A DNA stretch of 64,000 nt from Linnemannia hyalina (lineage: Eukaryota > Mortierellomycota > Mortierellomycetes > Mortierellales > Mortierellaceae): assembly GCA_019671135.1 (NCBI GenBank), contig JAHRHY010000026.1, positions 558,001-622,000 of the forward strand. The letters are read 5' to 3'. Shown here piece by piece: positions 1 to 64,000 of this stretch; within the stretch, counting starts at the first letter, position 1, and every line of letters starts with the position of its first letter. Position numbers and translations under genes: made by a program. The notes below the pieces were generated by a model. The model saw nothing but the letters and a program-made list of their open reading frames with translations, was not told where the DNA came from and ran no database searches.

Positions 1-574
1 TTACTGCTTAATTGCAGCACCTAGCCTCACAGAGCTCCCCGCAAGGTTTTAGCAAAGCGAAGAGCAAAATGAGGGGTGCAAGGGCAGAAAACTAAACCTT
101 GCAGTTTGCAAACAAGGTAGAAGGGCAAAAACTAACCTTCTTTGAAGAGGGTAGAACGTCTTCAAGCGTAGTGTATATGGGGAAAATTAAACCCATAAGG
201 GTGACAGAGGCGCAAGATAAAAAATAAAAACTTACAGTGTAGAGGGCAAAAAATCAAACCTCATTGGACTCTCGCGTCCTACACCATAGTCAGACCATGA
301 TTGGTAGACTCTTGGCACGATCAGTCGACTCATACTACCGATGGACTCATGATACGGTCAATAATTAGTGCACAAACTACGCCTAAGTCATACATACATA
401 TATTATAAATGCATGTTTTTTTTTGGTCATTCTCCTTTTATGTTTGCAGTGTACGAGCATTCTTGCTAGATAAATACATGCTTTTTTTTAGTGTTTTTGC
501 ATCTGGCAATACTTTTGAGGCACTAGTCCTGTGGCACAGCTGGCTTCACAAATGAAATACAGTCACCCATGAGG
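1..574. other. Non-coding left edge with repeat remnants
   Basis: I see no gene here. Three imperfect copies of a purine-rich motif (agggcaaaaactaaacct and variants) lie between about 85 and 260. A segment at about 285-345 carries spaced gactcttggc and gtcgactc motifs that recur at 38165-38235. This looks like the worn end of a dispersed repeat. Longer T-runs occur near 417 and 483. Confidence 0.4.
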
Positions 575-2015
575 TTAGATGCAAGATTTATTGGGTTTGA
601 AAATGCTCTTCTTCCGCGTGCTGCTTGTGGTGGGGATAGCCGCGGCAGCCTCCAAGGAATCCTCTCTTTCCTCATGAGATGTCATTTTGGCAGCCGAGTT
701 GCGTCTTTCACTCTCGTCCAAGACGTGTAGGACAAACTCCAGACAGGCCAAAATGCAATGTTGTATACCTGGAGCAAAGGACATAGCCTGCATTGGCACC
801 ATCATGGACGTCAGCGTCCTCACACGGAATAAGCCTTTGTAATCCATGGCAAAGAACTGCGTTTCGCCATTGTGGGAAGTGGAACCGAACACCGACATGC
901 CTGAACGCGGGTGTGGAGTTTGGCTGGTAGCCTTTATCTGAGAGACCCACGAGTCACGCAGAGCCCGCCTCGACCTCCATGCATCCTCGTCCTTCTTATC
1001 CTGGGTAGCGCCGTAGATTAGAGCCGATTCGGCGATGTAGATTTGTTGACTGGCATGAAATCCGACGCCATCGGCCTTCCTCGCGCAGTCCTGTCGCTCC
1101 CCTCTCACCTTCATTTGAACCTTACGATCCTTGTTTCCGTTGGTGGCGATTTCCAGCATGAGGGTGGGAATGTCAGCCATCGTAAAAGCTCCTCGGATGA
1201 ACGACCACGTGCAGTCCACAAAGACTTCCCGCTCGTTCAGACTGCTTGGGATTTCCGAGTCAAACTTGAAGTAATGGAAGCTATGAAGAAAAGGTGACGG
1301 GTGGTGAAAATGAGACCTCTCATCTTGCATAAATAAACATTGTCAAGCAAACGGAATAAAAAGTGAAGAACTGCTGGACACTTACTAGGAGAGGAGAACA
1401 CTCTGCATGTACATGACCATGGGAGCGAGTTGGCAATATTTTTTCGTATGATTGAACACCTTGTGTGAAGACACGTGACGAGATTTCCTTGAAGGCTGGC
1501 CATTCGGTGCGAGTCATTTCTCTGCCCCTCCTTGCAGCCTTCAGTGCCTTCAATCCCTTGTTCTGGTTGATAAAGTGAGGAAATGAACCTTTTTTGGAGG
1601 ACAGGGGCGTCAAATCGGCAATCAAGTCGTTTGCGAGCGAAGTAAACACCTCATCGGCCATCGTGCGCTGGTACTCTTTGAAGAGAGCAATATAATCGAC
1701 CCCTTCCTCCTGCCATTCCGTCATCTGGTTCAGTGCTTTGAAATAAGGCTGATCTAAGGTGTTAAAATGAAGAGTCGATATTAGAATACTTCACTTCATT
1801 TGAACCTGTGGTTGTTATCCTACTAAAGAGTGAACTAGCGTTTTTTTTACCATGTGCTTCTTTCGATGACGAAAGGAAAGGATTGGGCATCACACATCCG
1901 GCATGATTGATGGGATGGACTGCGACGACGCTTTGGTGGCAATGTGGATACAGGCTGACTGGATTCTGTAGAACCGTCTGTGCTAAGACCTTGAGACAAG
2001 AAAAAAATATTATTG
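575..2015 (-). pseudogene. Multi-exon gene of unknown family, C-terminal part
   Basis: I do not recognise the family. On the minus strand a frame starting near 2015 (rich in S/T/P with a basic RRRSP patch) can be joined to an exon at about 1752-1386 and a final exon at 1318-575. Donors GTAAAA near 1853 and GTAAGT at 1385 and an acceptor at 1320-1319 keep the frame. The exon at 1752-1386 is acidic and helical-looking. The last exon encodes about 250 residues with a YIAESALIYGA-type segment and ends in a serine/lysine-rich tail. No signal peptide or membrane segment is visible. Coding traces continue upstream to about 3.5 kb but contain stops, so the gene as a whole is probably dead or a decayed transposon ORF. 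The exon ends are my inference. Confidence 0.45.
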
Positions 2016-3545
2016 ATCTCTACATGAAACGATACAATCACATTTACACTTTTCTTTTCTTTCTCTGCTCCTCTGGAATACCTGCCAGCTCTTTGTGCGT
2101 GTCGCGCTTAAATTATGCTGTCGTCAGCGCGGTCATATCACCCTGCATTTCCCTACGGATATCTTGACTGTCTTCCGATACTGTTGCTATTGTTTTATAT
2201 GTAACATCACACCAGACAAAGCTGAAATCAGTTCACTTTGCGGTCAAGGATAGTCCATGATTGTGAGTGGGATAACTCATTCCAAACTGTACGTGCGCCT
2301 CATTCTCACGCAGCCCTTCCCAGTATCGTGCACGATTCGCAGCCGTAGCTTTGAATACATGTCGTCAGCGTGAGCCATGGCCATTGTGGATCTGTTCGAC
2401 CCATGGGAGCACTGTATGCAGCCATTCGTTCGTCGCCATTGGCTCATTTGAGGACTTGAAGCCGTGATATTGGAAAAGCCGCAAGCGTCAAAATCCTGGA
2501 ACTCGACCGTGTCGAAATATCTTTGATAGGGGTTGTTGGTGCTGGCATTTCATCCGAGTCTTGGTCAACGCCTTTTTGCGATCGTATTCGCCACTCCTTT
2601 CCTCCTCTTCTCTACGAAGAGGCTTGAAGGAGTCGACTGTCCGAGAGCTCACGATCCTCCGAAGACGTTGGATTTGCTTGGTCCTTGCGAGGTGCCGCGT
2701 GTGGCGTGTATGCTGCGTTCGACGTGGCTGGCGATAATGCAACACGCGCAAACGAATGTGTGCTATGTAGTGAAATGCAATACGCAAAAGGGGAGTTGTG
2801 CTATGGGAAAGGTAGAAAGATAGGTGAAGGGGAAGTTGGACCCACATGCAACAGCCTTTTCAACCGGCTAAGCCACGAAGGTTCGCACAAAATTTCATTT
2901 CCAACAGAGTTCAAAGACATAACGCCCTTCTGGAAGATTCATCTCTCTCATTTTCCTCCTCGCTTCGTATAGGGATGTTGCGACGCATCACATCGACTTG
3001 CCGTTCGGTTAGGCAGGGATCAGATGTGATTCCGTTGAAGGTGACCGTTGCGCCCATCGCTGTGGACACCATTTCGGCGGTGTGCCTGTCTTCGGTTGAG
3101 TATCTTGTCTTGGCCATGGTAAAGATCATCACGAATCGGTGCATCTTCTCATTGTTCCTGGTTTCGAGGACCTCCAGTTGACCGCGGAGAGAATGGCTTC
3201 AGGAACAAAGCTTTGCCAGGCAGGCAAAGATACGTTGCCTTTGACTTCAGCTTCTAAAAACCCTACTCAGTTACCATGAATGTGACGCATCACATCGACT
3301 TGCCGTTCGGTTAGCAGGGATCAGATGTGATTCCGTTGAAGGTGGCCGTTGCGCCCATCGCCGTGAACACCATTTCGGCGGTGTGCCTGTCTTCGGTTGA
3401 GTGTCTTGTGTTGGTTATACTTTTATCATTGTCTCTGATTTTCAGGGCTCTCCAGTTGACCGCGGAGAGTATGGTATCAGGAACAAAGCTTTGCCAGGCA
3501 AAGATACGTTGCTTTTGACTTCATTCGGTGGTCTGGCGAAGGACT
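2016..3545 (-). pseudogene. Decayed upstream part of the same minus-strand gene
   Basis: Minus-strand translation gives long runs that look like real protein, for example MAKTRYSTEDRHTAEMVSTA near 3117 and EAHVQFGMSYPTHNHGLSL near 2300. They are broken by stops (for example near 2451, 2242 and 2110) and frame changes. The direction and spacing fit an N-terminal continuation of the reading at 575-2015. No known domain is recognised. A segment of this region is tandemly duplicated (see 2980-3520). Confidence 0.35.
2980..3520. repeat. Tandem duplication of a coding segment
   Basis: About 240 bp at 2980-3240 is repeated at 3284-3518 with high identity. Both copies contain gacgcatcacatcgacttgc, a shared accatttcggcggtgtgcct and a shared caaagctttgccagg. 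The second copy lacks about 20 bp present in the first and has a different middle. Both copies translate on the minus strand to the same protein segment, so the duplication occurred inside a gene. Confidence 0.8.
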
Positions 3546-3807
3546 GAGGTGGCATGCTGGATAAGGGATAACAATCAGTGAAGTATATTTTGACCTTGCC
3601 CACTCTTTCTTTCTCCTCTATGACGCAAGCTCATTTATCTCCATGCTGCTTCTTGCAGGAAATAAAGGATTATGTGATGCATCCACTGTCTCCGCACGCT
3701 CGTTACTCCTTCACTCTTGACCATCACTTTTCTTTGTTGCGTCTTTTCTTTCTCTTCTCTTACATTCTTTACCATCCTCACGCTCTCTCTTTCACCCTTC
3801 AATGCTC
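3546..3807. other. Pyrimidine-rich spacer before a CRN pseudogene
   Basis: This stretch is non-coding and rich in ctt/tct runs, ending in cttcaatgctccacaacatgg. It resembles the pyrimidine-rich leader directly upstream of the CRN gene at 45191 (cttcataacaccatgac), so it is probably the old 5' flank of the CRN at 3808. Confidence 0.4.
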
Positions 3808-4740
3808 CACAACATGGCCACTGCCTAGGCTACCTCCAAGGCGTTTCCTGTTGACATTGAGTCAAGAAAGATAATTGGCGAACTCAAGAAGCTCATCAAG
3901 GCTGAGCAAAACTCCGACTTTAACGACATTGTTGCCAACAACCTCATTCTTTGGCTTGCAACCATCTCCAATGACACCAATGCCATTGCTGTCACGATTG
4001 GTGCCTTACACAACAAGACAGAGCTCGCCTTTCCAAGTTGTTTCTCGAAAGTCCTGACGACAGTACCTACATCTTCATCAGCGACCCCCGCCAGGTAATG
4101 CTGACGTGCGTCGCTTTCATTCACACCCCGGATATGGGCTTGTTCAGTGTGTTTATGCTAACCGACTACACTCATCCAATTCTACTGTCATAGTCCATGC
4201 GCCTGTTCCTGTTCCACTCTATACTCGCAGCTCCACCCCTCTCTCAGACGACTCTCGTCCTGGCGCGCCGCTATCTGGTATGGACTCATTATACCTTTTT
4301 GTACCGTGTCGTTGGTATTCTTTCGAGTGTTAAGTGTTCTAACACCGCCCTTTTATCCCATGCAAATAAACGACCTCCATAGCGACATCAAAAAGATCAA
4401 GGACAAGTTCTTTGCACCATGATCAGACGTTGTTAAGTTTCTCGACGCGTTCGTGAAGGGTGGGTTTGACCATCCCCCATTCACCAGACCCACCCTACTG
4501 TTCATGGATCTCCCTGACCCATCCACACCTGACTCGGCATCAAAGAATCTCGCGGCTGGGTCTATTCTCGACATGGTCAAGGAGACAGCCGATACCACAT
4601 CCCCTCCATGCTGCGTCGTGGGGCATGGTATGCGTGCGAACGGGCCCCAGTTGACGACAGCCTTTCTTTCATCTCGTTCTTTTCGACGGTCGACTGATAG
4701 AGGTAATCCCTCTCTTGAATCAAGGTATACTACATGATCC
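3808..4740 (+). pseudogene. Crinkler (CRN) family pseudogene, N-terminal half
   Basis: CRN proteins are modular effectors of oomycetes and basal fungi with a ubiquitin-like N-terminal domain followed by variable, often NTPase or nuclease, C-terminal domains. The sequence encodes ELKKLIKAEQNSDFNDI and LILWLATIS, which match the ubiquitin-like LKxLIKA...LTLWRVSIP segment of the copy at 45191. The start region has an in-frame TAG after four codons, and a frameshift separates these motifs from a terminal SPDDSTYIFISDPRQ segment. An intron (GTAATG at about 4096 to ATAG at about 4194) is nearly identical to the CRN intron at 45519. A third part near 4380-4640 carries RPTLLFMDLPDP, then homology stops just before the expected P-loop. 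It is dead by several lesions. Confidence 0.75.
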
Positions 4741-5575
4741 AATAACTCTTGGATGTGGATGTCGTGGAGCTTTGACCCAGGAACATCTTGGCAGGGTGTG
4801 CACAGGTGAGATCAACGACAGAGAGCTCACGCTGGATGCTATCCAGTAGTCTCATCGAAGCCTAAACAGGTAGCTCCATTCGACTGGGTTCGATACTTGC
4901 AGTTGCCAGGGACCATCGCTCTACGTATAGCATACTGTACATGCGTTGGCTGCGATCGAGCAATCCGACAAACGATACAATTATGTATCCTTCGGAGACG
5001 CAGCAGGAAAACGTCAGGAGTTGGTGAGCAAATCCTTTCTCAGGCTTACCGGTGGTACTTGCTGGCATGATAAATGTTTATTTGTGTGTGGCGAGCTTAA
5101 TCTTGCCTGTCGATCAATAAATCATACATCCCTCAAAATATCATGTTTTTGTTTCTTGACCTTGCACCGCCCTCGCCGCCACTACTTCTCCCACTTCCTA
5201 TTCGAGCGTGGTAAGGAGAATCGACCTCCTCGGACTGCCTTGATCACCCAGCCTTCGTCTTCCCAGCCTTCGTCTTCCCGGCCCCACAACACTACCTCCT
5301 TTGATGGTTCATCCGAGATGAAGACCCCAAAGCATGGTCGATCAGGACATGCCAAGGCAGATGGATTTGCAACCGCTTCTACTGAGGGGAAATATGTCGA
5401 GTCTCGCAGCGGAGCAGCCGCTTCGGATGATGACGATGACTTCATGCCCAGTCGAGTGACAACCAAGAACGCCCCAATTGCGAAAAAAGGCCTCAATCAA
5501 AAAGCGGAGACGCTGATCAGGATCCAACACCACGCAAAACATTATTGCTTTCATTCGCATGTATTTTGCTGATCC
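4741..5575 (+). other. Unassigned coding-like fragments
   Basis: Two plus-strand stretches look protein-coding but match nothing I know. The first, about 4940-5070, contains IEQSDKRYNYVSFGDAAGKR. The second, about 5205-5560, is polar and serine-rich with KENRPP, SSSQPSSS and an acidic SDDDDDF run, like a disordered nuclear protein. They may be exons of one gene or pieces of transposon ORFs. No start, splice pattern or end could be fixed. Confidence 0.25.
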
Positions 5576-6185
5576 GCAGAGCAGTATCGCCAGAACCCGT
5601 TATTGCAATAATTAAAGAATGAACGAAAGATAGATGAAAGAAATAATGCAGGATATATGTTTTCGTGAAAATAACTTCTAGCCATGAACTGATTCAAGGC
5701 TGGCCAAGAGTATGGTATCACACATTCAGTCTTGAAGTTCTAGTTTACGTGTTATTCTTAGTCCCACGTTCTCCCAAGTGTCAGGATCCCCTACTTCCCC
5801 TTAAGCGTATCCTCCTGTAAGTCTTTCTGGCCGCCACGTCCCCAACCATCTCCTAGGATCCTGAGTCTTGGCACCCGACGGACCGCTACGACGGCTGTTA
5901 GGCTTGTGCCAAGACCAACCCAGGAAGCTCTTCCGAGGACTTTGATGCTCTGCCAAGAACCATGACGCCGACCCCCTGGGCCGTAGCCGGACCGCACCTC
6001 CATATAAATAACTAGCATTTCCATAGAATTACCTTCAATTCCTTTCCGTTCACGTTCATAAATATATCTTTCTTTCCCTATACTTTCCTTGTCTTGATGA
6101 CCGTCTTCCACTGGACCTTCATCTATCTAGCCCTTCTCTTTTCACTCTTCCTCCTAGAGCTCACTACGTTAGGGCTTTCTCCACT
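5576..6185. other. No gene recognised
   Basis: The stretch is mixed sequence with stops in all frames and only short open stretches. Nothing recognisable appears until LINE homology begins near 6186, which is probably the 5' truncation point of that element. Confidence 0.4.
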
Positions 6186-8128
6186 TCCCTTTTCTTCTCC
6201 ACCAGGATTGCCCTCAATATCAACGGTTTTGTGTCTGACACCTTCCCACAATCAAGAGGACTTCGCCAGGGTGACCCACTATCTCCCCTCCTCTTCAACC
6301 TAGCCTTTGAACCGTTGCTTGCCCACATTGAACGATCCTCGGATATTCACGGTATTGTAATCCCTGGTCGCACGGAACCCATCAAGCTCAGCGCCTATGC
6401 AGACGACCTCATGACACTCATCTCCTCTACAACCGAATGGTCAGCATTGGAGGACATCCTACTGACCTATGGCCGCGCATCCAACGCCAAAGTCAACCTG
6501 TCCAAAACCATGGCCTTCCCTATGGCTCCCTCCTACTCCAAAGAACTGTAGATCCATCTGGAACATCTGGACGTGCGATGGCATGACCACAACTCCGCTG
6601 ATGCTTTGATCTACCTTGGATTCCCTATCTTTTTCAACCGCGATCAGGAAAAGGGTTCTAGGACAAGACGCTGAAGAAGATACAATCAGCCATAACCATA
6701 CACTCTTCCCGCTCCCTCTCCGTCCTGGGCCGAGCCACCATCACCAACTCTCTTATCCTTTCCAAACTTTGGCACCTATCCTGGGTAGTTAAACTCCCGC
6801 TTGACTTTGTGCGAAAGGTGAAAGCTGCCGTCACCAAATTCGTATGCTCCTTTAAACCAAGGCCATCATGGGAGGTGATCACTACTCCAAGGGACAAGGG
6901 TGGCCTAGGTGTCATTGACCCAGTTACTCAATTCCACGTTTTCCAACTCAAGCATATCCGCAATGCTCTCTCCACTAACGTCTCTTGGGGTAAGGACATC
7001 ATCCTGGATATCATCCGATGGAGAACCAAAACGTCTCACCGCCTTGCCTTCCTCCCAGCTCTCCTGGACGGACAATACATATCCTTATTGGCAGGTTTCC
7101 CCGGCCTGCAACGGTTGGTATCCGCGGCGTCCTTCCTTCCTTCCCTCAAAGCACTGGCCCTTGCTGACTCCTTGCCTGACTCCGTAACACTTGCCTCCTC
7201 ACCAATCGAATGGTGGTTTGAAACGACAGACACCACTATCAAGGCCCTCAGACTCCGAGTGGAAGAGTTCTTTCAGTTTTCTCCAGACAACAATGGGCTC
7301 CTCCAACTGGTCAGAAAAACACACCTTTCCCCCAAGCTCCGCCTCGCTCAAGTGGAACTAGGGATCCAAGCCTACCAAGAACGTCGTCGGATGCGTCACA
7401 GTATGCAACAAGCGCTCTCGAACCCACCCAAGGTCACACATAACGATACAATGGCACAACGTATCCTCTCATCTGTCTTGATCCTAAACGACAGTAATCC
7501 TATTACTCTGGAATCGGCCACGAACAAACATCTTCGAGCCTTTTTGAGGCAGGAGACACCACCACCAGACTCAAACTCATCAACCCACCCAGAGACGGGA
7601 ACCTCGAAACAATGGCGCCAATTCTGGAGTGCAAAGATACCACACCGGGCCAGGACCATGTGGTGGAGGTTTAAAAGGGATTGGCTCCCTTGCGGAACTC
7701 TACGCCATAAGATCTGGAAGCAGGATCCTCATTGCAACATGGCTGGATGTCGTGAGCGACGTGAGGACAAAGCGCATCACATCTTTCAGTGCGCTCCTAA
7801 ATACATCGCTTGGCAAACAATCCTTAAGCAACACACATCCAAACCACTTTGGTCTGATGACGACCTTGATAAGGTCTTGTCTTTCCATCCTTCGACCTTT
7901 GATATCAAACCCCAATTCAACATCACTATCCCACAATTGTTGGCTTGTTGCCTCATTGGTATTTCAACAGCCAACACCATTCTTTTTCTGCATCAACACA
8001 TTCAATCTAGTAGCGATATCATCCACACCATACTTCGCGAAATCACCAAAACCATAGCACAAAATAATTCATTCAAGGCTGCCACAATAAATCCTTTCTT
8101 TCCCCTTCAAAAAAAAAAATAAAAAAAA
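6186..8128 (+). mobile_element. 5'-truncated LINE (non-LTR retrotransposon)
   Basis: This is the 3' two kilobases of a LINE. It starts in the middle of the reverse transcriptase domain and ends in an A-rich tail (8109-8128, mainly A with one T). 5' truncation and a poly(A) end are the usual products of target-primed reverse transcription. The tail directly joins an antisense 28S rRNA fragment. I could not identify a target-site duplication because the 5' flank is not clear. Confidence 0.85.
6187..8122 (+). pseudogene. LINE ORF2: reverse transcriptase and C-terminal region
   Basis: The translation shows the RT core motifs GLRQGDPLSPLLFNLAFEP (near 6250) and YADDL (near 6397), then the thumb and connection region (IYLGFPIF). 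A long open frame of about 437 residues (6809-8122) ends with a CCHC-like knuckle, CNMAGC...H...C, near 7735-7790, as in many LINE C termini. The endonuclease and the first RT motifs are missing. In-frame TAG codons near 6549 and 6658 and a frame change between the RT and the long C-terminal frame inactivate it. It is a dead copy, but the C-terminal part is well preserved, so the insertion is probably not old. Confidence 0.85.
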
Positions 8129-8129
8129 T

Positions 8130-8532
8130 CGAACAAATCTATAGAACAATGGGCTTAATCTCAGCAGATCGTAGCAACAAGGCTACTCTACTGCTTACAA
8201 TACCCCGTTCAATTAAAGTCACCTGCAATGTATTTATCTCTTCCAATATTTGAAATTAACATTAGTGGGAAACCTTACAAAGCCTTTCCGCACTGCATGA
8301 TCATCCCAGATTCGTAATATTCAAGACCGTGGGTCTATTCGTATTCAACTAAAAATGGCACAAAGCGGTAATCGTCGCGTTCTAGCACGGGTTCCGACTT
8401 AGAGGCGTTCAGCCATAACCCAACCGATGATAGCTTCGGGCCATTGCCTGCTCAGGCAGGCCCAAATACCAATTATCCCAATGAACGGTTCCTCTCGTAC
8501 TAAGTTCAATTACTATTGCAACAACATTTCAT

Positions 8533-8570
<38 letters not shown>

Positions 8571-8632
8571 TCCCAGGTCTTGTTACCTATTAGTGGGTGA
8601 ACAATCCAACGCTTACTGAATTCTGCTTCAGT

Positions 8633-8668
<36 letters not shown>

Positions 8669-8728
8669 AACGTCGCTATGAACGCTTGGCTGCCACAAGC
8701 CATTTATCCCTGTGGTAACTTTCTGTGA
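8130..8728 (-). rRNA. 28S rRNA 3'-end fragment (antisense, diverged)
   Basis: Read on the minus strand, this is the last 600 nt of the large-subunit rRNA. It runs from the conserved AAGTTACCACAGGGATAA segment, through the sarcin-ricin-side helices and the TGTTCACCCACTAATAGG block, to GATTTGTTCGA. Several substitutions in normally invariant positions (for example in the segment near 8400-8470) show that it is a pseudogene copy and not a working rDNA unit. It ends exactly at the 28S 3' terminus, where the LINE poly(A) begins. A second fragment of the same region lies at 53506-53990. Confidence 0.9.
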
Positions 8729-9378
8729 TGTGACGTATGCGGTCTTCCTGAGGACGGACCTCTTTGTCGACGGTCGTCATCTATCACTGTCTAGGTTGTT
8801 TGTCTTGCATGTCATGTTTGGTCCTTTGTGCCGTCAATAAGTGATGTATCTTCTTCACGCCCTCTGTGCCGTCTGTTTGTCGTGCTCCAACTTTTGCTCT
8901 GTCTGTTCTGTGTGCTTATCTCGTCTTAAAGGCGCCACACCGGATGCTGTACGGTACCTCTACAGTACCATAACTCTCTGGCTTGTCTATTCGATTTCTA
9001 GGGACACTCTCCGTGTGTCGCAAAAGCATCACTGTCAATTTTTTTCGTCATTTACTGATAGGCACAATATCTTGTTTGGGGTTAAACTTCATCATTTTGT
9101 TAACCTTATTTGCTGGCAGGGTATTGTCATTTTATTTATTTCAGGGCCATAAGAGGCATCCAGCAGTGGAGCAGAGTGAGACTGATCCTAACGGGCACAA
9201 GATCCTGTCCGAGTGGCGGATGCGACGACGGATGAGAGAGGCAAGCGCAGAGCTGTCGCGGACAAGGTTGCATGTCCTTCTGGTCCTATGACCGAGGAGC
9301 ATTTCATTGCAGAGACAGACAGAGTTTCATTCCTAAGTTTAGAGGTGGCGTACACATTGATTGAGAGACAGTCAACTG
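8729..9378. other. No gene recognised
   Basis: Short open stretches only. The sequence after the 28S homology is T-rich with many tgt/gtc words. From about 9150 it is more balanced and probably forms the upstream region of the small gene at 9429. Confidence 0.35.
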
Positions 9379-9386
9379 TATAAAAG
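9379..9386 (+). promoter_or_regulatory. TATA box of the small gene at 9429
   Basis: TATAAAAG lies 43 bp upstream of the ATG at 9429, the same arrangement as at other genes in this window. Short upstream AUGs lie between it and the start codon, so either a short leader or an upstream ORF would affect translation. Confidence 0.45.
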
Positions 9387-9428
9387 GGATGCAATAATGG
9401 TATTGTTGAGCATCTAGTCCCAAGTAGT

Positions 9429-9671
9429 ATGTTATTATCCGCTATGCTCTGGCCTATGTTGGCGATGTCTGCACTCGGTCAGGATGTCCCTGATTGGAAT
9501 CAAAAGGCCCCTGGTCCAGTCCCTGTGACCACGGTTGAAGTGCTTATTACCAAGCCTACATTCAATTCTGGTCCCATTGTCGTAGCCATCCCCACTCCTG
9601 TACCCTCAAGCTATGAGCGTAAGAATCCCTATCGATATGGTCCCATGCCAGGTCTAAAGGAGATGAGATGA
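9429..9671 (+). CDS. Small secreted proline-rich protein candidate (80 aa)
   Basis: A short intronless ORF follows a TATA box. The first 17-18 residues are hydrophobic (MLLSAMLWPMLAMSALGQ) and fit a signal peptide cleaved after AlaLeuGly or nearby. The mature part is short, free of cysteine, and rich in proline and valine (VPVTTVEVLI, IPTPVPSS), ending in a basic tail. AATAAA-like signals follow the stop at about 9713 and 9762. No family is recognised. The small size means chance cannot be excluded, but promoter, signal peptide and polyadenylation signals together favour a real gene. Confidence 0.4.
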   Translation: MLLSAMLWPMLAMSALGQDVPDWNQKAPGPVPVTTVEVLITKPTFNSGPIVVAIPTPVPSSYERKNPYRYGPMPGLKEMR

Positions 9672-9789
9672 AACATATACCGCCGAATATATGTTGACAC
9701 ATATCATCAGATAATAAAATGAGTTCATAGGACCTTGTGTACCTGTGACATGTAGTTTTGAACAATAAAAAGGCGCATAAAGTGTCGCA

Positions 9790-10014
9790 GTGAGGAGGCC
9801 AAAATCATCCAACGATATAATAACCAAGCACACTGCCTTCCGTATTGTCACTTTGGCTATCGTTTCCACATTAGTTTGCGGTCTTCATTGCTGGAGGGAA
9901 CACTCTGGCTGCGGAAATCCCGACGCTTCCAACTACGAGTCGAAATGCGACGTCGCCGCTAATGGAATTCAAGATATACAAGAGTTCAGAGGCTGTCTCT
10001 ACTCTTTCTGCTAA
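9790..10014 (+). other. Possible exon of a small cysteine-rich secreted protein
   Basis: An open frame without its own ATG follows a possible acceptor (TGTCGCAG at about 9788). It reads through a hydrophobic stretch (FRIVTLAIVSTLVCGL) into a short region with six cysteines, ending CLYSFC before TAA. This is the pattern of a small secreted cysteine-rich protein. The first exon was not found, so the frame may be chance. A junction-spanning transcript would decide. Confidence 0.25.
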
Positions 10015-10206
10015 GATGATTCGTTTCTAGAGTTTCGTACTCGACCTCAAGATATCAAAATTCAAAGGCCTAGCGGTGTCGTATGCTCCGAGAATCGATA
10101 CTCTGCATATACCGCTGTGTTCAGCAAGATCCTCGCAGCGTGTGTCTTGGCAAATATCCAGAGCTAGGTGAGGGAAGCGCCGTGCTCTGCTGCCAGAAAG
10201 GTCTGA

Positions 10207-11522
10207 CTAAAGGAGGCGCGTAGATCCTGCCCGAGACAGATCGTAGAGGTCGTTGTTACTGTAGCGAGTTTGAGCATTATATCCCATTTTTGAGGAATTG
10301 GGGTTAGGCGAGAAATAGGCTGGATTTATTTGTGTCTTTGTTTTAAGAGTTTTTTCTCGACAGTCTATCACAGTAATCTTTGAGGCGCGTATGGAGCATG
10401 TCAAGTCTGTTATCAATGTCCAGTTTTTGTTGAAAATTACACAATGATAAAATGTCCCCTTTCCTGTACTACTTGTAATACAGACATTGCGCCTCACACA
10501 GCAAAATAAAATAATCTCATTTCGGGCCCATTGTAGAGCTTCTGCAAGCGATGCTTTGCAAAACATATCCACCTTTTCTTGAGTCTGCAAGACCCCAAAG
10601 TCTGGGATCGATTGGTGTTGGTCATCTCCACCACCTTGCCCATAGGTCGCTTTGGGTTCCTCCATAACAGGTGCCGACTCATCGACATATACAGGAAATG
10701 TGCCCTTTTGATATTGTGGGTGCATGGCCGTGGCCTGAGGATCTGTCTGATCTCGAGAATGATGTTGGTGGATTGAAGTCGCAGTGGGCGTTTCATCCTG
10801 TTGAGGTGGCAAGGCGATGGCGGTGCGTTCTTCTCGATGGGGGGGGGGGGGTAGACTGACAAAATTGGCATCGTGTTGATCTTGCGGAGGAGAGAGCGCC
10901 GGATTGGACTCGCCTTGGTGTGTTGGAGATGAACCCAAACACAAGCCGGATGGGCGAAAACACTCTTTGACCTTACTGGGATCCTGCTCCCCGAGCATAA
11001 ATCGTGGCACTATCGATGCACATGGATCATTGTCGCCCTCGGTGGAGACGTGGTCATCTCGGTGCTCGACATCACAAGTGGCCGAATCGGACCGAGACGC
11101 GATAGATTGGACGGAATCAGAAGAGTAGTCAATGGATGGCAGGCGAGGGCGATGGACTACAGAGGTAGGGATCGCTGGTAGAGACATACGACTCGGATTT
11201 CTGTTGAACGGTATGGAGTCAAAGGCTCTGTAGTTTGGAGATTTGTTGGGGCCAAAGCTGCCATGTTCCATAGATCACCAAGGGGCCGACGGTAGGTCTC
11301 ACGAGAGGACGCGGAGAAAAAGGCTTGCGATTCTTGTTGTGAGTTGGCTATTCTCGGGCTAGTCCCAAGAGGGCTGTTCGGGTCCAGGTTTTTTTTGTCC
11401 TCAGTTCCATCGTACTCGTCCAAAAACGATGCCTTTGTTGGCTCTTTTTGAGGGAAAGGTAGGTTGATCATCCTCAAACTTGCGCTTGGCTAATGCGGTG
11501 CGGGTTAAAGGCCGAGACATGC
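10207..11522 (-). pseudogene. Low-complexity nuclear-type protein with two frame breaks
   Basis: A good promoter (TATAAATA at 11587-11580, minus strand) precedes ATG at 11522. The N terminus is MSRPLTRTALAKRKFEDD, a basic patch like a nuclear localisation signal. Serine/proline/glutamine-rich, probably disordered sequence follows. The frame shifts once near 11465, at a run of five A, and again near 11270, with no room for an intron at either place. A run of ten G at about 10843-10852 is another slippage-prone site. The terminal 100 residues, from about 10550, are different in character and may be read-through of an intron. No known domain is seen. It is either a young pseudogene or a gene spoiled by sequencing errors in homopolymers. 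Confidence 0.4.
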
Positions 11523-11579
11523 TTGATTGTTGCAGAGAGGAGGGTGATATGATGTGAGGATTCAAAGAGGACACAGTCG

Positions 11580-11587
11580 TATTTATA
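11580..11587 (-). promoter_or_regulatory. TATA box of the gene at 11522
   Basis: TATAAATA on the minus strand, about 58 bp upstream of the ATG. The following leader is CT-rich (CACCCTCCTCTCTGCAACAATC), as is common for fungal transcription starts. Confidence 0.45.
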
Positions 11588-11588
11588 A

Positions 11589-11823
11589 GTCTCTACTTTT
11601 TGGTTTCTTTGGGCATACATAAGCTCTCTTGCGTGGATAGAGGCGAGCAAATGACGATCGAAGCGAACGAGGGCTCTAAATGGCGAAGCACAAGTGTCAA
11701 GATAATTGGCTTATTTGGCTCGTCTTCTAGTGCTCACAATAGTATAGATTTAATTCCATAAGATAACAGCACATGTTTTTTCACAGCCTATATGAACAGA
11801 ATCAGCTCAAATAATAGTCAGCA
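11589..11823. other. Intergenic, no gene seen
   Basis: AT-rich spacer between a divergent promoter and the 3' end of a CRN pseudogene that reads towards it. I see no repeat or ORF of note. Confidence 0.4.
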
Positions 11824-12748
11824 TCATGCGTAAGAGTTGATGAGTAATAAACCATTGAGTGCATTTTGCACCATGTTGCTTACCAGAGACACCAAAGACG
11901 GTATATGATAGCGATTATTTTCCTTCACGAGTTCGAGGCTGGATCCATCTGCAAGTTTTTTTTGATGGTAAATCAGGTGTAGAAGGATGGGTAGGTCCAT
12001 GAATAGCAGGCTAGGGCGATTTTCAGGTGCGACTCCGAAACCTCGACACCACGCCCTTGGCAAACCATGCATGGAACCTGATGTAATAGGTAGCGCCCTT
12101 TCGCCTTTTTACAAATGCTTCGAGAAAGTCGACATTTGGTCCTGGTGCAAAGAACCTGTCCGTGATCCTATTGACGTCAGCATGGAGATCGCCTAGTTGC
12201 ATAAAAGAAAGAAGGCAGGATATGAGACACTTGAACTACAACGGGATGCAAACACAGGCGCATAAAGCAATTGCACTTACCAGAGAGAGGGATGCCAGGA
12301 CGAGAACCATCAGAGAGAGAGCCACGGAGGGACAGGTGTATGGACTGTTTTGGTGCAAATGGATGAGTGTTTCAAGTTTGTGCATGGGCAAGAGTCGACG
12401 ATGCAAACACCAAGTCACAAAAAGCAATAAACGCGTGTGAGCAGGAGGGCGCTGGACGATGATGCGGATCGCTTTTTTGGACAGCTTGTCCGGGAGCACG
12501 TCCGAGAGATCGTCTGTTTCACCGAGCTCTTCCTTCAATGGAATGTCGCTAAGCGAAATGTCTCTGCGGTCCTTCTTTGGGACGAGAGGTATGGAAACGC
12601 GCCAGAGAGTGAGCTTGTGACATTCTCCGCCCTCAATCCCACATATACTTTTGACTACTACGACACCCCGAGTCCTCTGATACTCCCAGTCCTTTGATAT
12701 TTTATCGCAGGCCATTACCCTCTTGATGCCGCATCCTGTCCCATCCAC
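11824..12748 (-). pseudogene. Crinkler (CRN) family pseudogene, minus strand
   Basis: Minus-strand reading gives HKLTLWRVSIPLVPKKDRR, then SDIPLKEELGETDDLSDVLP and IRIIVQRPP, the second half of the CRN ubiquitin-like domain. The first half is replaced by unrelated sequence up to 12748. The intron seen in the other two copies has lost its GTAATG donor. Further on, RITDRFFAPGPNVDFLEAFV and RPSLLFMDLP match the linker before the NTPase domain of the copy at 45191, in two different frames. Homology ends near 11824 without a P-loop. It is a decayed relative of the genes at 3808 and 45191. Confidence 0.75.
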
Positions 12749-12762
12749 CTCCCATCCCTAAA

Positions 12763-14333
12763 CAAAAACACGACCACGTACCTACAAACATTGTGCGCAG
12801 TTGCTCTTCGGTGCACCCTCACGCCAGCAGAATGCCAGATGCTCTGCTGACAAACTCGGCAAGCAGGCCCACATTTTGCTACCACCACTACAACGAAAAT
12901 AATATCGCCGTAGTAGCAAATGCAGTCGTCAGGGGTGTCCGACCCGATGTGCACTCTTTACCAGCAGCAAAGAACCAGCATCGGGGAACACACGGCCCTT
13001 ACAACAGCGATGGGTCCACGAGAACCAAAGCTGCAGGGCACGCACTTCCTATGCCGCCGAGTCGAGGTTGCACCACATCCAAGTATTCCTAACACGAAAG
13101 CTTTTTTTGTTAGTCGCGGTTCATGTTGAGTGTAAAACAATGCAACACAATAATTAGCGATGGGAAATATACAAAAACACGACCACGTACCCACAGACAT
13201 TGTGCGCAGTTGCTCTTCGGTGCACCCTCACGCCAGCAGAATGCCAGATGCTCTGCTGACAAACTCGGCAAGCAGGCCCACATTTTGCTACCACCACTAC
13301 AACGAAAATAATATCGCCGTAGTAGCAAATGCAGTCGTCAGGGGTGTCCGACCCGATGTGCACTCTTTACCAGCAGCAAAGAACCAGCATCGGGGAACAC
13401 ACGGCCCTTACAACAGCGATGGGTCCACGAGAACCAAAGCTGCAGGGCACGCACTTCCTATGCCGCCGAGTCGAGGTTGCACCACATCCAAGTATTCCTA
13501 ACACAAAAGCTTTTTTTGTTAGTCGCGGTTCATGTTGAGTGTAAAACAATGCAACACAATAATTAGCGATGGGAAATATACAAAAACACGACCACGTACC
13601 CACAGACATTGTGCGCAGTTGCTTTTCGGTGCACCCTCACGCCAGCAGAATGCCAGATGCTCTGCTGACAAACTCGGCAAGCAGACCCACATTTTGCTAC
13701 CACCACTACAACGAAAATAATATCGCCGTAGTAGCAAATGCAGTCGTCAGGGGTGTCCGACCCGATGTGCACTCTTTACCAGCAGCAAAGAACCAGCATC
13801 GGGGAACACACGGCCCTTACAACAGCGATGGGTCCACGAGAACCAAAGCTGCAGGGCACGCACTTCCTATGCCGCCGAGTCGAGGTTGCACCACATCCAA
13901 GTATTCCTAACACGAAAGCTTTTTTTGTTAGTCGCGGTTCATGTTGAGTGTAAAACAATGCAACACAATAATTAGCGATGGGAAATATACAAAAACACGA
14001 CCACGTACCCACAGACATTGTGCGCAGTTGCTCTTCGGTGCACCCTCACGCCAGCAGAATGCCAGATGCTCTGCTGACAAACTCGGCAAGCAGGCCCACA
14101 TTTTGCTACCACCACTACAACGAAAATAATATCGCCGTAGTAGCAAATGCAGTCGTCAGGGGTGTCCGACCCGATGTGCACTCTTTACCAGCAGCAAAGA
14201 ACCAGCATCGGGGAACACACGGCCCTTACAACAGCGATGGGTCCACGAGAACCAAAGCTGCAGGGCACGCACTTCCTATGCCGCCGAGTCGAGGTTGCAC
14301 CACATCCAAGTATTCCTAACACGAAAACGTTTT
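12763..14333. repeat. 409-bp tandem repeat, about 3.8 copies
   Basis: The word aaaaacacgaccacgtac recurs at 12763, 13172, 13581 and 13990, exactly 409 bp apart. Units differ by only a handful of single bases (for example ctcttcgg/cttttcgg and caggccc/cagaccc). The last unit diverges after about 14325. Each unit has a plus-strand ORF of up to 113 codons and opposing minus-strand ORFs, but 409 is not a multiple of three, so units do not join in frame. A short hairpin (CTAACA...TGTTAG) sits near the end of each unit. The near identity points to recent amplification. Confidence 0.97.
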
Positions 14334-14576
14334 TGTTAGTTGCGGTCCATGGAGATTGAAAACGAAATAAAGAACGATTGAGCATAAGAACAGCAGTGCC
14401 CAGGTGGGCGCTTTTAGGGTTTTTTTTTCATCCGTAAACGCAATGGGCGCGAGAATTACGTCACCGAAGTGAGTAAATCGCTCTCTTTCAAGTATACCAT
14501 TGCTGGTTTGTTCCCCACTCCTTCCCTTCCAGTACCCAGCACTTGTTCTCTTGCCGTTTGACTAGCACCTTTGAGT

Positions 14577-16291
14577 ATGCAGCCCTGGTCCGCACCCCGG
14601 TCTTTCAACCCCTCGTTTTTCGCCAAGTTCCCTGCGCACAAATGGGAGTTTAATCATTTCGCCACATACTCCCTTGAAAAGGGGGAGATCACCACCGCAC
14701 TTGACGCCAAGCACGCATGGAAGGCAGGACTGAGCGACATTACTAACTCCGAGTGGACCCCCCAGGATGTCGTTGCTCATGCCGAGCGCCTAGAGATGGA
14801 GCCCGACGGAGAGATCAGCAATGTGGTCCAGCAGATGTTCGTGCTGAGGTCCGTTGAAGTTGTAGCATCTGCGTCGGAAAGAGCTGCAAAGGTATTGCAA
14901 GGAATGTTTGAGCCTTTCAAAGGGAACTGTTGAGTGTGTTACAATGAACTTGTCAATAACGCGCCTCGTTTATTCTAGGGAACACTTTCGAAGGTGAAGT
15001 CGGCAAGGTCAGCGAGTAAGAAGGCTGAAGAGTTGGCAGAATCGTTCCTTCACCACAATAACTCCGACGACAGGAACATAAAGCGACACAAGTGCCCCGC
15101 ACCGTGGACCGCCCATGCCCGCAAGCTCTGGAAAGATATCAAAGTCTTCAACCTTGCTTTGAGCTCGGACCGGGATGCACTATCCAACGTTGCCTTGGAA
15201 AGTATCCGCTCCGAACTGCGTCTACACCACTTGGACCGAGACGCTCTGGATGATTTGGAGGAGGCGCTTAATGCTTTCCAGCACTTGACCTCGATCGAGA
15301 CCCTGACCGATGTACTCAAGGAGAACTATCCAAGAATGAAGGGCCTTGGGGGCAGTGTCAGGAGTCAGGAGTTGGCATACATATGGCGCGCCTTTGATAC
15401 GATGTAAGTGTTAAGTTACTTTGGAGAGTAAACTTGACAAAATGTTTAATGCACCGTATTAACCATGGTTTACGTATTCGGTTTAATATTTATTAGGATG
15501 GACATATGGGAGAGGCCAGCTTCGACAAATGGATGGCGTGAGGGCTGGTATGCTTCTAACATCCACGGCCCTTTGCTCTCTATTATCAAATTAATCGGCG
15601 ATACTGAGTATAGGATGACGGACATAAAGAGCAAGGCATTGGACCTTTATAAGGAGGACATGCGACACGATGCCCTCCTTTCCCACACTGGACTAATGGT
15701 CGATTTGGTCGTGATGGAGGCAAAGCCTCATTCCCAGCTAGCAGGACGGCGGGCTGACCTTAAGAAGGTCGAGAAGGCGATGATAGCCAATCTCCGCCTT
15801 CTTCAGCGCCGCCTTCCTGATGATGATCCGCATCGTATCGCCGAGATGCGTACATTTGGGATCCTTTGCTCAGGCTATACCATTTCATTCCTGGAGGCCC
15901 GAGTTGACAGTGGCGCTTACCTCATCTATGTCGTCGGCAAAACAGAGGTACCAATACAAGCCTCGATGTCTTTTAAGCTCGTTGACACGGTGCGGGCGGC
16001 GATATCTTTCAAAAGAAGAATCCAGGCAAGTGTCAATTGTGTGCTCCATGCCCGATCCATCTCAAGCCTGAATTCTTCCACTGGATCATCAGGATCGATA
16101 CTGGCCTAGATCTTCCTGCACAACCGTCTTTGTGGGTCGCCCTCCTTTTTATGAAGCTCGGGATCATTGCTCGCATCGGATCTACTGTACCACATCACTT
16201 TGATCTCTATCTTCTCTTTAGCAAGCTTGACGATCTCTTGTCAGTTGTGACATTGGAGCTGAGACGGATAGGGGCGTTGTTATCTAGCTAG
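14577..16291 (+). CDS. Multi-exon protein with possible PD-(D/E)XK nuclease signature
   Basis: Exon 1 is 14577-14891, exon 2 14979-15403 and exon 3 15497-16025. Donors GTATTG and GTAAGT and acceptors TTCTAG and TATTAG keep one frame through 423 residues. Exon 3 seems to end at a GC donor (CAG/GCAAGT); the last exon and the stop near 16291 are uncertain. The N-terminal half is helical and charged. In exon 3, HDALLSHTGLMVDLVVMEAKP has Asp at about residue 316 and Glu-x-Lys at 321-323. This is the D...ExK pattern of PD-(D/E)XK nucleases, but short motifs can mislead. A second, broken protein with SDFFVV...GEVKPP lies at 42-44 kb. No signal peptide is present. ATG at 14577 follows a CT-rich leader. 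It could be a CRN-like or transposon-derived nuclease. Confidence 0.55.
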
Positions 16292-16962
16292 CACTTGCTT
16301 ACCTCGGAAAAAAATAAGTATCAAATTTTAATTAGCGTATCTGTATTCTCCTTGTACATTAAAAAAAAATATCAAGCAACCCTTGCCCATTGTACCAAAG
16401 GTCAACTTGAAGGCGGCGAGTGAGGACGGCAGTTATGAGAGCGCGCAACGGTAAGGCACCTTATTGATAAATACCATATCAAACGCTACCATGGGCAGCA
16501 AGGGAGACAAAAAAAACAACTAATGTTTGCTCCTGACAGAGTACAGTATATGCGCGGCGTGGCGGACACCCATAAGAACAACATTTGTCTACATTTTCCT
16601 TCTGCTCTCCCTTACCTCCGTCTACTTCCCCGTTCCTCTTTATCATTACAGTATCAGCGGCGACCTGATTCCTCTTTCAGTGCAAGCTTGCACACCGCTT
16701 GAAGGCGACCTCTCTATTAACGTCTTCCCACCCTTGCATTTGTTAACTGGACACTGAACGCTATCTTCACACCTTTTACAAGACGTGTGACCTTCGATGC
16801 GAATTCGGCGAAAAGAACCTATTTCGACGCTGTCGGTGCCCTGGAGGAGAGTGAATGACTTGACCGCTTGGGCATCGTCCAGGGAAGGCCCTGCAGGTCG
16901 TACCTCTAAAGTCTCAAAAGCCTGGAGCACCTTCTAACAGCAAGCCCAACAGAATTCGATGT
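16292..16962. other. No gene recognised
   Basis: AT-rich sequence with A-runs near 16303 and 16361, then CT-rich sequence. No coding frame of interest is seen before the LTR begins. Confidence 0.35.
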
Positions 16963-17347
16963 TGATGCCTGTATCCACCCATTGCCCCCTGTAACAGGAT
17001 AGTAGATTGCCTCCTGCTTTTAGCTACCTTGTTCCTGTTATGTCAGGATCATAAATTGCCTTCTGCTTTCTACTGCCTTATTCCTTACTTACCTTATTTA
17101 TACCTTATGTGTTTGTCTTACACACTACCCCTGCTTATTATCACCTCGCCATCATTCCTCATATCATAGACGTATAAATACCCTGTTCCTTCTGTACAAT
17201 AAAACTCATCCCTTCTTGCCCTTTCATCTTGTCCCTACACCCTCTCGTCTCTTTCCCTTGTTATTCTCCTTGCCTCTTGTCTTCCTTCCTTGTCATCACC
17301 CTTGCCTCCTCTCTCTTGCTCTGCTCCTATTACACCCCCTGATATCA
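16963..17347 (+). mobile_element. Putative solo LTR or LTR plus leader
   Basis: About 385 bp starts TGTTGATGCC and ends CTGATATCA, the TG...CA form of a long terminal repeat. Inside are a TATA box (GTATAAATAC near 17172) and an AATAAA (near 17202) in the right order for U3-R. The sequence is strongly CT-rich after the polyadenylation signal. The next bases (gcggcggcagcgagc) could be a leader or primer-binding region. No second copy is in the window. The gypsy fragment at 17916 lies downstream in the same orientation and may be its remains. Confidence 0.5.
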
Positions 17348-17915
17348 GCGGCGGCAGCGAGCAATGGCCTCTCTCAGACTCAGTGGTGACTATGCCGCGG
17401 AAGGACAGCGTGAGAGAGCCTGAATTCCGCTCTGGATAATCCTTCTGGGGTCAAGCTGACACCGCACTCAAGGAGGACCAATCCAGTGGCGCTTATCTGG
17501 CTCAACTCTGTACCATATTCCTCTTCTGTCCGCAGCGCGTCCAGCTCAGGACAGGTGATATCGCAATCTATAGTGAGCACAGCACCGCTGTTCTTGCAGG
17601 GTGCAACAAGACGAAGGTACGTTGAATGTTTTTTGTGAAGGGGGAAGAGGCGAGTGAACGAGTGAGGAGGTGAACGAGAGAGGGAGACTAGTGCTTTTTA
17701 GACGAACATTTAATAAAGGGTGAGTTAGGAGCTACTGAGCTATCTACGTGTTGGTTAGGAATTTATACGTGTGAGTGAATGCCAGATAGTTGCCGTGTTG
17801 AGCTTCTAGAGGTTTCCATGAGGCGTAGCTCGGATAAGTAATCAAAGGAAAGAAAAGTCTAGAAATGTTGGTGGCGTCATAGGTTTGTATAACCTTATCA
17901 GAGTGGATCTCTGAC
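17348..17915. other. Spacer between LTR and gypsy fragment
   Basis: No convincing coding sequence. Purine-rich gag/gaacg words occur at 17640-17700. It may be non-coding leader of a deleted element. Confidence 0.3.
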
Positions 17916-18675
17916 ATGTCTCGCCCCGTCTCCGTCCACACTGATGCTTCCAAGTTCGCCATTGGCGCTGTCCTCATGCAGGATGGTCGACCAGTAGCAT
18001 TCATAACCCGCAAGTTTTCATCCGCCGAAATCAACTATCCTATTCACGAAAAAGAACAATTAGCCGTCGTCCATGCACTACTTAAATGGCGTGCCTACCT
18101 TCACTCCACCGCAGAACCGTTCACTGTCTACACCGATCACGAGTTCCTTAAGTACCTCAATACCAAGAATACACTCAGTCCGCGACAGATCCGTTGGATG
18201 GGGAAACTTGCCGAATAAAATTTCGACATCCAGTACTGCAAAGGCTCCCCCAACGTGGTTCCCGACGCGCTGTCCCGACGTCCCGATTACCAACTCTCCG
18301 CCATTGTCGAGTCGATTCCGTCCGTTGGTACCGATTTTATAACCCTATGCAAGCAAGCAATTGCCAAGGATGAGTACTTCAAAAACATCTTTGAGCGTGC
18401 ATTCAAGATCACCGATGCCAATGACCCATTCGAGTTCCAAGTCAAGAATGGCCTCCTGTATCTCAAGAAAGGTGCCAGAGTCTGCATCCCTGACTTACTA
18501 GCCGTCAAGACCCAGTTAATGTCCGAAATCCATGATTGCCCTATTTCAGGTCATAATGGAGTTGACAAGACATACGCCCGCCTATCGGAACTCTGCTACT
18601 GGCCCGTTATGTTCCGTTCCGTGAAGCACTACGTCGAATCCTGTCACGTTTGCAAGACCTCTAAAACAAGAACCA
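17916..18675 (+). pseudogene. Ty3/gypsy pol fragment: RNase H and start of integrase
   Basis: The translation shows [16 protein letters not shown], the first RNase H motif of gypsy elements, then [11 protein letters not shown] and the SPNVVPDALSRR tether. Next comes the integrase H2C2 zinc finger (H...H...CHVCK, about 18540-18660). One in-frame TAA at about 18216 interrupts it. The reverse transcriptase on the left and the integrase catalytic core on the right are missing. On the right, homology stops near 18670, where a minus-strand gene fragment starts, so the two truncated genes meet tail to tail. Confidence 0.85.
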
Positions 18676-18689
18676 GCTGTTGCCTCCTG

Positions 18690-20132
18690 ACAAGATATGA
18701 CGATACCCTCCATACACGAACCCCCGGTCGCTTTCTCCTTGCCCTTGCCTTCCTCCTTCAGATCCTTGGGCAAATGGGCAAACCCCCCGACCACACAGGC
18801 TTGTCCGCCATCCAAGGTAACGATCTTCATGTCGTCTATGTTCTTCCCTGGCCACAGCTTGTCGATGTTGTCCTTGCAAGTTATGACGTTGCGGATCTCG
18901 GGGAGATAATAGTCGGACCCAGCAACAGTTGTAGTCAACCTTGGAGGGAGATCGTCCTCGGGTAATCGCCTGAACCGCGCGTCCCGACGTTCTCGAAGTT
19001 TGAAGGCCAAGATCTGCACTCGGAATCCGTCCGTCCTTATTGATCCATGGGGTATGTAGCCTTTCTGGTGGTAGTCCTTGGGTTTGGTCTGCTCGACAAA
19101 CTGAAGGTGATCCCGAATCCCACTCAAGGACCGAAGATTGATCGCTGCGCGGTGTCCAGTTTTGCGCTTCTGTCGGTTCGACAGGCCGGTGGGATCGATG
19201 TCGCAGACAAAGTGCTTGATTATAAATCCGGGCTCCTTTCCACCGATCCAAGTTTCAAGGTCATTTGTGGATGTGATAGTTGTGGGGTCGTCCTGGTCCA
19301 ATGAAGCCAAGTCCACCAACCTCTGCTTCAACAAGTCTCGCTTCCAAAAGAAAAGAGCCAGGTCCCTCTCTGAAAAGGTTACAAATCCCTGTTGTGACGA
19401 AGTAATGGGAACGATCTTCCACCTGTTTGAGATCATTTCGTTGAGGGCGATATAGTATTCCGCTGCTGATATGTCTTCTTGGATCGTAAAGTCGATATAA
19501 GCTTCAACCCTCCCCTTGTCCTTCATGGCGCTGACCTACAATAAAAAAGTTTAGCATCAGTTACATGTTTGTTTGTAGCGATGACCTTCAGTGGCGTAAT
19601 AGTCAAAGGGAATCGTATCTTTACCATATCGTATAAAGCCTCCCAATTCAAGGGATTCCTTGCTCAGGCGCAATCGAGACCAGATTGCCTTCCAGTCCTG
19701 ACCACTAGCAATTTTTGCCTCGGTCCACTCAAGCTCGTTTTTCCCCAGGAGCAGCTTGGACCTTGCCTGCGCCGAATCTGCATGGTTGTGACACCAGTCA
19801 TACTCCACCTCCACAACATCACAAGAAGCGAGCTTTCTCATTCTGATTTGCGCAGGACAGGCGTTGTCCACAGACTCTCGACCGATGCCCAACTCTTTTC
19901 GAGGACCATGTCGTCTGCAACAGGATCGAAAGCTCCAATCGTACTTCTTTGGTGCACCCCGAGCACCAGGGACTGCTTTGAACACTGAAAGCTCCGTCTC
20001 CATGCTCTCATTGTCAGTTTTTATGTCTCGAGAACCTCCTTCCGACCTGTATTCAAACTGCACGGACACTCGTTCATTGTACCAGAATGATCTAAACAGA
20101 AGAAAATCAGGGCCATCAGGACGCTTGGTCAT
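18690..20132 (-). pseudogene. FAR1-like zinc cluster joined to Fanzor/TnpB-like RuvC start; truncated
   Basis: The minus-strand gene starts at ATG 20132. The first exon, to about 19600, encodes a C-C...H-H cluster (SCCRRHGPR, then ACPAQIRMRK and WCHNHAD). It resembles the FAR1/WRKY-GCM1 DNA-binding module of Mutator-like transposases. A small intron ending TTGTAG at about 19536 leads to a second exon (ATG-equivalent near 19526). This has SIRTDGFRVQILAFK and, about 70 residues later, MKIVTLDGGQACVVGGF. A TDG-type segment followed by a hydrophobic-Asp-Gly motif is what I expect at the first RuvC motif of Fanzor/TnpB proteins. The assignment rests on remembered family patterns and is not proven. 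Homology ends near 18690 at a junction with gypsy sequence, so the later RuvC and zinc-ribbon motifs are absent. The donor of the intron is not consensus. Confidence 0.5.
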
Positions 20133-20191
20133 CAAAAACCAAGCGAATTCTAACCTCTCATTATTTTTGCAATGTTGCAGATGTTCAAAAG

Positions 20192-21019
20192 TTGGTCCAG
20201 CAGTATTTGGTCCATCCAGATGTTGTCTGTAAGAATCCTAGTGCTACGCACTTCCAAGCAGCTATGAAGGTGTTTGTTCACAGGACGTTCTCGGCTCGAG
20301 ACTCCACCATGGCACCACAAACGCCCGGTCAAGAATCAACGGCTCAGGACGGCGCCCAACAATGCAGGACCCTCAATGACGTCTTTGAGAGGCTGGAAGC
20401 TCTTCGCCTGCACCTGCGCGAGAGCAAGAAAAGGTAAAAAATGAATATTGTTTTGTGATATCTAAATTATGAAAATAGACTTTCTGTCAATCTAATATAC
20501 AATTTTTTGTGACAACCTTCTAGCACCAATGATGTTGGCCAAGCAGAGGAGCCTAGGGATGCTTTCAACCGTTACGATACTGTCGATCACCCTCCGGAAC
20601 GTCGCCCTCGTTCTCATGGTTCTGGAAGACCTTACAAGTACCGTTGACGATATGCCATCAAAACCCGCTCTCAGCTAAAGAAGCATGACCCTCCAGAGAC
20701 CATGAAACAGCACCAGCTGAAGCCATGGAAGTCGCCACCAGAGTCCCCACTGGATCCATCGATCAACACCACACCGCCCAAGGTCACTCCCAAAAAACCA
20801 CCGCGGGAGGTGAAGACAATGGACAAAAAGGAACTAGTCGATGCAATGCAATGGGATCATCCTACACGGACACTTTACATCGGTACCATTAACGCCAATG
20901 CTACTCGAGCTCTGAACGGGGGAATCGACCAGGCAGACGCATATACCTATTTCTCAGCAATCAAACAGTCGCTTCGAAACGTTATCCGGATTTCGTCACG
21001 CGTAAAGCGAACCGCTTAA
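20192..21019 (+). CDS. Hypothetical protein, two exons, divergent from the FAR1/RuvC-like gene
   Basis: A frame open from about 20170 contains QQYLVHPDVVCKNPSATHF and a helical FERLEALRLHLRESKKR. Donor GTAAAA at about 20437 and acceptor TTCTAG at about 20523 lead into NDVGQAEEPRDAFNRYD. A stop near 20648 interrupts that frame, after which a third open part (20702-21019) has MDKKELVDAMQWDHPTRTLY. It is transcribed away from the gene at 20132 with almost no spacer, so both may derive from one mobile element. No known domain is recognised, and start and frame continuity are uncertain. Confidence 0.3.
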
Positions 21020-21234
21020 CGCGCTATTGGCCAATACATTAGGTGTCGTCAAACTATGGCCAGATCCAAAATTAATCCGCCGCTCGTTTGCGCATTTGAT
21101 ATTTTCCTGTCAACTGCGCAGGCCTTCTAATACGAAAATGCGAACGCACAAACCTACGACCCTTGACATATTTCGCAAACACAAGGCGCGCGTTTGGCAG
21201 TGGCAGCGGCAGAAATCGTCATACGAGGAAAAAA

Positions 21235-21240
21235 TATAAA
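21235..21240 (+). promoter_or_regulatory. TATA box upstream of the ORF at 21332
   Basis: ATATAAAC lies about 95 bp upstream of the ATG. A CT-rich leader with acaccatggctcc around the start codon follows. The context is good for translation. Confidence 0.45.
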
Positions 21241-21331
21241 CCCTTTTTTCGTTCAGGAGAGTCAAATACCACTCCATCTACTTCTCTCACAACCAATTAG
21301 ACACACCTCTTATCCCCACTCCACCTACACC

Positions 21332-21805
21332 ATGGCTCCTATCAAGAACAACAAGAATGTCCAACCCAAACCCAGGGTTCTCACTCGTCGTGCAAAAGGC
21401 CCTCGCGTCTCTCTTGACCCCCGAGACTACCATTAAGTACAACAATTACGACCACACAAAAATAAGAGCAACCCCATCCATTTCTGTCAACCTTGTGTGT
21501 AACATTTTTTTCTTTTTTGTTCTCGTTTAGTTGACGCCCTTGTCGTCCTCCTCCTCTGAGTTTGACACCGCATACCATCAGCTCTCGGCCTCTTCGCATG
21601 AGACTCCTCGTTCTCCGTCTCCTTCATTGCCTGCTGAGGACCAGGATGGTACTCCCGCGGGACCGTCGTCTGTCCAGGCCACAGAGACCACGTCGTCCTC
21701 TTCCTCCTCCAAAGGGAAAGGAAGACATGTGTGTGAAGAAGAAAAACAGGCAAAAAGGGGCCAAACAGTCGTCTCGTTTGACGAAATGCGTTGGCGTATT
21801 TGATT
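21332..21805 (+). pseudogene. 5' end of an unknown gene with a disordered N terminus
   Basis: ATG at 21332 opens a basic peptide (MAPIKNNKNVQPKPRVLTRR) that stops at 21434. After a possible intron ending CTCGTTTAG at about 21529, a serine-rich open frame (LSSSSSEFDTAYHQL, then TTSSSSSSKGKGR) runs to about 21800. A stop codon directly precedes the possible donor GTACAAC, so a one-base change or indel probably broke the first exon. No domain is seen. It is probably the beginning of a transposon ORF whose remainder is lost. Confidence 0.35.
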
Positions 21806-22036
21806 TGAGTACGTGAAATGGATACTCGAAAAGAATACGAAAATGCGTACTCCATTTTGCGTGTATTGAAATACGCTCGGTCCCTTTTCACGCCGTCTGA
21901 CAAGGGCTTTGACGACCCCTAATAAAATAAGATTTTGCCATCTTCAAACCCTATTTCAGTCCGTTTTTTCCCTTTTTCGCCACTCATCATTTTTTGCTAA
22001 TCACCTACTCTTATCTCACTCACTCTCACACCCATC

Positions 22037-22351
22037 ATGCCCATCCAACACCCGCACCCAACAGCCGAGTGCATTTGGAGAGTACCCATTTGTCTTAAAA
22101 ACGCTCCTCACTTCTCTACTTACATCGCATTCAACAATACCTGCGTGACTTCCCTATACCATAACGCCCACATCGCCACCATTGACATCCAGTCGCAATC
22201 AGCGCAAGACCAGAAACATCGACGTGTAAGATCTGGAGATATTCTCAATTTAACGCCCTATCTACTATGCATATTGCTCTATATTGCTAATACTTCTATG
22301 GTATTGCCAGCATGCTTTATGTTTCGGGTTTCCTGGCTTGTTAGGCTTTAG
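22037..22351 (+). CDS. Short hypothetical ORF (up to 104 aa)
   Basis: The ATG follows a CT-rich leader (ctcactctcacacccatc), as at other fungal starts in this window. About 65 residues precede a possible donor (GTAAGAT near 22227), and the frame otherwise ends at 22351. AATAAA follows at about 22363. No known domain, signal peptide or repeat. It may be the first exon of a lost gene. Confidence 0.25.
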   Translation: MPIQHPHPTAECIWRVPICLKNAPHFSTYIAFNNTCVTSLYHNAHIATIDIQSQSAQDQKHRRVRSGDILNLTPYLLCILLYIANTSMVLPACFMFRVSWLVRL

Positions 22352-22379
22352 TTTGTGAGCAATAAAAAGCAGAAGAAAT

Positions 22380-23034
22380 AAGGACCAAAGAAATGGGTGA
22401 CATCAAATATTTGTGTCACCATAGGCGGCGTGTATTCAAACACAGCTCCCAAAAAAAAAAAAAAAAATGGCGCATGTACCCAAGATTACCGAAAGGAGTA
22501 CATGTACTGTACAGATGAGTTAATGAGGTGGTACAAAAAATTAGCGCCATAATTATTCAAGCAGAAAGAGTGCGACCTAATTGTTGGTGGCAACCAAAGG
22601 GGAATATTATGAATTTACTCATTGCACATTGTTCTATTTCTACACAAGTTGTGGCAACTTTTTCTTACGAATGCCATTACTGCCAGAATCCAGCTCATCT
22701 TCTATTATGAAAGGCGAACAATCTACGAAATACTTCCTTGCCAAAAAGGGATCAAGATGCATCGAACGGTGTCCTAAAGTTTCGAACTCTGGCAAATTAT
22801 TTGAGCCTTCATTCTTGTTGAATACTATATGTTGTTGTATCAATGTACATTCACTGTAGTACGCCGGTTATATATGTGCTCTGATGTATCACATTCGAAT
22901 TTGCACAATAACACCTCAGAAAACACTACGCTTTATTTGTAAGGTGTATATTGCAATTAGATTACGTTAGTTGCGTCATTATTTTGTTGTGCGTTTTTCG
23001 TGTTGGTTGTTACCCTATAGCTATTCTTTTTTCA
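22380..23034. other. No gene recognised
   Basis: AT-rich sequence. A run of 18 A lies at about 22450-22467. Upstream of the next gene, the rest appears to be ordinary non-coding sequence. Confidence 0.4.
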
Positions 23035-23042
23035 TATAAATA
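23035..23042 (+). promoter_or_regulatory. TATA box of the LPMO-like gene
   Basis: TATAAATA lies 130 bp upstream of the ATG at 23172. Between them is a direct repeat of ATTATCGCACATC at about 23070-23098, in the expected leader. Confidence 0.45.
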
Positions 23043-23171
23043 TCTAGGTTTTTCGCCGATATTGTTTTTCATTATCGCACATCATTATCGCACATCATTC
23101 TACCATCTCAAAATATCTAAAGCCTTTGATCCTCCACTTCATTCACGATTGATTTCTCTCATTTATTAACT

Positions 23172-23852
23172 ATGGTTCTCAAGTCTACCGTCGCATTTGT
23201 CGCTGTTGTCACTTTGGCGTTCTTCTCCAGTGCCCCTCAGGCCGAGGCTCACTCTTGGGCCGACTGTATTGATTGGAAGTTCAAAGACCCCAAGAAGCCC
23301 AGCTGGAACGATGACGGAGGTCGCTGCATTGGGTATGCTCGTCGCTACCCTGTTAGCCTTAACATGCCTTTTGGTACTCAGGATAAAATTTATCGTTACT
23401 TCCAGCAAGATGCCGACCCCAAAGTTGCAATTCCTTGCTCCAATCGTGGCGACGGCTATGGATCCAACGAGACCCGTGCTAATCCTGTGAGTGAAGCTTA
23501 TGGAGGCAAGTTTGGGAGAATGACTGTCACCACAGTTGGTGATACCCTCTGCGTCCGTTGGCCTGCCAAGAACCACGCCATTCCTCAGTATTTAATAGAC
23601 AGATATGTCCAGATCAACTTGTCTCCTGTCCGTAACGGCAAGGATATCACTCAGATCGAGTTACTCAAGAACACAGTTGCCAAATTGGACTTCGCGAACT
23701 GCATGCCAGGAGCTGATATCGATCTTAAGGCTTGTGGTGGATGCTTCAAGGTTCCTCGTCGTACTCCTGGTACCTACCTCTTGCAGTGGCGCTGGATGTT
23801 GAACCAAGGCCAGTGGTACTCCTCTTGCGCCGATATCAAGATTACCAAGTAA
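23172..23852 (+). CDS. Secreted LPMO-like protein with N-terminal histidine (226 aa)
   Basis: Intronless and intact. A signal peptide of about 26 residues ends APQAEA, so the mature protein starts at His27 (HSWADCIDW). Copper-dependent lytic polysaccharide monooxygenases (LPMOs) bind copper through such an N-terminal histidine, a second internal histidine and an axial Tyr/Phe. Candidates are His135 (PAKNHAIP) and Tyr216 (QWYSSCADI). The C-terminal GTYLLQWRW...YSSCADI resembles the end of chitin- and cellulose-active LPMO folds. At least eight cysteines lie in the mature part, as expected for an extracellular protein. No carbohydrate-binding module is present. The protein would act outside the cell on a polysaccharide. 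Placement in a named AA family cannot be made from sequence reading alone. Confidence 0.7.
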   Translation: MVLKSTVAFVAVVTLAFFSSAPQAEAHSWADCIDWKFKDPKKPSWNDDGGRCIGYARRYPVSLNMPFGTQDKIYRYFQQDADPKVAIPCSNRGDGYGSNETRANPVSEAYGGKFGRMTVTTVGDTLCVRWPAKNHAIPQYLIDRYVQINLSPVRNGKDITQIELLKNTVAKLDFANCMPGADIDLKACGGCFKVPRRTPGTYLLQWRWMLNQGQWYSSCADIKITK

Positions 23853-24189
23853 TACTGTGGTGCCTCAGAGCATAACCGACCCTTAAGTCATTATTTTTCC
23901 TCTCCCTTTTTATTTCACCTGCGAGCACGAGACAGACATTCCTTCCCTTTGTTGGTCTCAATCTCGCAGGTACGACCTTTTCTTCCTTATACGATAGTTT
24001 TTTTTTCACAGACAGTGTAGTTAGTCTTCCTTTTTTATGAGTTGTAGTAATAATAACTCCGCCCTTTATTGGTCTCAATCTCGCAGTTTCGCTGGTTTTA
24101 GAACATAAGAAGGGTCTCTCTCCACACAGGAGAAACATATTCAACAATACAAAGCACACGCACAAAAGTTGACAACTACAACGGTGACT
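23853..24189. other. Downstream spacer with an 18-bp direct repeat
   Basis: Non-coding. The word ttggtctcaatctcgcag occurs at 23952-23969 and again at 24069-24086, each after a ccctttrtt segment, giving two copies about 117 bp apart. The function is unknown. Confidence 0.6.
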
Positions 24190-24309
24190 ATGTCCAAGAA
24201 CCTCAACGACCTTCCTCAAGAAGGTGTTATCCCCGTCGAGACCGGAGTCGGACCCGCAGGAATGCCCTCACCCGTCTCTGTCGGAATTGCCCTGTTGTGT
24301 CAACAATAA
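24190..24309 (+). CDS. Possible 39-residue small protein
   Basis: ATG follows a 60-bp A/C-rich leader (acaaagcacacgcacaaaag). The frame encodes 39 residues, proline/valine/glycine-rich (EGVIPVETGVGPAGMPSP), with no signal peptide. The TAA stop overlaps an AATAAA signal. The context looks like a gene start, but the ORF is so short that it could be the first exon of a truncated gene. Confidence 0.25.
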   Translation: MSKNLNDLPQEGVIPVETGVGPAGMPSPVSVGIALLCQQ

Positions 24310-25109
24310 AGATATGAAGAAGTGAAAGTGATAGAGTGTGTATGCTCAATGGTGTGTGGAAAAGTATGTGAGCTGGACAGAAACGTAACCTCTCTATTTT
24401 TCTAGCTGTCTTTGTTAAATAGTCTCCTCTTATCACGTGAGTAAACATGAGTGGGAGTTTTGAAACCCTGGGTTCAGAGAGAGAGCAGGGGGAGAGTTGT
24501 CTGGAGAGGGGAAACCGCTAGCTGAGTCTTCCTCCCTTCTGGAGGACCTGATATCGGCCCCGGAGGTTTGGGTTTCGTCCCCGATGGGTTTGTTCGGCAT
24601 GCTGCTGCGTTGCTGGTGGTTGTGGGTGTCTCTTTTCTTTTTTATGTTATTTTCTTATTATGTTGTATTCGCGGTTATGGTTGGTTAAAGTGATGGTGAA
24701 ACGAAATAGGAAATGGGTAGATTTGGTGTATTGTTGATAATTTTGTCTCTGTTGTCTGATTTCTCTGCTGTTACTGTTGCTGTCGCTGTTGTTGTTATCG
24801 CTGGTGGTAAAAGAAAACGCTGGTGAACCCGTTATGCCTGCACGAAAGAGGGAAACAAAAGGTTCATATTTAATATCCGTCGCGCCGCTCCTATCCTACT
24901 GTAGTTTGTGTTTGTCGTTCATTGTGTCCGCTTACCTGCACGAAAGAGGGAAACAAAAGGTTGATTTCCTCTCTTGCGCACAGATGGATCTACTTAAGGG
25001 GTAGTGGACGAAACCACCACACATGCAGCTGCTGCGACTAACAACTGCTAAACATCTCACACATGTTGTGCACGTACACAACAACATAATTCTCCGACAC
25101 TGACAACAA
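24310..25109. other. Non-coding, with a 28-bp direct repeat
   Basis: T/G-rich, no gene. A 28-bp word starting cctgcacgaaagagggaaac is present at 24837-24864 and exactly repeated at 24935-24962. This may be part of an LTR or leader of the gag-like frame that follows at 25110. Confidence 0.6.
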
Positions 25110-25630
25110 CACACAAACAGGAGTTGTTGGAGAAGCTACACAATGCTGAGTTGCTTTTCCGTAAGGATTTGGAGGCGGTGCAGTTGACAACTGATGAGGA
25201 TATGCGTCAGTTTATGTACAAAGCAGTGGAAATTAGTTTAGCGCATTTTGAAGAATATCAACAATGCGCTGTGGACGCGGGTTTCACACTCGCGCCCGTT
25301 CAATCTCCGGCCCCTTTTAGAACCTTTTCATTTAAGGACAGCGTGTCCGTTAAGGAGCTATCGAAAGATGACTCTGTTCCACTTGAAAGCAAAGACCTGA
25401 ATTGGAAATTGCTGCATAAGTGGAATGTGGAATGGAAGAAGGAAAATGATCTTGAGGCTTTCTCAAGACTATGTCCAACTTCTATACCACGGCAACAAAG
25501 AGAGGCAAACGCTCCTTCTCGGAGGGTGTTGCCTGTCAATGTTAGTTGAGTACTTTTGCCATATTGGTGGTACCATGATTGAACTTGCTACTCAGATGGA
25601 AAAGGCTCGTACTTGGGATGAGATGCAATC
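25110..25630 (+). pseudogene. Retrotransposon gag-like fragment
   Basis: An acceptor-like cacacaaacag precedes an open frame without ATG. It encodes an alpha-helical, charged protein (LLEKLHNAELLFRKDLEAVQ, later WNVEWKKENDLEAFSRL). In composition and length it resembles the N terminus of fungal gypsy gag proteins. It stops at 25549, and coding traces (MEKARTWDEMQSHFKG) continue in another frame to about 25630. There, minus-strand gypsy RT sequence begins, so the two are head to head. No zinc knuckle is present. The family call is an inference. Confidence 0.4.
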
Positions 25631-27556
25631 CCATTTTAAGGGCAACTCGAATTTTTCATCTTCTAGTAGCACATTCAGATGGCGAAAATCTAGGCACGGT
25701 CGAAAATCAGTCCTCTTGCCACTAGCATCCTTCTTTGGTACCAAGATCAAAGGAGCATTGAAGGAAGAGTGTGTTTTGAGACGAACAATGCCATCAGCTA
25801 GCCATTTTTTAATCGCTTCATCAACAAACTACTCATGATGATAGGCAATTGGGTATTGTCTTTTCCATACAGTAGCACCATCAGGCGTTTTCAGCCTAAC
25901 TACAGCTTCATCCGAAGTACAAAAGCTTTGTGGTGGAATAGCTGCATTCTCTTCAAGCAAACCACGAATGGGCTTAAGAAAGTTATCCCGCAAAGCAATG
26001 AAAGCCGGAGCCTTCTCAGCCTCTGGGATCTGGGTTGGTACCAGGGCTTCATACTTGTCTTGTAATGGTGTGGAGCAAAATGTTTTGCATCCTTGCCCAG
26101 ACCAGGTAATCCCATGATACCGAATCCAAAAATAAAAAATGTGTCCAAACCAATTAGCAAGTCATAGCCTTGAGGCATGCATAGCAACCTTTTCAGAGGT
26201 ATCAAGTGCCAAGGGTACAGTGGCACCAATACGTGGTATAGTAATGTTAGCATGCGCTAATTGAATGGGATCGTCATTTTTTTCTGCATAAATAACCATA
26301 GCTTTCAATATCTTGACTAGCGTGGTTGATATGCAAGTAATTGTAGAACCAGTGTCATTCACAGCAAGAAATTTCTGATCATTGACAAACATAGACAATG
26401 ACACACATTTTGAATCAGAAACATCCGACACAAGGTTAACTCTTCGAACCATTGTTTCAGAATAAATATTTTTAGTTGTGGACAAAAAGAAAGATGGTAA
26501 CTTTGAAGTATCTTATATATTTATCATTGGAACTCTCAAGCTAACAACAGCTTGTTCCGCTCTATCAGTCTGATAGAAATGATCAAAAGATAAATTATCA
26601 GTATCACTATCCACACTTGTATCATTACATTTGTCTTGTGGTGTGGACAAATACGATACACAGGCAAACGTACCTTGCTTCTTCTTGTCAGCTTTGCCCT
26701 TATTCTCAGGCTTGGCTTGATACAACTTTGCCCTCTTGGCCTCTTTCATAGGACAATTGGGTCGAATATGGCCTTTTTCACAACTATGGTAACAAGTTGT
26801 CGCAAATGTACTAGTGCCTTTCTTATCACCATCCTTTCCTTTTTCTACTTTTTGGAAAGGACGCTTTCCTTTACCTCCAAAGGCCAGATCTGAATTAGGA
26901 ACGATCCTCCAGACGATAGGTAATATCACCCATGAAAGAAACAGCACGCGCTGGTACCTAACAGCACTACGATAAAATAAGGTTTAGACTCACTTTGTAA
27001 GTAACGAGACAAGAAGAAGGTTGTATTAGGGCCCACCAGGAACGATCTCTTATGTCGTTCCTGGTGGCTTAGTTCTAGCTAGTTCATGTATTCATATATC
27101 TATGATCCACAAGGCAAATATGCAACAAGTACCATTATTATAAGGATGCTGTCTTTGCTCCTCAACTGCTTGCTGGATCAATAAATCAAATGGTGGGGCT
27201 TGCCCATACTTGATCATAATATCAGAAAAGGTCCAAGAAGGAGGAAAGTTGCGAAGGAAACGGTGAGCCAACCATGTCCTCATCTCAAGAGACATGTTTG
27301 ACGAAATAAATCCATCAGCCTGAGCAGCACTCTTGAAAATTTGGCCAAAACGTGCCATCTTTCTGCCAAACCAAGGACTCGAAGTGTACCGCATCAAAGC
27401 TGGTGTCACTTCGTGTAAACCAGTCCTTAATATTCCTTTTAATTTTTGGTCTTTAATCCTGCGATTCCTCCCTACATTTGAAGTTATAAAACGTAAACTT
27501 ACTTTTTTATAAACTAGAATAGTACCCGCGGCTTCGCTCGCGGAGGTGTGGAGCAA
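25630..27556 (-). pseudogene. Decayed Ty3/gypsy element: gag, protease, start of RT
   Basis: Read on the minus strand from 27556: a gag-like region (MRTWLAHRFLRNFPPSW), then a zinc-knuckle remnant CYHSCEKGHIRPNC near 26790. There the second cysteine is displaced relative to CX2CX4HX4C, so it probably no longer folds. Next is an aspartic protease with NDTGSTITCIS near 26350 (DTG motif intact). The RT start has KWLADGIVRLKTHSSFNAPL, LVPKKDASGKRTDFRPC and LDFRHLN near 25680-25830. Frames shift several times, and a TAG lies near 25838. The RT palm, RNase H and integrase are missing. Confidence 0.8.
27033..27067. repeat. Perfect hairpin, 13-bp stem
   Basis: CCACCAGGAACGA and TCGTTCCTGGTGG flank a 9-base loop (27046-27054). 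The stem is perfect and GC-rich. It lies in non-coding sequence between the gag and protease parts of the dead gypsy element. It could be a terminator-like or element-end structure. Confidence 0.85.
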
Positions 27557-28890
27557 GTGTGAATTGATAAAAAAGTGGTAGTGGTTGAATATTGCAAAGT
27601 TTATTTGTGTTTGTTAGTTCCTCATTTCTCTCTCACTTTTCTATTTCTGTCTTCACTTTTTTTTTTCGTTTTGCCCTCCCTTCCTTTTTTTTTCTTTGTC
27701 AGATTCCACAAATCGTGCCAGCGTGCCAGGCCTGACTAATCCAAGCCACAGCCACGGGGAGGAGGTGTCAGACGGGATCCCTGGGAGCTCGAATGCCTAT
27801 AGATACACAACTTGGGTCGCATGAATGCCATGAAGTGGCGAGCACCGAGCCAGCCCTCCGCATCCCCAATGCGACCTGTCGTGTCTGATGAGCCCTCTGT
27901 CAGTCGAGATCTCGGTCAAAGATTTTATGCAGCAGTCTCCTTTCTTTCCATCAAATACAACACCGTCTTGCCATGAACGTACTGTACAACCCTCTCGTCC
28001 GCCTCATTCAGACTTTGTTTGACAAATCGACTCGTTGCCTTGGCGGGCTAAATCCTGTCGGTTTTCCTCCTTTGCTCAAACCTGCCTTCCTCTCTCGAGG
28101 TGTTATTCCTTGGGTCATTCCCTATTCGACCGTCGCCCTTGTAACGTACGTGCCATATCTCCATCCTCCCAAAGTCCTCTATCGCACTCACAATACCTTT
28201 TTTTCTTTTCGCTTTCCCTCTGCCAGGCGGTCAACGCATGTCGAATGTCACGGTACTTTGTACTGGTACCAAAGGATGTAATGTAAAGGCAAAGACACTG
28301 TTGAAGGTCCGGGTGGTTGCAAGAAATACCTCTGAAATGGCTTTGCAATCCAGCAAGGGAAGCTTCGATGGCTGGCATTTTGACTCTTAGGCAGCACACA
28401 GAGAAGCGTGGATTAGCGACTGTACGTCCGACACGCTCCTGCGTATTCAAAATAAATAATTAAATCGCGCATCAATAAAAAGAAAGAAGAATGTAGAATA
28501 GTTGTAGGTATTATCGTAACTGGTTACCTCTGTCCAATGTAAAGCACCCCAATGAGAGCAGACCACGCTCATCAATTCCTAGATCATGTACACTGTGTCG
28601 TCCTGCTCCTTAACAGCAGCTACTCTATTCCCAAAAACACGTAGATCAGCGGGAGCAACATGAGCAACAAAGGAAACATGAGTAGCAGGGGTAACATAAG
28701 CAGCAGGGGCAACAGGAGCGGCAGAAGCGGCTGGAGTAGCAAGGACCGTGGAAGGAGTAGAAGCAAGAGATTCTGCAACGATTATGCGCTTCCTGCTCAA
28801 AAGGCAATCCGCATGAGCTGTACAACGGTGACCAAGTTGTCTGCAAGCATTACATCTCGTAGCAGAGGACTGAGGAGCACTATGCAATGC
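27514..28890 (-). mobile_element. Helitron-type 3' end with degraded body
   Basis: On the minus strand, a GC-rich hairpin (CCGCGAGCGAAGCCGCGG, 27523-27545) is followed by GTACTATTCTAG and then T at 27513. A short hairpin about ten bases before a terminal CTAG, inserted before T, is the signature of a Helitron 3' end. Upstream on the same strand, a frame at 28887-28579 contains CNACRQLGHRCTAHADC, a zinc-knuckle-like motif of the kind found in Helitron and gag proteins. Most of the body between is not recognisable. The extent is a guess; the end itself is clear. Confidence 0.55.
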
Positions 28891-28905
28891 GATGGCAATA
28901 GCTCG

Positions 28906-29066
28906 CTCACGTTACCTAAATGGGCCGGAATGGGTCGGAATGGTTGGCGTTGGGCTGGAGCCATGCGTGGCTGCTACAATCATGCGTAACTGGGACAATC
29001 GGCTTTTCTCCTTCAGCAGGTCGTCGTTGTCGCTTATGTTACCTAAATGGGTCGGAATGGTAGGCC
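28906..29066. repeat. Short direct repeat, gttacctaaatgggycggaatgg
   Basis: The words ttacctaaatgggccggaat (about 28913) and ttacctaaatgggtcggaat (about 29039) lie 126 bp apart, each followed by tggt(t)ggc and aggctgga. A local duplication of about 60 bp is the likely cause. Confidence 0.6.
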
Positions 29067-29169
29067 TCAGGCTGGAAGCATTCCCCCGGTACCAGTGCCT
29101 CCGCCGCCTGATCGATGACCCATCCTCACTCCCCTCACCCTCTCACTCAATCGTTGTCTGACTTGTAGT

Positions 29170-29313
29170 TAGCCAATCTAATCGATTTATTTGAATTCCC
29201 TATGGTTTGCATTGGGTTTGTGCGCATTCGAGTCGAAAATTTTAATCCGTTTCGAATGCGCACAAATCCTAAGCAAAACATAGGAAATTCGAATAAATTC
29301 GATTAGACGCTCT
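29170..29313. mobile_element. Fold-back MITE with 9-bp target duplication
   Basis: Two arms of about 55 bp (ctaatcgatttatttgaatt... and its complement) enclose a loop of about 18 bases, so the single strand would form one long hairpin. The same 9-mer, ACTTGTAGT, flanks it at 29161-29169 and 29314-29322. A 9-bp duplication is typical of Mutator-like elements. The inner arms carry gtgcgcattcga. Arms differ at several positions, so insertion is not very recent. Confidence 0.75.
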
Positions 29314-29559
29314 ACTTGTAGTCTCGAACTATTGAACCACGTCAGCAATTGCAACGTAAGCATCCCCGTCTGAAATGGCATCAAAGCTTGCTTCGCAGTT
29401 GTTACCATTATAACTTAGGAGTTGTGCTGTAAAGAGGCGGCAATCTGAGCAATTGTGGTCTGTTTACTCTAAAATACCGTTTGTTTTCCTTTATAGTAGG
29501 GACAGTAACAACTTGTCGACCTTTGTTGGCCGTTCCCACGTCCACGATGCTTGGCACAC

Positions 29560-29672
29560 CTACTGATGGAGGAGGAAGAGGAGGTAAAAGGGGGGAAAGA
29601 GGGAAAAGAAGAAGAGGAGGAAGAAGAAGAGGAGGAAGAAGAGGAGGAATGAGGAGGAAGAGTAAGGGGTGA
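29560..29672. repeat. Purine-rich simple sequence (GGA/AGA)
   Basis: An almost uninterrupted run of G and A with gga and aga triplets covers about 110 bp. On the opposite strand it gives a false Ser/Pro/Leu-rich ORF. It is low complexity and not a gene. Confidence 0.85.
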
Positions 29673-29894
29673 TGGCATTGAGTTTGGCGGTGATAGTGGT
29701 GGTACATTTGGTGGAAAGGAAGTGGAGAGTGGAGGAAGTAGAGGGAGCGCTAGCAGTAGAGCGACCTTGTTAAGTTGGTCGCCTTGGCCCGTCTGTATCC
29801 TGTAAAGGTCGCAGAAGGAGAGACATCAGGGGTGGAAGTGGTAGTAAGAGTGACACGGTGAGAGCGAGTGGAAGGTATGCTGGCTACTGACAGA

Positions 29895-30352
29895 TAAAAA
29901 AAAAAAAAAAAAAAAAGAGAAAGGAAGGAAAGAAAATATGCTTGTCCGTGAAAGAGAAAGAAAAGTCATCGGCTCTACTCTCTCCATTCTCCATTTTCGC
30001 ATCTTAACATGCTTACTGCTTACCGGCAGATCTTCTTACCGGCGTGGCTCTCATTCCGCAGTCGCATTTTAACATGGTTACCGGCAGATCTGCTTACCGG
30101 TATGACTCTGATTGCAACCCCCATCCATCTCTCATTTTAATTTAATTAACTTTAAACTAAAAAAAACGCACACAGCACACACAACACACACAACACACAC
30201 AAACACTTACACACACACTACACATACACCATACACACCATACACACACCACAACACCACACACACCACAACACCGTGAGAAAGAGAAAGAGGGAACATC
30301 ACATGATTTACGATAAGTCAGGTGATGGAGATAACGATTTTGTATTAGTAGA
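29895..30352. repeat. Low-complexity tract: poly(A), ttaccggcagatct repeats, CA-rich run
   Basis: A run of about 20 A lies at 29897-29916. ttaccggcagatctkcttaccgg occurs twice, near 30023 and 30079. A CA-rich microsatellite of about 130 bp spans 30168-30280. The tract ends at the Helitron 3' terminus at 30353. Confidence 0.8.
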
Positions 30353-30712
30353 CTAGCAAGTGGCCGCGGCTACGCCGCGGACGCTGCGCCGGTTTCTCGA
30401 TTCCCAGGTTTGGCGTGTAAGGGCTAGAGGTGTTGCCGACCTGGGGTCTTTTCTCATTCATTTTGGATGTGTCTTGACTTCAAAGGGGGGAAAATAATAT
30501 TAGGAATAAAAAAATGAGCCAGCAAAAAGGATGAGAGGACTGATCTAAAGAACGGGCGAGCATTGTTCACTCTTTTAACATTTTGATCGATTCTATGGTG
30601 TAGGGTATGATTACGGAACTCTCTTATAGACATCACTTCTAGTGTATGTGCCCTCAAGCTCGGGGATGCTGCCATGGATCATAAGAACTTTGACATTTTT
30701 GATGTCTGCGCA

Positions 30713-32532
30713 TCAAGAAAGAGAAATATAAAGCTTACTGTGTGTGAACACAGGAGTAGGGAGATAGAGTCCGACATTTTCAAGGGTCTGACCCTGCGCC
30801 TTGTTGATCGTCATGGCAAAGGCAGGCCTGACCGGGAACTGTCGTCTCTTGAATGTGATCGGGGAGGACTTGTCGTCTGTTGTTAAAATCGGCACTCGTG
30901 GGATGAAGACCAAGTCGGTGGCAAAAGGTCCCGTTAGGATTGTCGCCATGATGCAGCGTGGCCTGAGCCGGCGGACAATCAAGCGAGTTCCGTTGCAGAG
31001 TCCTTTTTTTTGGTCCACATTTCGGAGGAGAATGATGGGCATGCCAACTTTCAGCACCAGATAGTAGGGAGGTAATCCAGTGGGGTCCAAAGAGTTGAGA
31101 TACTCTGTAGGATAGTTGGCGACGCCGTTGGTATCTGAATCCGGAACGGAGTCTTGGCCAAGGTACTCTGTTGCCTTGTCAGGAAGTAGTGTGGTCGGGA
31201 GGTTGTTCATGTAATTGACATCCTTGTTCAGTGTTGTCAAAATAGCGGTGCGCTTGATGTCGTGAGGTGCAAAGTTGCCGATGGAGATATTGGGGTAGAT
31301 GGTGCGGATAAGTTGGATCTCGTGCTCGTTGTTGAGATTGGGTCCATGTGGCGTAAAAAGGATGTCGTCTGGAATCCTGATATAATCATCAGAGTCGCCA
31401 AGGAAAATGTCTGCTCCTTGCCTTCACCCACATGTAGCAAAAAATCGACGGAAGAAAAAGAGCTGCTCTTGTCCTCCATGACTCGCATATTGCGAGTTTG
31501 CTTGAGTGCCTTGACCTTGGGCCAAATGGTGCCAGACATCTTTAGACATGCGCCTTCGATTTGAGACTGAGATCCATGAACAACCACCGGCAACACCTGT
31601 TGAAAGTCACCACCGAACACGACAATCTTTCCGCCGAAAGGAACCAAGGGTCGATCCATAATCCGGTCCACAGACTCAAAGACATTTCGATGCATCATGG
31701 GTACCTCGTCCCAGATGATGAGGTCGGCCGCATGAATAATGGATCCGACTTGTTGCTCGCGGGTGATATTTCAGGTCGAGTCTTTGAAAACTGGATTGGG
31801 GAACTTGAAGACAGAGTGTGCAATGCGTCCACCATGAAGGATCAGAGCTGCTATACCGGATGACGCGAGGACAACAACATTCTTTTTCAGAACACCACTG
31901 ATTTATTCAATCAGTGTGTTGTAGAGAAAGAATTTGCCGGTGCCACCTGGTCCGTCAATAAAATAGAGGTCGGTCCTTTGGGGGCGGACGGGTGTGGAGA
32001 CAGAGGCGATGACTTCGTCAAATATTACCCGATGCTCGACATTCATGGTTTGAATGTGAGGGCCCGCCAGCTTGGCGAGCTCTTCATGCGATTTTTCGCT
32101 GTGGTCAGAGGCGGACTTTGGGATGTAGCGGAGAATGCTGTCGCTGATGTCTTGTGGCATAGTGGGAAAGGCGGCCAGAGAAGGGAGACAGAACCTCTCG
32201 CCGTCCTTAGGCTGGACAAAGTAGATCCGGGCAATCTTGAGGGTGTCCTTTTGATGCCCCTTGTCCCACTTGCGATTGTTTTGGTCGTAGGTGTAATGCT
32301 CGCGAATCTCGGCGTATGTATATTTATGTGCGTCCTTGTCCTCTTGGTTCAGCTTAAAGTAGGCCATCAGTTGACTGTCGTTGTTACGGCGGGCGACACA
32401 AAGTAGATCCGCGTGTGTGACGTTGTGCTGGCCTATGAGATGGACCTGTAGACGTTGCACAGCAGGTGAACGACCGTACAAAGGATATCCAAGGACGCGC
32501 CACATGCTTTCATGGGAAGAGAGGTATCTCAT
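30713..32532 (-). pseudogene. Helitron RepHel: Pif1-family helicase part
   Basis: The minus-strand order is a Helitron linker (SSHESMWRVLGYPLYGRS, then VQRLQVHL), the Walker A region FIDGPGGTGKFFLYNTL near 31935, Walker B LIIWDEVPMMHR near 31710 and FGGDFQQVLPVV near 31600. C-terminal helicase motifs follow (VGMPIILLRNVDQKKGLCNG and MTINKAQGQTLENVGLYL, near 30790). The Thr/Ser that normally follows the Walker A lysine is Phe. A TAA follows Walker A immediately (near 31906), and frames shift between helicase blocks. The helicase would unwind DNA during rolling-circle transposition. This copy is inactive. Confidence 0.9.
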
Positions 32533-32539
32533 ATCGCGA

Positions 32540-34045
32540 AATTCGCGAATCTCGATGCGTGAAGGATGCTATTATACAAACGATAGCAAACAAAAAGAGA
32601 GTGAGAAAAAATAGTAAGCAAGGAGTTGCAATGGTCAGACATCCAGGGAAAAAAATGCGCAAAAAAAGTACCTCCTTGCTTGCTGCATTTTTTTTGGTGT
32701 GCAGCGATTGAGCCTTCAGTGGCGGTGGTGTTATACCCTGTAGCGGTAGCTGTAGCAGTGGCGGCGCTGCTGCTGGTGCTGGTGCTAGTGCTAGTGCTAG
32801 TGTTGGTGCTGGTGGATGCAAAGACGACGATGGGATTGATCAGTGGAGGCAAACAGAAGACCCTTCTTTTTCGAGGGCGATCTTGGCTCTGCTCGGTCCA
32901 TTGGGAAAATGAAAAATGAAAAATAGAAATTTGTGTATGTCCATTGATGCTTTGACTTCTGTGCTGCGATACTATTGTTTCTTTTGCTTTGATAGAAATA
33001 AGGGGGCAATGAACAAAAGACATGCCTTACGGATGTGCTCGTATAAATATTTCACGGCAGAGACGGAAAACCATATCTCGACATTGAGGTGGGTGTTGAA
33101 CTTGGTTGCCAGCCAAAGGTTGTGAGGCACGACCCAGCTATTGTCGATCTCTGTCGGGAGATTATCGGCCAGTTCTATTTGGTTACACCTTCCGGCACAG
33201 GCATCCAAGGTCGCCCTCTTAGTCCCAAAAGACCTGGCAAGATGTTCAAGGTGGCCGACAGGATTCCGGCCATCACACCCACACTTGGTGCACATGCGTC
33301 TGGAGGTGGGAACTGGCGTGCGCGTGTTCGTGATGCTGTTGGAGTCGCAGACGTTGGCGTTGGAATTAGTACCGCTAGTGCTGGTGGTACTGGTGGTGCT
33401 GGTGGTGCTGGTGGTAATGGTGGTGCTGGTGGTAATGGTGGTGGATGATGGTGCCGCTTCCGATTCCTCATCAGTCTCCTCTTCAACAATCATTCGCCGT
33501 CGCTTGTCCAACTTAACCGAGGTTGTCCCAACAATGGGCGGGCGATCGCTATTGATGGTGCCGTTTTGGTAGGCATCGTAAATGTCTATTGAAAAGACAT
33601 TGTCAAATTGCCATTCGTCAGCAAATCACTCAGGACGTCAATGAAATCATTGTCGTCATTGAATCCATAGTCTTTGTCCGTGTCCTGACCAGTGACAGGG
33701 ACGGCGATAGTAGGTGTATTGTTGCTAGAGACGTTTTTTGCAACCTGCTTCTGCTCCTGCTTCTGCCTCTGCTCCTGCTCCTGCTTCTGGTCTTGAGTTG
33801 AGTTGGTCCTGAAAAAGACCCTTAATCGACGTCCACTTACCTTTGAAGTTGGCGTTGGGGTGGGGAACAACAGTGGCAACCTTGGGCTTGAAACCCCGGA
33901 GGTGTGTATACGCATCCTCAAAATACGTAATGTTGTCGGGGACAGGGTCGTGAACAGGAGCCGTTGAGATCAAGACGCTTCTGCTGTCGATATCAGAGGT
34001 CATGTTGTTGACGGGGACATCAGGGGTTGGATCAGAGACATTCAC
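32540..34045 (-). pseudogene. Helitron RepHel N-terminal remains with simple-repeat insertions
   Basis: Minus-strand NSWVVPHNLWLATKFNTHLN, followed by WFSVSAVKYLYEHI (33140-33030), is the end of the Helitron Rep region. A preceding CTKCGCDGRNPVGHLEH is zinc-knuckle-like. Farther upstream (34045-33730) is unassigned sequence with FEDAYTHLRGFKPKVATVV. I do not find the HUH motif or the catalytic tyrosines. Two GGTGCT/GGT-type repeat tracts (about 32755-32815 and 33370-33446) seem to have expanded inside. The rolling-circle nuclease is therefore missing or destroyed. Confidence 0.6.
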
Positions 34046-34330
34046 GATAGTTGTATTGTCGTTCTACGTATCGTCTGTATTGCAGCGCCTGCGATTATTG
34101 AGAGTGGTGCGCCCTTTACAATGCGCTGCAGCAGCCGAACCAAGACCTTAGAGCTCAAAGAGGACTGTTACCTGCGATAAGTAGGAAACAGTACTAAAGG
34201 TCAGGGATGAACAGAAATGAACATAAATAACATAGTTGCATATAGACACTGACATAGACTTACTTTGGAGCAGCAGCAGAAGAACGGGTTCCGGTACGGG
34301 TATAAAGAGGCGTGGATGGTTTGCGCATGT

Positions 34331-35110
34331 TGAAGAGGATAAAACTTGAGACTGTAGAAGATATGTCAAAATATGGTCAAGGATTAATGAGAATCGATAC
34401 TGAGAATTATGAGACGCTTACCCTTTTCTAAAAGAGAAATAATACAACCTCTTCACTCTCCTTGTGCCACGACATACCGTTACCCTACTGTTCACTGACC
34501 ATGCTCAGTAGATTGGCGTCTGTGTTCTCTTCATTCTTGTTCTTCCTTGTGGTATGTGTGCTCGCGTCTTCGTGTTTGTCCATGCCAAGCTGAGTCCTCA
34601 TGTCTGTCCATGCTGAAAAGGATGGTGTATGGTCGAATATGTCAATGGAAAGAAAGAGAGGAATATTTTATTTCACACCTTAGAGGGGGTAATATGCGTA
34701 CGCAACCCACTCTGATAGTGACGTTCTCACTTTGGTGTTAACATCATGAGTCTGGTGCATTTTTTCAAAAAAAAAAAGGGCCAAGCTGCATCTTCATGTC
34801 TGTCCATGCCAAGCTGCATCCTCATGTCTGTCCAGTCCATGCTGCGTCTGCATTCTCATGTCTCATTTTGTCCATGCCATGCTGGCGGATGTCTTTTTTG
34901 TTTCTGGTGTCGTTTGTTGCTTGCTGTTGTTGCTATTGTTGTTTGTTGCTTTCTGTTGCAGTTTTTGTTGTTGTAAAAGAAAAGAAGGGGTGGGTTAAAA
35001 AAAAGGGGTGATGTTATCGATAACATGATGTCAAGCATGGAGACGCCACGCGGTTGTGCAATTATGCAATTACAGAAAATTTGTCTATATCATGTGATAA
35101 AGAGACATTG
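34331..35110. repeat. Imperfect 28-bp tandem repeat and spacer
   Basis: Around 34580-34900 the segment ccaagctgcatcctcatgtc, followed by tgtccatg, recurs at least four times with variations. Spacing is near 28 bp for the cluster at 34783-34870. No gene is seen. A perfect 16-bp palindrome, ATGTTATCGATAACAT, lies at 35011-35026, about 210 bp before the next gene. Confidence 0.65.
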
Positions 35111-35234
35111 ATTTTAATATATGAGAAGCCGATGTTTCTCCTTCTCCAGGACAACAACTGACTGCAACCTTGATTCCCGATCACACCTCTCCCGACCGCA
35201 ACAACAACAATAACGGCTCCTTTTTAGACCAATC

Positions 35235-35627
35235 ATGCAGATCAAGACCCTCCACACAATCATGGCCCTTTTGCTTACCACGTTCGTCTCGGCTCTGCCC
35301 ATTGGAAACGACAACGGGATCAACACAGTCAATGGCAACGGTGCCCAGCAAATTTATGGAAATCAAAAGACTTCAGAGGATATGAGTCCGCAACTGGGAT
35401 TGGTTCAGGGGACCTTGAACAAGCTCTGTATTGGTTTACCAGCGAAAATCAACGCGCAGTCTCTTGTGGCGCTGGTGAACGTCGGCGTACAGGATATCAA
35501 CGTCCTCTCGAATCCACAGAATCAACAGTGTACAGAGAATAGTACGCAAGCCAAGGGCGATGAACCGCTTTCCCATATACTAGACAACATTCCTGTCCTT
35601 TCAGGAAATGGTAGTCTCGGGTCCTGA
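35235..35627 (+). CDS. Small secreted protein (130 aa)
   Basis: ATG at 35235 opens a signal peptide (MQIKTLHTIMALLLTTFVSA). The mature part starts near LPIGNDNG and is rich in Asn/Gly/Gln. Two cysteines (in KLCIGLP and QQCTENS) could pair. The middle, NAQSLVALVNVGVQDINVL, is hydrophobic. An AATAAA lies at 35671, 44 bp after the stop. There is no intron, no known domain and no carbohydrate-binding motif. A TATA-like ttaatatatg lies near 35114. It is a secreted protein of unknown role. Confidence 0.6.
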   Translation: MQIKTLHTIMALLLTTFVSALPIGNDNGINTVNGNGAQQIYGNQKTSEDMSPQLGLVQGTLNKLCIGLPAKINAQSLVALVNVGVQDINVLSNPQNQQCTENSTQAKGDEPLSHILDNIPVLSGNGSLGS

Positions 35628-36430
35628 AACAACTAATAGTCACATTCCGCACAGGAAAGCACAAGTTGGCAATAAAGTCCATTCCTCTTCACCAGAAACT
35701 ATTTAGCCCTAGTATAATAGTATCCATGCTAGCAAATATTAAACATGATCGTGCTCAGCAGGGTAACCTTTTTTCACATATTTGTTCGCGTGCACCTGTT
35801 TGCTCTGTCTTCATTCCTGGCCGTTATCCTTCTTTACATCTCCACTCAATTGCATTGACCACGTCGAAATTCAACTCCATGCTTAGGAACATCCAAAATC
35901 ATAAACCATGATGTATGGTGCCGTTCTTGGGACACTTCCGATGTCTGGTCCTACGAAAAGGCCAATACTTCACAATATTCCAGCTCCATAAGCAGACTCG
36001 AACATCCTGGTATTTTTTGACACACTCCTCTCCTTCATCGCTTCACTTTGATGTAATCGAATCTAGACGGGGCGGACGGGGATTGGCCTTCCAGTTCTGG
36101 AGGACTAACGCAAAGGCAAAGGCAGGACAAGGGCGTCAGTCTCTTGAGTTAAGGGGTACCAAAAGACGGATAATGATGTTGCAAAAAGATGTGGTGGCTA
36201 GGCAGCGGCGGTAACGCCTTAGATTAGCAGTCATATTCTTTAGTAGACATAGTACTAGTAGTGCGCCGGGCCCTCTTGTCTGCTCTTTGTCCTTTTGCAC
36301 ACCACTTCTTGGACAAGAGCAGTACTAACAAGAGTTTCGCTGGCGCGCTGCAGTATATCGTTTGGTGTGATTCTTAGCATGAAGGCTAGCGGAAAGTGGC
36401 CGCTGTAGGGACGTTTCGCAATCCGAAGAT
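35628..36430. other. No gene recognised
   Basis: After the polyadenylation signal, only short open stretches are seen. Partly complementary segments (ctcttgtctgct and agcagtactaacaagag) lie at about 36270-36335 but do not form a convincing long hairpin. Confidence 0.35.
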
Positions 36431-36925
36431 ACATGTAAAGTGCTCAACAAGAGTGTTTCAACTTTTAGTGGATTCTGGTTTTTTTTGAAATGCTTATTCA
36501 TCTTCTCACCATTCACCTCCAGGATGCCTATTTATAGTTCTTGTGCGTCCTGTGCATGTTCAAGCACAAGTCTGAGCCATTTCGGATATGACGTCACGGT
36601 AACGATTTTTCTTGAATTTTGCATGCTAGATGAAACACTTTCGTTAAAAAGCTGCATCACTTACATCCTTACTTTTTCCATCCATCCTCTTACACTTCCC
36701 TTCATCATTTATCTTTCATCTACTCTCCCCAGCACCAAACACAATGCCACAAGCAGAAAACAACAATAAAAAAAAACACGCCTATATCCCCTACAAAAAA
36801 ACACAATGTTATCCAGCAATTGATTTGAGGACATTCAGTTCGAGAGGTCAGGGAATCTCTTAGGATCTCGATCGCAACAGCAAGCAGGATCAGGAAAGAA
36901 GTCAAGAAGAACATTCCACCGATGT
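36431..36925 (+). mobile_element. 5' remnant of a Tc1/mariner element
   Basis: It begins with aaagtgctcaacaag and a T-run followed by gaaatgcttattcatc. These match the ends of the Tc1 element at 50908. The segment tttcggatatgacgtca and a later coding trace (acaatgccacaagcagaaaa, then decayed helix-turn-helix sequence) also match 51040-51400. Coding sequence is full of stops. Only the first 500 bp remain. Confidence 0.65.
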
Positions 36926-37030
36926 CTTCTGTATATAACTGCTTTCAATTTATCTGTAAAAAGTGTATTGAGCTTGCGGTATAAAAAAACAGCCCAATGC
37001 ATGCTAAACCCTTGTAAAGTTATGCATATA

Positions 37031-37250
37031 AAGTGCTCCAGTCAGTTAATCAACCAAAACGCGATTTCGACGTTTTTTTTTTGAAATGCTCATTCATCAA
37101 TGTTCTGATTAGACTCCAGATTCCTGTTTTTCATTCTCTTGATTCGTAACCTCATTCATCACCAGTTTCCTTTTTTTGCATGAACCGACATTGTATCATC
37201 GTCGGAATTGAAATGCTTGATCTTGATCAATTAATTGGATCGCATGTAGT
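37031..37250. mobile_element. MITE with Tc1-like inverted ends
   Basis: Starts aagtgctccagtcagttaat and ends tgatcaattaattggatcgc, which are imperfect inverted repeats. The internal sequence (T-run, gaaatgctcattcatc, tcattctcttgattcgtaac, gtcggaattgaaatgc) recurs at 56776-56960. It has no coding capacity. It is probably a non-autonomous derivative of the Tc1 family at 36431 and 50908. Confidence 0.65.
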
Positions 37251-37280
37251 GTCGAATGATTTCCATGTAAAAATTTACAT

Positions 37281-37900
37281 GTGTTAGCAGTGACTGAGTG
37301 GCAGGACTGCCTTAACAACAGCACCACTTTCCTCGATTACATGTTAATACTCACGGACGCACTTGCACACCACACCTATGGCAACATGCGCAATGCCGCC
37401 GCCCTCTCCTCATTCCTTCCTTGGGCACCTCCTACCTTCCTACCACCGCTTCGTCGTCCACCTCGCCTCAGGACTTCCATGAGCATTTGCACCACAGTCA
37501 ATGATATGGAAGTTTCACTGGGTTATAACCATAGCCAACACATTCGTCAAAAGTTGTGGCTGATCCGCCTTAACAGCGCCAACTTCGCCCATCTGGCGTT
37601 CGAATATATGAACCTGACAGCATCTCAAGCACTCCGCCACCCTGTAGGGTGGTCTCACAACTGTACCTCCTCAGGGCTCTACGTGCCTCTGCTCAGTGTG
37701 GTATGTTATCCCCTTGCTCCCAATCAACACTCGAGACATTTTTCCTGATCTGCCCCCGCTTCCTATCTGTTGAATGGATGCCTCCAGACCTGGCCATCTT
37801 GGTTAGAGTTGGACAGCATACGTCTCAGTATAATCTACTGAAGACCAAGCCATTGGTGATACTACATCTCTCGCCTCGGCAAGCAGGAGATTATTAAGCA
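37281..37900 (+). pseudogene. LINE-like C-terminal fragment
   Basis: An open frame of 155 residues from 37281 gives way near 37700 to another frame with CSQSTLETFFLICPRF. This resembles the zinc-knuckle-like H/C end of LINE ORF2 proteins (ET...FL.CPR). Other parts (WLIRLNSANFAHLAFEYMN) are only weakly suggestive. The rest of the element is absent. The call is tentative. Confidence 0.3.
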
Positions 37901-38491
37901 CAGTTGACAGCGAAGTGATACCACTCTGCGTGCATGCAGTTCGACCCGCGTTTCATCCATTCCATATTCATACTGCCCATCACCTCTACTTCAGTATGAT
38001 ACAAATGGTGACAGACCGGCTCTTATCCCCATAGGCAAACACGTACAGAGTGGGTAAACAGACAAATAAAAACCGTTTATCTATAGTATAATTGATTTGA
38101 CTCTAAAATCTTACCAGCATCCCAATTATGATGCTATATCCTATGTCGCGTTCTAAACTAGGGTTAGGTCAGACCAGTCGACTCTTGGCTCGATCGATCG
38201 ACTCTTGACTTGCTTGGTCGACCCTTAGCACAATCAATCAGCCCTAGTCAAACACGAAAGTTGCCCAAAGGTGTTGTTAGTTAATTACCTCCGAATTTGA
38301 CGTAAGATACACACACATATATATACATAGCCCATAAAGTCCTTACCTAGTACTCAAATAACACTCTGTTAACACCCTGAAAAATCACTTTCTGACATCT
38401 ATCCCCTTATCCTCTGCTTGCACGCCTTCATCCAACTCAGACCTTGGGAAAAGACCAACCCTGCCTCAGCCCTGTCAAGCTTCGCGACACC
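37901..38491. repeat. Spacer with dispersed gtcgactcttggc repeat
   Basis: Non-coding. At about 38165-38235 the words agaccagtcgactcttggct, cgatcgatcgactcttgact and cttggtcgacccttagc form about three degenerate 22-bp units. A related segment lies at 285-345. The spacer ends just beyond the 3' end of the astacin gene. Confidence 0.55.
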
Positions 38492-39250
38492 CTACACGTT
38501 GGAACAGAGAATGGGCTTTCTATCCTTGGTTCCATTGCGGTTGTTGCTGTTGTTGTTGTTGACGATAGTGTTAAATTTGCGCGCTGGGCATTTGTACATC
38601 CGTCTGATAGCGAGCACATCGCTCTGGGTGAAGTCGTCTCCGGTCCCGATCCTGCTGTAGTCGACATTTGGGATCTTTGAGGTGAAACCGGGTCGATTGT
38701 TGATGGACCAGCTCGGATGACGGTAGGAGTAGTGCATGATCGAGTAAATGTCGTAGTCTGTATATTTCCCGATGTCTCTGGAGGATTCTTTTGTAAACTG
38801 ACTCTGCCAGCTATCCACGATGTTCCCCCAGTGTATAGTGATGTAGTTGTCGCGATCTGGTCGTTTCTGTGTATGAATGAGTCCTGCAGCATGGAGAAAT
38901 TCGTGGATCACGGTTCCTCGATAAACGCAACCGTTGACTGACAGCGATAAAGCTTGACCGCCACCAACTCTGCCGATCATGCTAAAGCACCCTCCGCCAT
39001 TAAAAACGTTGATATAGTCGCGATCGCCGGCTCTTCTTGGCTGAAGCGGGAGACAGTCGCCCAAAACTTGGTTCCATCTCTCAATGCCGCGCAGTACAGT
39101 CTGTCGTGCTTGCTGAGGATAGTTCGGATCGAAACTGTACGCCATTCGACGTACTCCGTTGACTCTCCAGCGCAAATTTTCGTTGAGTACGCCTTGCGCT
39201 GCGGCAAAACCAATCAATACGCAGACCAATAGAAATCTTGCAAGCATCAT
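38492..39250 (-). CDS. Secreted astacin-type metalloprotease (peptidase family M12A, 252 aa)
   Basis: The zinc-binding motif HEFLHAAGLIH (His116, Glu117, His120, His126) and the Met-turn SIMHY (residues 170-174, with the astacin tyrosine) are intact. The protein would cleave peptides outside the cell. The signal peptide is MMLARFLLVCVLIGFAAAQ. A pro-region is almost absent: RWRVNGVRRMAYSF, the usual start of the catalytic domain, begins about residue 28. Cysteines in GDCLP, GGCFS, NGCVY and YKCPA can form the family disulfides. The tail is Asn-rich with one more Cys. ATG at 39250 is chosen because the frame upstream is a probable intron end (TATTTTAG). A 5'-UTR intron (donor GTGAGT near 39454) fits. 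The next gene does not overlap. Confidence 0.85.
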   Translation of the reverse strand: MMLARFLLVCVLIGFAAAQGVLNENLRWRVNGVRRMAYSFDPNYPQQARQTVLRGIERWNQVLGDCLPLQPRRAGDRDYINVFNGGGCFSMIGRVGGGQALSLSVNGCVYRGTVIHEFLHAAGLIHTQKRPDRDNYITIHWGNIVDSWQSQFTKESSRDIGKYTDYDIYSIMHYSYRHPSWSINNRPGFTSKIPNVDYSRIGTGDDFTQSDVLAIRRMYKCPARKFNTIVNNNNSNNRNGTKDRKPILCSNV

Positions 39251-39496
39251 GGACGGCAGGTACAGCAAACTAAAATACTGTTATATTAGACGATCGAGCG
39301 GCGACAGTTGTTGGTAGTGACAGAGTCATGGCATGAAGAAGAGGAGATATTAAGGCGCCCGGTTAGCCTTTTGCAGTAAGATGTTATTGTATCATAGCAT
39401 CTAACACAAGTACAGCAAAGGTTCCAGCATCCAAGAATTGTGATCACTCACATTGATAGCCTTGCGTGTTCTAGTGAAAAGGACAGAAAAGACGAT

Positions 39497-39582
39497 TGAA
39501 GAAGAGCAGATGTAATGAAGAAGAGTAGGTGTAGTGAAGAAGAGTAGTTGTAGTGAAGGAGAGTAGGTGTAGTGAAGAAGGG
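39497..39582. repeat. 18-bp minisatellite in the astacin leader
   Basis: About five copies of a unit like gtgtagtgaagaagagta, with small variations, lie in a row. They are between the TATA box (39632-39639) and the probable leader intron, so they would be transcribed into the 5' UTR as CU-rich RNA. Confidence 0.85.
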
Positions 39583-39631
39583 ACTCTAGGCTGAAGTGAA
39601 TTGATGAGAAAAAAGAAAAAGTTGCAGCCAG

Positions 39632-39639
39632 CTTTTATA
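39632..39639 (-). promoter_or_regulatory. TATA box of the astacin gene
   Basis: TATAAAAG on the minus strand, followed on that strand by CTGGCTGCAACTTTTTC and the CT-rich minisatellite. It is 380 bp from the ATG because of the leader intron. A second AT-rich TATATATGATG lies just upstream. Confidence 0.5.
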
Positions 39640-39659
39640 GAGCGACCATCATATATATT

Positions 39660-41396
39660 GCGGGGGCTTATGCAAAGATATCTTCTATGAGTAGAGGTAA
39701 GTGTTGCGCAGGAGATGTATACATGGTCGGAATCCAGCTTTTTGAAGAAGGCTAGCGTGTATCATCGATTCCGTGCTAGGATGGCACACAGATCACGATG
39801 ACCGTTGGAGAAGCTCAAGTATTCGTATACAATTATAAAATACACGGGGCTGGAGGTACATTAATCAACAAATGGTTATAAACACAGAATAAGCACTGTC
39901 CTTTGTCTTTTGAATGGGACACATGGTACCCTTTTTAATATACCCTAAACCATCGCGGTAACTTCGTGTTTCAAGACGCGGCAGTGAGCATAGGCGCCAG
40001 CAGAAAGAGGGACACAAGTAAGCACATTTGGGGGATGTGTTAACTAATCTATGCACAATTTTCATATGCAGGGTAATATACGCCCCCTTTTCTCAAATTT
40101 GAGAGATGACAACTCCGCCCATACGGATGCTAGGATACCTTAAGGAGGTTACAGAATAATCGGTAACTCCGCAAATCAAAGCCGTTTGAAGTCTGCAAGA
40201 AAACCTGGTAAACGATATAATACCCAAACTATCCTTCGCTTTTCACCATCACTACAGAAAACAGCTAAGGACCTATATTCCAAGTTACTTTCGAACAAGA
40301 ATAGTGGCCACGGCTTCGGTCGGGGTATCTTCGTTTTTTTTCTTTGTTTCGACCAATTTTTTCAATTGCATAACTCAAAGGGACCATCCGTGGCAGTGCC
40401 GCGGTCATCCTCTTTAACGCGACCTACTTTATGACCTTCCAACTCTGTTTTTATTGAGGCGTTCTGCTTGCAGATAATCCCTGCTTTGACCACCACTTTT
40501 GCCACTTGGGGTAGAGTACCATCATTCAAATCCCTGGATGAAGAAAGTATGGTGATTGAACGCAGCGAGTTCTCCATTCGATCGAGCACTAGAAAGCGCG
40601 CATGAGCATCGGCTAACGATTACAGCCTGATATCTTTGCACGCAACTGAGGGAGCGACTTGAACCGTATGATTTTGTATGGAAGGTGCCAAGATCGGCTT
40701 GAGCAAAATCACGCCTCATCTAATACATGACAAACTATTATCACCCTTCTCCTCTCCTTCCAGAGCCCACCCTTTTCCTGGTATTCCACTGTGACCCTTT
40801 CCCCCCCTCCCTCCCTTTTTTTTGAGATCAATTTACACAAAAATGGTCTATCGAACTGCACCCATGCTCGTTTCCTACCTAAGCCCTGTGAAAAATATAT
40901 TGGTTCCTGAAAAATGTCCATACATGTTTGCTGTATGTATCACTTTGGCCAAAATGACAATGAATCAAATGGAAACCACATGCCTACGATTATGATACGT
41001 TTGGGCTACACTAGGCAGATATCACTACAATGGACATACATGTACCTCATCATGAGTAACAGCCTGTCTGTTCTGCGAAATTGCAATTGAATGAATGAGA
41101 GAGCGTCGATAATACGGCGAGAATATGTCGACAACGTAGTTCAGTGAAATACGGCAACAGTACATTGATATTATCCCAATCCAAGGGTGATCGCACGACA
41201 GTCGCTCTCATCGAAGACCTCCATTAGATAGTATGTCTTCCTAACACCCAAGGGCAAGAGGCAGTGGTACCAAGAAATCTCTCACAGGGAACTACAGGCA
41301 TAAAAGAAGCGAGATGCTGAAAATCAAGAGGCTGCTGGAAAATAAGGGCTGGTCAGAAACAAGGGCACCCAGATGAAGATAGTGATGCTAGGAAAT
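39660..41396. other. Long region without a gene
   Basis: No convincing coding frame. At about 40294-40325, minus-strand CCACTATTCTTG preceded by a degenerate GC hairpin (CCGACCGAAGCCGTGG) resembles a worn Helitron 3' end like those at 27514 and 30353. A C-run then T-run (ccccccctccctccc...) lies at 40801-40824. Otherwise nothing is recognised. Confidence 0.35.
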
Positions 41397-41555
41397 AAAG
41401 GTACAAGAGTACAAAAACATTAAGGTACAATATCAAGGTACAACACCAAGGTACATCTTAATGTACAATGTTAAGGTAAAATATCAATGGACATAATCAA
41501 GATACAACATGAAGGTACAACATAAAGGTATTACATAAAGGTACAACACCAAGAG
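41397..41555. repeat. Degenerate aaggtacaacat tandem repeat
   Basis: About a dozen diverged copies of aaggtacaa(c/t)a(t/c) with a period near 13-14 bp fill this stretch. It is a minisatellite with no coding content. Confidence 0.8.
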
Positions 41556-41809
41556 GTAACAATAGCAATCAATGGTACAAAACAGCATCAAAGGACAACA
41601 AACGATGAAGAAGGAGGGATGGTCAGACTTTGGAAAGGATGACGACATATTACGTGACCGTAGAGCTATTGTTCGGTTTCCGAGAAATTTCTTTCGACGC
41701 GCATTTATCAACCTTCTTCGGTCGCGGAAACATGCACATTGTATGATCTTGAGAAGGGATAGCTAGTTTATTGTATCCAAGTGTTCATGGCGCGGTAGCT
41801 TTTCGATCC
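41556..41809. other. Short spacer, no gene
   Basis: Mixed sequence between the minisatellite and the 3' end of the minus-strand nuclease-like pseudogene. No feature is seen. Confidence 0.3.
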
Positions 41810-44240
41810 TTCAATGTCAGCTCTTTCTCACCTCTTTCATCAGAGTTCCCCCGACGCATTGTGGTACCTTCATTGTTCGCTTCAATAAATTCTTCACTAC
41901 GTCTTCCTGTGCTTCTTTGGCGTTATTTGGTTTGGTTGGGTATGATACTGTGAATCGGGAGGAGGGGAGACCTCTCGAGCACTTGTCCTCGCTTGGTGAT
42001 ACAGCTCCACAAGCCAAAGATCAAATGGACAATTAGTGTGTAATTTGTTTCAATTCATGCACATACTAGTTTCGGTTGATTTAATCCTCACTCACCTCTA
42101 TGTAAAAGAAAGCGGAGATTATTCGACCAACCCCTGAGATATTCTCAACAGACTTGGGTAACGTGCCCGCAAACACTTTCATGAGACAGTTAATGAGTGA
42201 TATCCGTTGATCCATCACATAAAACGCTATATCATATCCAAAGACCTAGCATCCCCAGACAACCGGATCCTGTATACCCTTTTTGATCTGAGAGTCAATC
42301 TCACTTTTCATCATACGAAACAACTTCCATTGATCCTTCAGTTCCAACTGTGCCGACTGTGTCTTCTCAGGTGGCTTCACCTCACCAACTAGGCTCACAA
42401 AGGACAAGTCCAAGCGAGGAATAGGCAAAACAACGAAAAAATCGCTGCGAACACCGTGTTTGTGATCCCCCTTGTCCTCGCTTGGCAGAGTCGTGCTCAA
42501 TATCCCCCCTCAACACCTTGTTTCCTCGTGCAGAAAACGTCACCGACAAAAATGGCTGCAACGCTCGATTCACAAAAGTTTGCTCTCCATCCTGCAGGTC
42601 CCGTCTAAGCTCGTTCGGTAGTGTGTCTAAACTGAAAAAAGACATAAACAAAAATTAGTCAGGACGTGTATGAATGACTTTGGTGTCCATCATAGCCAGT
42701 CATTTCTTCACTTACAGCTGCTTCCAAACTTTAAGCGCCCTTCTGACTGTCCATGGTATGTCTGCAGTACACAGCTCATCAATCGCTTCCGCAATCTCCT
42801 GTTCAGTTCCAAACTGGAGAATCTCCTCAACTTGGGGCGGTAATGCTCCAATTTCCGGGTAATCTGGTATACGGTGCTCCTTGCCCATGGCCCTATGGAT
42901 CTCTTTTGCATCCAAACACTCCAATATCGCCTTGTCAACAAACCAAATACCGTTCAACGCACTGCAAAGCAAGGAGCTAAAGTCAGCACAGTATATCAAA
43001 ACAGCCTTGAGGGATTTCAAAATGCAAATGCAACAGCACAACTTACATAGCTTCTGCTTTATGCGTGGCAAAATCAAGTGAGCCAGCTCCTGCTAGGGCT
43101 TTGCTTTTTTCCCTGAATTGTCGAAGGCAGAATGAATGCTTGATCCTGATGGAGAATTGGGCGGAGGAAAAGCCGGAGGTTTGAGGTCCAATAAATACAC
43201 GGAAGCTTTCCTCTTCTGCTGTGTGCCTGATCGCTTTGGAAGGGTATTTGAGGCTGTGCGATCATCAGTCGGCACCTGAGAGCCAGTGCTGTGCATATCT
43301 CTGGGAGCAGTGGTAAGGTCCTCACTGGCGGATGGTGTGGGCGAGACCGATGTTGATTTTGATACTGTTGGTATAGACGATCGCTGACTCTCTATATTAT
43401 ACAACGTGGACATATCATATTTAGCAAAAAAAAATCCTAACAGTGCTCCCCTTGACCTCTCGAACGGTCAAAACAATCCTTTAAGCGTACGTCGAAGCTC
43501 CTGCAAACGTAAATATAGCTCTTGATATCCATCCGCAAGTTGTTTTGACGAGTTCTCAAGAACAGCCATATGGCGCTGTACAGCTATTCGATTCCGGTAG
43601 TATTGGTCCAGACCCTCAATGGTTAGCGGACGTGTGGCAGTTGCGACCTCTCGAACAAAGGAGTATGCACTGCTCTTCAGATCTCGTATCCACCGGTCCA
43701 TTCTTGAATAAGTCTTCAAGCGCGATTTTCCTCCAAGGCGCGAGATGCAATGTATCCGGTAGGTTCAAAACAGAGCCGTCCAGTTTGAGAGAGAAAATAC
43801 CCTGCTCCTTTTCTGTTCGCATCGAATTCCGACTGCCATTCAGCAGCTCCCACCCGCCGCCGATCTTATTGGGTTTTGGACACTGCACTGGAACTGAGGG
43901 GAGCGAATTACTCCGAAGAGAAGGCCGAGCTTGCGACTTTAAGAGAATTCTGTGAATGGACCTAGACAACAACTCTGCAAAGTACAGATGAGGATGTTAG
44001 TTAACAGAATTTAATGCCGATTGTAAATAAACCCAAAAAAATGTCACATGTTCTCGTCTTCCCAGTCGCATTTGTCCCGTGTTACAGCAACGCAATTGAG
44101 TACTGGAACAGGATCATTGCAGGGCATGAGGCCGGTATCCAGGATACGTTCCAAAGTTCGTGCAATAACCGCGATACTAACCCGTTCCTCTGCGACCCTG
44201 AGATCTCTTCATCACTTTGTAAAAAACAATGAAAGCCAGG
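41810..44240 (-). pseudogene. Nuclease-like protein (possible PD-(D/E)XK), several lesions
   Basis: Coding blocks follow one another on the minus strand. They include a helical N-terminal region, a Ser/Thr/Pro-rich linker (43413-43090) with a basic KRKAS patch, EAIDELCTADIPWTVRRAL (near 42760), TFVNRALQPFLSVTF (near 42560), then SDFFVVL...LVGEVKPPE (near 42390). Last is VFGYDIAFYVMDQRISLINC (near 42230). Asp followed by Glu-x-Lys, followed by a QWKLFRMMKSE helix, recalls PD-(D/E)XK nucleases. A frameshift lies at the G-run near 42470, another near 43620, and an in-frame TAG follows WGC near 42246. Introns are visible, for example donor GTGAGT near 42097. The last exon, to about 41817, is uncertain. 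The gene at 14577 may be a distant relative. Confidence 0.5.
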
Positions 44241-44369
44241 GGGCGGAGAGAGTAGACGAAAAAGATGCGGAGGCAAGTGTAGCATACATCTACAATTTAC
44301 CTTGCGTTGAAAAGGTAGCAAGTTGTGGATAAACACAGAACGAAAGGAAACAGAGGAATTGAACAAAGG

Positions 44370-45190
44370 GCGTGGCGATCAACAAAAACGCAGTGGTAAA
44401 TAAAAGAGAACGCCGATGGAGAGAATAAAGGACAGTAGGAAAAGAGGGGGAGAATGGTTAGGAAGGGAAAAAAGAAAGGCGACAAAGAGAGGCAGTGACG
44501 AAAAGAACGTGGGGTAGAGATGCAAGCTGGTGTGATGAAAAGGGCGTGGGAGTGAGGATGGGGTTGCTGTGGAAGTGATGGAAGAGGGAGTGATGAAAAG
44601 AGATTAATGAAAAGAGCTTGGACGTGTAGAGGGAAGCGTGCCAAAAAAACGCTAGTCGTCACGTCATCATTTAATTTATTTTAACTGCACCTCAAACACT
44701 CGTTTCCTTGTTGTCTTCTTTTGTTTCTCACTCACCCTCTCTTTACCACCACCCCTCGTCTTTGCCATCGCTCGAATTCTTCCCGTGCTCTCCCTTTTCC
44801 TCAGTTCTTGCGTCTCGTTTCTTTGCCACCGCTCCCACGCCCTTTCTTGATTGCCTTTCCTACTTTTTTTTCTCACCATTCACATGCCACCTCGCCCTTT
44901 CTTCATCGCCTTCTCCGCTGTCCCATTCTTTTCCTTTACCAGTCTCACGTTCTTCATTGCCTTTGCCACCACTCCCACGCCTCCCATTCTTTCTTTTGTT
45001 ATCACTCCCACGCCCTTCTCTTCTTTGCATCCGTCACTACTTTCTTTTTCATCCCTCACCTTCTATTTCTTCCTTTTCACTATTCATTACTCGACATCTT
45101 TCTTACTTCGTTTTCATTTCATTCCTCACTTTACCTGCATCCTTCGCCTTCTCTCTTTCACTTTCAGTCTATTCAATGCTTCATAACACC
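44370..45190. other. Strand-asymmetric leader of the CRN gene
   Basis: The part 44380-44650 is purine-rich and 44700-45185 is pyrimidine-rich. Words such as gggcgtgggagtga on one side answer tcactcccacgccc on the other, so the region is a loose inverted repeat of several hundred bases. Repeated ccactcccacgcc units are visible in the pyrimidine half. A long Ser/Phe/Leu-rich ORF in it is an artefact of composition. It ends at the ATG of the CRN at 45191. Confidence 0.55.
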
Positions 45191-48100
45191 ATGACCGACA
45201 ACCGTTTGAATCTGTTCTGTCTTGTTGATGGGGAGGCTACACCATTTTCTATCGAAGTCGACCGAACAAAGACCGTCGATCACCTCAAGGACCTCATCAA
45301 GGCAAAAAAGGCCAACGCTTACAGCGATGTCGATGCAGACGTGCTTACGTTATGGCGTGTCTCGATTCCAATTGATCCGCCTAACAAGCGCAAACCAATC
45401 GTCCTTACCGAGGTCCAGTCAGCAGCAGAGCTTGACCCAACAGACGATGTTTCCGATGTCTTTGAAGGAACGCCACCCAAGAAAACAATCCACCTCATCG
45501 TGCAACGACCCTCACCAGGTAATGCACACGCGTCGCTTTCATTTACACCCTGGATCTGGACTTTTCTACTGTGTTTATGCTAACTGACTACGCTCATCCA
45601 ATTATACCGACATAGTCCATGCACCCGTTCCTGCTCGAGCCTGTACTCCTCTCTCGGTTGATTCACATCCTGGTACACCGCTGTCGGGTGAGTCATTCGC
45701 ATCGCCTTTTGCAATCCCACGTGAAATCCAGTCTTTAATGATCTAATGCCGATGCTTTACGAAGTGGAACGACATTGACTGTGTTTTTACTACCATTCAA
45801 TAGACGAGAAATGGCAAGAACTTATTTCAAAGATTGAGGACGAGTTCTTCGCACCTGCTTCGGCCGACTACACGGGCCTCGTCCAGTTCGTCACAGATGG
45901 TGTGAACGCTGAGCGGCCTACCATTTGTTGCTCCTCGCGCAGGTTCGCTCAAGGACCGACCGAGCTTGTTGTTCCTTAACTTGCCAGAATCGTCTGAGAC
46001 ACAGGACCCTCCCAGCATTGCCAACAAGGCGCTCGAGAAGGTTCATGGACGAACGATTCCCTTTTTACCACTCTTTGGCGTTTCTGAGTGTGGGAAAACG
46101 AGGGCGGTGATCGAGATGCTCTTCAAGAACTGGGGCTTCTACTTCAATGGAAGCATCGCGGATTGGGGTTCCCAGGATCTTGTCCGCTTTCATGACTTGG
46201 TCCAACAAAGGAAGCGGTATCGGAATCGTGACTTCGAGAGCAACACCCATGTTCACATCCTGGCGCTGACTCTTGTTCTTAGTCGTGTTATCATTTTACA
46301 GCACTGTCTCAACATCGCGGAACAGGAAGGAACGCCATGTACTTGCAAACACTGGATGCTATTGCAAGTTGGTTTCGACACGTTGGGTTTTAAGGACCTG
46401 TTTGCTTTGCTGTTCGCGTCGCTTGCGTATGTGATCCACCGTCACTCTATCGGAATCGCGCTCATGACAGCTTTGTTGGAAGACGATTCTCTAAACTCCA
46501 CCAACGCCTTCTGAACCTCACCTTCAACACGTCCTCCCAGAGCATTGGCTTAAAGATCCTTCTGGTGATTGACGAGGCGCAAAATCTCGGCAAGATGGAC
46601 TTTGGAACGTTTATCTCACAACAAATATCCTCGGAATCTGAGGGTCAAGACTACTTACGACCGATCCTCTCCCCCTTGGTTCACGGGTTCTACCAGATCG
46701 CTGCCGACCACAGGCCGTTTTGCGTAGTAACTCGTGGGACCGGCCTCAACATTCTCGATATGAATTGGCTCGAAGACTCGGCTGCTGTCCCCAAAGGTTA
46801 CAACAAGCAGCTTGGTCCATTCACCGATTTCCAAGGCTGGGAATCGCTTGAACAAGTCCAGAACTATCTAGCTCTTGTGCGTAGCTCGTTGCCCGATGAG
46901 TCGGCCAGAGGAACTTTCGACATTCGTGTGTCGGGGGAAGCGGTGTCTGAGCTCTTCGCATGCTTGCGTGGTCGTTTTAGGCCCATTGTTACAGCTATTG
47001 GTAAGAACGTTCGACGGATTGTTGATACCCCCATCTAGGAGGCGAAGAACGAGAAGAAAGCAATGGCCTAATTCATTGTTCAACTCATACTGATAGAGAG
47101 CATGATATGTGCCAGGAACGGTCACAGTGATTGGAAGAAGACGATCCAGGACACGGAAGAGGCGCTGACATCGACCGATCGCCAATCTCACGGCAAAGGC
47201 AACATCCCCTACGACATCGATCGAATGCTCCGCCAAGTCGCGCTACATCCATCACGGTACGCAAAGTATCAAAATATCAGGACCGTCCTTCAACTCTTTG
47301 TGCTGGAACATTACCTGCATAGGAGCCCCGTGGCTCTTCATGAGCTGGAGGCGCCTTTAGAGGAGGCCTCTGTTGGACGAATCTTGGGTGTTACTGGCCA
47401 ACCAATAGCCACAGTTCTGGATGAGCCGTTTGCATTGCGTGCTGAGGTGAACTACTTTCGCAAGGATGACCCCGACTTTCATAGCGCGATCTGCAGCTTG
47501 TTCAGCCTGTCACCAAAAGCCTCCGTCCTTGGGTCCACATGGGAGATGGCGGTTATGCCTAGCCTGGTTCACGTTTTCCACAACAAAGTCCTGTCTGAGA
47601 CGTCTCTGGTCCCCTTGGGAGACGGTACGCTGCGACAACGGCCTTTTGAGCAGCAGAGCCACGATTGTCGGTTTGGAGGAGCATATGCTTGGGACCGACC
47701 ATCGCAGTATGTCGCTGAGCGAGGTTTTGAAGGCCCACGTTGAGAATGGCTCACGCTTACGTAGCGATGAGAGTCAAGTTCCAGCGTTTTACCATCCTGC
47801 CGAGACGCTTTCCGCCCGACATTGTGTTTGTTCTGCATTTCGACAACTATGGCTTTTGTCCTGTTTTTTATCCAACTGAAGCTGCGGGGTTCCATGGATT
47901 CAGAGGACATCTTGAGTGCGTTCGCAACGGTCAAGGCCGATGGAGTTCAACGCCATCTTGGCGACAGCAAGCTCCGGACGTTTTGTACCGTTTCTCCCAA
48001 CTGGTACCTTGGCGTTGTCATTGCTAGAGTTTCTCAAAAATTATTCGCATGCGTGCGATGTCAATGCAAAATTATTCGCGGCACATAGGACTTGAGAAAC

Positions 48101-48361
48101 TCCAGTCATTGCTTATCCGACTGAGCTGCCGGGTGTGGAGGGCTCATTTGCCGAGGTGAGAAGAAGCGAGCGAATTCGCGGAGCGCAAGAGGAGGAAAGC
48201 CCACAGTGCATTTCGCTCAAGGTCGACAAGAACAATATACACGATCTCTTCCCGGAAGCGCACGTGAAAGTGCGGGATCGTCTCAAGAGCGTCAAGCGAG
48301 AGCTAGAACAGAGCCGCGATGACCCGGCGGACGAGCATACAGCGAAACATCGTCGGTTTTA
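45191..48361 (+). pseudogene. Crinkler (CRN) gene with P-loop NTPase domain, disrupted
   Basis: Exon 1 (45191-45518) encodes the ubiquitin-like domain: LFCLVDGEATPFSIEV, TVDHLKDLIKAKKANAYSDV and LTLWRVSIP. Introns GTAATG-ATAG (45519-45615) and GTGAGT-ATAG (about 45688-45804) lead to the linker. Then follow RPSLLFLNLP, Walker A FGVSECGKTR (near 46077), Walker B LLVIDEAQN (near 46560) and a long C-terminal part ending SFAEVRRSERIR...HRRF. Such NTPases are usually followed by a nuclease-like or kinase-like region in CRNs; none is clear here. Lesions are a frameshift near 45910, another near 46490, TAG at 47036 and further stops, a frame change near 47730, and a 79-bp MITE at 48026. Expression of the full protein is not possible. 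An AATAAA follows at about 48412. Confidence 0.85.
48026..48104. mobile_element. 79-bp micro-MITE with 9-bp target duplication
   Basis: The element starts AGAGTTTCTCAAAAATTATT and ends GGACTTGAGAAACTCCA, inverted ends of about 12 bp. GTCATTGCT is present on both sides (48017-48025 and 48105-48113). It interrupts the CRN reading VVIA/YPTELPG near the C terminus and shifts the frame. The interior carries attattcgcatgcg and attattcgcgg. Confidence 0.9.
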
Positions 48362-49359
48362 GGCTCCAGCTAAAGTCACCCTTGTACTCCTTGAACCGAA
48401 TCAAGAGACAAAATAAAGGGTTATCTCTCCACCGTGCCTGGATATTTTATTTGTTTGTTCCCTGTCACGAACAATGGAAGTTCGCAAGAAACATGTGCTT
48501 TGGTTGTCTATGTTTACTTCATCTGTAACAGCCACAGAGCCATAGGGAGGAGACGAGTGTGTGAACAAGGAGAAAGGGTGGAACAAGAAGACAAGGTGGG
48601 AACAAGAGAAGATCAGGAGAGGTAGGGGGACAATAGGAAGAGGCTAGAACGGATGATGTTTATTATACAAAGAGAAGGATATATTTATACTAGAGTACAG
48701 GAGGGGTGATGGTGGAGGCGTGCTTGGCGATGGTGGCGTGGTTGGGGGCGATGTAGAAGATCAGTCTATGGTACTGTCACATCATCCTTCGTTATCTCTG
48801 CAACGCTATAAATAAATACTTCATCACGCCATTCAATGAAAACACGAACATAGTTGCAACCAGTAATTCTGTCACAGTGTGTTAGTCTGTGTAGAGTATA
48901 TTCTTCATTCGCCATCCCAGCTTGCGCTTTGTATTTTGGTATCTTGTCTTACTTTCTCTTGGCAAAAAGTTCATAATCTTTTTGCGAATGCATGATTCGT
49001 CCGCTCCCTCTGCCTCTTTTGTTTGCTGTATGAAGGCAGCCCTTGGTCATTTTATTTGCTCTACAACTTGACACTGCGCTAGAGTCCTTCTGATACATAC
49101 CTGACTGAAGAAAGGGGGTAAAAGTAAGATCGAGAGTGTGGTAGGAAAAGAAAAAAGAGGGCAACTTCTTTTCTCCTTACTCCTTCGCTTCCTCTACCAT
49201 TGCTGTTCATTCACTCTGTCATTGGAGAGGTGATCGATAGCCATATATTGATTACTGTTAAGGTCAGTACCAATTCTTTATCCGCCTCCATTGATGTTTA
49301 CGGGCGACATATTAAAACGCCCATGTTACCAAATCACAGCGTTTGCGTTTTGTTTTGAA
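48362..49359. other. No gene recognised
   Basis: After the CRN polyadenylation signal the sequence is purine-rich (48540-48680, ggagaa/agaagg words), then mixed. No ORF with coding character is seen. Tc1 homology begins near 49360. Confidence 0.4.
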
Positions 49360-49940
49360 AAGACGTGATGTTCTCAGATGAGTGGAGCAAAAGTCGTGTT
49401 GGGTCGTTTGGAAGGCAGTAATTTTATTCAGACAAGGAACACAAGCGTCTGGAGCCTCATCAGGTCAAGGGAACAAAGCACAATGGCGGTGAAAAAATCA
49501 TGGTCTGGGGTTGCATGACCTACCACCTCCTTGGCCACCGCTCCTGAATCCCCGGCAAGATCAATTCGCTAGACTACCTCACTGTTCTCAAGGATTATGT
49601 CCTCCAATCTCGAGACTGGTTTGGTATGGATCCGGAAACATTCATCTTCAGCAGGACAATGCAAGCATCCATACTGCCCACATTAGCAGAGACTATTTTG
49701 CCGAGGAGCAACTCGTAATTCTTGAGTGGCCACCGAATTTCCCAGATCTCAACCAGATCGAAAATCTATGGGCGATCATAAAGCGACGCCTGTATAACTA
49801 TGAAACGCACCCCAAGAGCTTTAATGAACTGTGGGAATGAGTTCAAGAAGTCTGGACAACAATCCATATCAAAGAGATCCAAAACTTGCACGAGAGTCTT
49901 CCTGAACACACAGAGAAAGTGTTGAATAGCAGATGAGGTT
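49360..49940 (+). pseudogene. Tc1/mariner transposase, C-terminal half
   Basis: Translation across frames gives VMFSDEWS, VGSFGR, KIMVWGCMTY, LTVLKDYVLQSRDWFGMD and FIFSRT. It then gives LEWPPNFPDLNQIENLWAII and HESLPEHTEKVL. These are the Tc1 catalytic-domain motifs, with the first acidic residue (SDE) and the PDLN(x)IEN region. Stops and at least two frame shifts are present (for example TAA near 49421). It is in the same orientation as the Tc1 element at 50908. Confidence 0.85.
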
Positions 49941-50198
49941 ACTCTGGCTACTAATAACGAGGTTTATCGGACGAAAATAAAAAAGCGTTTAAAAGGCACA
50001 AAATGATGTAAATGGACACGGGCGACATGGCAGAACTCAATTCCACTTTCCATGTAAGGAAACGAGACCAAAATGCACGCTTCTGCGTGATGATGATTAC
50101 GATAAGTTACACTGGCACGAGCTTTATTTTGTGTTGGCATACTATTTACAATAAACCTTAAGAGTAAGTGCAACTAGAGGTACTGTAAGAGGTAATAC
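49941..50198. other. Tc1 3' flank, no gene
   Basis: AT-rich. Probably the end of the Tc1 element and flanking DNA. No inverted repeat match was found by eye. Confidence 0.3.
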
Positions 50199-50420
50199 TC
50201 AGGGCTTGCAACATGAAAATCTATAACGAAGACTCCATATGCCGCCGCACCGTACATATCCGCGAGAGCCATCCTGGCATGCTCCTAATTCATCCCAGCA
50301 TGCATTTTGGCCACTCAAAAAAGCAGAATAGTAGCAAGACGTCAACTCTCGCTTATCTTCGCTGCACTGTCGTCTATAGCACCCTTTCTCAGAGTAGTGT
50401 TTTGCAAAGACCGACTGCAC
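50199..50420 (-). other. Possible cysteine-rich protein exon
   Basis: A minus-strand frame after an acceptor-like TTTCTCGTGCAG encodes about 70 residues with eight cysteines (GCYRRQC, SCYYS, NACWDELGACQ, VRCGG, FSCCKP) before TGA. That spacing fits a small secreted cysteine-rich protein. A signal-peptide-like frame (MKWLSLSYLSFISVSLLISL) lies upstream near 50560, but I could not join the two in frame with a consensus intron. TATATAAAG at 50837-50829 is a plausible promoter. Confidence 0.3.
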
Positions 50421-50828
50421 GAGAAACAGGCTGACATTACGACGATCCTCATACTGATGGCTGGCTATGAGCTGTCAGATTCGAAGTATGTCCCCAATAG
50501 TGAAATTAGAAGTGAGACCGAGATGAATGACAGATAAGACAAAGACAACCATTTCATGGAACAAACTAGGGATATGCTTACACGTTTTGCTGGCAGAGCA
50601 CTGAAGAACAAAAAAAGATCGAGAAGTTGGTTAGTTTTGGAAATGGGAGCTCAGATTGGGCGAGAGCAGTCTAGAAGCAATATGGATGTGAGATTGATAT
50701 AGTAGCGGACGAAAGTTATGCAGGTGCACAAGGCAGCGAACAATTGATAGGAATGAGAGTTACTTACATTAGTTGGGGATGGAGAATGATGTGAATGATG
50801 GGAGGGACGAGAAGAGGAGGATTGAGTC

Positions 50829-50837
50829 CTTTATATA
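50829..50837 (-). promoter_or_regulatory. TATA box, minus strand
   Basis: TATATAAAG followed by a CT-rich stretch (CTCAATCCTCCTCTTCTCG) and a donor-like AAT/GTAAGTAAC about 75 bp on. This is the expected start of a minus-strand transcript reading towards the cysteine-rich frame. Confidence 0.4.
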
Positions 50838-50907
50838 GACGGGCAGGATGGGATGATGGAAATCATTGTGTAGGGAGAAGTTCATCTCGTTTCGCCGTAT
50901 GTGCTTA

Positions 50908-52040
50908 AAGTGCTACACAAAGTGATCCATCTTTCTCCGAATTCATCTTTTTTTTGAAATGCTCACCATCCATCATTGCAATCGGCCCCAGGATGCCTCT
51001 CGATGATTCCTAGGCCTTGAGATCATGCTTCTGTTGGAGCTATACCCATTTCGGTGATGACGTCATTGTGAAATAAATTCTTAAAAACCGATTGCATGAT
51101 GGATCACTTTTGTCGTGATTCTGCATCCTCTCGATCCACTTCTTTTTTCTTCGATATTTCTTTAGCTACCACTTCATCATGTTCTACTCTTACATCAACT
51201 CTTCTCACTACTAAACATCATGCCACAACCAGAAAACAAAAACGACAAAAAAGGAAAGAGAATCTCGCCTTCAGACAGAGCCACTGCCATTCAGCTGTTC
51301 ATTCAAGGACAATCGGTTCGAGAGGTTGCGGACTCACTCGGGATCGGCGTCGCAACCGCAATTAGGATCAGGAAAGACAACGAGGAAAACGTGCCGCCTC
51401 CAAAAATGGGCAGACCAAATAAGATCTCCTTAAAGACCAGAGGGGTTCTTGGTCGCCAGATTAATTCTGGTCAACTTACATCACTTCGGGATGCCCAGCG
51501 ATTCATTCAGGAGAGAGATGGCGTGCATGTGGATGTGGAGACAGTCCGGCGGAATCTACGACAGCAAAAGATCCGGGCCTATGTTCAACAGAAGAGGCCT
51601 GATCTGAAACGGAATCACATGCAGGAACGGCTTGCATTTGCACGGGAGCACATCAAGTAGACGGTGGACGATTGGAAACGCCTAATGTTCTCCGATGAGA
51701 GCGTCATCAGTTGCGTGGGGTCCTTTGGCAGGAACTACTTTTATAGTGATCGCGGGCACAGGCGATTGCTACCTCACCAAGTTCATCCAACGCCGCACGC
51801 CGGTGGAGGGAAGATGATAGTGTGGGGATGCATCACCTTTTTTTTTTTTTTTTTTTTTGGCGCAGGAGACCTTTGTCGGATCAACGGCACACTCGATTCG
51901 GAGTTCTACCGCGAGGTCCTCAACGATTATGTTCTCGCCTCCTTCGAGTGGTATGGTATGGATCGAGCAACATCCATTTTCAGCAGGACAAATGCTCGGG
52001 TGCGCGCAATATACGGGTACTTCTGGCGCTGCATCGATGT
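50908..52040 (+). mobile_element. Tc1/mariner element, 5' two thirds
   Basis: Left end aaagtgctacacaaag, T-run and gaaatgctcaccatcc match the remnant at 36431. The transposase starts at ATG 51220. A tandem helix-turn-helix (FIQGQSVREVADSLGIG and a GRPNKIS linker) precedes RPDLKRNHMQERLAFAREHI and a TAG at 51658. Then LMFSDESVISCVGSFG and KMIVWGCIT follow. A run of about 21 T (51838-51858) adds seven Phe codons in the catalytic domain. Frame is lost near 51985 at an extra A. Sequence changes to a Harbinger transposase near 52040. Confidence 0.85.
51058..51065. promoter_or_regulatory. TGACGTCA palindrome in the Tc1 5' region
   Basis: A perfect ATF/CREB-type site. The same site is at 36589-36596 in the related remnant, both after atttcgg. 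It is conserved although the surrounding sequence has diverged, so it may be a promoter element of the transposon. Confidence 0.45.
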
Positions 52041-52817
52041 TCTCACATCTTTGTCTCCCAGGTTCGTCAAGTGGCCGGATGCAGCAAGACGCTGAGTCAT
52101 CAAGCAGCACTTTCAAAACATGTGTGGTTGCCCCAAGTGATCGGTGCAGTTGACGGCTGCCTATGTCCTTTCGACTATGCTCCCCATTTCGAACCTCAGG
52201 CATTCAATAATTACAAGTGTCGTCGCTGCGCGACATCCGTTGCAGTCTGCGACCATGATCTTTGATTCACCTTTTTTGAGGCTGGCGATTTTGGCTCGAG
52301 ACATGATGAGACAGGATACAAGATGACTGACCTTTACAATCGCTGCAACATCTACTTCAATGGCGCCGAGTATCTGTTGGCTGATAGCGCCTACTCGAAT
52401 ATTCCAACTTGCATCACCCCTTTCTCAAGGAGGGAGGAGAGGAGAGCCCCTCTCACCGCAGCTCAGAAGAAATTCAATTTCAGGCACAAGAGTGTGCATG
52501 CTGTGATCGAACAAGCCTTTGGGCGTCTGAAGCCAAGGCGGAGGTTCCTACAGGCTATTTCCGTCGACGTTGATGATGGAGATAGCGTTGGTGGGGTGGG
52601 TAGAGTCATCACCACTTGTGTTGCTCTTCACAATTTTATTATCGATCACCCCGAAGATGTGCTGATCGAGAGACCTGTCAATAAGTTTGAGCTAAAGTGG
52701 GCTCGGCGCTCTGGCGTGGAGCCTATTGTTGACCACAATGAGGACCATGACAGGCGAGAAGGGTCAGCTAAGCGCGAGCGCATTGTCAATATTTCCCAGC
52801 GATTCAGACCATATTGA
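52040..52817 (+). pseudogene. PIF/Harbinger transposase (DDE nuclease), 5'-truncated
   Basis: The plus-strand frame has the three catalytic blocks of the Harbinger nuclease: VIGAVDGCLCPF (first Asp, near 52143), LLADSAYSN (second Asp, near 52376) and VIEQAFGRLKPRRRFL (Glu, near 52505). Between the first two blocks, VCDHDL is followed by TGA (52263) and then FTFFEAGDFGSRHD. The stop replaces what is likely an Arg codon, so CGA to TGA fits cytosine deamination. The N-terminal part is missing, joined to Tc1 sequence. The end TTGATT at 52817 seems natural. Confidence 0.85.
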
Positions 52818-52891
52818 TTGCCAATTAATGCTAATAAACAAAATATATTGATCTATATCCAGCTTAACATGAGACTCCGGCATGAACAAGG

Positions 52892-53475
52892 GAGGCCTTT
52901 CAACTCCAAAATGTAATATGGCGTTTGTTACATCTCTGCAGATCTTGATGATATCCATAGCGACCATTAGATAAGAATGTATGCGGTCTCTCCATGTGCG
53001 AAGGATATAAAAAAGCATATAAAAAATGTCCGAAGCTCAAGGAATGCTGTGTAGACTTCCATAGCTGATCTATCTTTTCATAGTCGGCAACAGAACATGG
53101 AATAAAATAGCAGCAGACGGCACACGATTTTTTAAAATGTAATCTCTCCCTTGCATTTCGCCTCAAAGACACAGTTGAGAGTACAGGTGCTTTAGATGAT
53201 CACATACAAGAACTGCTCTGCTGAATCTTGCAGTGATGGGTACAGTTTAATAGTAGATGGACACATTCAAGATATTGGTGCGCGAAAAAAAGAAGATTTT
53301 GTTGTTTGGAGAATGTGGTTGTGTTTAGTAGGATAGTTACATGAGGAATGTTACAGTAGTTGTTTTACATGCTTGATATCATACATACATTCTTATCTGA
53401 TGGTCGCTGTGGATATTATCAAAATCTGCAGAGATGCAACGAACACCATATTACATTTTGGAGTTGAAAGGCCTC
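52892..53475. mobile_element. 584-bp MITE with long inverted ends
   Basis: Ends GAGGCCTTTCAACTCCAAAA and its complement. The inverted repeats extend about 90 bp, with roughly 90% identity, to gataagaatgtatg. The body is AT-rich and non-coding. A second, rearranged copy is at 58793-59285. No clear target duplication was found at this copy. It lies 75 bp after the Harbinger stop, so it may be cross-mobilised by that family, but this is a guess. Confidence 0.85.
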
Positions 53476-53505
53476 GTATGTGTGATATTAAGCATCTAAA
53501 ACTAC

Positions 53506-53563
53506 TACTGAAGCAGAATTCAGTCAGCGTTGGATTGTTCACCCACTAATAGGGAACGTGAGA

Positions 53564-53605
<42 letters not shown>

Positions 53606-53990
53606 ATGAATAGTAATTGAACTTAATACGAGAGGAACCGTCCATTCGGATATTTGGTATTTGGGCCTGCCCGAGCAGGCAATGGCCCGAAGCTATCATC
53701 CATTGGGTTATGGCTGGACACCCCGTCCTAGAACGCGACGATTACCGCCTCGTGCCATTTTTAGTTGAATACGAATAGATCCACGGTCCTGAATCTTACG
53801 AACGTGGGATTATCTTGCAGAGCGAAAAGGCTTTGTGAGGTTCCCACTTATATTAATTTCAAATATAGCACTAGATAAATCCATTGCAGACGACTTTAAT
53901 TGAACGGGTATTGTAAGCAGTAGAATAGTCTTATTATTACGATCTGCTGAGATTAAGCCCATTGTTCTATAGATTTGTTCGAAAGAACAA
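53506..53990 (+). rRNA. 28S rRNA 3'-end fragment (diverged)
   Basis: Sense-strand 28S sequence starts at actactgaagcagaattcag, passes through tgttcacccactaatagg and gacaggttagttttacccta, and reaches the 3' end ttctatagatttgttcga. Substitutions in conserved positions (ctggacaccccgtcctagaa and others) mark a pseudogene. It continues about 15 bp beyond the 28S end into spacer. It starts 30 bp from the MITE end. Confidence 0.9.
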
Positions 53991-54634
53991 CATCTCCTCT
54001 CTCTTTCTTTTTTTTTCTTTCTGGCGCGCCGTTTAAGGGTAGTTCAATCTATGCCCTTGCGCCCGAGTTGGCATGCGGATGACCAGGTTGAGCCCCTATG
54101 CACACTTAAGGCGACACCCCTCCCCCAGCCTGAATGAACCCCCCCCCCTCCTAACAAAAAATAAAAAAATGGCGGCCCATTGCCAGCTAATATTGATGCG
54201 GGCAAGTGGCTGCTATAGGGTAATCGTGCGAGTAGCCCTGTCGCTACGAGACCATATATTTATTCATTTTTGAACGCATCTCTCTATCTCATTCTCGCTT
54301 GTGGTGGCGTTTTAAAGGGCGGGTGATACAACTTGCCCAGTGACAATGACATTCAAGCGACAATAGCTCAAGAGATCCGAGGCTGTTTGGAGGGAGCAAG
54401 CTGAGACTCCAAGTTGAAGGTATTTTGGTGTTATGTTTTGGGGGAGTGGAGCGTCCTCTCCTCCCTTTTTACTTTTGTTTTTGCGAACAGCGGTTTGCAC
54501 CTTCTTCCTCGTCCCAGCAACCCTAAGTAAGTCAAAATATTTCAGCGCATATTTCCTAGGACTCTTAAGCACGCACATGTATGTATTGGTACTACTCTAT
54601 CCTTAAGACCATGTAATATTATACTGTAGCTTGC
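53991..54634. other. No gene recognised
   Basis: It begins CT-rich (ctctctttcttttttt, rDNA-spacer-like), then has C-runs (54139-54147) and mixed sequence. No coding frame is supported. It ends at the stop codon of the AKR gene, whose 3' UTR must lie here. Confidence 0.4.
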
Positions 54635-56376
54635 TCACTTGTCCAGTGCATTAGTGATGCTGGTCGCAGATCCTGAGCTCCAGTAATAAGGCGGGCAAGC
54701 GGCCTTGACATGCTCCCAAGCCCCATCAAATGCATTCACAACTTGCTTCGGCAGAGGACCCTTCTCCAAGTCCCTCAGGTTGTCCTCCAGATGCTTAAGT
54801 GAAGACGCTCCGACGACGATACCATCATTGGGACCCAGCCCAGAGTGGTGCTTCAACCAACGCAGAGCGGACTCAATCAACGTCAGGCCATGCTCTTCAG
54901 CCGACTTTTCCACGCTCTTAATTGCCTCGAAGAAGAGGTTATTCCAGTACAAGTCGCGGTATCTATGAAAATAAATTGACACGTTATTTTAGTATTGGTG
55001 GAGGCGTGTGATCAGCGGTTGTACATTGTGCACTGGACTTACAGCTTCCCGAATTGCGACTGATCGAACATAATGTGTTATGAATAGTTGAAAAACCGTA
55101 GTGTTAGATGCTCTGCTTTAAATCTCCACTACTTGTGCAACAACAGCATAAAGAAACAATTATCATTACCTTGAGGTCGAAGCGACCACCTTCACTTTCC
55201 ACTCCTTCAAAGCTGTGTTTGCCTGAAAGGAGACCTCCAGCCTGGTAGGATCATATGACCATTCGCAGAAATGATATGATGCGTGTCAGAATTGCAGTCC
55301 CCTCAGGTCATAAAATATAAAGCAAATTCGCGGTGACCATAGAGAGTGCCTGGCTTACAATTGGATTATATGCATAGAAAGAAATGTTAAGCATCTTCAG
55401 ACAGGGCAGGAGCTCGGACTGAACGCCTCTGGTAATTGCGTTGTACTAACACGATCGACAAAAGATAATCAATAATATCAGAGTCAGATATCAATACATT
55501 CTGATGGTTCCAACCTTCAATTGTGGTGTGATAGAACTTTAAAAAGAATAATGCATACCATTCCTTGATAGACTGTGGGTAGAACATATCCATTCTGCTT
55601 GCAAAGCTGGTGGACTAAGACTACTTGCCAGGCTGCAAAGTTGGACAGTCCAAACTGTCATACAAAGTAGAAGAATGTATTTCAGTGAGCAGACCGCTGC
55701 TGAGTTGCCCCAGCACATAATCACATTCATGGCGGAAGTTTTCATCCAGAAATCTTACCTTGCTGAAGAGTCCCTCACGATACAGCTCATCCACTGCTTT
55801 GACAGTTTCATCAAATGGCGTCGTGTCATCCACCATGTGCAGATAAAAGACATCCACTTTGGTAGCCTTCAGTGCAGCCAGAGACTCCTTAAATGTGTGC
55901 TTGAGGTTGTTAGGTGCGAAAGCTCTAGGCATGGTAGGCCAGACTTTGGTCGCAATCTTGAACGACTCCATCCGCAACTGACCCAATACCTAGTAATAAA
56001 AGATTTTATCAAGACAAGGTCTTTCATACTCAGGTATTCAGATAATGTCGATGAGGCAGGGATTTGCATGAGAGTCAAATAGCGTCTTACCAACTCTGTG
56101 TCGCCATTGCCATAGATCCTGGCAGTGTCCACCTCTTCATGACCGTGTGACTTGAACACGTCCATGAATGGCTTGATGTTTTGGGCACCTCGCACACGGA
56201 CGACGGAGGTCTCAAAGCTAGTAGTCTCAAGACCAAATGTCATAGTCCTAGATGGAGCAAGATATGTAGCGCATTAGAAAACGATGCCGGTTACTGAGCA
56301 TTATGGCTCATACCTCGCAATACAGTAGTGAAACATACCCAAGAATAATTTTCGGAGTACTGTTTGATTTAACCAT
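54635..56376 (-). CDS. Aldo-keto reductase, AKR7-like (341 aa, eight exons)
   Basis: Eight exons join in frame: 56376-56339, 56247-56091, 55989-55759, 55654-55559, 55445-55359, 55241-55170, 55059-55043 and 54962-54635. All introns are GT-AG, and one exon is only 17 nt. The catalytic tetrad is visible: Asp in EVDTARIYG, Tyr in ARIYG, Lys in IATKVWP and His in VFYLHMVDD. VFYLHMVDDTTPFDET, YNPIAGGLLSGKH and the C-terminal GIVVGASSLKHLEDNL match the aflatoxin-aldehyde reductase group. The enzyme would reduce aldehydes with NADPH in the cytosol. Length is normal for the family and no lesion is seen. It is transcribed away from the repeats at 56.5 kb. Confidence 0.93.
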
Positions 56377-56443
56377 AATGAATGAGATTATTTAATAAAG
56401 CAGTTAAAGAGAAGATTGAGGCTATATTAGTTACCCTAGGCTA

Positions 56444-56451
56444 TATTTATA
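56444..56451 (-). promoter_or_regulatory. TATA box of the AKR gene
   Basis: TATAAATA on the minus strand, 68 bp upstream of the ATG at 56376. The position fits a short leader. Confidence 0.55.
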
Positions 56452-56576
56452 TTATTTTCAGGTTCATACTCCTTATGCGCCCTGATCCGGGTGGCATTTT
56501 GTCAGTGAATACAGTACGAGAGTGAACGACCAAAGGCAGAGGACCATGCAACAGTAAAGCGATTACCAGGCTAAAG

Positions 56577-56700
56577 GACGTCTGCGCAGTAAGGTTAGAG
56601 GACTTCTGCGCAGTAAGGTTAATTTAAATTGCCTCTGCGCAGTAAGGTTAGAGGACTTCTGCGCAGTAAAGTTAACTTAAAGTGCCTCTGCGCAGTAATG
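56577..56700. repeat. Array of five CTGCGCAG palindromes upstream of the AKR gene
   Basis: CTGCGCAG lies at 56582, 56606, 56635, 56659 and 56688, with spacings 24, 29, 24 and 29 bp, so the real unit is 53 bp. Each is followed by taakgttar. The array is 200-325 bp upstream of the AKR start and could be a transcription-factor array or simply a minisatellite. Confidence 0.9.
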
Positions 56701-56773
56701 TAATAGGAGCAGAGCAAGAGTGTATGAACAAGGAACAGAGAGAGAGAGACAAGTACTAGAGGATGGACAAGAT

Positions 56774-56960
56774 ACAGTGCTCCAATTAATCAACCAAAAC
56801 GCGATTTGGTCTTTTTTTTTGAAATGGTCATTCACCAATGTTCTGAACGGCCCTCAGATTCATGTCATTCATTCTCTTGTTTCGTAACCTCATTCATCGC
56901 AACTTGCCTTTTTTTGCATGGACCTACATTGGATCATCGCCGGAATTGAAATGCCCAATG
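56774..56960. mobile_element. Truncated copy of the 37031 MITE
   Basis: Starts acagtgctccaattaatcaa after TA and shares ccaaaacgcgattt, the T-run, gaaatggtcattcacc, tcattctcttgtttcgtaac and gccggaattgaaatgc with 37031-37215. The right end is lost where the gcattcg-rich tract begins. Confidence 0.75.
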
Positions 56961-56964
56961 TTTA

Positions 56965-57440
56965 GGGTTTCTCAAGTAGCGAATCAAATCGAATATGCGC
57001 CTTATTTGCATTTGACTCGATGGATGCGAATCGAATTGCATATAAAATCGATTTGCACAGTGCGAACAAAAACTTCATTCGATTCGCAGTGTATTCGATT
57101 TGCATTTTAATCGATTCACAATCATTCGATTTGAAGATATTTGCATTCGCTGTCATTCGATTCGCATTTATTCGCATTTGCATGTTATTTGCAGCGCGTA
57201 ATTCGACTCGCATTTTATTCGCATTCGCATATTATTCGCATTCGCATCTTATTCGCATTCGCATGCTATTCGCATTCTTTATTTGCATTCGCTATTCGCA
57301 TTCTTTATTTGCATTCGCTATTCACATTCTTTATTTGCATTCGCTATTTGCATTCTTTATTCGCATTCGCTATTCGCAATCTCTATTTGCATTTGCTATT
57401 CGAATTCTCTATTCGCATTCGCATTTCATTCGACTGACAA
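56965..57440. repeat. Degenerate attcgcattcgc tract
   Basis: Nearly 450 bp are built of ttcgcat, tttgcat and ttcgatt words, most regular at 57200-57430 (ttattcgcattcgcat units of about 11-33 bp). It starts with gggtttctcaagtagcgaat, which resembles the end of the micro-MITE at 48026. Long ORFs in several frames are artefacts of the repeat. Confidence 0.85.
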
Positions 57441-57696
57441 ATTATTTGGCTCTTGGACGGCGTGCTTGCAGCTTTGTTTATTCCCTGCCAGACTGCGCTG
57501 CCCTTCTTCCCTTTCACATGTTTTCCTTTCCATGCCCTCCATCTCTTTCATCACCCCATTTTTTTTCTGAAGAAGATAGGGGGTGAGAAAAAAAGTAAAT
57601 GTGGTTTTGTTGCGTGTGAAAAAAACTGATGATACCTTCTTGACCTCCAAGTTCTTCTTCTTTCCTTACTCTCACCCTTTTTGTCATCTCAACAAC
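57441..57696. other. CT-rich leader region
   Basis: Pyrimidine-rich sequence with a T-run at 57561. It probably contains the promoter and leader of the BED gene at 57697. No other feature is seen. Confidence 0.35.
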
Positions 57697-58171
57697 ATGG
57701 CTCAATCCTCGAATTCCTTCCTTGACATTGTAATGCAATGCAAAAAGCCTAATCACAAAACTAGATGATCGCCATTTCTTTTCTACACACTAATGGTTGA
57801 ATCTTTTACTCTCTCGCTTTTCCATGCTCTAGACCTTGGACCAGCACAGTGAGGACGATGGCTTATTCACAGCCAATCAACAGAGTATCATCGTGGAACA
57901 ACACAGTCTTCGTTCTGTCTCGACATTTGACCTCCCATCTCCAGCACTCTCTTCAAAAGACGCAAAGAAAAAGCAGGACGCGAAATTGGACAAGGGGAGT
58001 TGGGTTTGGCGTTGGGCCGAGAGGCGAGCCGACGCCAATGGCAATACCAGGATCTACTGTTTAATACCACGCTGCACACAGAAAAAAGGATGGGCTTTAA
58101 TTAGGGGCTCAACCACCAAGGAGGCCATCCATGTTCGGCTCCACCTGTCAAGAAAGCAGACCAAGCAATAG
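57697..58171 (+). CDS. BED-type zinc-finger protein, N-terminal fragment (hAT-like)
   Basis: Exon 1 (57697-57729, MAQSSNSFLDI) and exon 2 (57833-58171) join in frame through a GT-AG intron with GTAATG and GCTCTAG. Residues SWVWRWAERRADANG, then IYCLIPRC, GSTTKEAI and RLHL, fit a BED finger: aromatic W/W, CxxxxC, and a final His. Such fingers open hAT transposases and related DNA-binding proteins. The frame stops after 123 residues where gypsy LTR sequence begins, so the catalytic part is missing. It is probably a transposase fragment cut by the gypsy insertion. Confidence 0.55.
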
Positions 58172-58352
58172 AATGAAGTAGATAAAGAGAACCTTGATCA
58201 AGGACTAAGAAATGAGTATAAGGAATAGGTTAAAGAGTATGTTGTATTGGCGATACCAAGTAAAGAGCTATAGATTTGCTATCTAAGGCCCTTTTATACT
58301 CGTTAGGGCGAAGTCACAAGAGCAAGCTCTTGTCTCGTGACAACCTCCCCCT

Positions 58353-58792
58353 CTAGGGCCGAGTTCCAAGAGGCCTTTGGCTGGGTTTGTGAGGGTGTTG
58401 CAGATGGAACTCGCGAACAAGGTCCGGGGAATTCTTGACACAGGCGGCCGGTTCCCAGGTTCGTTCGGATACGGGGTAGCCTCTCCAATGTATATAGTAT
58501 TCAAGGTGGTTGCGCCTGATCCGTGAATCCAAAATGGCCTCAACCTCGTACTCCTCATCGCCGGAGACGACAAGCGGAGGAGGTCGTTTTGAGGCTCGAC
58601 CGGGGATCGTATCTGGATGCGCACGCTCAAGTAAGTTTACATGAAAGACAGGATGTAGCTTGGTCGTTGGTGGTAAATCGAGACGGAAGGATCGAGTGCC
58701 GATTTTTTCGAGAATACGGTAAGGGCCCATGCGCTTATGGTCGAGCTTCTTGCATGGTCTGTTCGTTTGGAGGTTCCGGGCGTCTAGCCATA
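58353..58792 (-). pseudogene. Gypsy pol C terminus: integrase tail and chromodomain
   Basis: Translation starts at WLDARNLQTNRPCKKLDHKR (the GPY/F-type integrase tail, with GPYRILEKIG) and proceeds to LHPVFHVNLL. The chromodomain follows: EYEVEAILDSRIRRNHLEYY, then IHWRGYPVSERTWEP. Chromodomains steer chromovirus integration to chromatin. The frame is intact, but it is separated from the rest of pol by the MITE at 58793-59285, so it lacks a start. Confidence 0.9.
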
Positions 58793-59285
58793 GCGGCCCC
58801 TTCATGTGCAGAGGATATAAAAAGGCATATAAAAAATATCCAAAGTCCAAGGAACGGAGTGTTGACTTCCATAACTGGCATATCTCTTCATAGTGGGCAA
58901 CAGAACACAGAATAAAATAGCAATAGACAGCACAAGAATTTTTAAAATGTAATCTCTCCCCTGTATTTCACGACAAAGATACAGTTGAGAATACAAGTGC
59001 TTTAGATGATCACATAAAGAACTACTCTGTCGAATCTTGCAGTGAGGGTTACAGGTTAATAGTAGATGGACATATTCAAGAGTTTGGTGTGCGAAAAATA
59101 AGAAGACTTTGTTGTTTGGAGAATAGGTTGGTGTTTAGTAGGATAGTTAAACAAAAAATGTTACAATGCTTGTCTTATATGCTTGGTATCATATATACAT
59201 TCTCCTCTAATGGACGCGGTGGATATCGTCAAGATCTGCAGAGATGTAACAAACACCATATGATAATTTGGACTTGAAAGGCCTC
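58793..59285. mobile_element. MITE inserted in gypsy pol (second copy of the 52892 family)
   Basis: It shares with 52892-53475 the segments gaggatataaaaaggcatat, cagttgagaatacaagtgct and the right end gacttgaaaggcctc. One inverted end is missing except for a few bases (gcggccccttc), so it is an internal deletion form. CCATA flanks both sides (58788-58792 and 59285-59289), which I take as the target duplication. The integrase reading GDLVW/LDARN is split. Confidence 0.85.
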
Positions 59286-59289
59286 CATA

Positions 59290-62200
59290 CAAGATCTCCT
59301 ACTTGCAGATTGGGTTGTGGTTGGGCCTTGGTGTCGAAGTTCCTGGCATGCTGTTCAATGGTGGTGTGAATATTGAGTTGCATCTCCGCATAGAGGTTCT
59401 TTAGGGCCTGGACGCGTTCCTGGGCTGGGACATTGTCCTTCGAGACTCTTGGGATGGTGATGGTGAATTTCGGATGGTAGCCGAGGTTGGCAAAGAATGG
59501 TGTTGTTTTTGTTGTTGAGTGTGTTGCGTTGTTGTATGCAAATTCTGCTATCGGTAGAAGGGTGCTCCAGTCCGTTTGCTGATAGTCGATATACCCTCGT
59601 AGGTACTGTTCCAGTATTGAATTTACTCTCTCGGTCTGTCCATCGGTGCGTTGGTGGTAGGCGGTAGAAAGCTTCTGATTGATCCCCAGAGACTTGAACA
59701 TGGTGGAAACGAAGGCTGAAGTGAAGGTGGCGCCTCTGTCAGAAACAATGTCATCCGGGAGACCGTGGGCTGAAAATACGCGTTCTAGGAACAAACAGAC
59801 CGTATCCTGTGCATTGATGTTGTCGTAGGTGGGGACAAAGTGTGCCATCTTGGTGAATCGGTCCACAAAAACACAGATTGCCGTATAGCCGTTTGAGGGG
59901 GGGAGTTGGGTGATGAAATCCATCGATACTGAGGTCCAGGGGCGATCGGGTACAGGCAGGGGTTGTAAAAGTCCATAAGGCTTGTGAGTGGATGACTTTG
60001 TCCGTTGGCAGGTGTCACAACCGTTGATGTAATCCTTGATGTAACGCCACATGGAAGGCCAGTAAAAGGTTCGACTGACAAGGTCTGAGGTCTTGGTAAT
60101 TCCAAAATGACCGGCGGTTGGGGCGTCGTGACATTCTTGAAGGATTTGTTTCTTGAGTTCGGGATCGTCGGGGACGCAGACAAGGCCATCCCGCAGGAGT
60201 AGCCCATCTTGAATTGAGTACTGGGCATTGTCCGAGTTCGACTTTGCGGTCTTGGCGAGTATTGGACCAAAGTATAGATCATCGGGGATTAGTGTCTTGA
60301 TTTTTTCCTGGATCGCTGGCGTCTCTGGTTGCAGTGACCGGGCCTGGATGGTGTTCAGAATCTGGATCGGCGGTAGGAGGGTCATCTCGGTCTTGCCGTG
60401 CTGGGCCGCACCTCCCTCTCCAGGGTTGTCCCGCCGGGACAAAGCATCGGCAGCGGCATTCTGGGAGCCAGGGCGGTAATGGATGGTAAAGTTGTAGTCA
60501 GACAAGATTTCAGACCAGCGGACTTGACGGCGGCTCAATTGGCGCGTGGTGGTAAAGTACTCAAGATTTCTGTGGTCGGTGATGACTTCCGTGGTAGCGG
60601 GCGAGAATTCCAGGTAGTGTCGCCAATGTTTAAAGGCAGACACAATGGCAAGGAGTTCTTTGTCGTAGATCTGATAGTTGAGTTCAGCAGGCAATAGTTT
60701 TCGGGAGTAGTAAGCGATAGGATGTAGGCGTCCATCTTGGTCACGCTGACTGCAGACAGCGCCGAGGGCCTTGTCAGAAGCGTCAGTTTCAATGATGCAG
60801 GGGCGATCTGGTTGGAAATGCCGAAGGACGGGGCCAGACATGAAGCGTGACTTGAGCTCCGTGAAAGCGGCTTGTGCGATAGCGGTCCAGACAAAGTTAG
60901 TATTTTTCTTGAGTAACGCGGTGAGAGGCGCGGCGATATGGGAGTATTTCCGTACAAAACGACGGTAGAAGTTGGAGAAACCCAGAAAGCACTGGACATC
61001 CGAAACGGAAGAGGGAGTGGGCCAATCGCGAATGGCGGCAACCTTGGCGGGGTCCATAGAAATACCGTCAGTTCCGATCACAAAGCCGAGGAATTCGACT
61101 TTGTCCTTGTCGAACGAGCATTTCTCGAGTTTTAAGCATAGACCAGCGTCTTGGAGCTTGCTGAGAACTTTGCGGACATGCGCGGTATGTTCCTCAAGGG
61201 TGTCGGAGTAGATGAGAATGTCGTCAATGTATAGCACGACAAAGTCATCTAGGTAATCGCGGAGGACGTCGTTGGCGAAAGCTTGGAAAGTTCCGGGAGC
61301 GTTCATTAGTCCGAAGGGCATGACTGTATACTCGAAGTGGCCATAGCGGCAGCGGAATGCAGTCTTCCATTCGTCGCCCTCCTTGATGCGGAGAAGATTG
61401 TATGCTCCTCGCATGTCGAGCTTGGTGAAATACTTGGCTTTGCCTAGTCGGTCGAAAGTTTCGGAGATCAGTGGCAGAGGGCATCGATTGGGGACAGTCA
61501 CCTTGTTGAGGCCTCGATAGTCGACACAGAGGCGGAGAGAACCGTCTTTCTTTTTAACAAAAAGGACGGGGGCGCCAGCTGGAGACTCGGATCGACGGAT
61601 GAACCCTTTTGCAAGGTTTTCTTGAATATATTCGCGTAGAACTTGCAGTTCCGTTTGTGATAGGTTGTACACTGGTCCAAAAAGCACGGTGGCTCCTTCG
61701 ACCACAGGGATATTGTGATCATAGGGTCGATGTGGCGGTAGCTTGTCGGCTTGCATCTTGGAGAATACCTGAGCATATTCGGCATATTTCTCGGGCAGTT
61801 GGACTGTGGGTTTTGATTCAGGGATAGAGTTGTCGTTGGTGGTTGCGCTGGCGAGTTCTTCGATTCGGGAGACGTCGAGCATGTATCCGACTCCTTGATT
61901 GGTCTTGAGGATCTGACGGAGTTGTGTATTGCTAATAATGGAGATGTTGGTTGCTGATCGGTTCTTGGCGGATTTGGATAGTTGGTTGGATCCTGAGGTG
62001 TACTTGGTGGGAATCAAAGTGGATTTGGGTTTGGAAGGTGGCAGAAGGATTCGGTCTTGTTCCTGGAAGGAAGGGATGGATCGAGGCATTGTTGATTGTG
62101 CAAGGGGGGAAAGCTTGTCGAGTGTGTGCTGATGGAGGCATGGCATAGTAATGGTTCGTTTCTCCCAGTCGATATATGGGTTGTGTGAGCGGAGCCAGTC

Positions 62201-62422
62201 CATGCCAAGAATAATGGCATAATTGCCAAGTGCAATGAGTTGAAAAGTGTGTGTGGAAAAGTGTTGTGAGTGGGATTGCATAACCAATGTGGTGGCGTGA
62301 TGAGAGGTATGTGTTGAACCATTGGCAAGAGAGATTTGTAATAAGTGTTGTGCTAGTGGAAGATTGTGCTGTTGTGCTAGATTTTGATGAATGAATGAGA
62401 TGGTTGCTCCTGAGTCGATCAT
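59290..62422 (-). CDS. Gypsy pol: protease, reverse transcriptase, RNase H, integrase
   Basis: One open frame of about 1,045 gypsy residues. It has protease MIDSGATISFIH (residues 1-12) and RT FVKKKDGSLRLCVDYRGLNK (about 288-307), with LYIDDILIYSD near 397. RNase H has IIETDASDKALGAV near 545. The integrase H2C2 finger is H...H...CDTCQ near 760-802, and the core has SMDFITQLPP, IVSDRGATFTSAF and YHQRTDGQTERVNSILEQ (830-930). All catalytic Asp/Glu motifs are intact. The frame then runs into the MITE and stops at 59207. The open frame continues upstream of the ATG to about 62508, so the true start may differ and protease residues may lie before it. Confidence 0.93.
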
Positions 62423-62690
62423 TGCATGGACTGGTAGTGAGGAGTTTTGGAAGTGAAGAGTGGAGAATAATAACCGGGGTTGTGATAGTAAAGGTTATGA
62501 TGGGAATAGGAATAACGAAACAAAGAGAGGGATCTGTTTAATTCAGGGACGAAGAGTCCTTATGTACTCTTCGTCCTAATGATACACGTGATTATAGCAC
62601 AAAGAGTAATTGGAATAGTAATAGGGGATAGCAGAGGATCATTTGGAGATTTGTTATACAGCTCGCCCAGACACACTCCAACTTTACTGT
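62423..62690 (-). other. Gag-pol intergenic region with a strong hairpin
   Basis: Between the gag stop (62691) and the pol frame there are 180-270 bp. A perfect 11-bp stem, GGACGAAGAGT/ACTCTTCGTCC (62547-62557 and 62566-62576), with an 8-base loop lies here. It is about 115 nt after the gag stop. It could help pol expression or be an accident. Confidence 0.7.
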
Positions 62691-63986
62691 CTAGGCTGAA
62701 TCTTTTTCCAATTGGAAAGAGATTGCATCGGGCTGGTCGCTAGTCTGTGTAGGCTGAAGGGCCGAGATCGAGGCTGTTGCCTTTGGGGCGTTCTTGAACG
62801 AGGGCTTTGCAGGTTTCTTGGGGCAGTCGTCAAGCCAATGATCTGCTGAACCACAGTAGGTGCACAGTCCTTCCTTTTGACGACGAAGACGCTCAGACGG
62901 TGGCAAAGGACCATGGCGAGCATGCGAGAGATCCATGTCCATCGAAGTGGTCGCGGGAGCTGAGGTAGCAGGGGTGGACGCGGTAGTTGGGGTGGATGAG
63001 GCTTGAGTGGTAGTAGAAGTGTGGGCAGTGGTGGAACGGGACGGAGTGCTGGAAGATTTGTTGCCGGAACGGGTCACTGCATAGCCGTACTGTCGGTTGT
63101 CGATGTCGATAGCCAATTGTGAAAACTCGGCAAAGGTAGGTGGCTCGGGGTAGTTTGCCATGGCTTCTTGAACAGACTCCTTCAGGCCGAGGCGGAACTG
63201 TGAAATCATTGCGCTATCATTCCATGCTGTATCCGCTGCAAGGTTGACGAAACGGTTTGTATAGTCGATGGCAGAACCGCGCTGTCTAAGTTGACGGAGT
63301 TGGGTTTCTGCTAGGACGTGAGCATTGGAGACTCCAAAGTTCTTACTCATAAGAGCAAAGAACTGATCCAGGTTAGAAATACATGCGGGTCTCTCCTCGA
63401 CAGGCAACTTGAAGGACGGAACGTATCTCTGCATGTACTTGAACGCTGCAGTATCACCGAGGCGCGAGATAGCCAGCACAATGCGGTCGTGGTCGTTCGG
63501 ATAGAGGGTCTCGTTTGCAACGAAGAAGAGTTCCAGCTGAGCCTGAAACCCTTTCCAATCTTCACGCTTGCCGGAGAAGACTGCGGGGGGTGCTACTTTT
63601 GGCCTCGAAGGGGAGCTATTGCTGGAGTGAGGTGTAGTTGATTGGAAGATGGCACTCACTGTGTTGGTGACATCGGTCTTGTGATCATAAAATAGTTTGC
63701 CTAGTTCTGCGCGAGTGATGGGTGGTAATTGTGACGTCATCTTCTGGACGTTGGATTCGAGGCTGAGTAATCGAGGGTTGAGGTTGACGGTCAGGCTTGT
63801 GAAGAAATCTTCGTTCGAAAGAATGAAGTCCAGCATATCACGGTACTTCTGAACAGTCTCCTCGAGTTCGGTGACTTTGGCTTGCAAGGGAGTGACCGTT
63901 TGAACTATTTGTTCAAGTGTGGCTACTCGGTCCATCAGTGCTTGGAAGCGCGCGTTGGCTGTAAGGATCTCACTATCGGGTAGCAT
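62691..63986 (-). CDS. Gypsy gag (431 aa)
   Basis: Intact ORF. The N-terminal coiled-coil-like part (RVATLEQIVQTVTPLQAKVT) is followed by a capsid-like domain (GFQAQLELFFVANETLYPND and FAEFSQLAIDID). A Ser/Thr/Pro linker precedes one zinc knuckle, CTYCGSADHWLDDC (CX2CX4HX4C). Gag forms the particle and binds the RNA. It ends SFQLEKDSA before TAG. Pol is in a separate downstream frame. Confidence 0.9.
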   Translation of the reverse strand: MLPDSEILTANARFQALMDRVATLEQIVQTVTPLQAKVTELEETVQKYRDMLDFILSNEDFFTSLTVNLNPRLLSLESNVQKMTSQLPPITRAELGKLFYDHKTDVTNTVSAIFQSTTPHSSNSSPSRPKVAPPAVFSGKREDWKGFQAQLELFFVANETLYPNDHDRIVLAISRLGDTAAFKYMQRYVPSFKLPVEERPACISNLDQFFALMSKNFGVSNAHVLAETQLRQLRQRGSAIDYTNRFVNLAADTAWNDSAMISQFRLGLKESVQEAMANYPEPPTFAEFSQLAIDIDNRQYGYAVTRSGNKSSSTPSRSTTAHTSTTTQASSTPTTASTPATSAPATTSMDMDLSHARHGPLPPSERLRRQKEGLCTYCGSADHWLDDCPKKPAKPSFKNAPKATASISALQPTQTSDQPDAISFQLEKDSA

Positions 63987-64000
63987 TGTAGTTGATACGG

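What the first reader, a model, noticed from the sequence alone, without database searches (positions are those of the whole stretch)
18690..20132. FAR1-type zinc cluster fused to a Fanzor/TnpB-like RuvC start
The first exon has a CC...C...HxH cluster like Mutator transposase FAR1 domains. The second has a TDG segment followed by a hydrophobic-Asp-Gly-Gly motif, as expected before and at the first RuvC motif of Fanzor (eukaryotic TnpB) proteins. A Fanzor carried in or fused with a Mutator-type protein would be an RNA-guided nuclease candidate in a mobile element. This copy is truncated, so full-length relatives must exist elsewhere if it is right. The call rests on pattern memory.
Basis: partly seen in the sequence, partly recalled or inferred. 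Interest (0 to 1): 0.8.

Follow-up and report, generated by a model that had tools for sequence, protein, structure and literature searches.

The report
Flap nuclease fused to Fanzor
The window holds dead scraps of a fungal jumping gene whose complete relatives encode one protein that joins a DNA-flap-trimming nuclease to an RNA-guided DNA cutter (Fanzor), a pairing not found in the papers searched.

Summary
On the minus strand, 18651-19535 is part of one exon of a Fanzor-type gene (TDG, RuvC-I). 19643-20148 is a FAR1-like first exon of a Mutator-type (MULE) transposase. They match different loci, and 20177-21040 (+) is a third remnant. None of 177 fetched proteins carries the FAR1-like part. 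The genome matches Linnemannia hyalina.

Best reading: an RNA-guided cutter that also processes the 5' ends it makes, favouring repair that recopies the element. The fusion is well supported; the mechanism is inferred. New variant of a known kind (Fanzor1 in MuDR-type elements).

The parts
18651..19535 (-). Fragment of exon 4 of a clade-A XPG-Fanzor gene: TDG (19023-19040) and RuvC-I LDGGQ (within 18789-18821); open frame, cut off before RuvC-II/III and the zinc ribbon
   Evidence: (56% aa to L019 model residues 744-1029, E 5e-94)
19536..19591 (-). 3' part of the gene's intron 3 with its AG acceptor; similarity to other copies continues to 19591
   Evidence: 69.7% DNA identity to L009 over 18766-19591
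19643..20148 (-). FAR1-like zinc-cluster first exon of a MULE-type transposase (CC 19908-19928, C 19848-19865, HNH 19782-19796); no further transposase sequence was identified in the window
   Evidence: (94.9% to L015:3559-4063)
20177..21040 (+). Remnant of exons 2-3 (linker region) of a C1-type XPG-Fanzor gene, head-to-head with the FAR1-like exon; XPG exon 1 not found
   Evidence: 43% aa to L050 model residues 273-529, E 1.4e-57
17883..18665 (+). Retrotransposon pol remnant (RNase H, H2C2 integrase zinc domain; Ty3/gypsy type by recall) abutting the Fanzor fragment
14440..14462 (-). Isolated right-end-like sequence of the same element superfamily; not assignable to the fragments above
   Evidence: 1 mismatch to the right-end pattern

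Best explanation
The window contains dead fragments of MULE-type DNA transposons of a Mortierellaceae fungus. Full-length members encode a two-nuclease fusion protein of about 1,300 residues (1,295, 1,335 and 1,348 in three modelled copies). It has an N-terminal Exo1/FEN1/XPG-type 5' structure-specific nuclease, a linker, and a Fanzor1-type RNA-guided nuclease. The C1 and C8 elements also hold a divergent FAR1-like/MULE/SWIM transposase gene. In the 4.8-kb C13 element no other gene was recognised by eye, so it is presumably moved in trans.

Proposed mechanism (inferred): a transcript from the element's right end, with the right inverted repeat folded into a hairpin, serves as scaffold and the flanking DNA as guide. 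The Fanzor part then cuts the empty site left by excision, or an allele without the element. RuvC cuts of this class leave 5' overhangs (recalled). The attached 5' nuclease trims or resects those 5' ends, steering repair away from simple end joining and towards copying the element back from the sister or homologue.

Shown here: the fusion as a gene architecture, both folds, conserved catalytic residues, third-codon-position bias in both parts, element ends and the right-end hairpin. Inferred: expression, guide RNA, cleavage, and coupling of the two activities.
For: Fusion: GT-AG models with five exons and the same intron phases (1, 2, 0, 0) in three divergent copies; the C4 model equals the deposited protein P0005 letter for letter over 1,335 residues. 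Of 85 homologues 62 carry both domains by our HMMs; of all 177 fetched proteins 66 do, with XPG first in 66 of 66. Of 34 clade-A XPG loci that I listed, 27 have a same-strand Fanzor hit 0.5-6 kb downstream.

Active sites: positions matching FEN1 D34, D86, K93, R100, E158, E160 (here D), D179, D181, D233 (numbering recalled; D34 placed by pattern) are kept in 30/31, 39/40, 39/40, 38/41, 45/46, 45/46, 40/46, 47/47 and 46/47 rows with a letter, of 50. Fanzor RuvC-I D 50/50, alternative Glu 37/43, RuvC-III D 41/43.

Element: 9-bp duplications GACATTGGG (7,959 bp) and ATTTGCATG (4,788 bp), ATCGCGTGG by eye; MULE and SWIM domains. Right-end hairpin: z -3.2 to -5.6 in all 6 right ends folded with shuffles. 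Selection: third-position share 0.52-0.66 in all comparisons above 10% divergence, 4 XPG and 12 Fanzor pairs. Ten clade-B copies, query included, at 98-100% over 5 kb.
Against: No transcript, protein or activity data. The window's own copy is dead; no XPG exon or zinc ribbon was found in it. 23 of 85 homologues did not show both parts. Pfam XPG_I stays below its curated cut-off for the genome exons scanned (at most 22.9 against 24.9 bits). Only 4 of 50 clade-A rows have the DPG form of RuvC-I reported for Fanzors, and 6 of 43 lack the alternative Glu. The FEN1 E158 position reads Q in both clade-B genes looked at (L058, L059). Seven of 15 well-supported XPG tree splits conflict with a supported Fanzor split, so halves have probably been exchanged between copies. 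RNAalifold found only 5 non-covarying pairs, and one of six left-type ends also folds well (z -3.3). Close copies do not all show the codon bias. The cut-and-resect step has no direct evidence.
Confidence: 0.6

Rival explanations
1. The XPG half serves the transposition reaction itself. It trims 5' flaps or branched intermediates at MULE excision or insertion sites, while the Fanzor half acts independently as an empty-site cutter.
For: The fusion sits in elements with MULE-type ends and, in C1, a MULE transposase; FEN1/Exo1/XPG enzymes act on branched DNA (general knowledge).
Against: MULEs are generally described without such a nuclease (general knowledge). The fusion is kept with Fanzor rather than with the transposase: in the 4.8-kb C13 element no transposase was recognised (by eye).
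Confidence: 0.25
2. The XPG half is a structural or DNA-binding adaptor whose catalysis is dispensable, as in inactive members of the XPG/Rad2 family.
For: In both clade-B genes looked at the position matching FEN1 E158 reads Q; some XPG/Rad2 family proteins are non-catalytic (recalled).
Against: In clade A all seven metal-site acidic positions plus the K93 and R100 equivalents at +7 and +14 are kept in 87-100% of rows with a letter, and the four diverged XPG comparisons show third-position bias.
Confidence: 0.12
3. Artefact: two adjacent genes of the element, an XPG-like gene and a Fanzor gene, wrongly merged by gene prediction.
For: Some deposited models are split: P0128 (XPG part) and P0052 lie on the same L. 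hyalina contig with neighbouring locus numbers. 23 of 85 homologues did not show both parts.
Against: Intron phases agree in three diverged copies, two of the four introns splitting codons (sites were partly chosen by homology). One model equals a deposited protein exactly. The intron before the zinc ribbon sits at the matching place in clade B by eye. Many species' deposited models are fused.
Confidence: 0.05
4. One reading: FAR1 zinc cluster and Fanzor form one real chimeric gene in this window.
For: Both open frames lie on the minus strand in the right order, with a splice acceptor before the Fanzor part.
Against: They match different loci at different identities (95% to C9, 70% to C44) with a junction at 19592-19642. 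FAR1-like and Fanzor genes are divergent and separate in C1. 0 of 177 fetched proteins carry the FAR1-like part. The fragment has no RuvC-II, RuvC-III or ribbon.
Confidence: 0.03

Closest known systems
Fanzor1 in MuDR-type elements of Mucoromycota (Bao and Jurka 2013, PMC3627910; passages seen)
   Same: Fanzor1 with D-x(125,275)-[TS][TS]xx-C4-x(5,50)-RD motif, carried by MuDR-like elements with inverted repeats and 9-bp duplications in early-diverging fungi
   Different: Those elements (ROr-4, PBl-3, MCi-4) are reported without MuDR transposase, and neither 'XPG' nor 'Mortierell' occurs in the main text; here Fanzor is fused to an Exo1/FEN1/XPG nuclease and some elements carry a MULE transposase
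SpuFz1, GtFz1 and PpFz1 (solved Fanzors; PMC10432273 and PMC11423790, passages seen)
   Same: Fanzor fold over model residues 445-1122; catalytic Glu between the last RuvC strand and the TNB
   Different: Most Fz1 proteins are given as 600-700 residues and no N-terminal nuclease is described in the passages seen; ours are about 1,300. RuvC-I is mostly DLG, DGG or DAG in clade A
Exo1 / FEN1 / XPG-Rad2 5' nucleases
   Same: Fold over residues 2-297, seven acidic metal-site positions, K93 and R100 equivalents
   Different: Host enzymes are separate repair proteins (general knowledge); here the domain is part of a transposon-borne Fanzor
TnpB/Fanzor right-end RNAs (Yoon et al. 2023, PMC10711439; passages seen)
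   Same: Conserved structured right end. That paper predicts TIR and TSD inside the Fanzor1 RNA scaffold and a stem in place of the pseudoknot, which fits the right-end hairpin here
   Different: No expression data here; no Rfam family matched there

Membership tests
Fanzor1 | RuvC D-E-D site with Glu in the alternative place next to the zinc ribbon | tested here: met
   D 50/50, alternative E 37/43, RuvC-III D 41/43; no Glu at the RuvC-II strand in nearly all rows; clade B VDEYLTSTMC
Fanzor1 | C4 zinc ribbon (TNB) | tested here: met
   Pfam PF07282 E 4.5e-13 and 7.1e-11 in clade B, both above the curated cut-off
Fanzor1 | TDG motif in WED | tested here: met
   T 47, D 44, G 48 of 50 rows; present in the window
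Fanzor1 | DPG form of RuvC-I | tested here: inconclusive
   4 of 50 clade-A rows; GIDPGE in the clade-B genes L058 and L059
Fanzor1 | Fanzor fold | tested here: met
Fanzor1 | Guide RNA from the right end and RNA-guided cleavage | not testable with these tools
   Only a conserved hairpin; no RNA data
Exo1/FEN1/XPG 5' nuclease | Fold and catalytic residues | tested here: met
Exo1/FEN1/XPG 5' nuclease | Pfam XPG_I above curated cut-off | tested here: inconclusive
   Genome exons at most 22.9 against 24.9 bits; precomputed PF00867 on P0002, P0004, P0031, P0038, P0075 and P0084
MULE (Mutator-like) element | Inverted repeats and 9-bp duplication | tested here: met
   C1 and C13 elements, C8 by eye
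MULE (Mutator-like) element | MULE transposase with SWIM finger | tested here: met
   Concatenated C1 pieces: MULE E 8.6e-5 (23.3 bits, below the cut-off of 27.6), SWIM 5.9e-4 (19.7 bits, cut-off 19.6); gene not fully modelled
FAR1 domain | Pfam FAR1 match | tested here: not met
   0 families at E up to 10 for the window exon and none of FAR1 type for the C1 transposase pieces; 'FAR1-like' rests on the CC..C..HxH pattern and its place at the N-terminus of a MULE transposase
FAR1-Fanzor fusion | Both in one protein in homologues | tested here: not met
   0 of 177 at E up to 1e-3 with an HMM of four FAR1-like peptides

The most novel reading that the evidence does not exclude
A natural 'cut-and-resect' machine: an RNA-guided nuclease that carries its own Exo1/FEN1-type 5' nuclease in one chain. 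It cuts empty sites and processes the ends so that repair copies the transposon back. It is spread through the family Mortierellaceae and has multiplied recently in at least one clade.
Probability: 0.4. Interest if true: 0.93.

Novelty: new variant of a known kind. Interest (0 to 1): 0.8.

Why it matters
Fanzors are the eukaryotic RNA-guided nucleases, and what they do for transposons is an open question. A conserved fusion to a 5' nuclease points to end processing after the cut, and so to repair-templated retention of the element. It gives a testable handle: inactivate one nuclease at a time. It would also be a natural precedent for the engineered idea of joining a programmable nuclease to an end-resecting enzyme (recalled, not looked up). 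The near-identical clade-B copies suggest a recently active system in a culturable soil fungus.

Tried and rejected
FAR1-Fanzor fusion: rejected. Pfam on the window exons alone: no family. RNAalifold on 18 right ends: 5 pairs, no covariation. A named structure on 14 right ends did better: 77.0% of cells paired against 72.0% shuffled (0/500 as high) and 35-57% when slid; 19 double changes against 7.6. That structure came from one of the rows, so it leans towards itself. Rfam on four loci: one sub-threshold match, not at a right end. Viral contigs: none. Relatives outside Mortierellaceae: every hit that carries an organism name is from a Mortierellaceae-type genus (placement recalled except Linnemannia); unnamed metagenome hits could not be placed. 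That search needs shared 5-residue words, so absence elsewhere is not shown. Trees of the two halves of 33 proteins are only partly congruent (Mantel r 0.51, 0 of 2000 permutations as high; 10 of 30 splits shared; 7 of 15 supported XPG splits conflict). TSD search: a strict filter found nothing. With the filter on end lengths and end similarity dropped, 2,110 end pairs at 121 offsets (about one chance hit expected) gave two elements; C1's right end is also fixed by the shared end of copies, C13's by its matching repeats. Structural families not listed are not excluded.

Literature: nine searches, Fanzor+Mortierella (12), Fanzor (14; 82 papers, 40 listed), Fanzor+XPG (32), Fanzor+flap endonuclease (75), Fanzor/exonuclease/fusion/fungi (76; 960 matched, 20 listed), Mortierell+TnpB (87), Fanzor/PIN domain/FEN1/Exo1/Rad2 (88; 1,196 matched, 10 listed), Mortierell+transposon+XPG (89) and RNA-guided/HERMES/Fanzor (109; 101 matched, 10 listed), showed no report of this fusion in what was listed. 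Passages seen in PMC11071296 ('Fanzor flap endonuclease homologs' is a passing phrase about viral genes), PMC6338049 and PMC12719977 (both terms only in its references) do not describe it. Jiang et al. 2023 (recalled, Science Advances) is not held, so prior mention cannot be excluded.

Full report
What was checked. The two minus-strand frames exist: FAR1-like 19557-20237 and Fanzor-like 18582-19535. The window lies on contig C19 of a 51.5-Mb, 50-contig genome.

Window anatomy. DNA and protein comparison with element copies splits the locus into pieces with different closest relatives. 18651-19591 (-) is part of exon 4 plus part of intron 3 of a clade-A gene (69-70% DNA identity to C44, C47 and C48 copies). 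19643-20148 (-) is a FAR1-like exon (94.9% to C9). 20177-21040 (+) is an exon 2-3 remnant of a C1-type gene (43% aa). A retrotransposon pol fragment (17883-18665 +; RNase H 2.4e-33, H2C2 2e-17) abuts the Fanzor piece. So the apparent FAR1-Fanzor gene is a junction of fragments, and the copy is dead.

Full-length genes. One search found 110 pieces of the Fanzor part (68 loci when collapsed by hand). Three diverged copies gave five-exon models: C13 (L019, 1,348 residues), C4 (L051, 1,335) and C1 (L050, 1,295), all with intron phases 1, 2, 0, 0; the C4 model is identical to the deposited protein P0005. Each starts with an XPG/FEN1-like region (MG..., DG....EK......R, E-A-D, DSD, NDY) and ends with RuvC-I, the alternative Glu, a C4 ribbon and RuvC-III; Pfam finds the ribbon in other copies (L009 4.5e-13, L013 7.9e-13). 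The XPG exon query gave 100 rows. From these I listed 34 clade-A loci, leaving out second pieces of the same locus, weak rows and the clade-B rows; 27 of the 34 have a same-strand Fanzor match 0.5-6 kb downstream.

Other genomes. One search returned 85 proteins; those named are from Mortierellaceae-type fungi (Mortierella, Linnemannia, Podila, Haplosporangium, Dissophora, Entomortierella, Benniella, Actinomortierella, Gryganskiella). Own HMMs place both domains in 62 of 85; over all 177 fetched proteins, 113 have XPG, 129 Fanzor and 66 both, XPG first in 66 of 66; 33 are near complete in both. A stricter regular-expression test on the 85 found all listed motifs of both nucleases in 17 and the XPG motifs in 31. 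Deposited names include 'hypothetical protein', 'XPG-I domain-containing', 'Cas12f1-like TNB domain-containing', 'transposase' and 'Rad2 nuclease', so each half has been flagged by databases.

Selection. In all comparisons above 10% divergence (4 XPG, 12 Fanzor pairs, several sharing a copy), 0.52-0.66 of changes fall at third codon positions; one third is expected without selection. Closer pairs vary: the C13 copy against the decayed C48 copy gives 0.31 (XPG) and 0.43 (Fanzor), L051 against L009 0.40, and pairs with few changes scatter from 0.43 to 0.75. BLAST alignment favours conserved stretches.

Elements. The C1 copy is 7,959 bp with duplication GACATTGGG; the C13 copy is 4,788 bp with ATTTGCATG; C8 has ATCGCGTGG by eye. 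Ends share a core close to GGACAATGGGCGC. C1 carries a divergent transposase: FAR1-like N-terminus, DDE-type motifs read by eye, MULE 8.6e-5 (below cut-off) and SWIM 5.9e-4. In the C13 element no gene other than the fusion was recognised by eye. This extends Bao and Jurka's report of Fanzor1 in MuDR-like elements lacking the transposase.

Right end. In the 15 of 23 right ends where a stop codon could be placed, 78-161 nt lie between it and the repeat core, and this stretch is recognisably conserved across subfamilies. All six right ends folded with shuffles fold better than nearly all of them (z -3.2 to -5.6; 0 or 1 of 200 as low), into a long hairpin whose 3' arm is the inverted repeat. Of six left-type ends five do not (z -1.2 to +0.5) and one does (-3.3). 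Pair counting on 14 rows gives modest covariation support; RNAalifold did not. Yoon et al. predict TIR and TSD inside the Fanzor1 scaffold (passages), which fits.

Second clade. The XPG query also hit families at 26-35% identity. Two representatives, L058 and L059, are again XPG followed by Fanzor. The L059 gene has TDG, DPG, VDEYLTSTMC..C4 and HRD (TNB 7.1e-11) and Q at the E158 position, as L058 has. Ten copies, the query included, are 98-100% identical over 5 kb, which implies recent multiplication. Further copies at about 59% and 33% identity to the Fanzor part lie at many loci, many with an XPG match about 2 kb upstream by position (compare; not counted systematically).

Interpretation. 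What it is: a transposon-borne Exo1/FEN1/XPG-Fanzor1 fusion (near certain as a gene architecture; joint transcript untested). How it works: RNA-guided cutting of the empty site followed by 5'-end processing by the fused nuclease (inference, about 0.4-0.5). Rivals are a role in transposition itself, a non-catalytic adaptor, and annotation artefact. Novelty: no report in what nine searches of the held library listed; one paper looked for is not held.

Noticed in passing
L059+L060 (G000:C4:812501-820100), L058 (G000:C1:939001-945500): A second, divergent XPG-Fanzor clade with the DPG form of RuvC-I; ten copies (query included) at 98-100% identity over 5 kb, apparently recently mobile.
   Followed up: partly
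P0045, P0056, P0021: Deposited models named 'Elongation of fatty acids protein 2' and 'subunit of tubulin prefoldin' contain Fanzor sequence: probably host genes merged with neighbouring elements in annotation.
   Followed up: no
XPG and Fanzor domain trees of 33 proteins: Seven of 15 supported XPG splits conflict with a supported Fanzor split, suggesting exchange of halves between copies.
   Followed up: partly
L017:3803-8382 (G000:C25): By eye, a helicase/replication-type gene set resembling a Helitron lies next to the FAR1-like exon and XPG-Fanzor copy on C25.
   Followed up: no
window 14440-14462 (-): A right-end-like sequence of the same element superfamily without an identifiable gene next to it.
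   Followed up: partly
L050:7480-7579: The C1-type right end carries two tandem UUCG hairpins (CTTCGGTGACGTAGTT twice), unlike the single hairpin of the other right ends folded.
   Followed up: partly
L051:5950-6015: Two right-repeat-like ends (GGCGCCCATTCTCC and GCACCCATTGTTC) lie next to each other.
   Followed up: no
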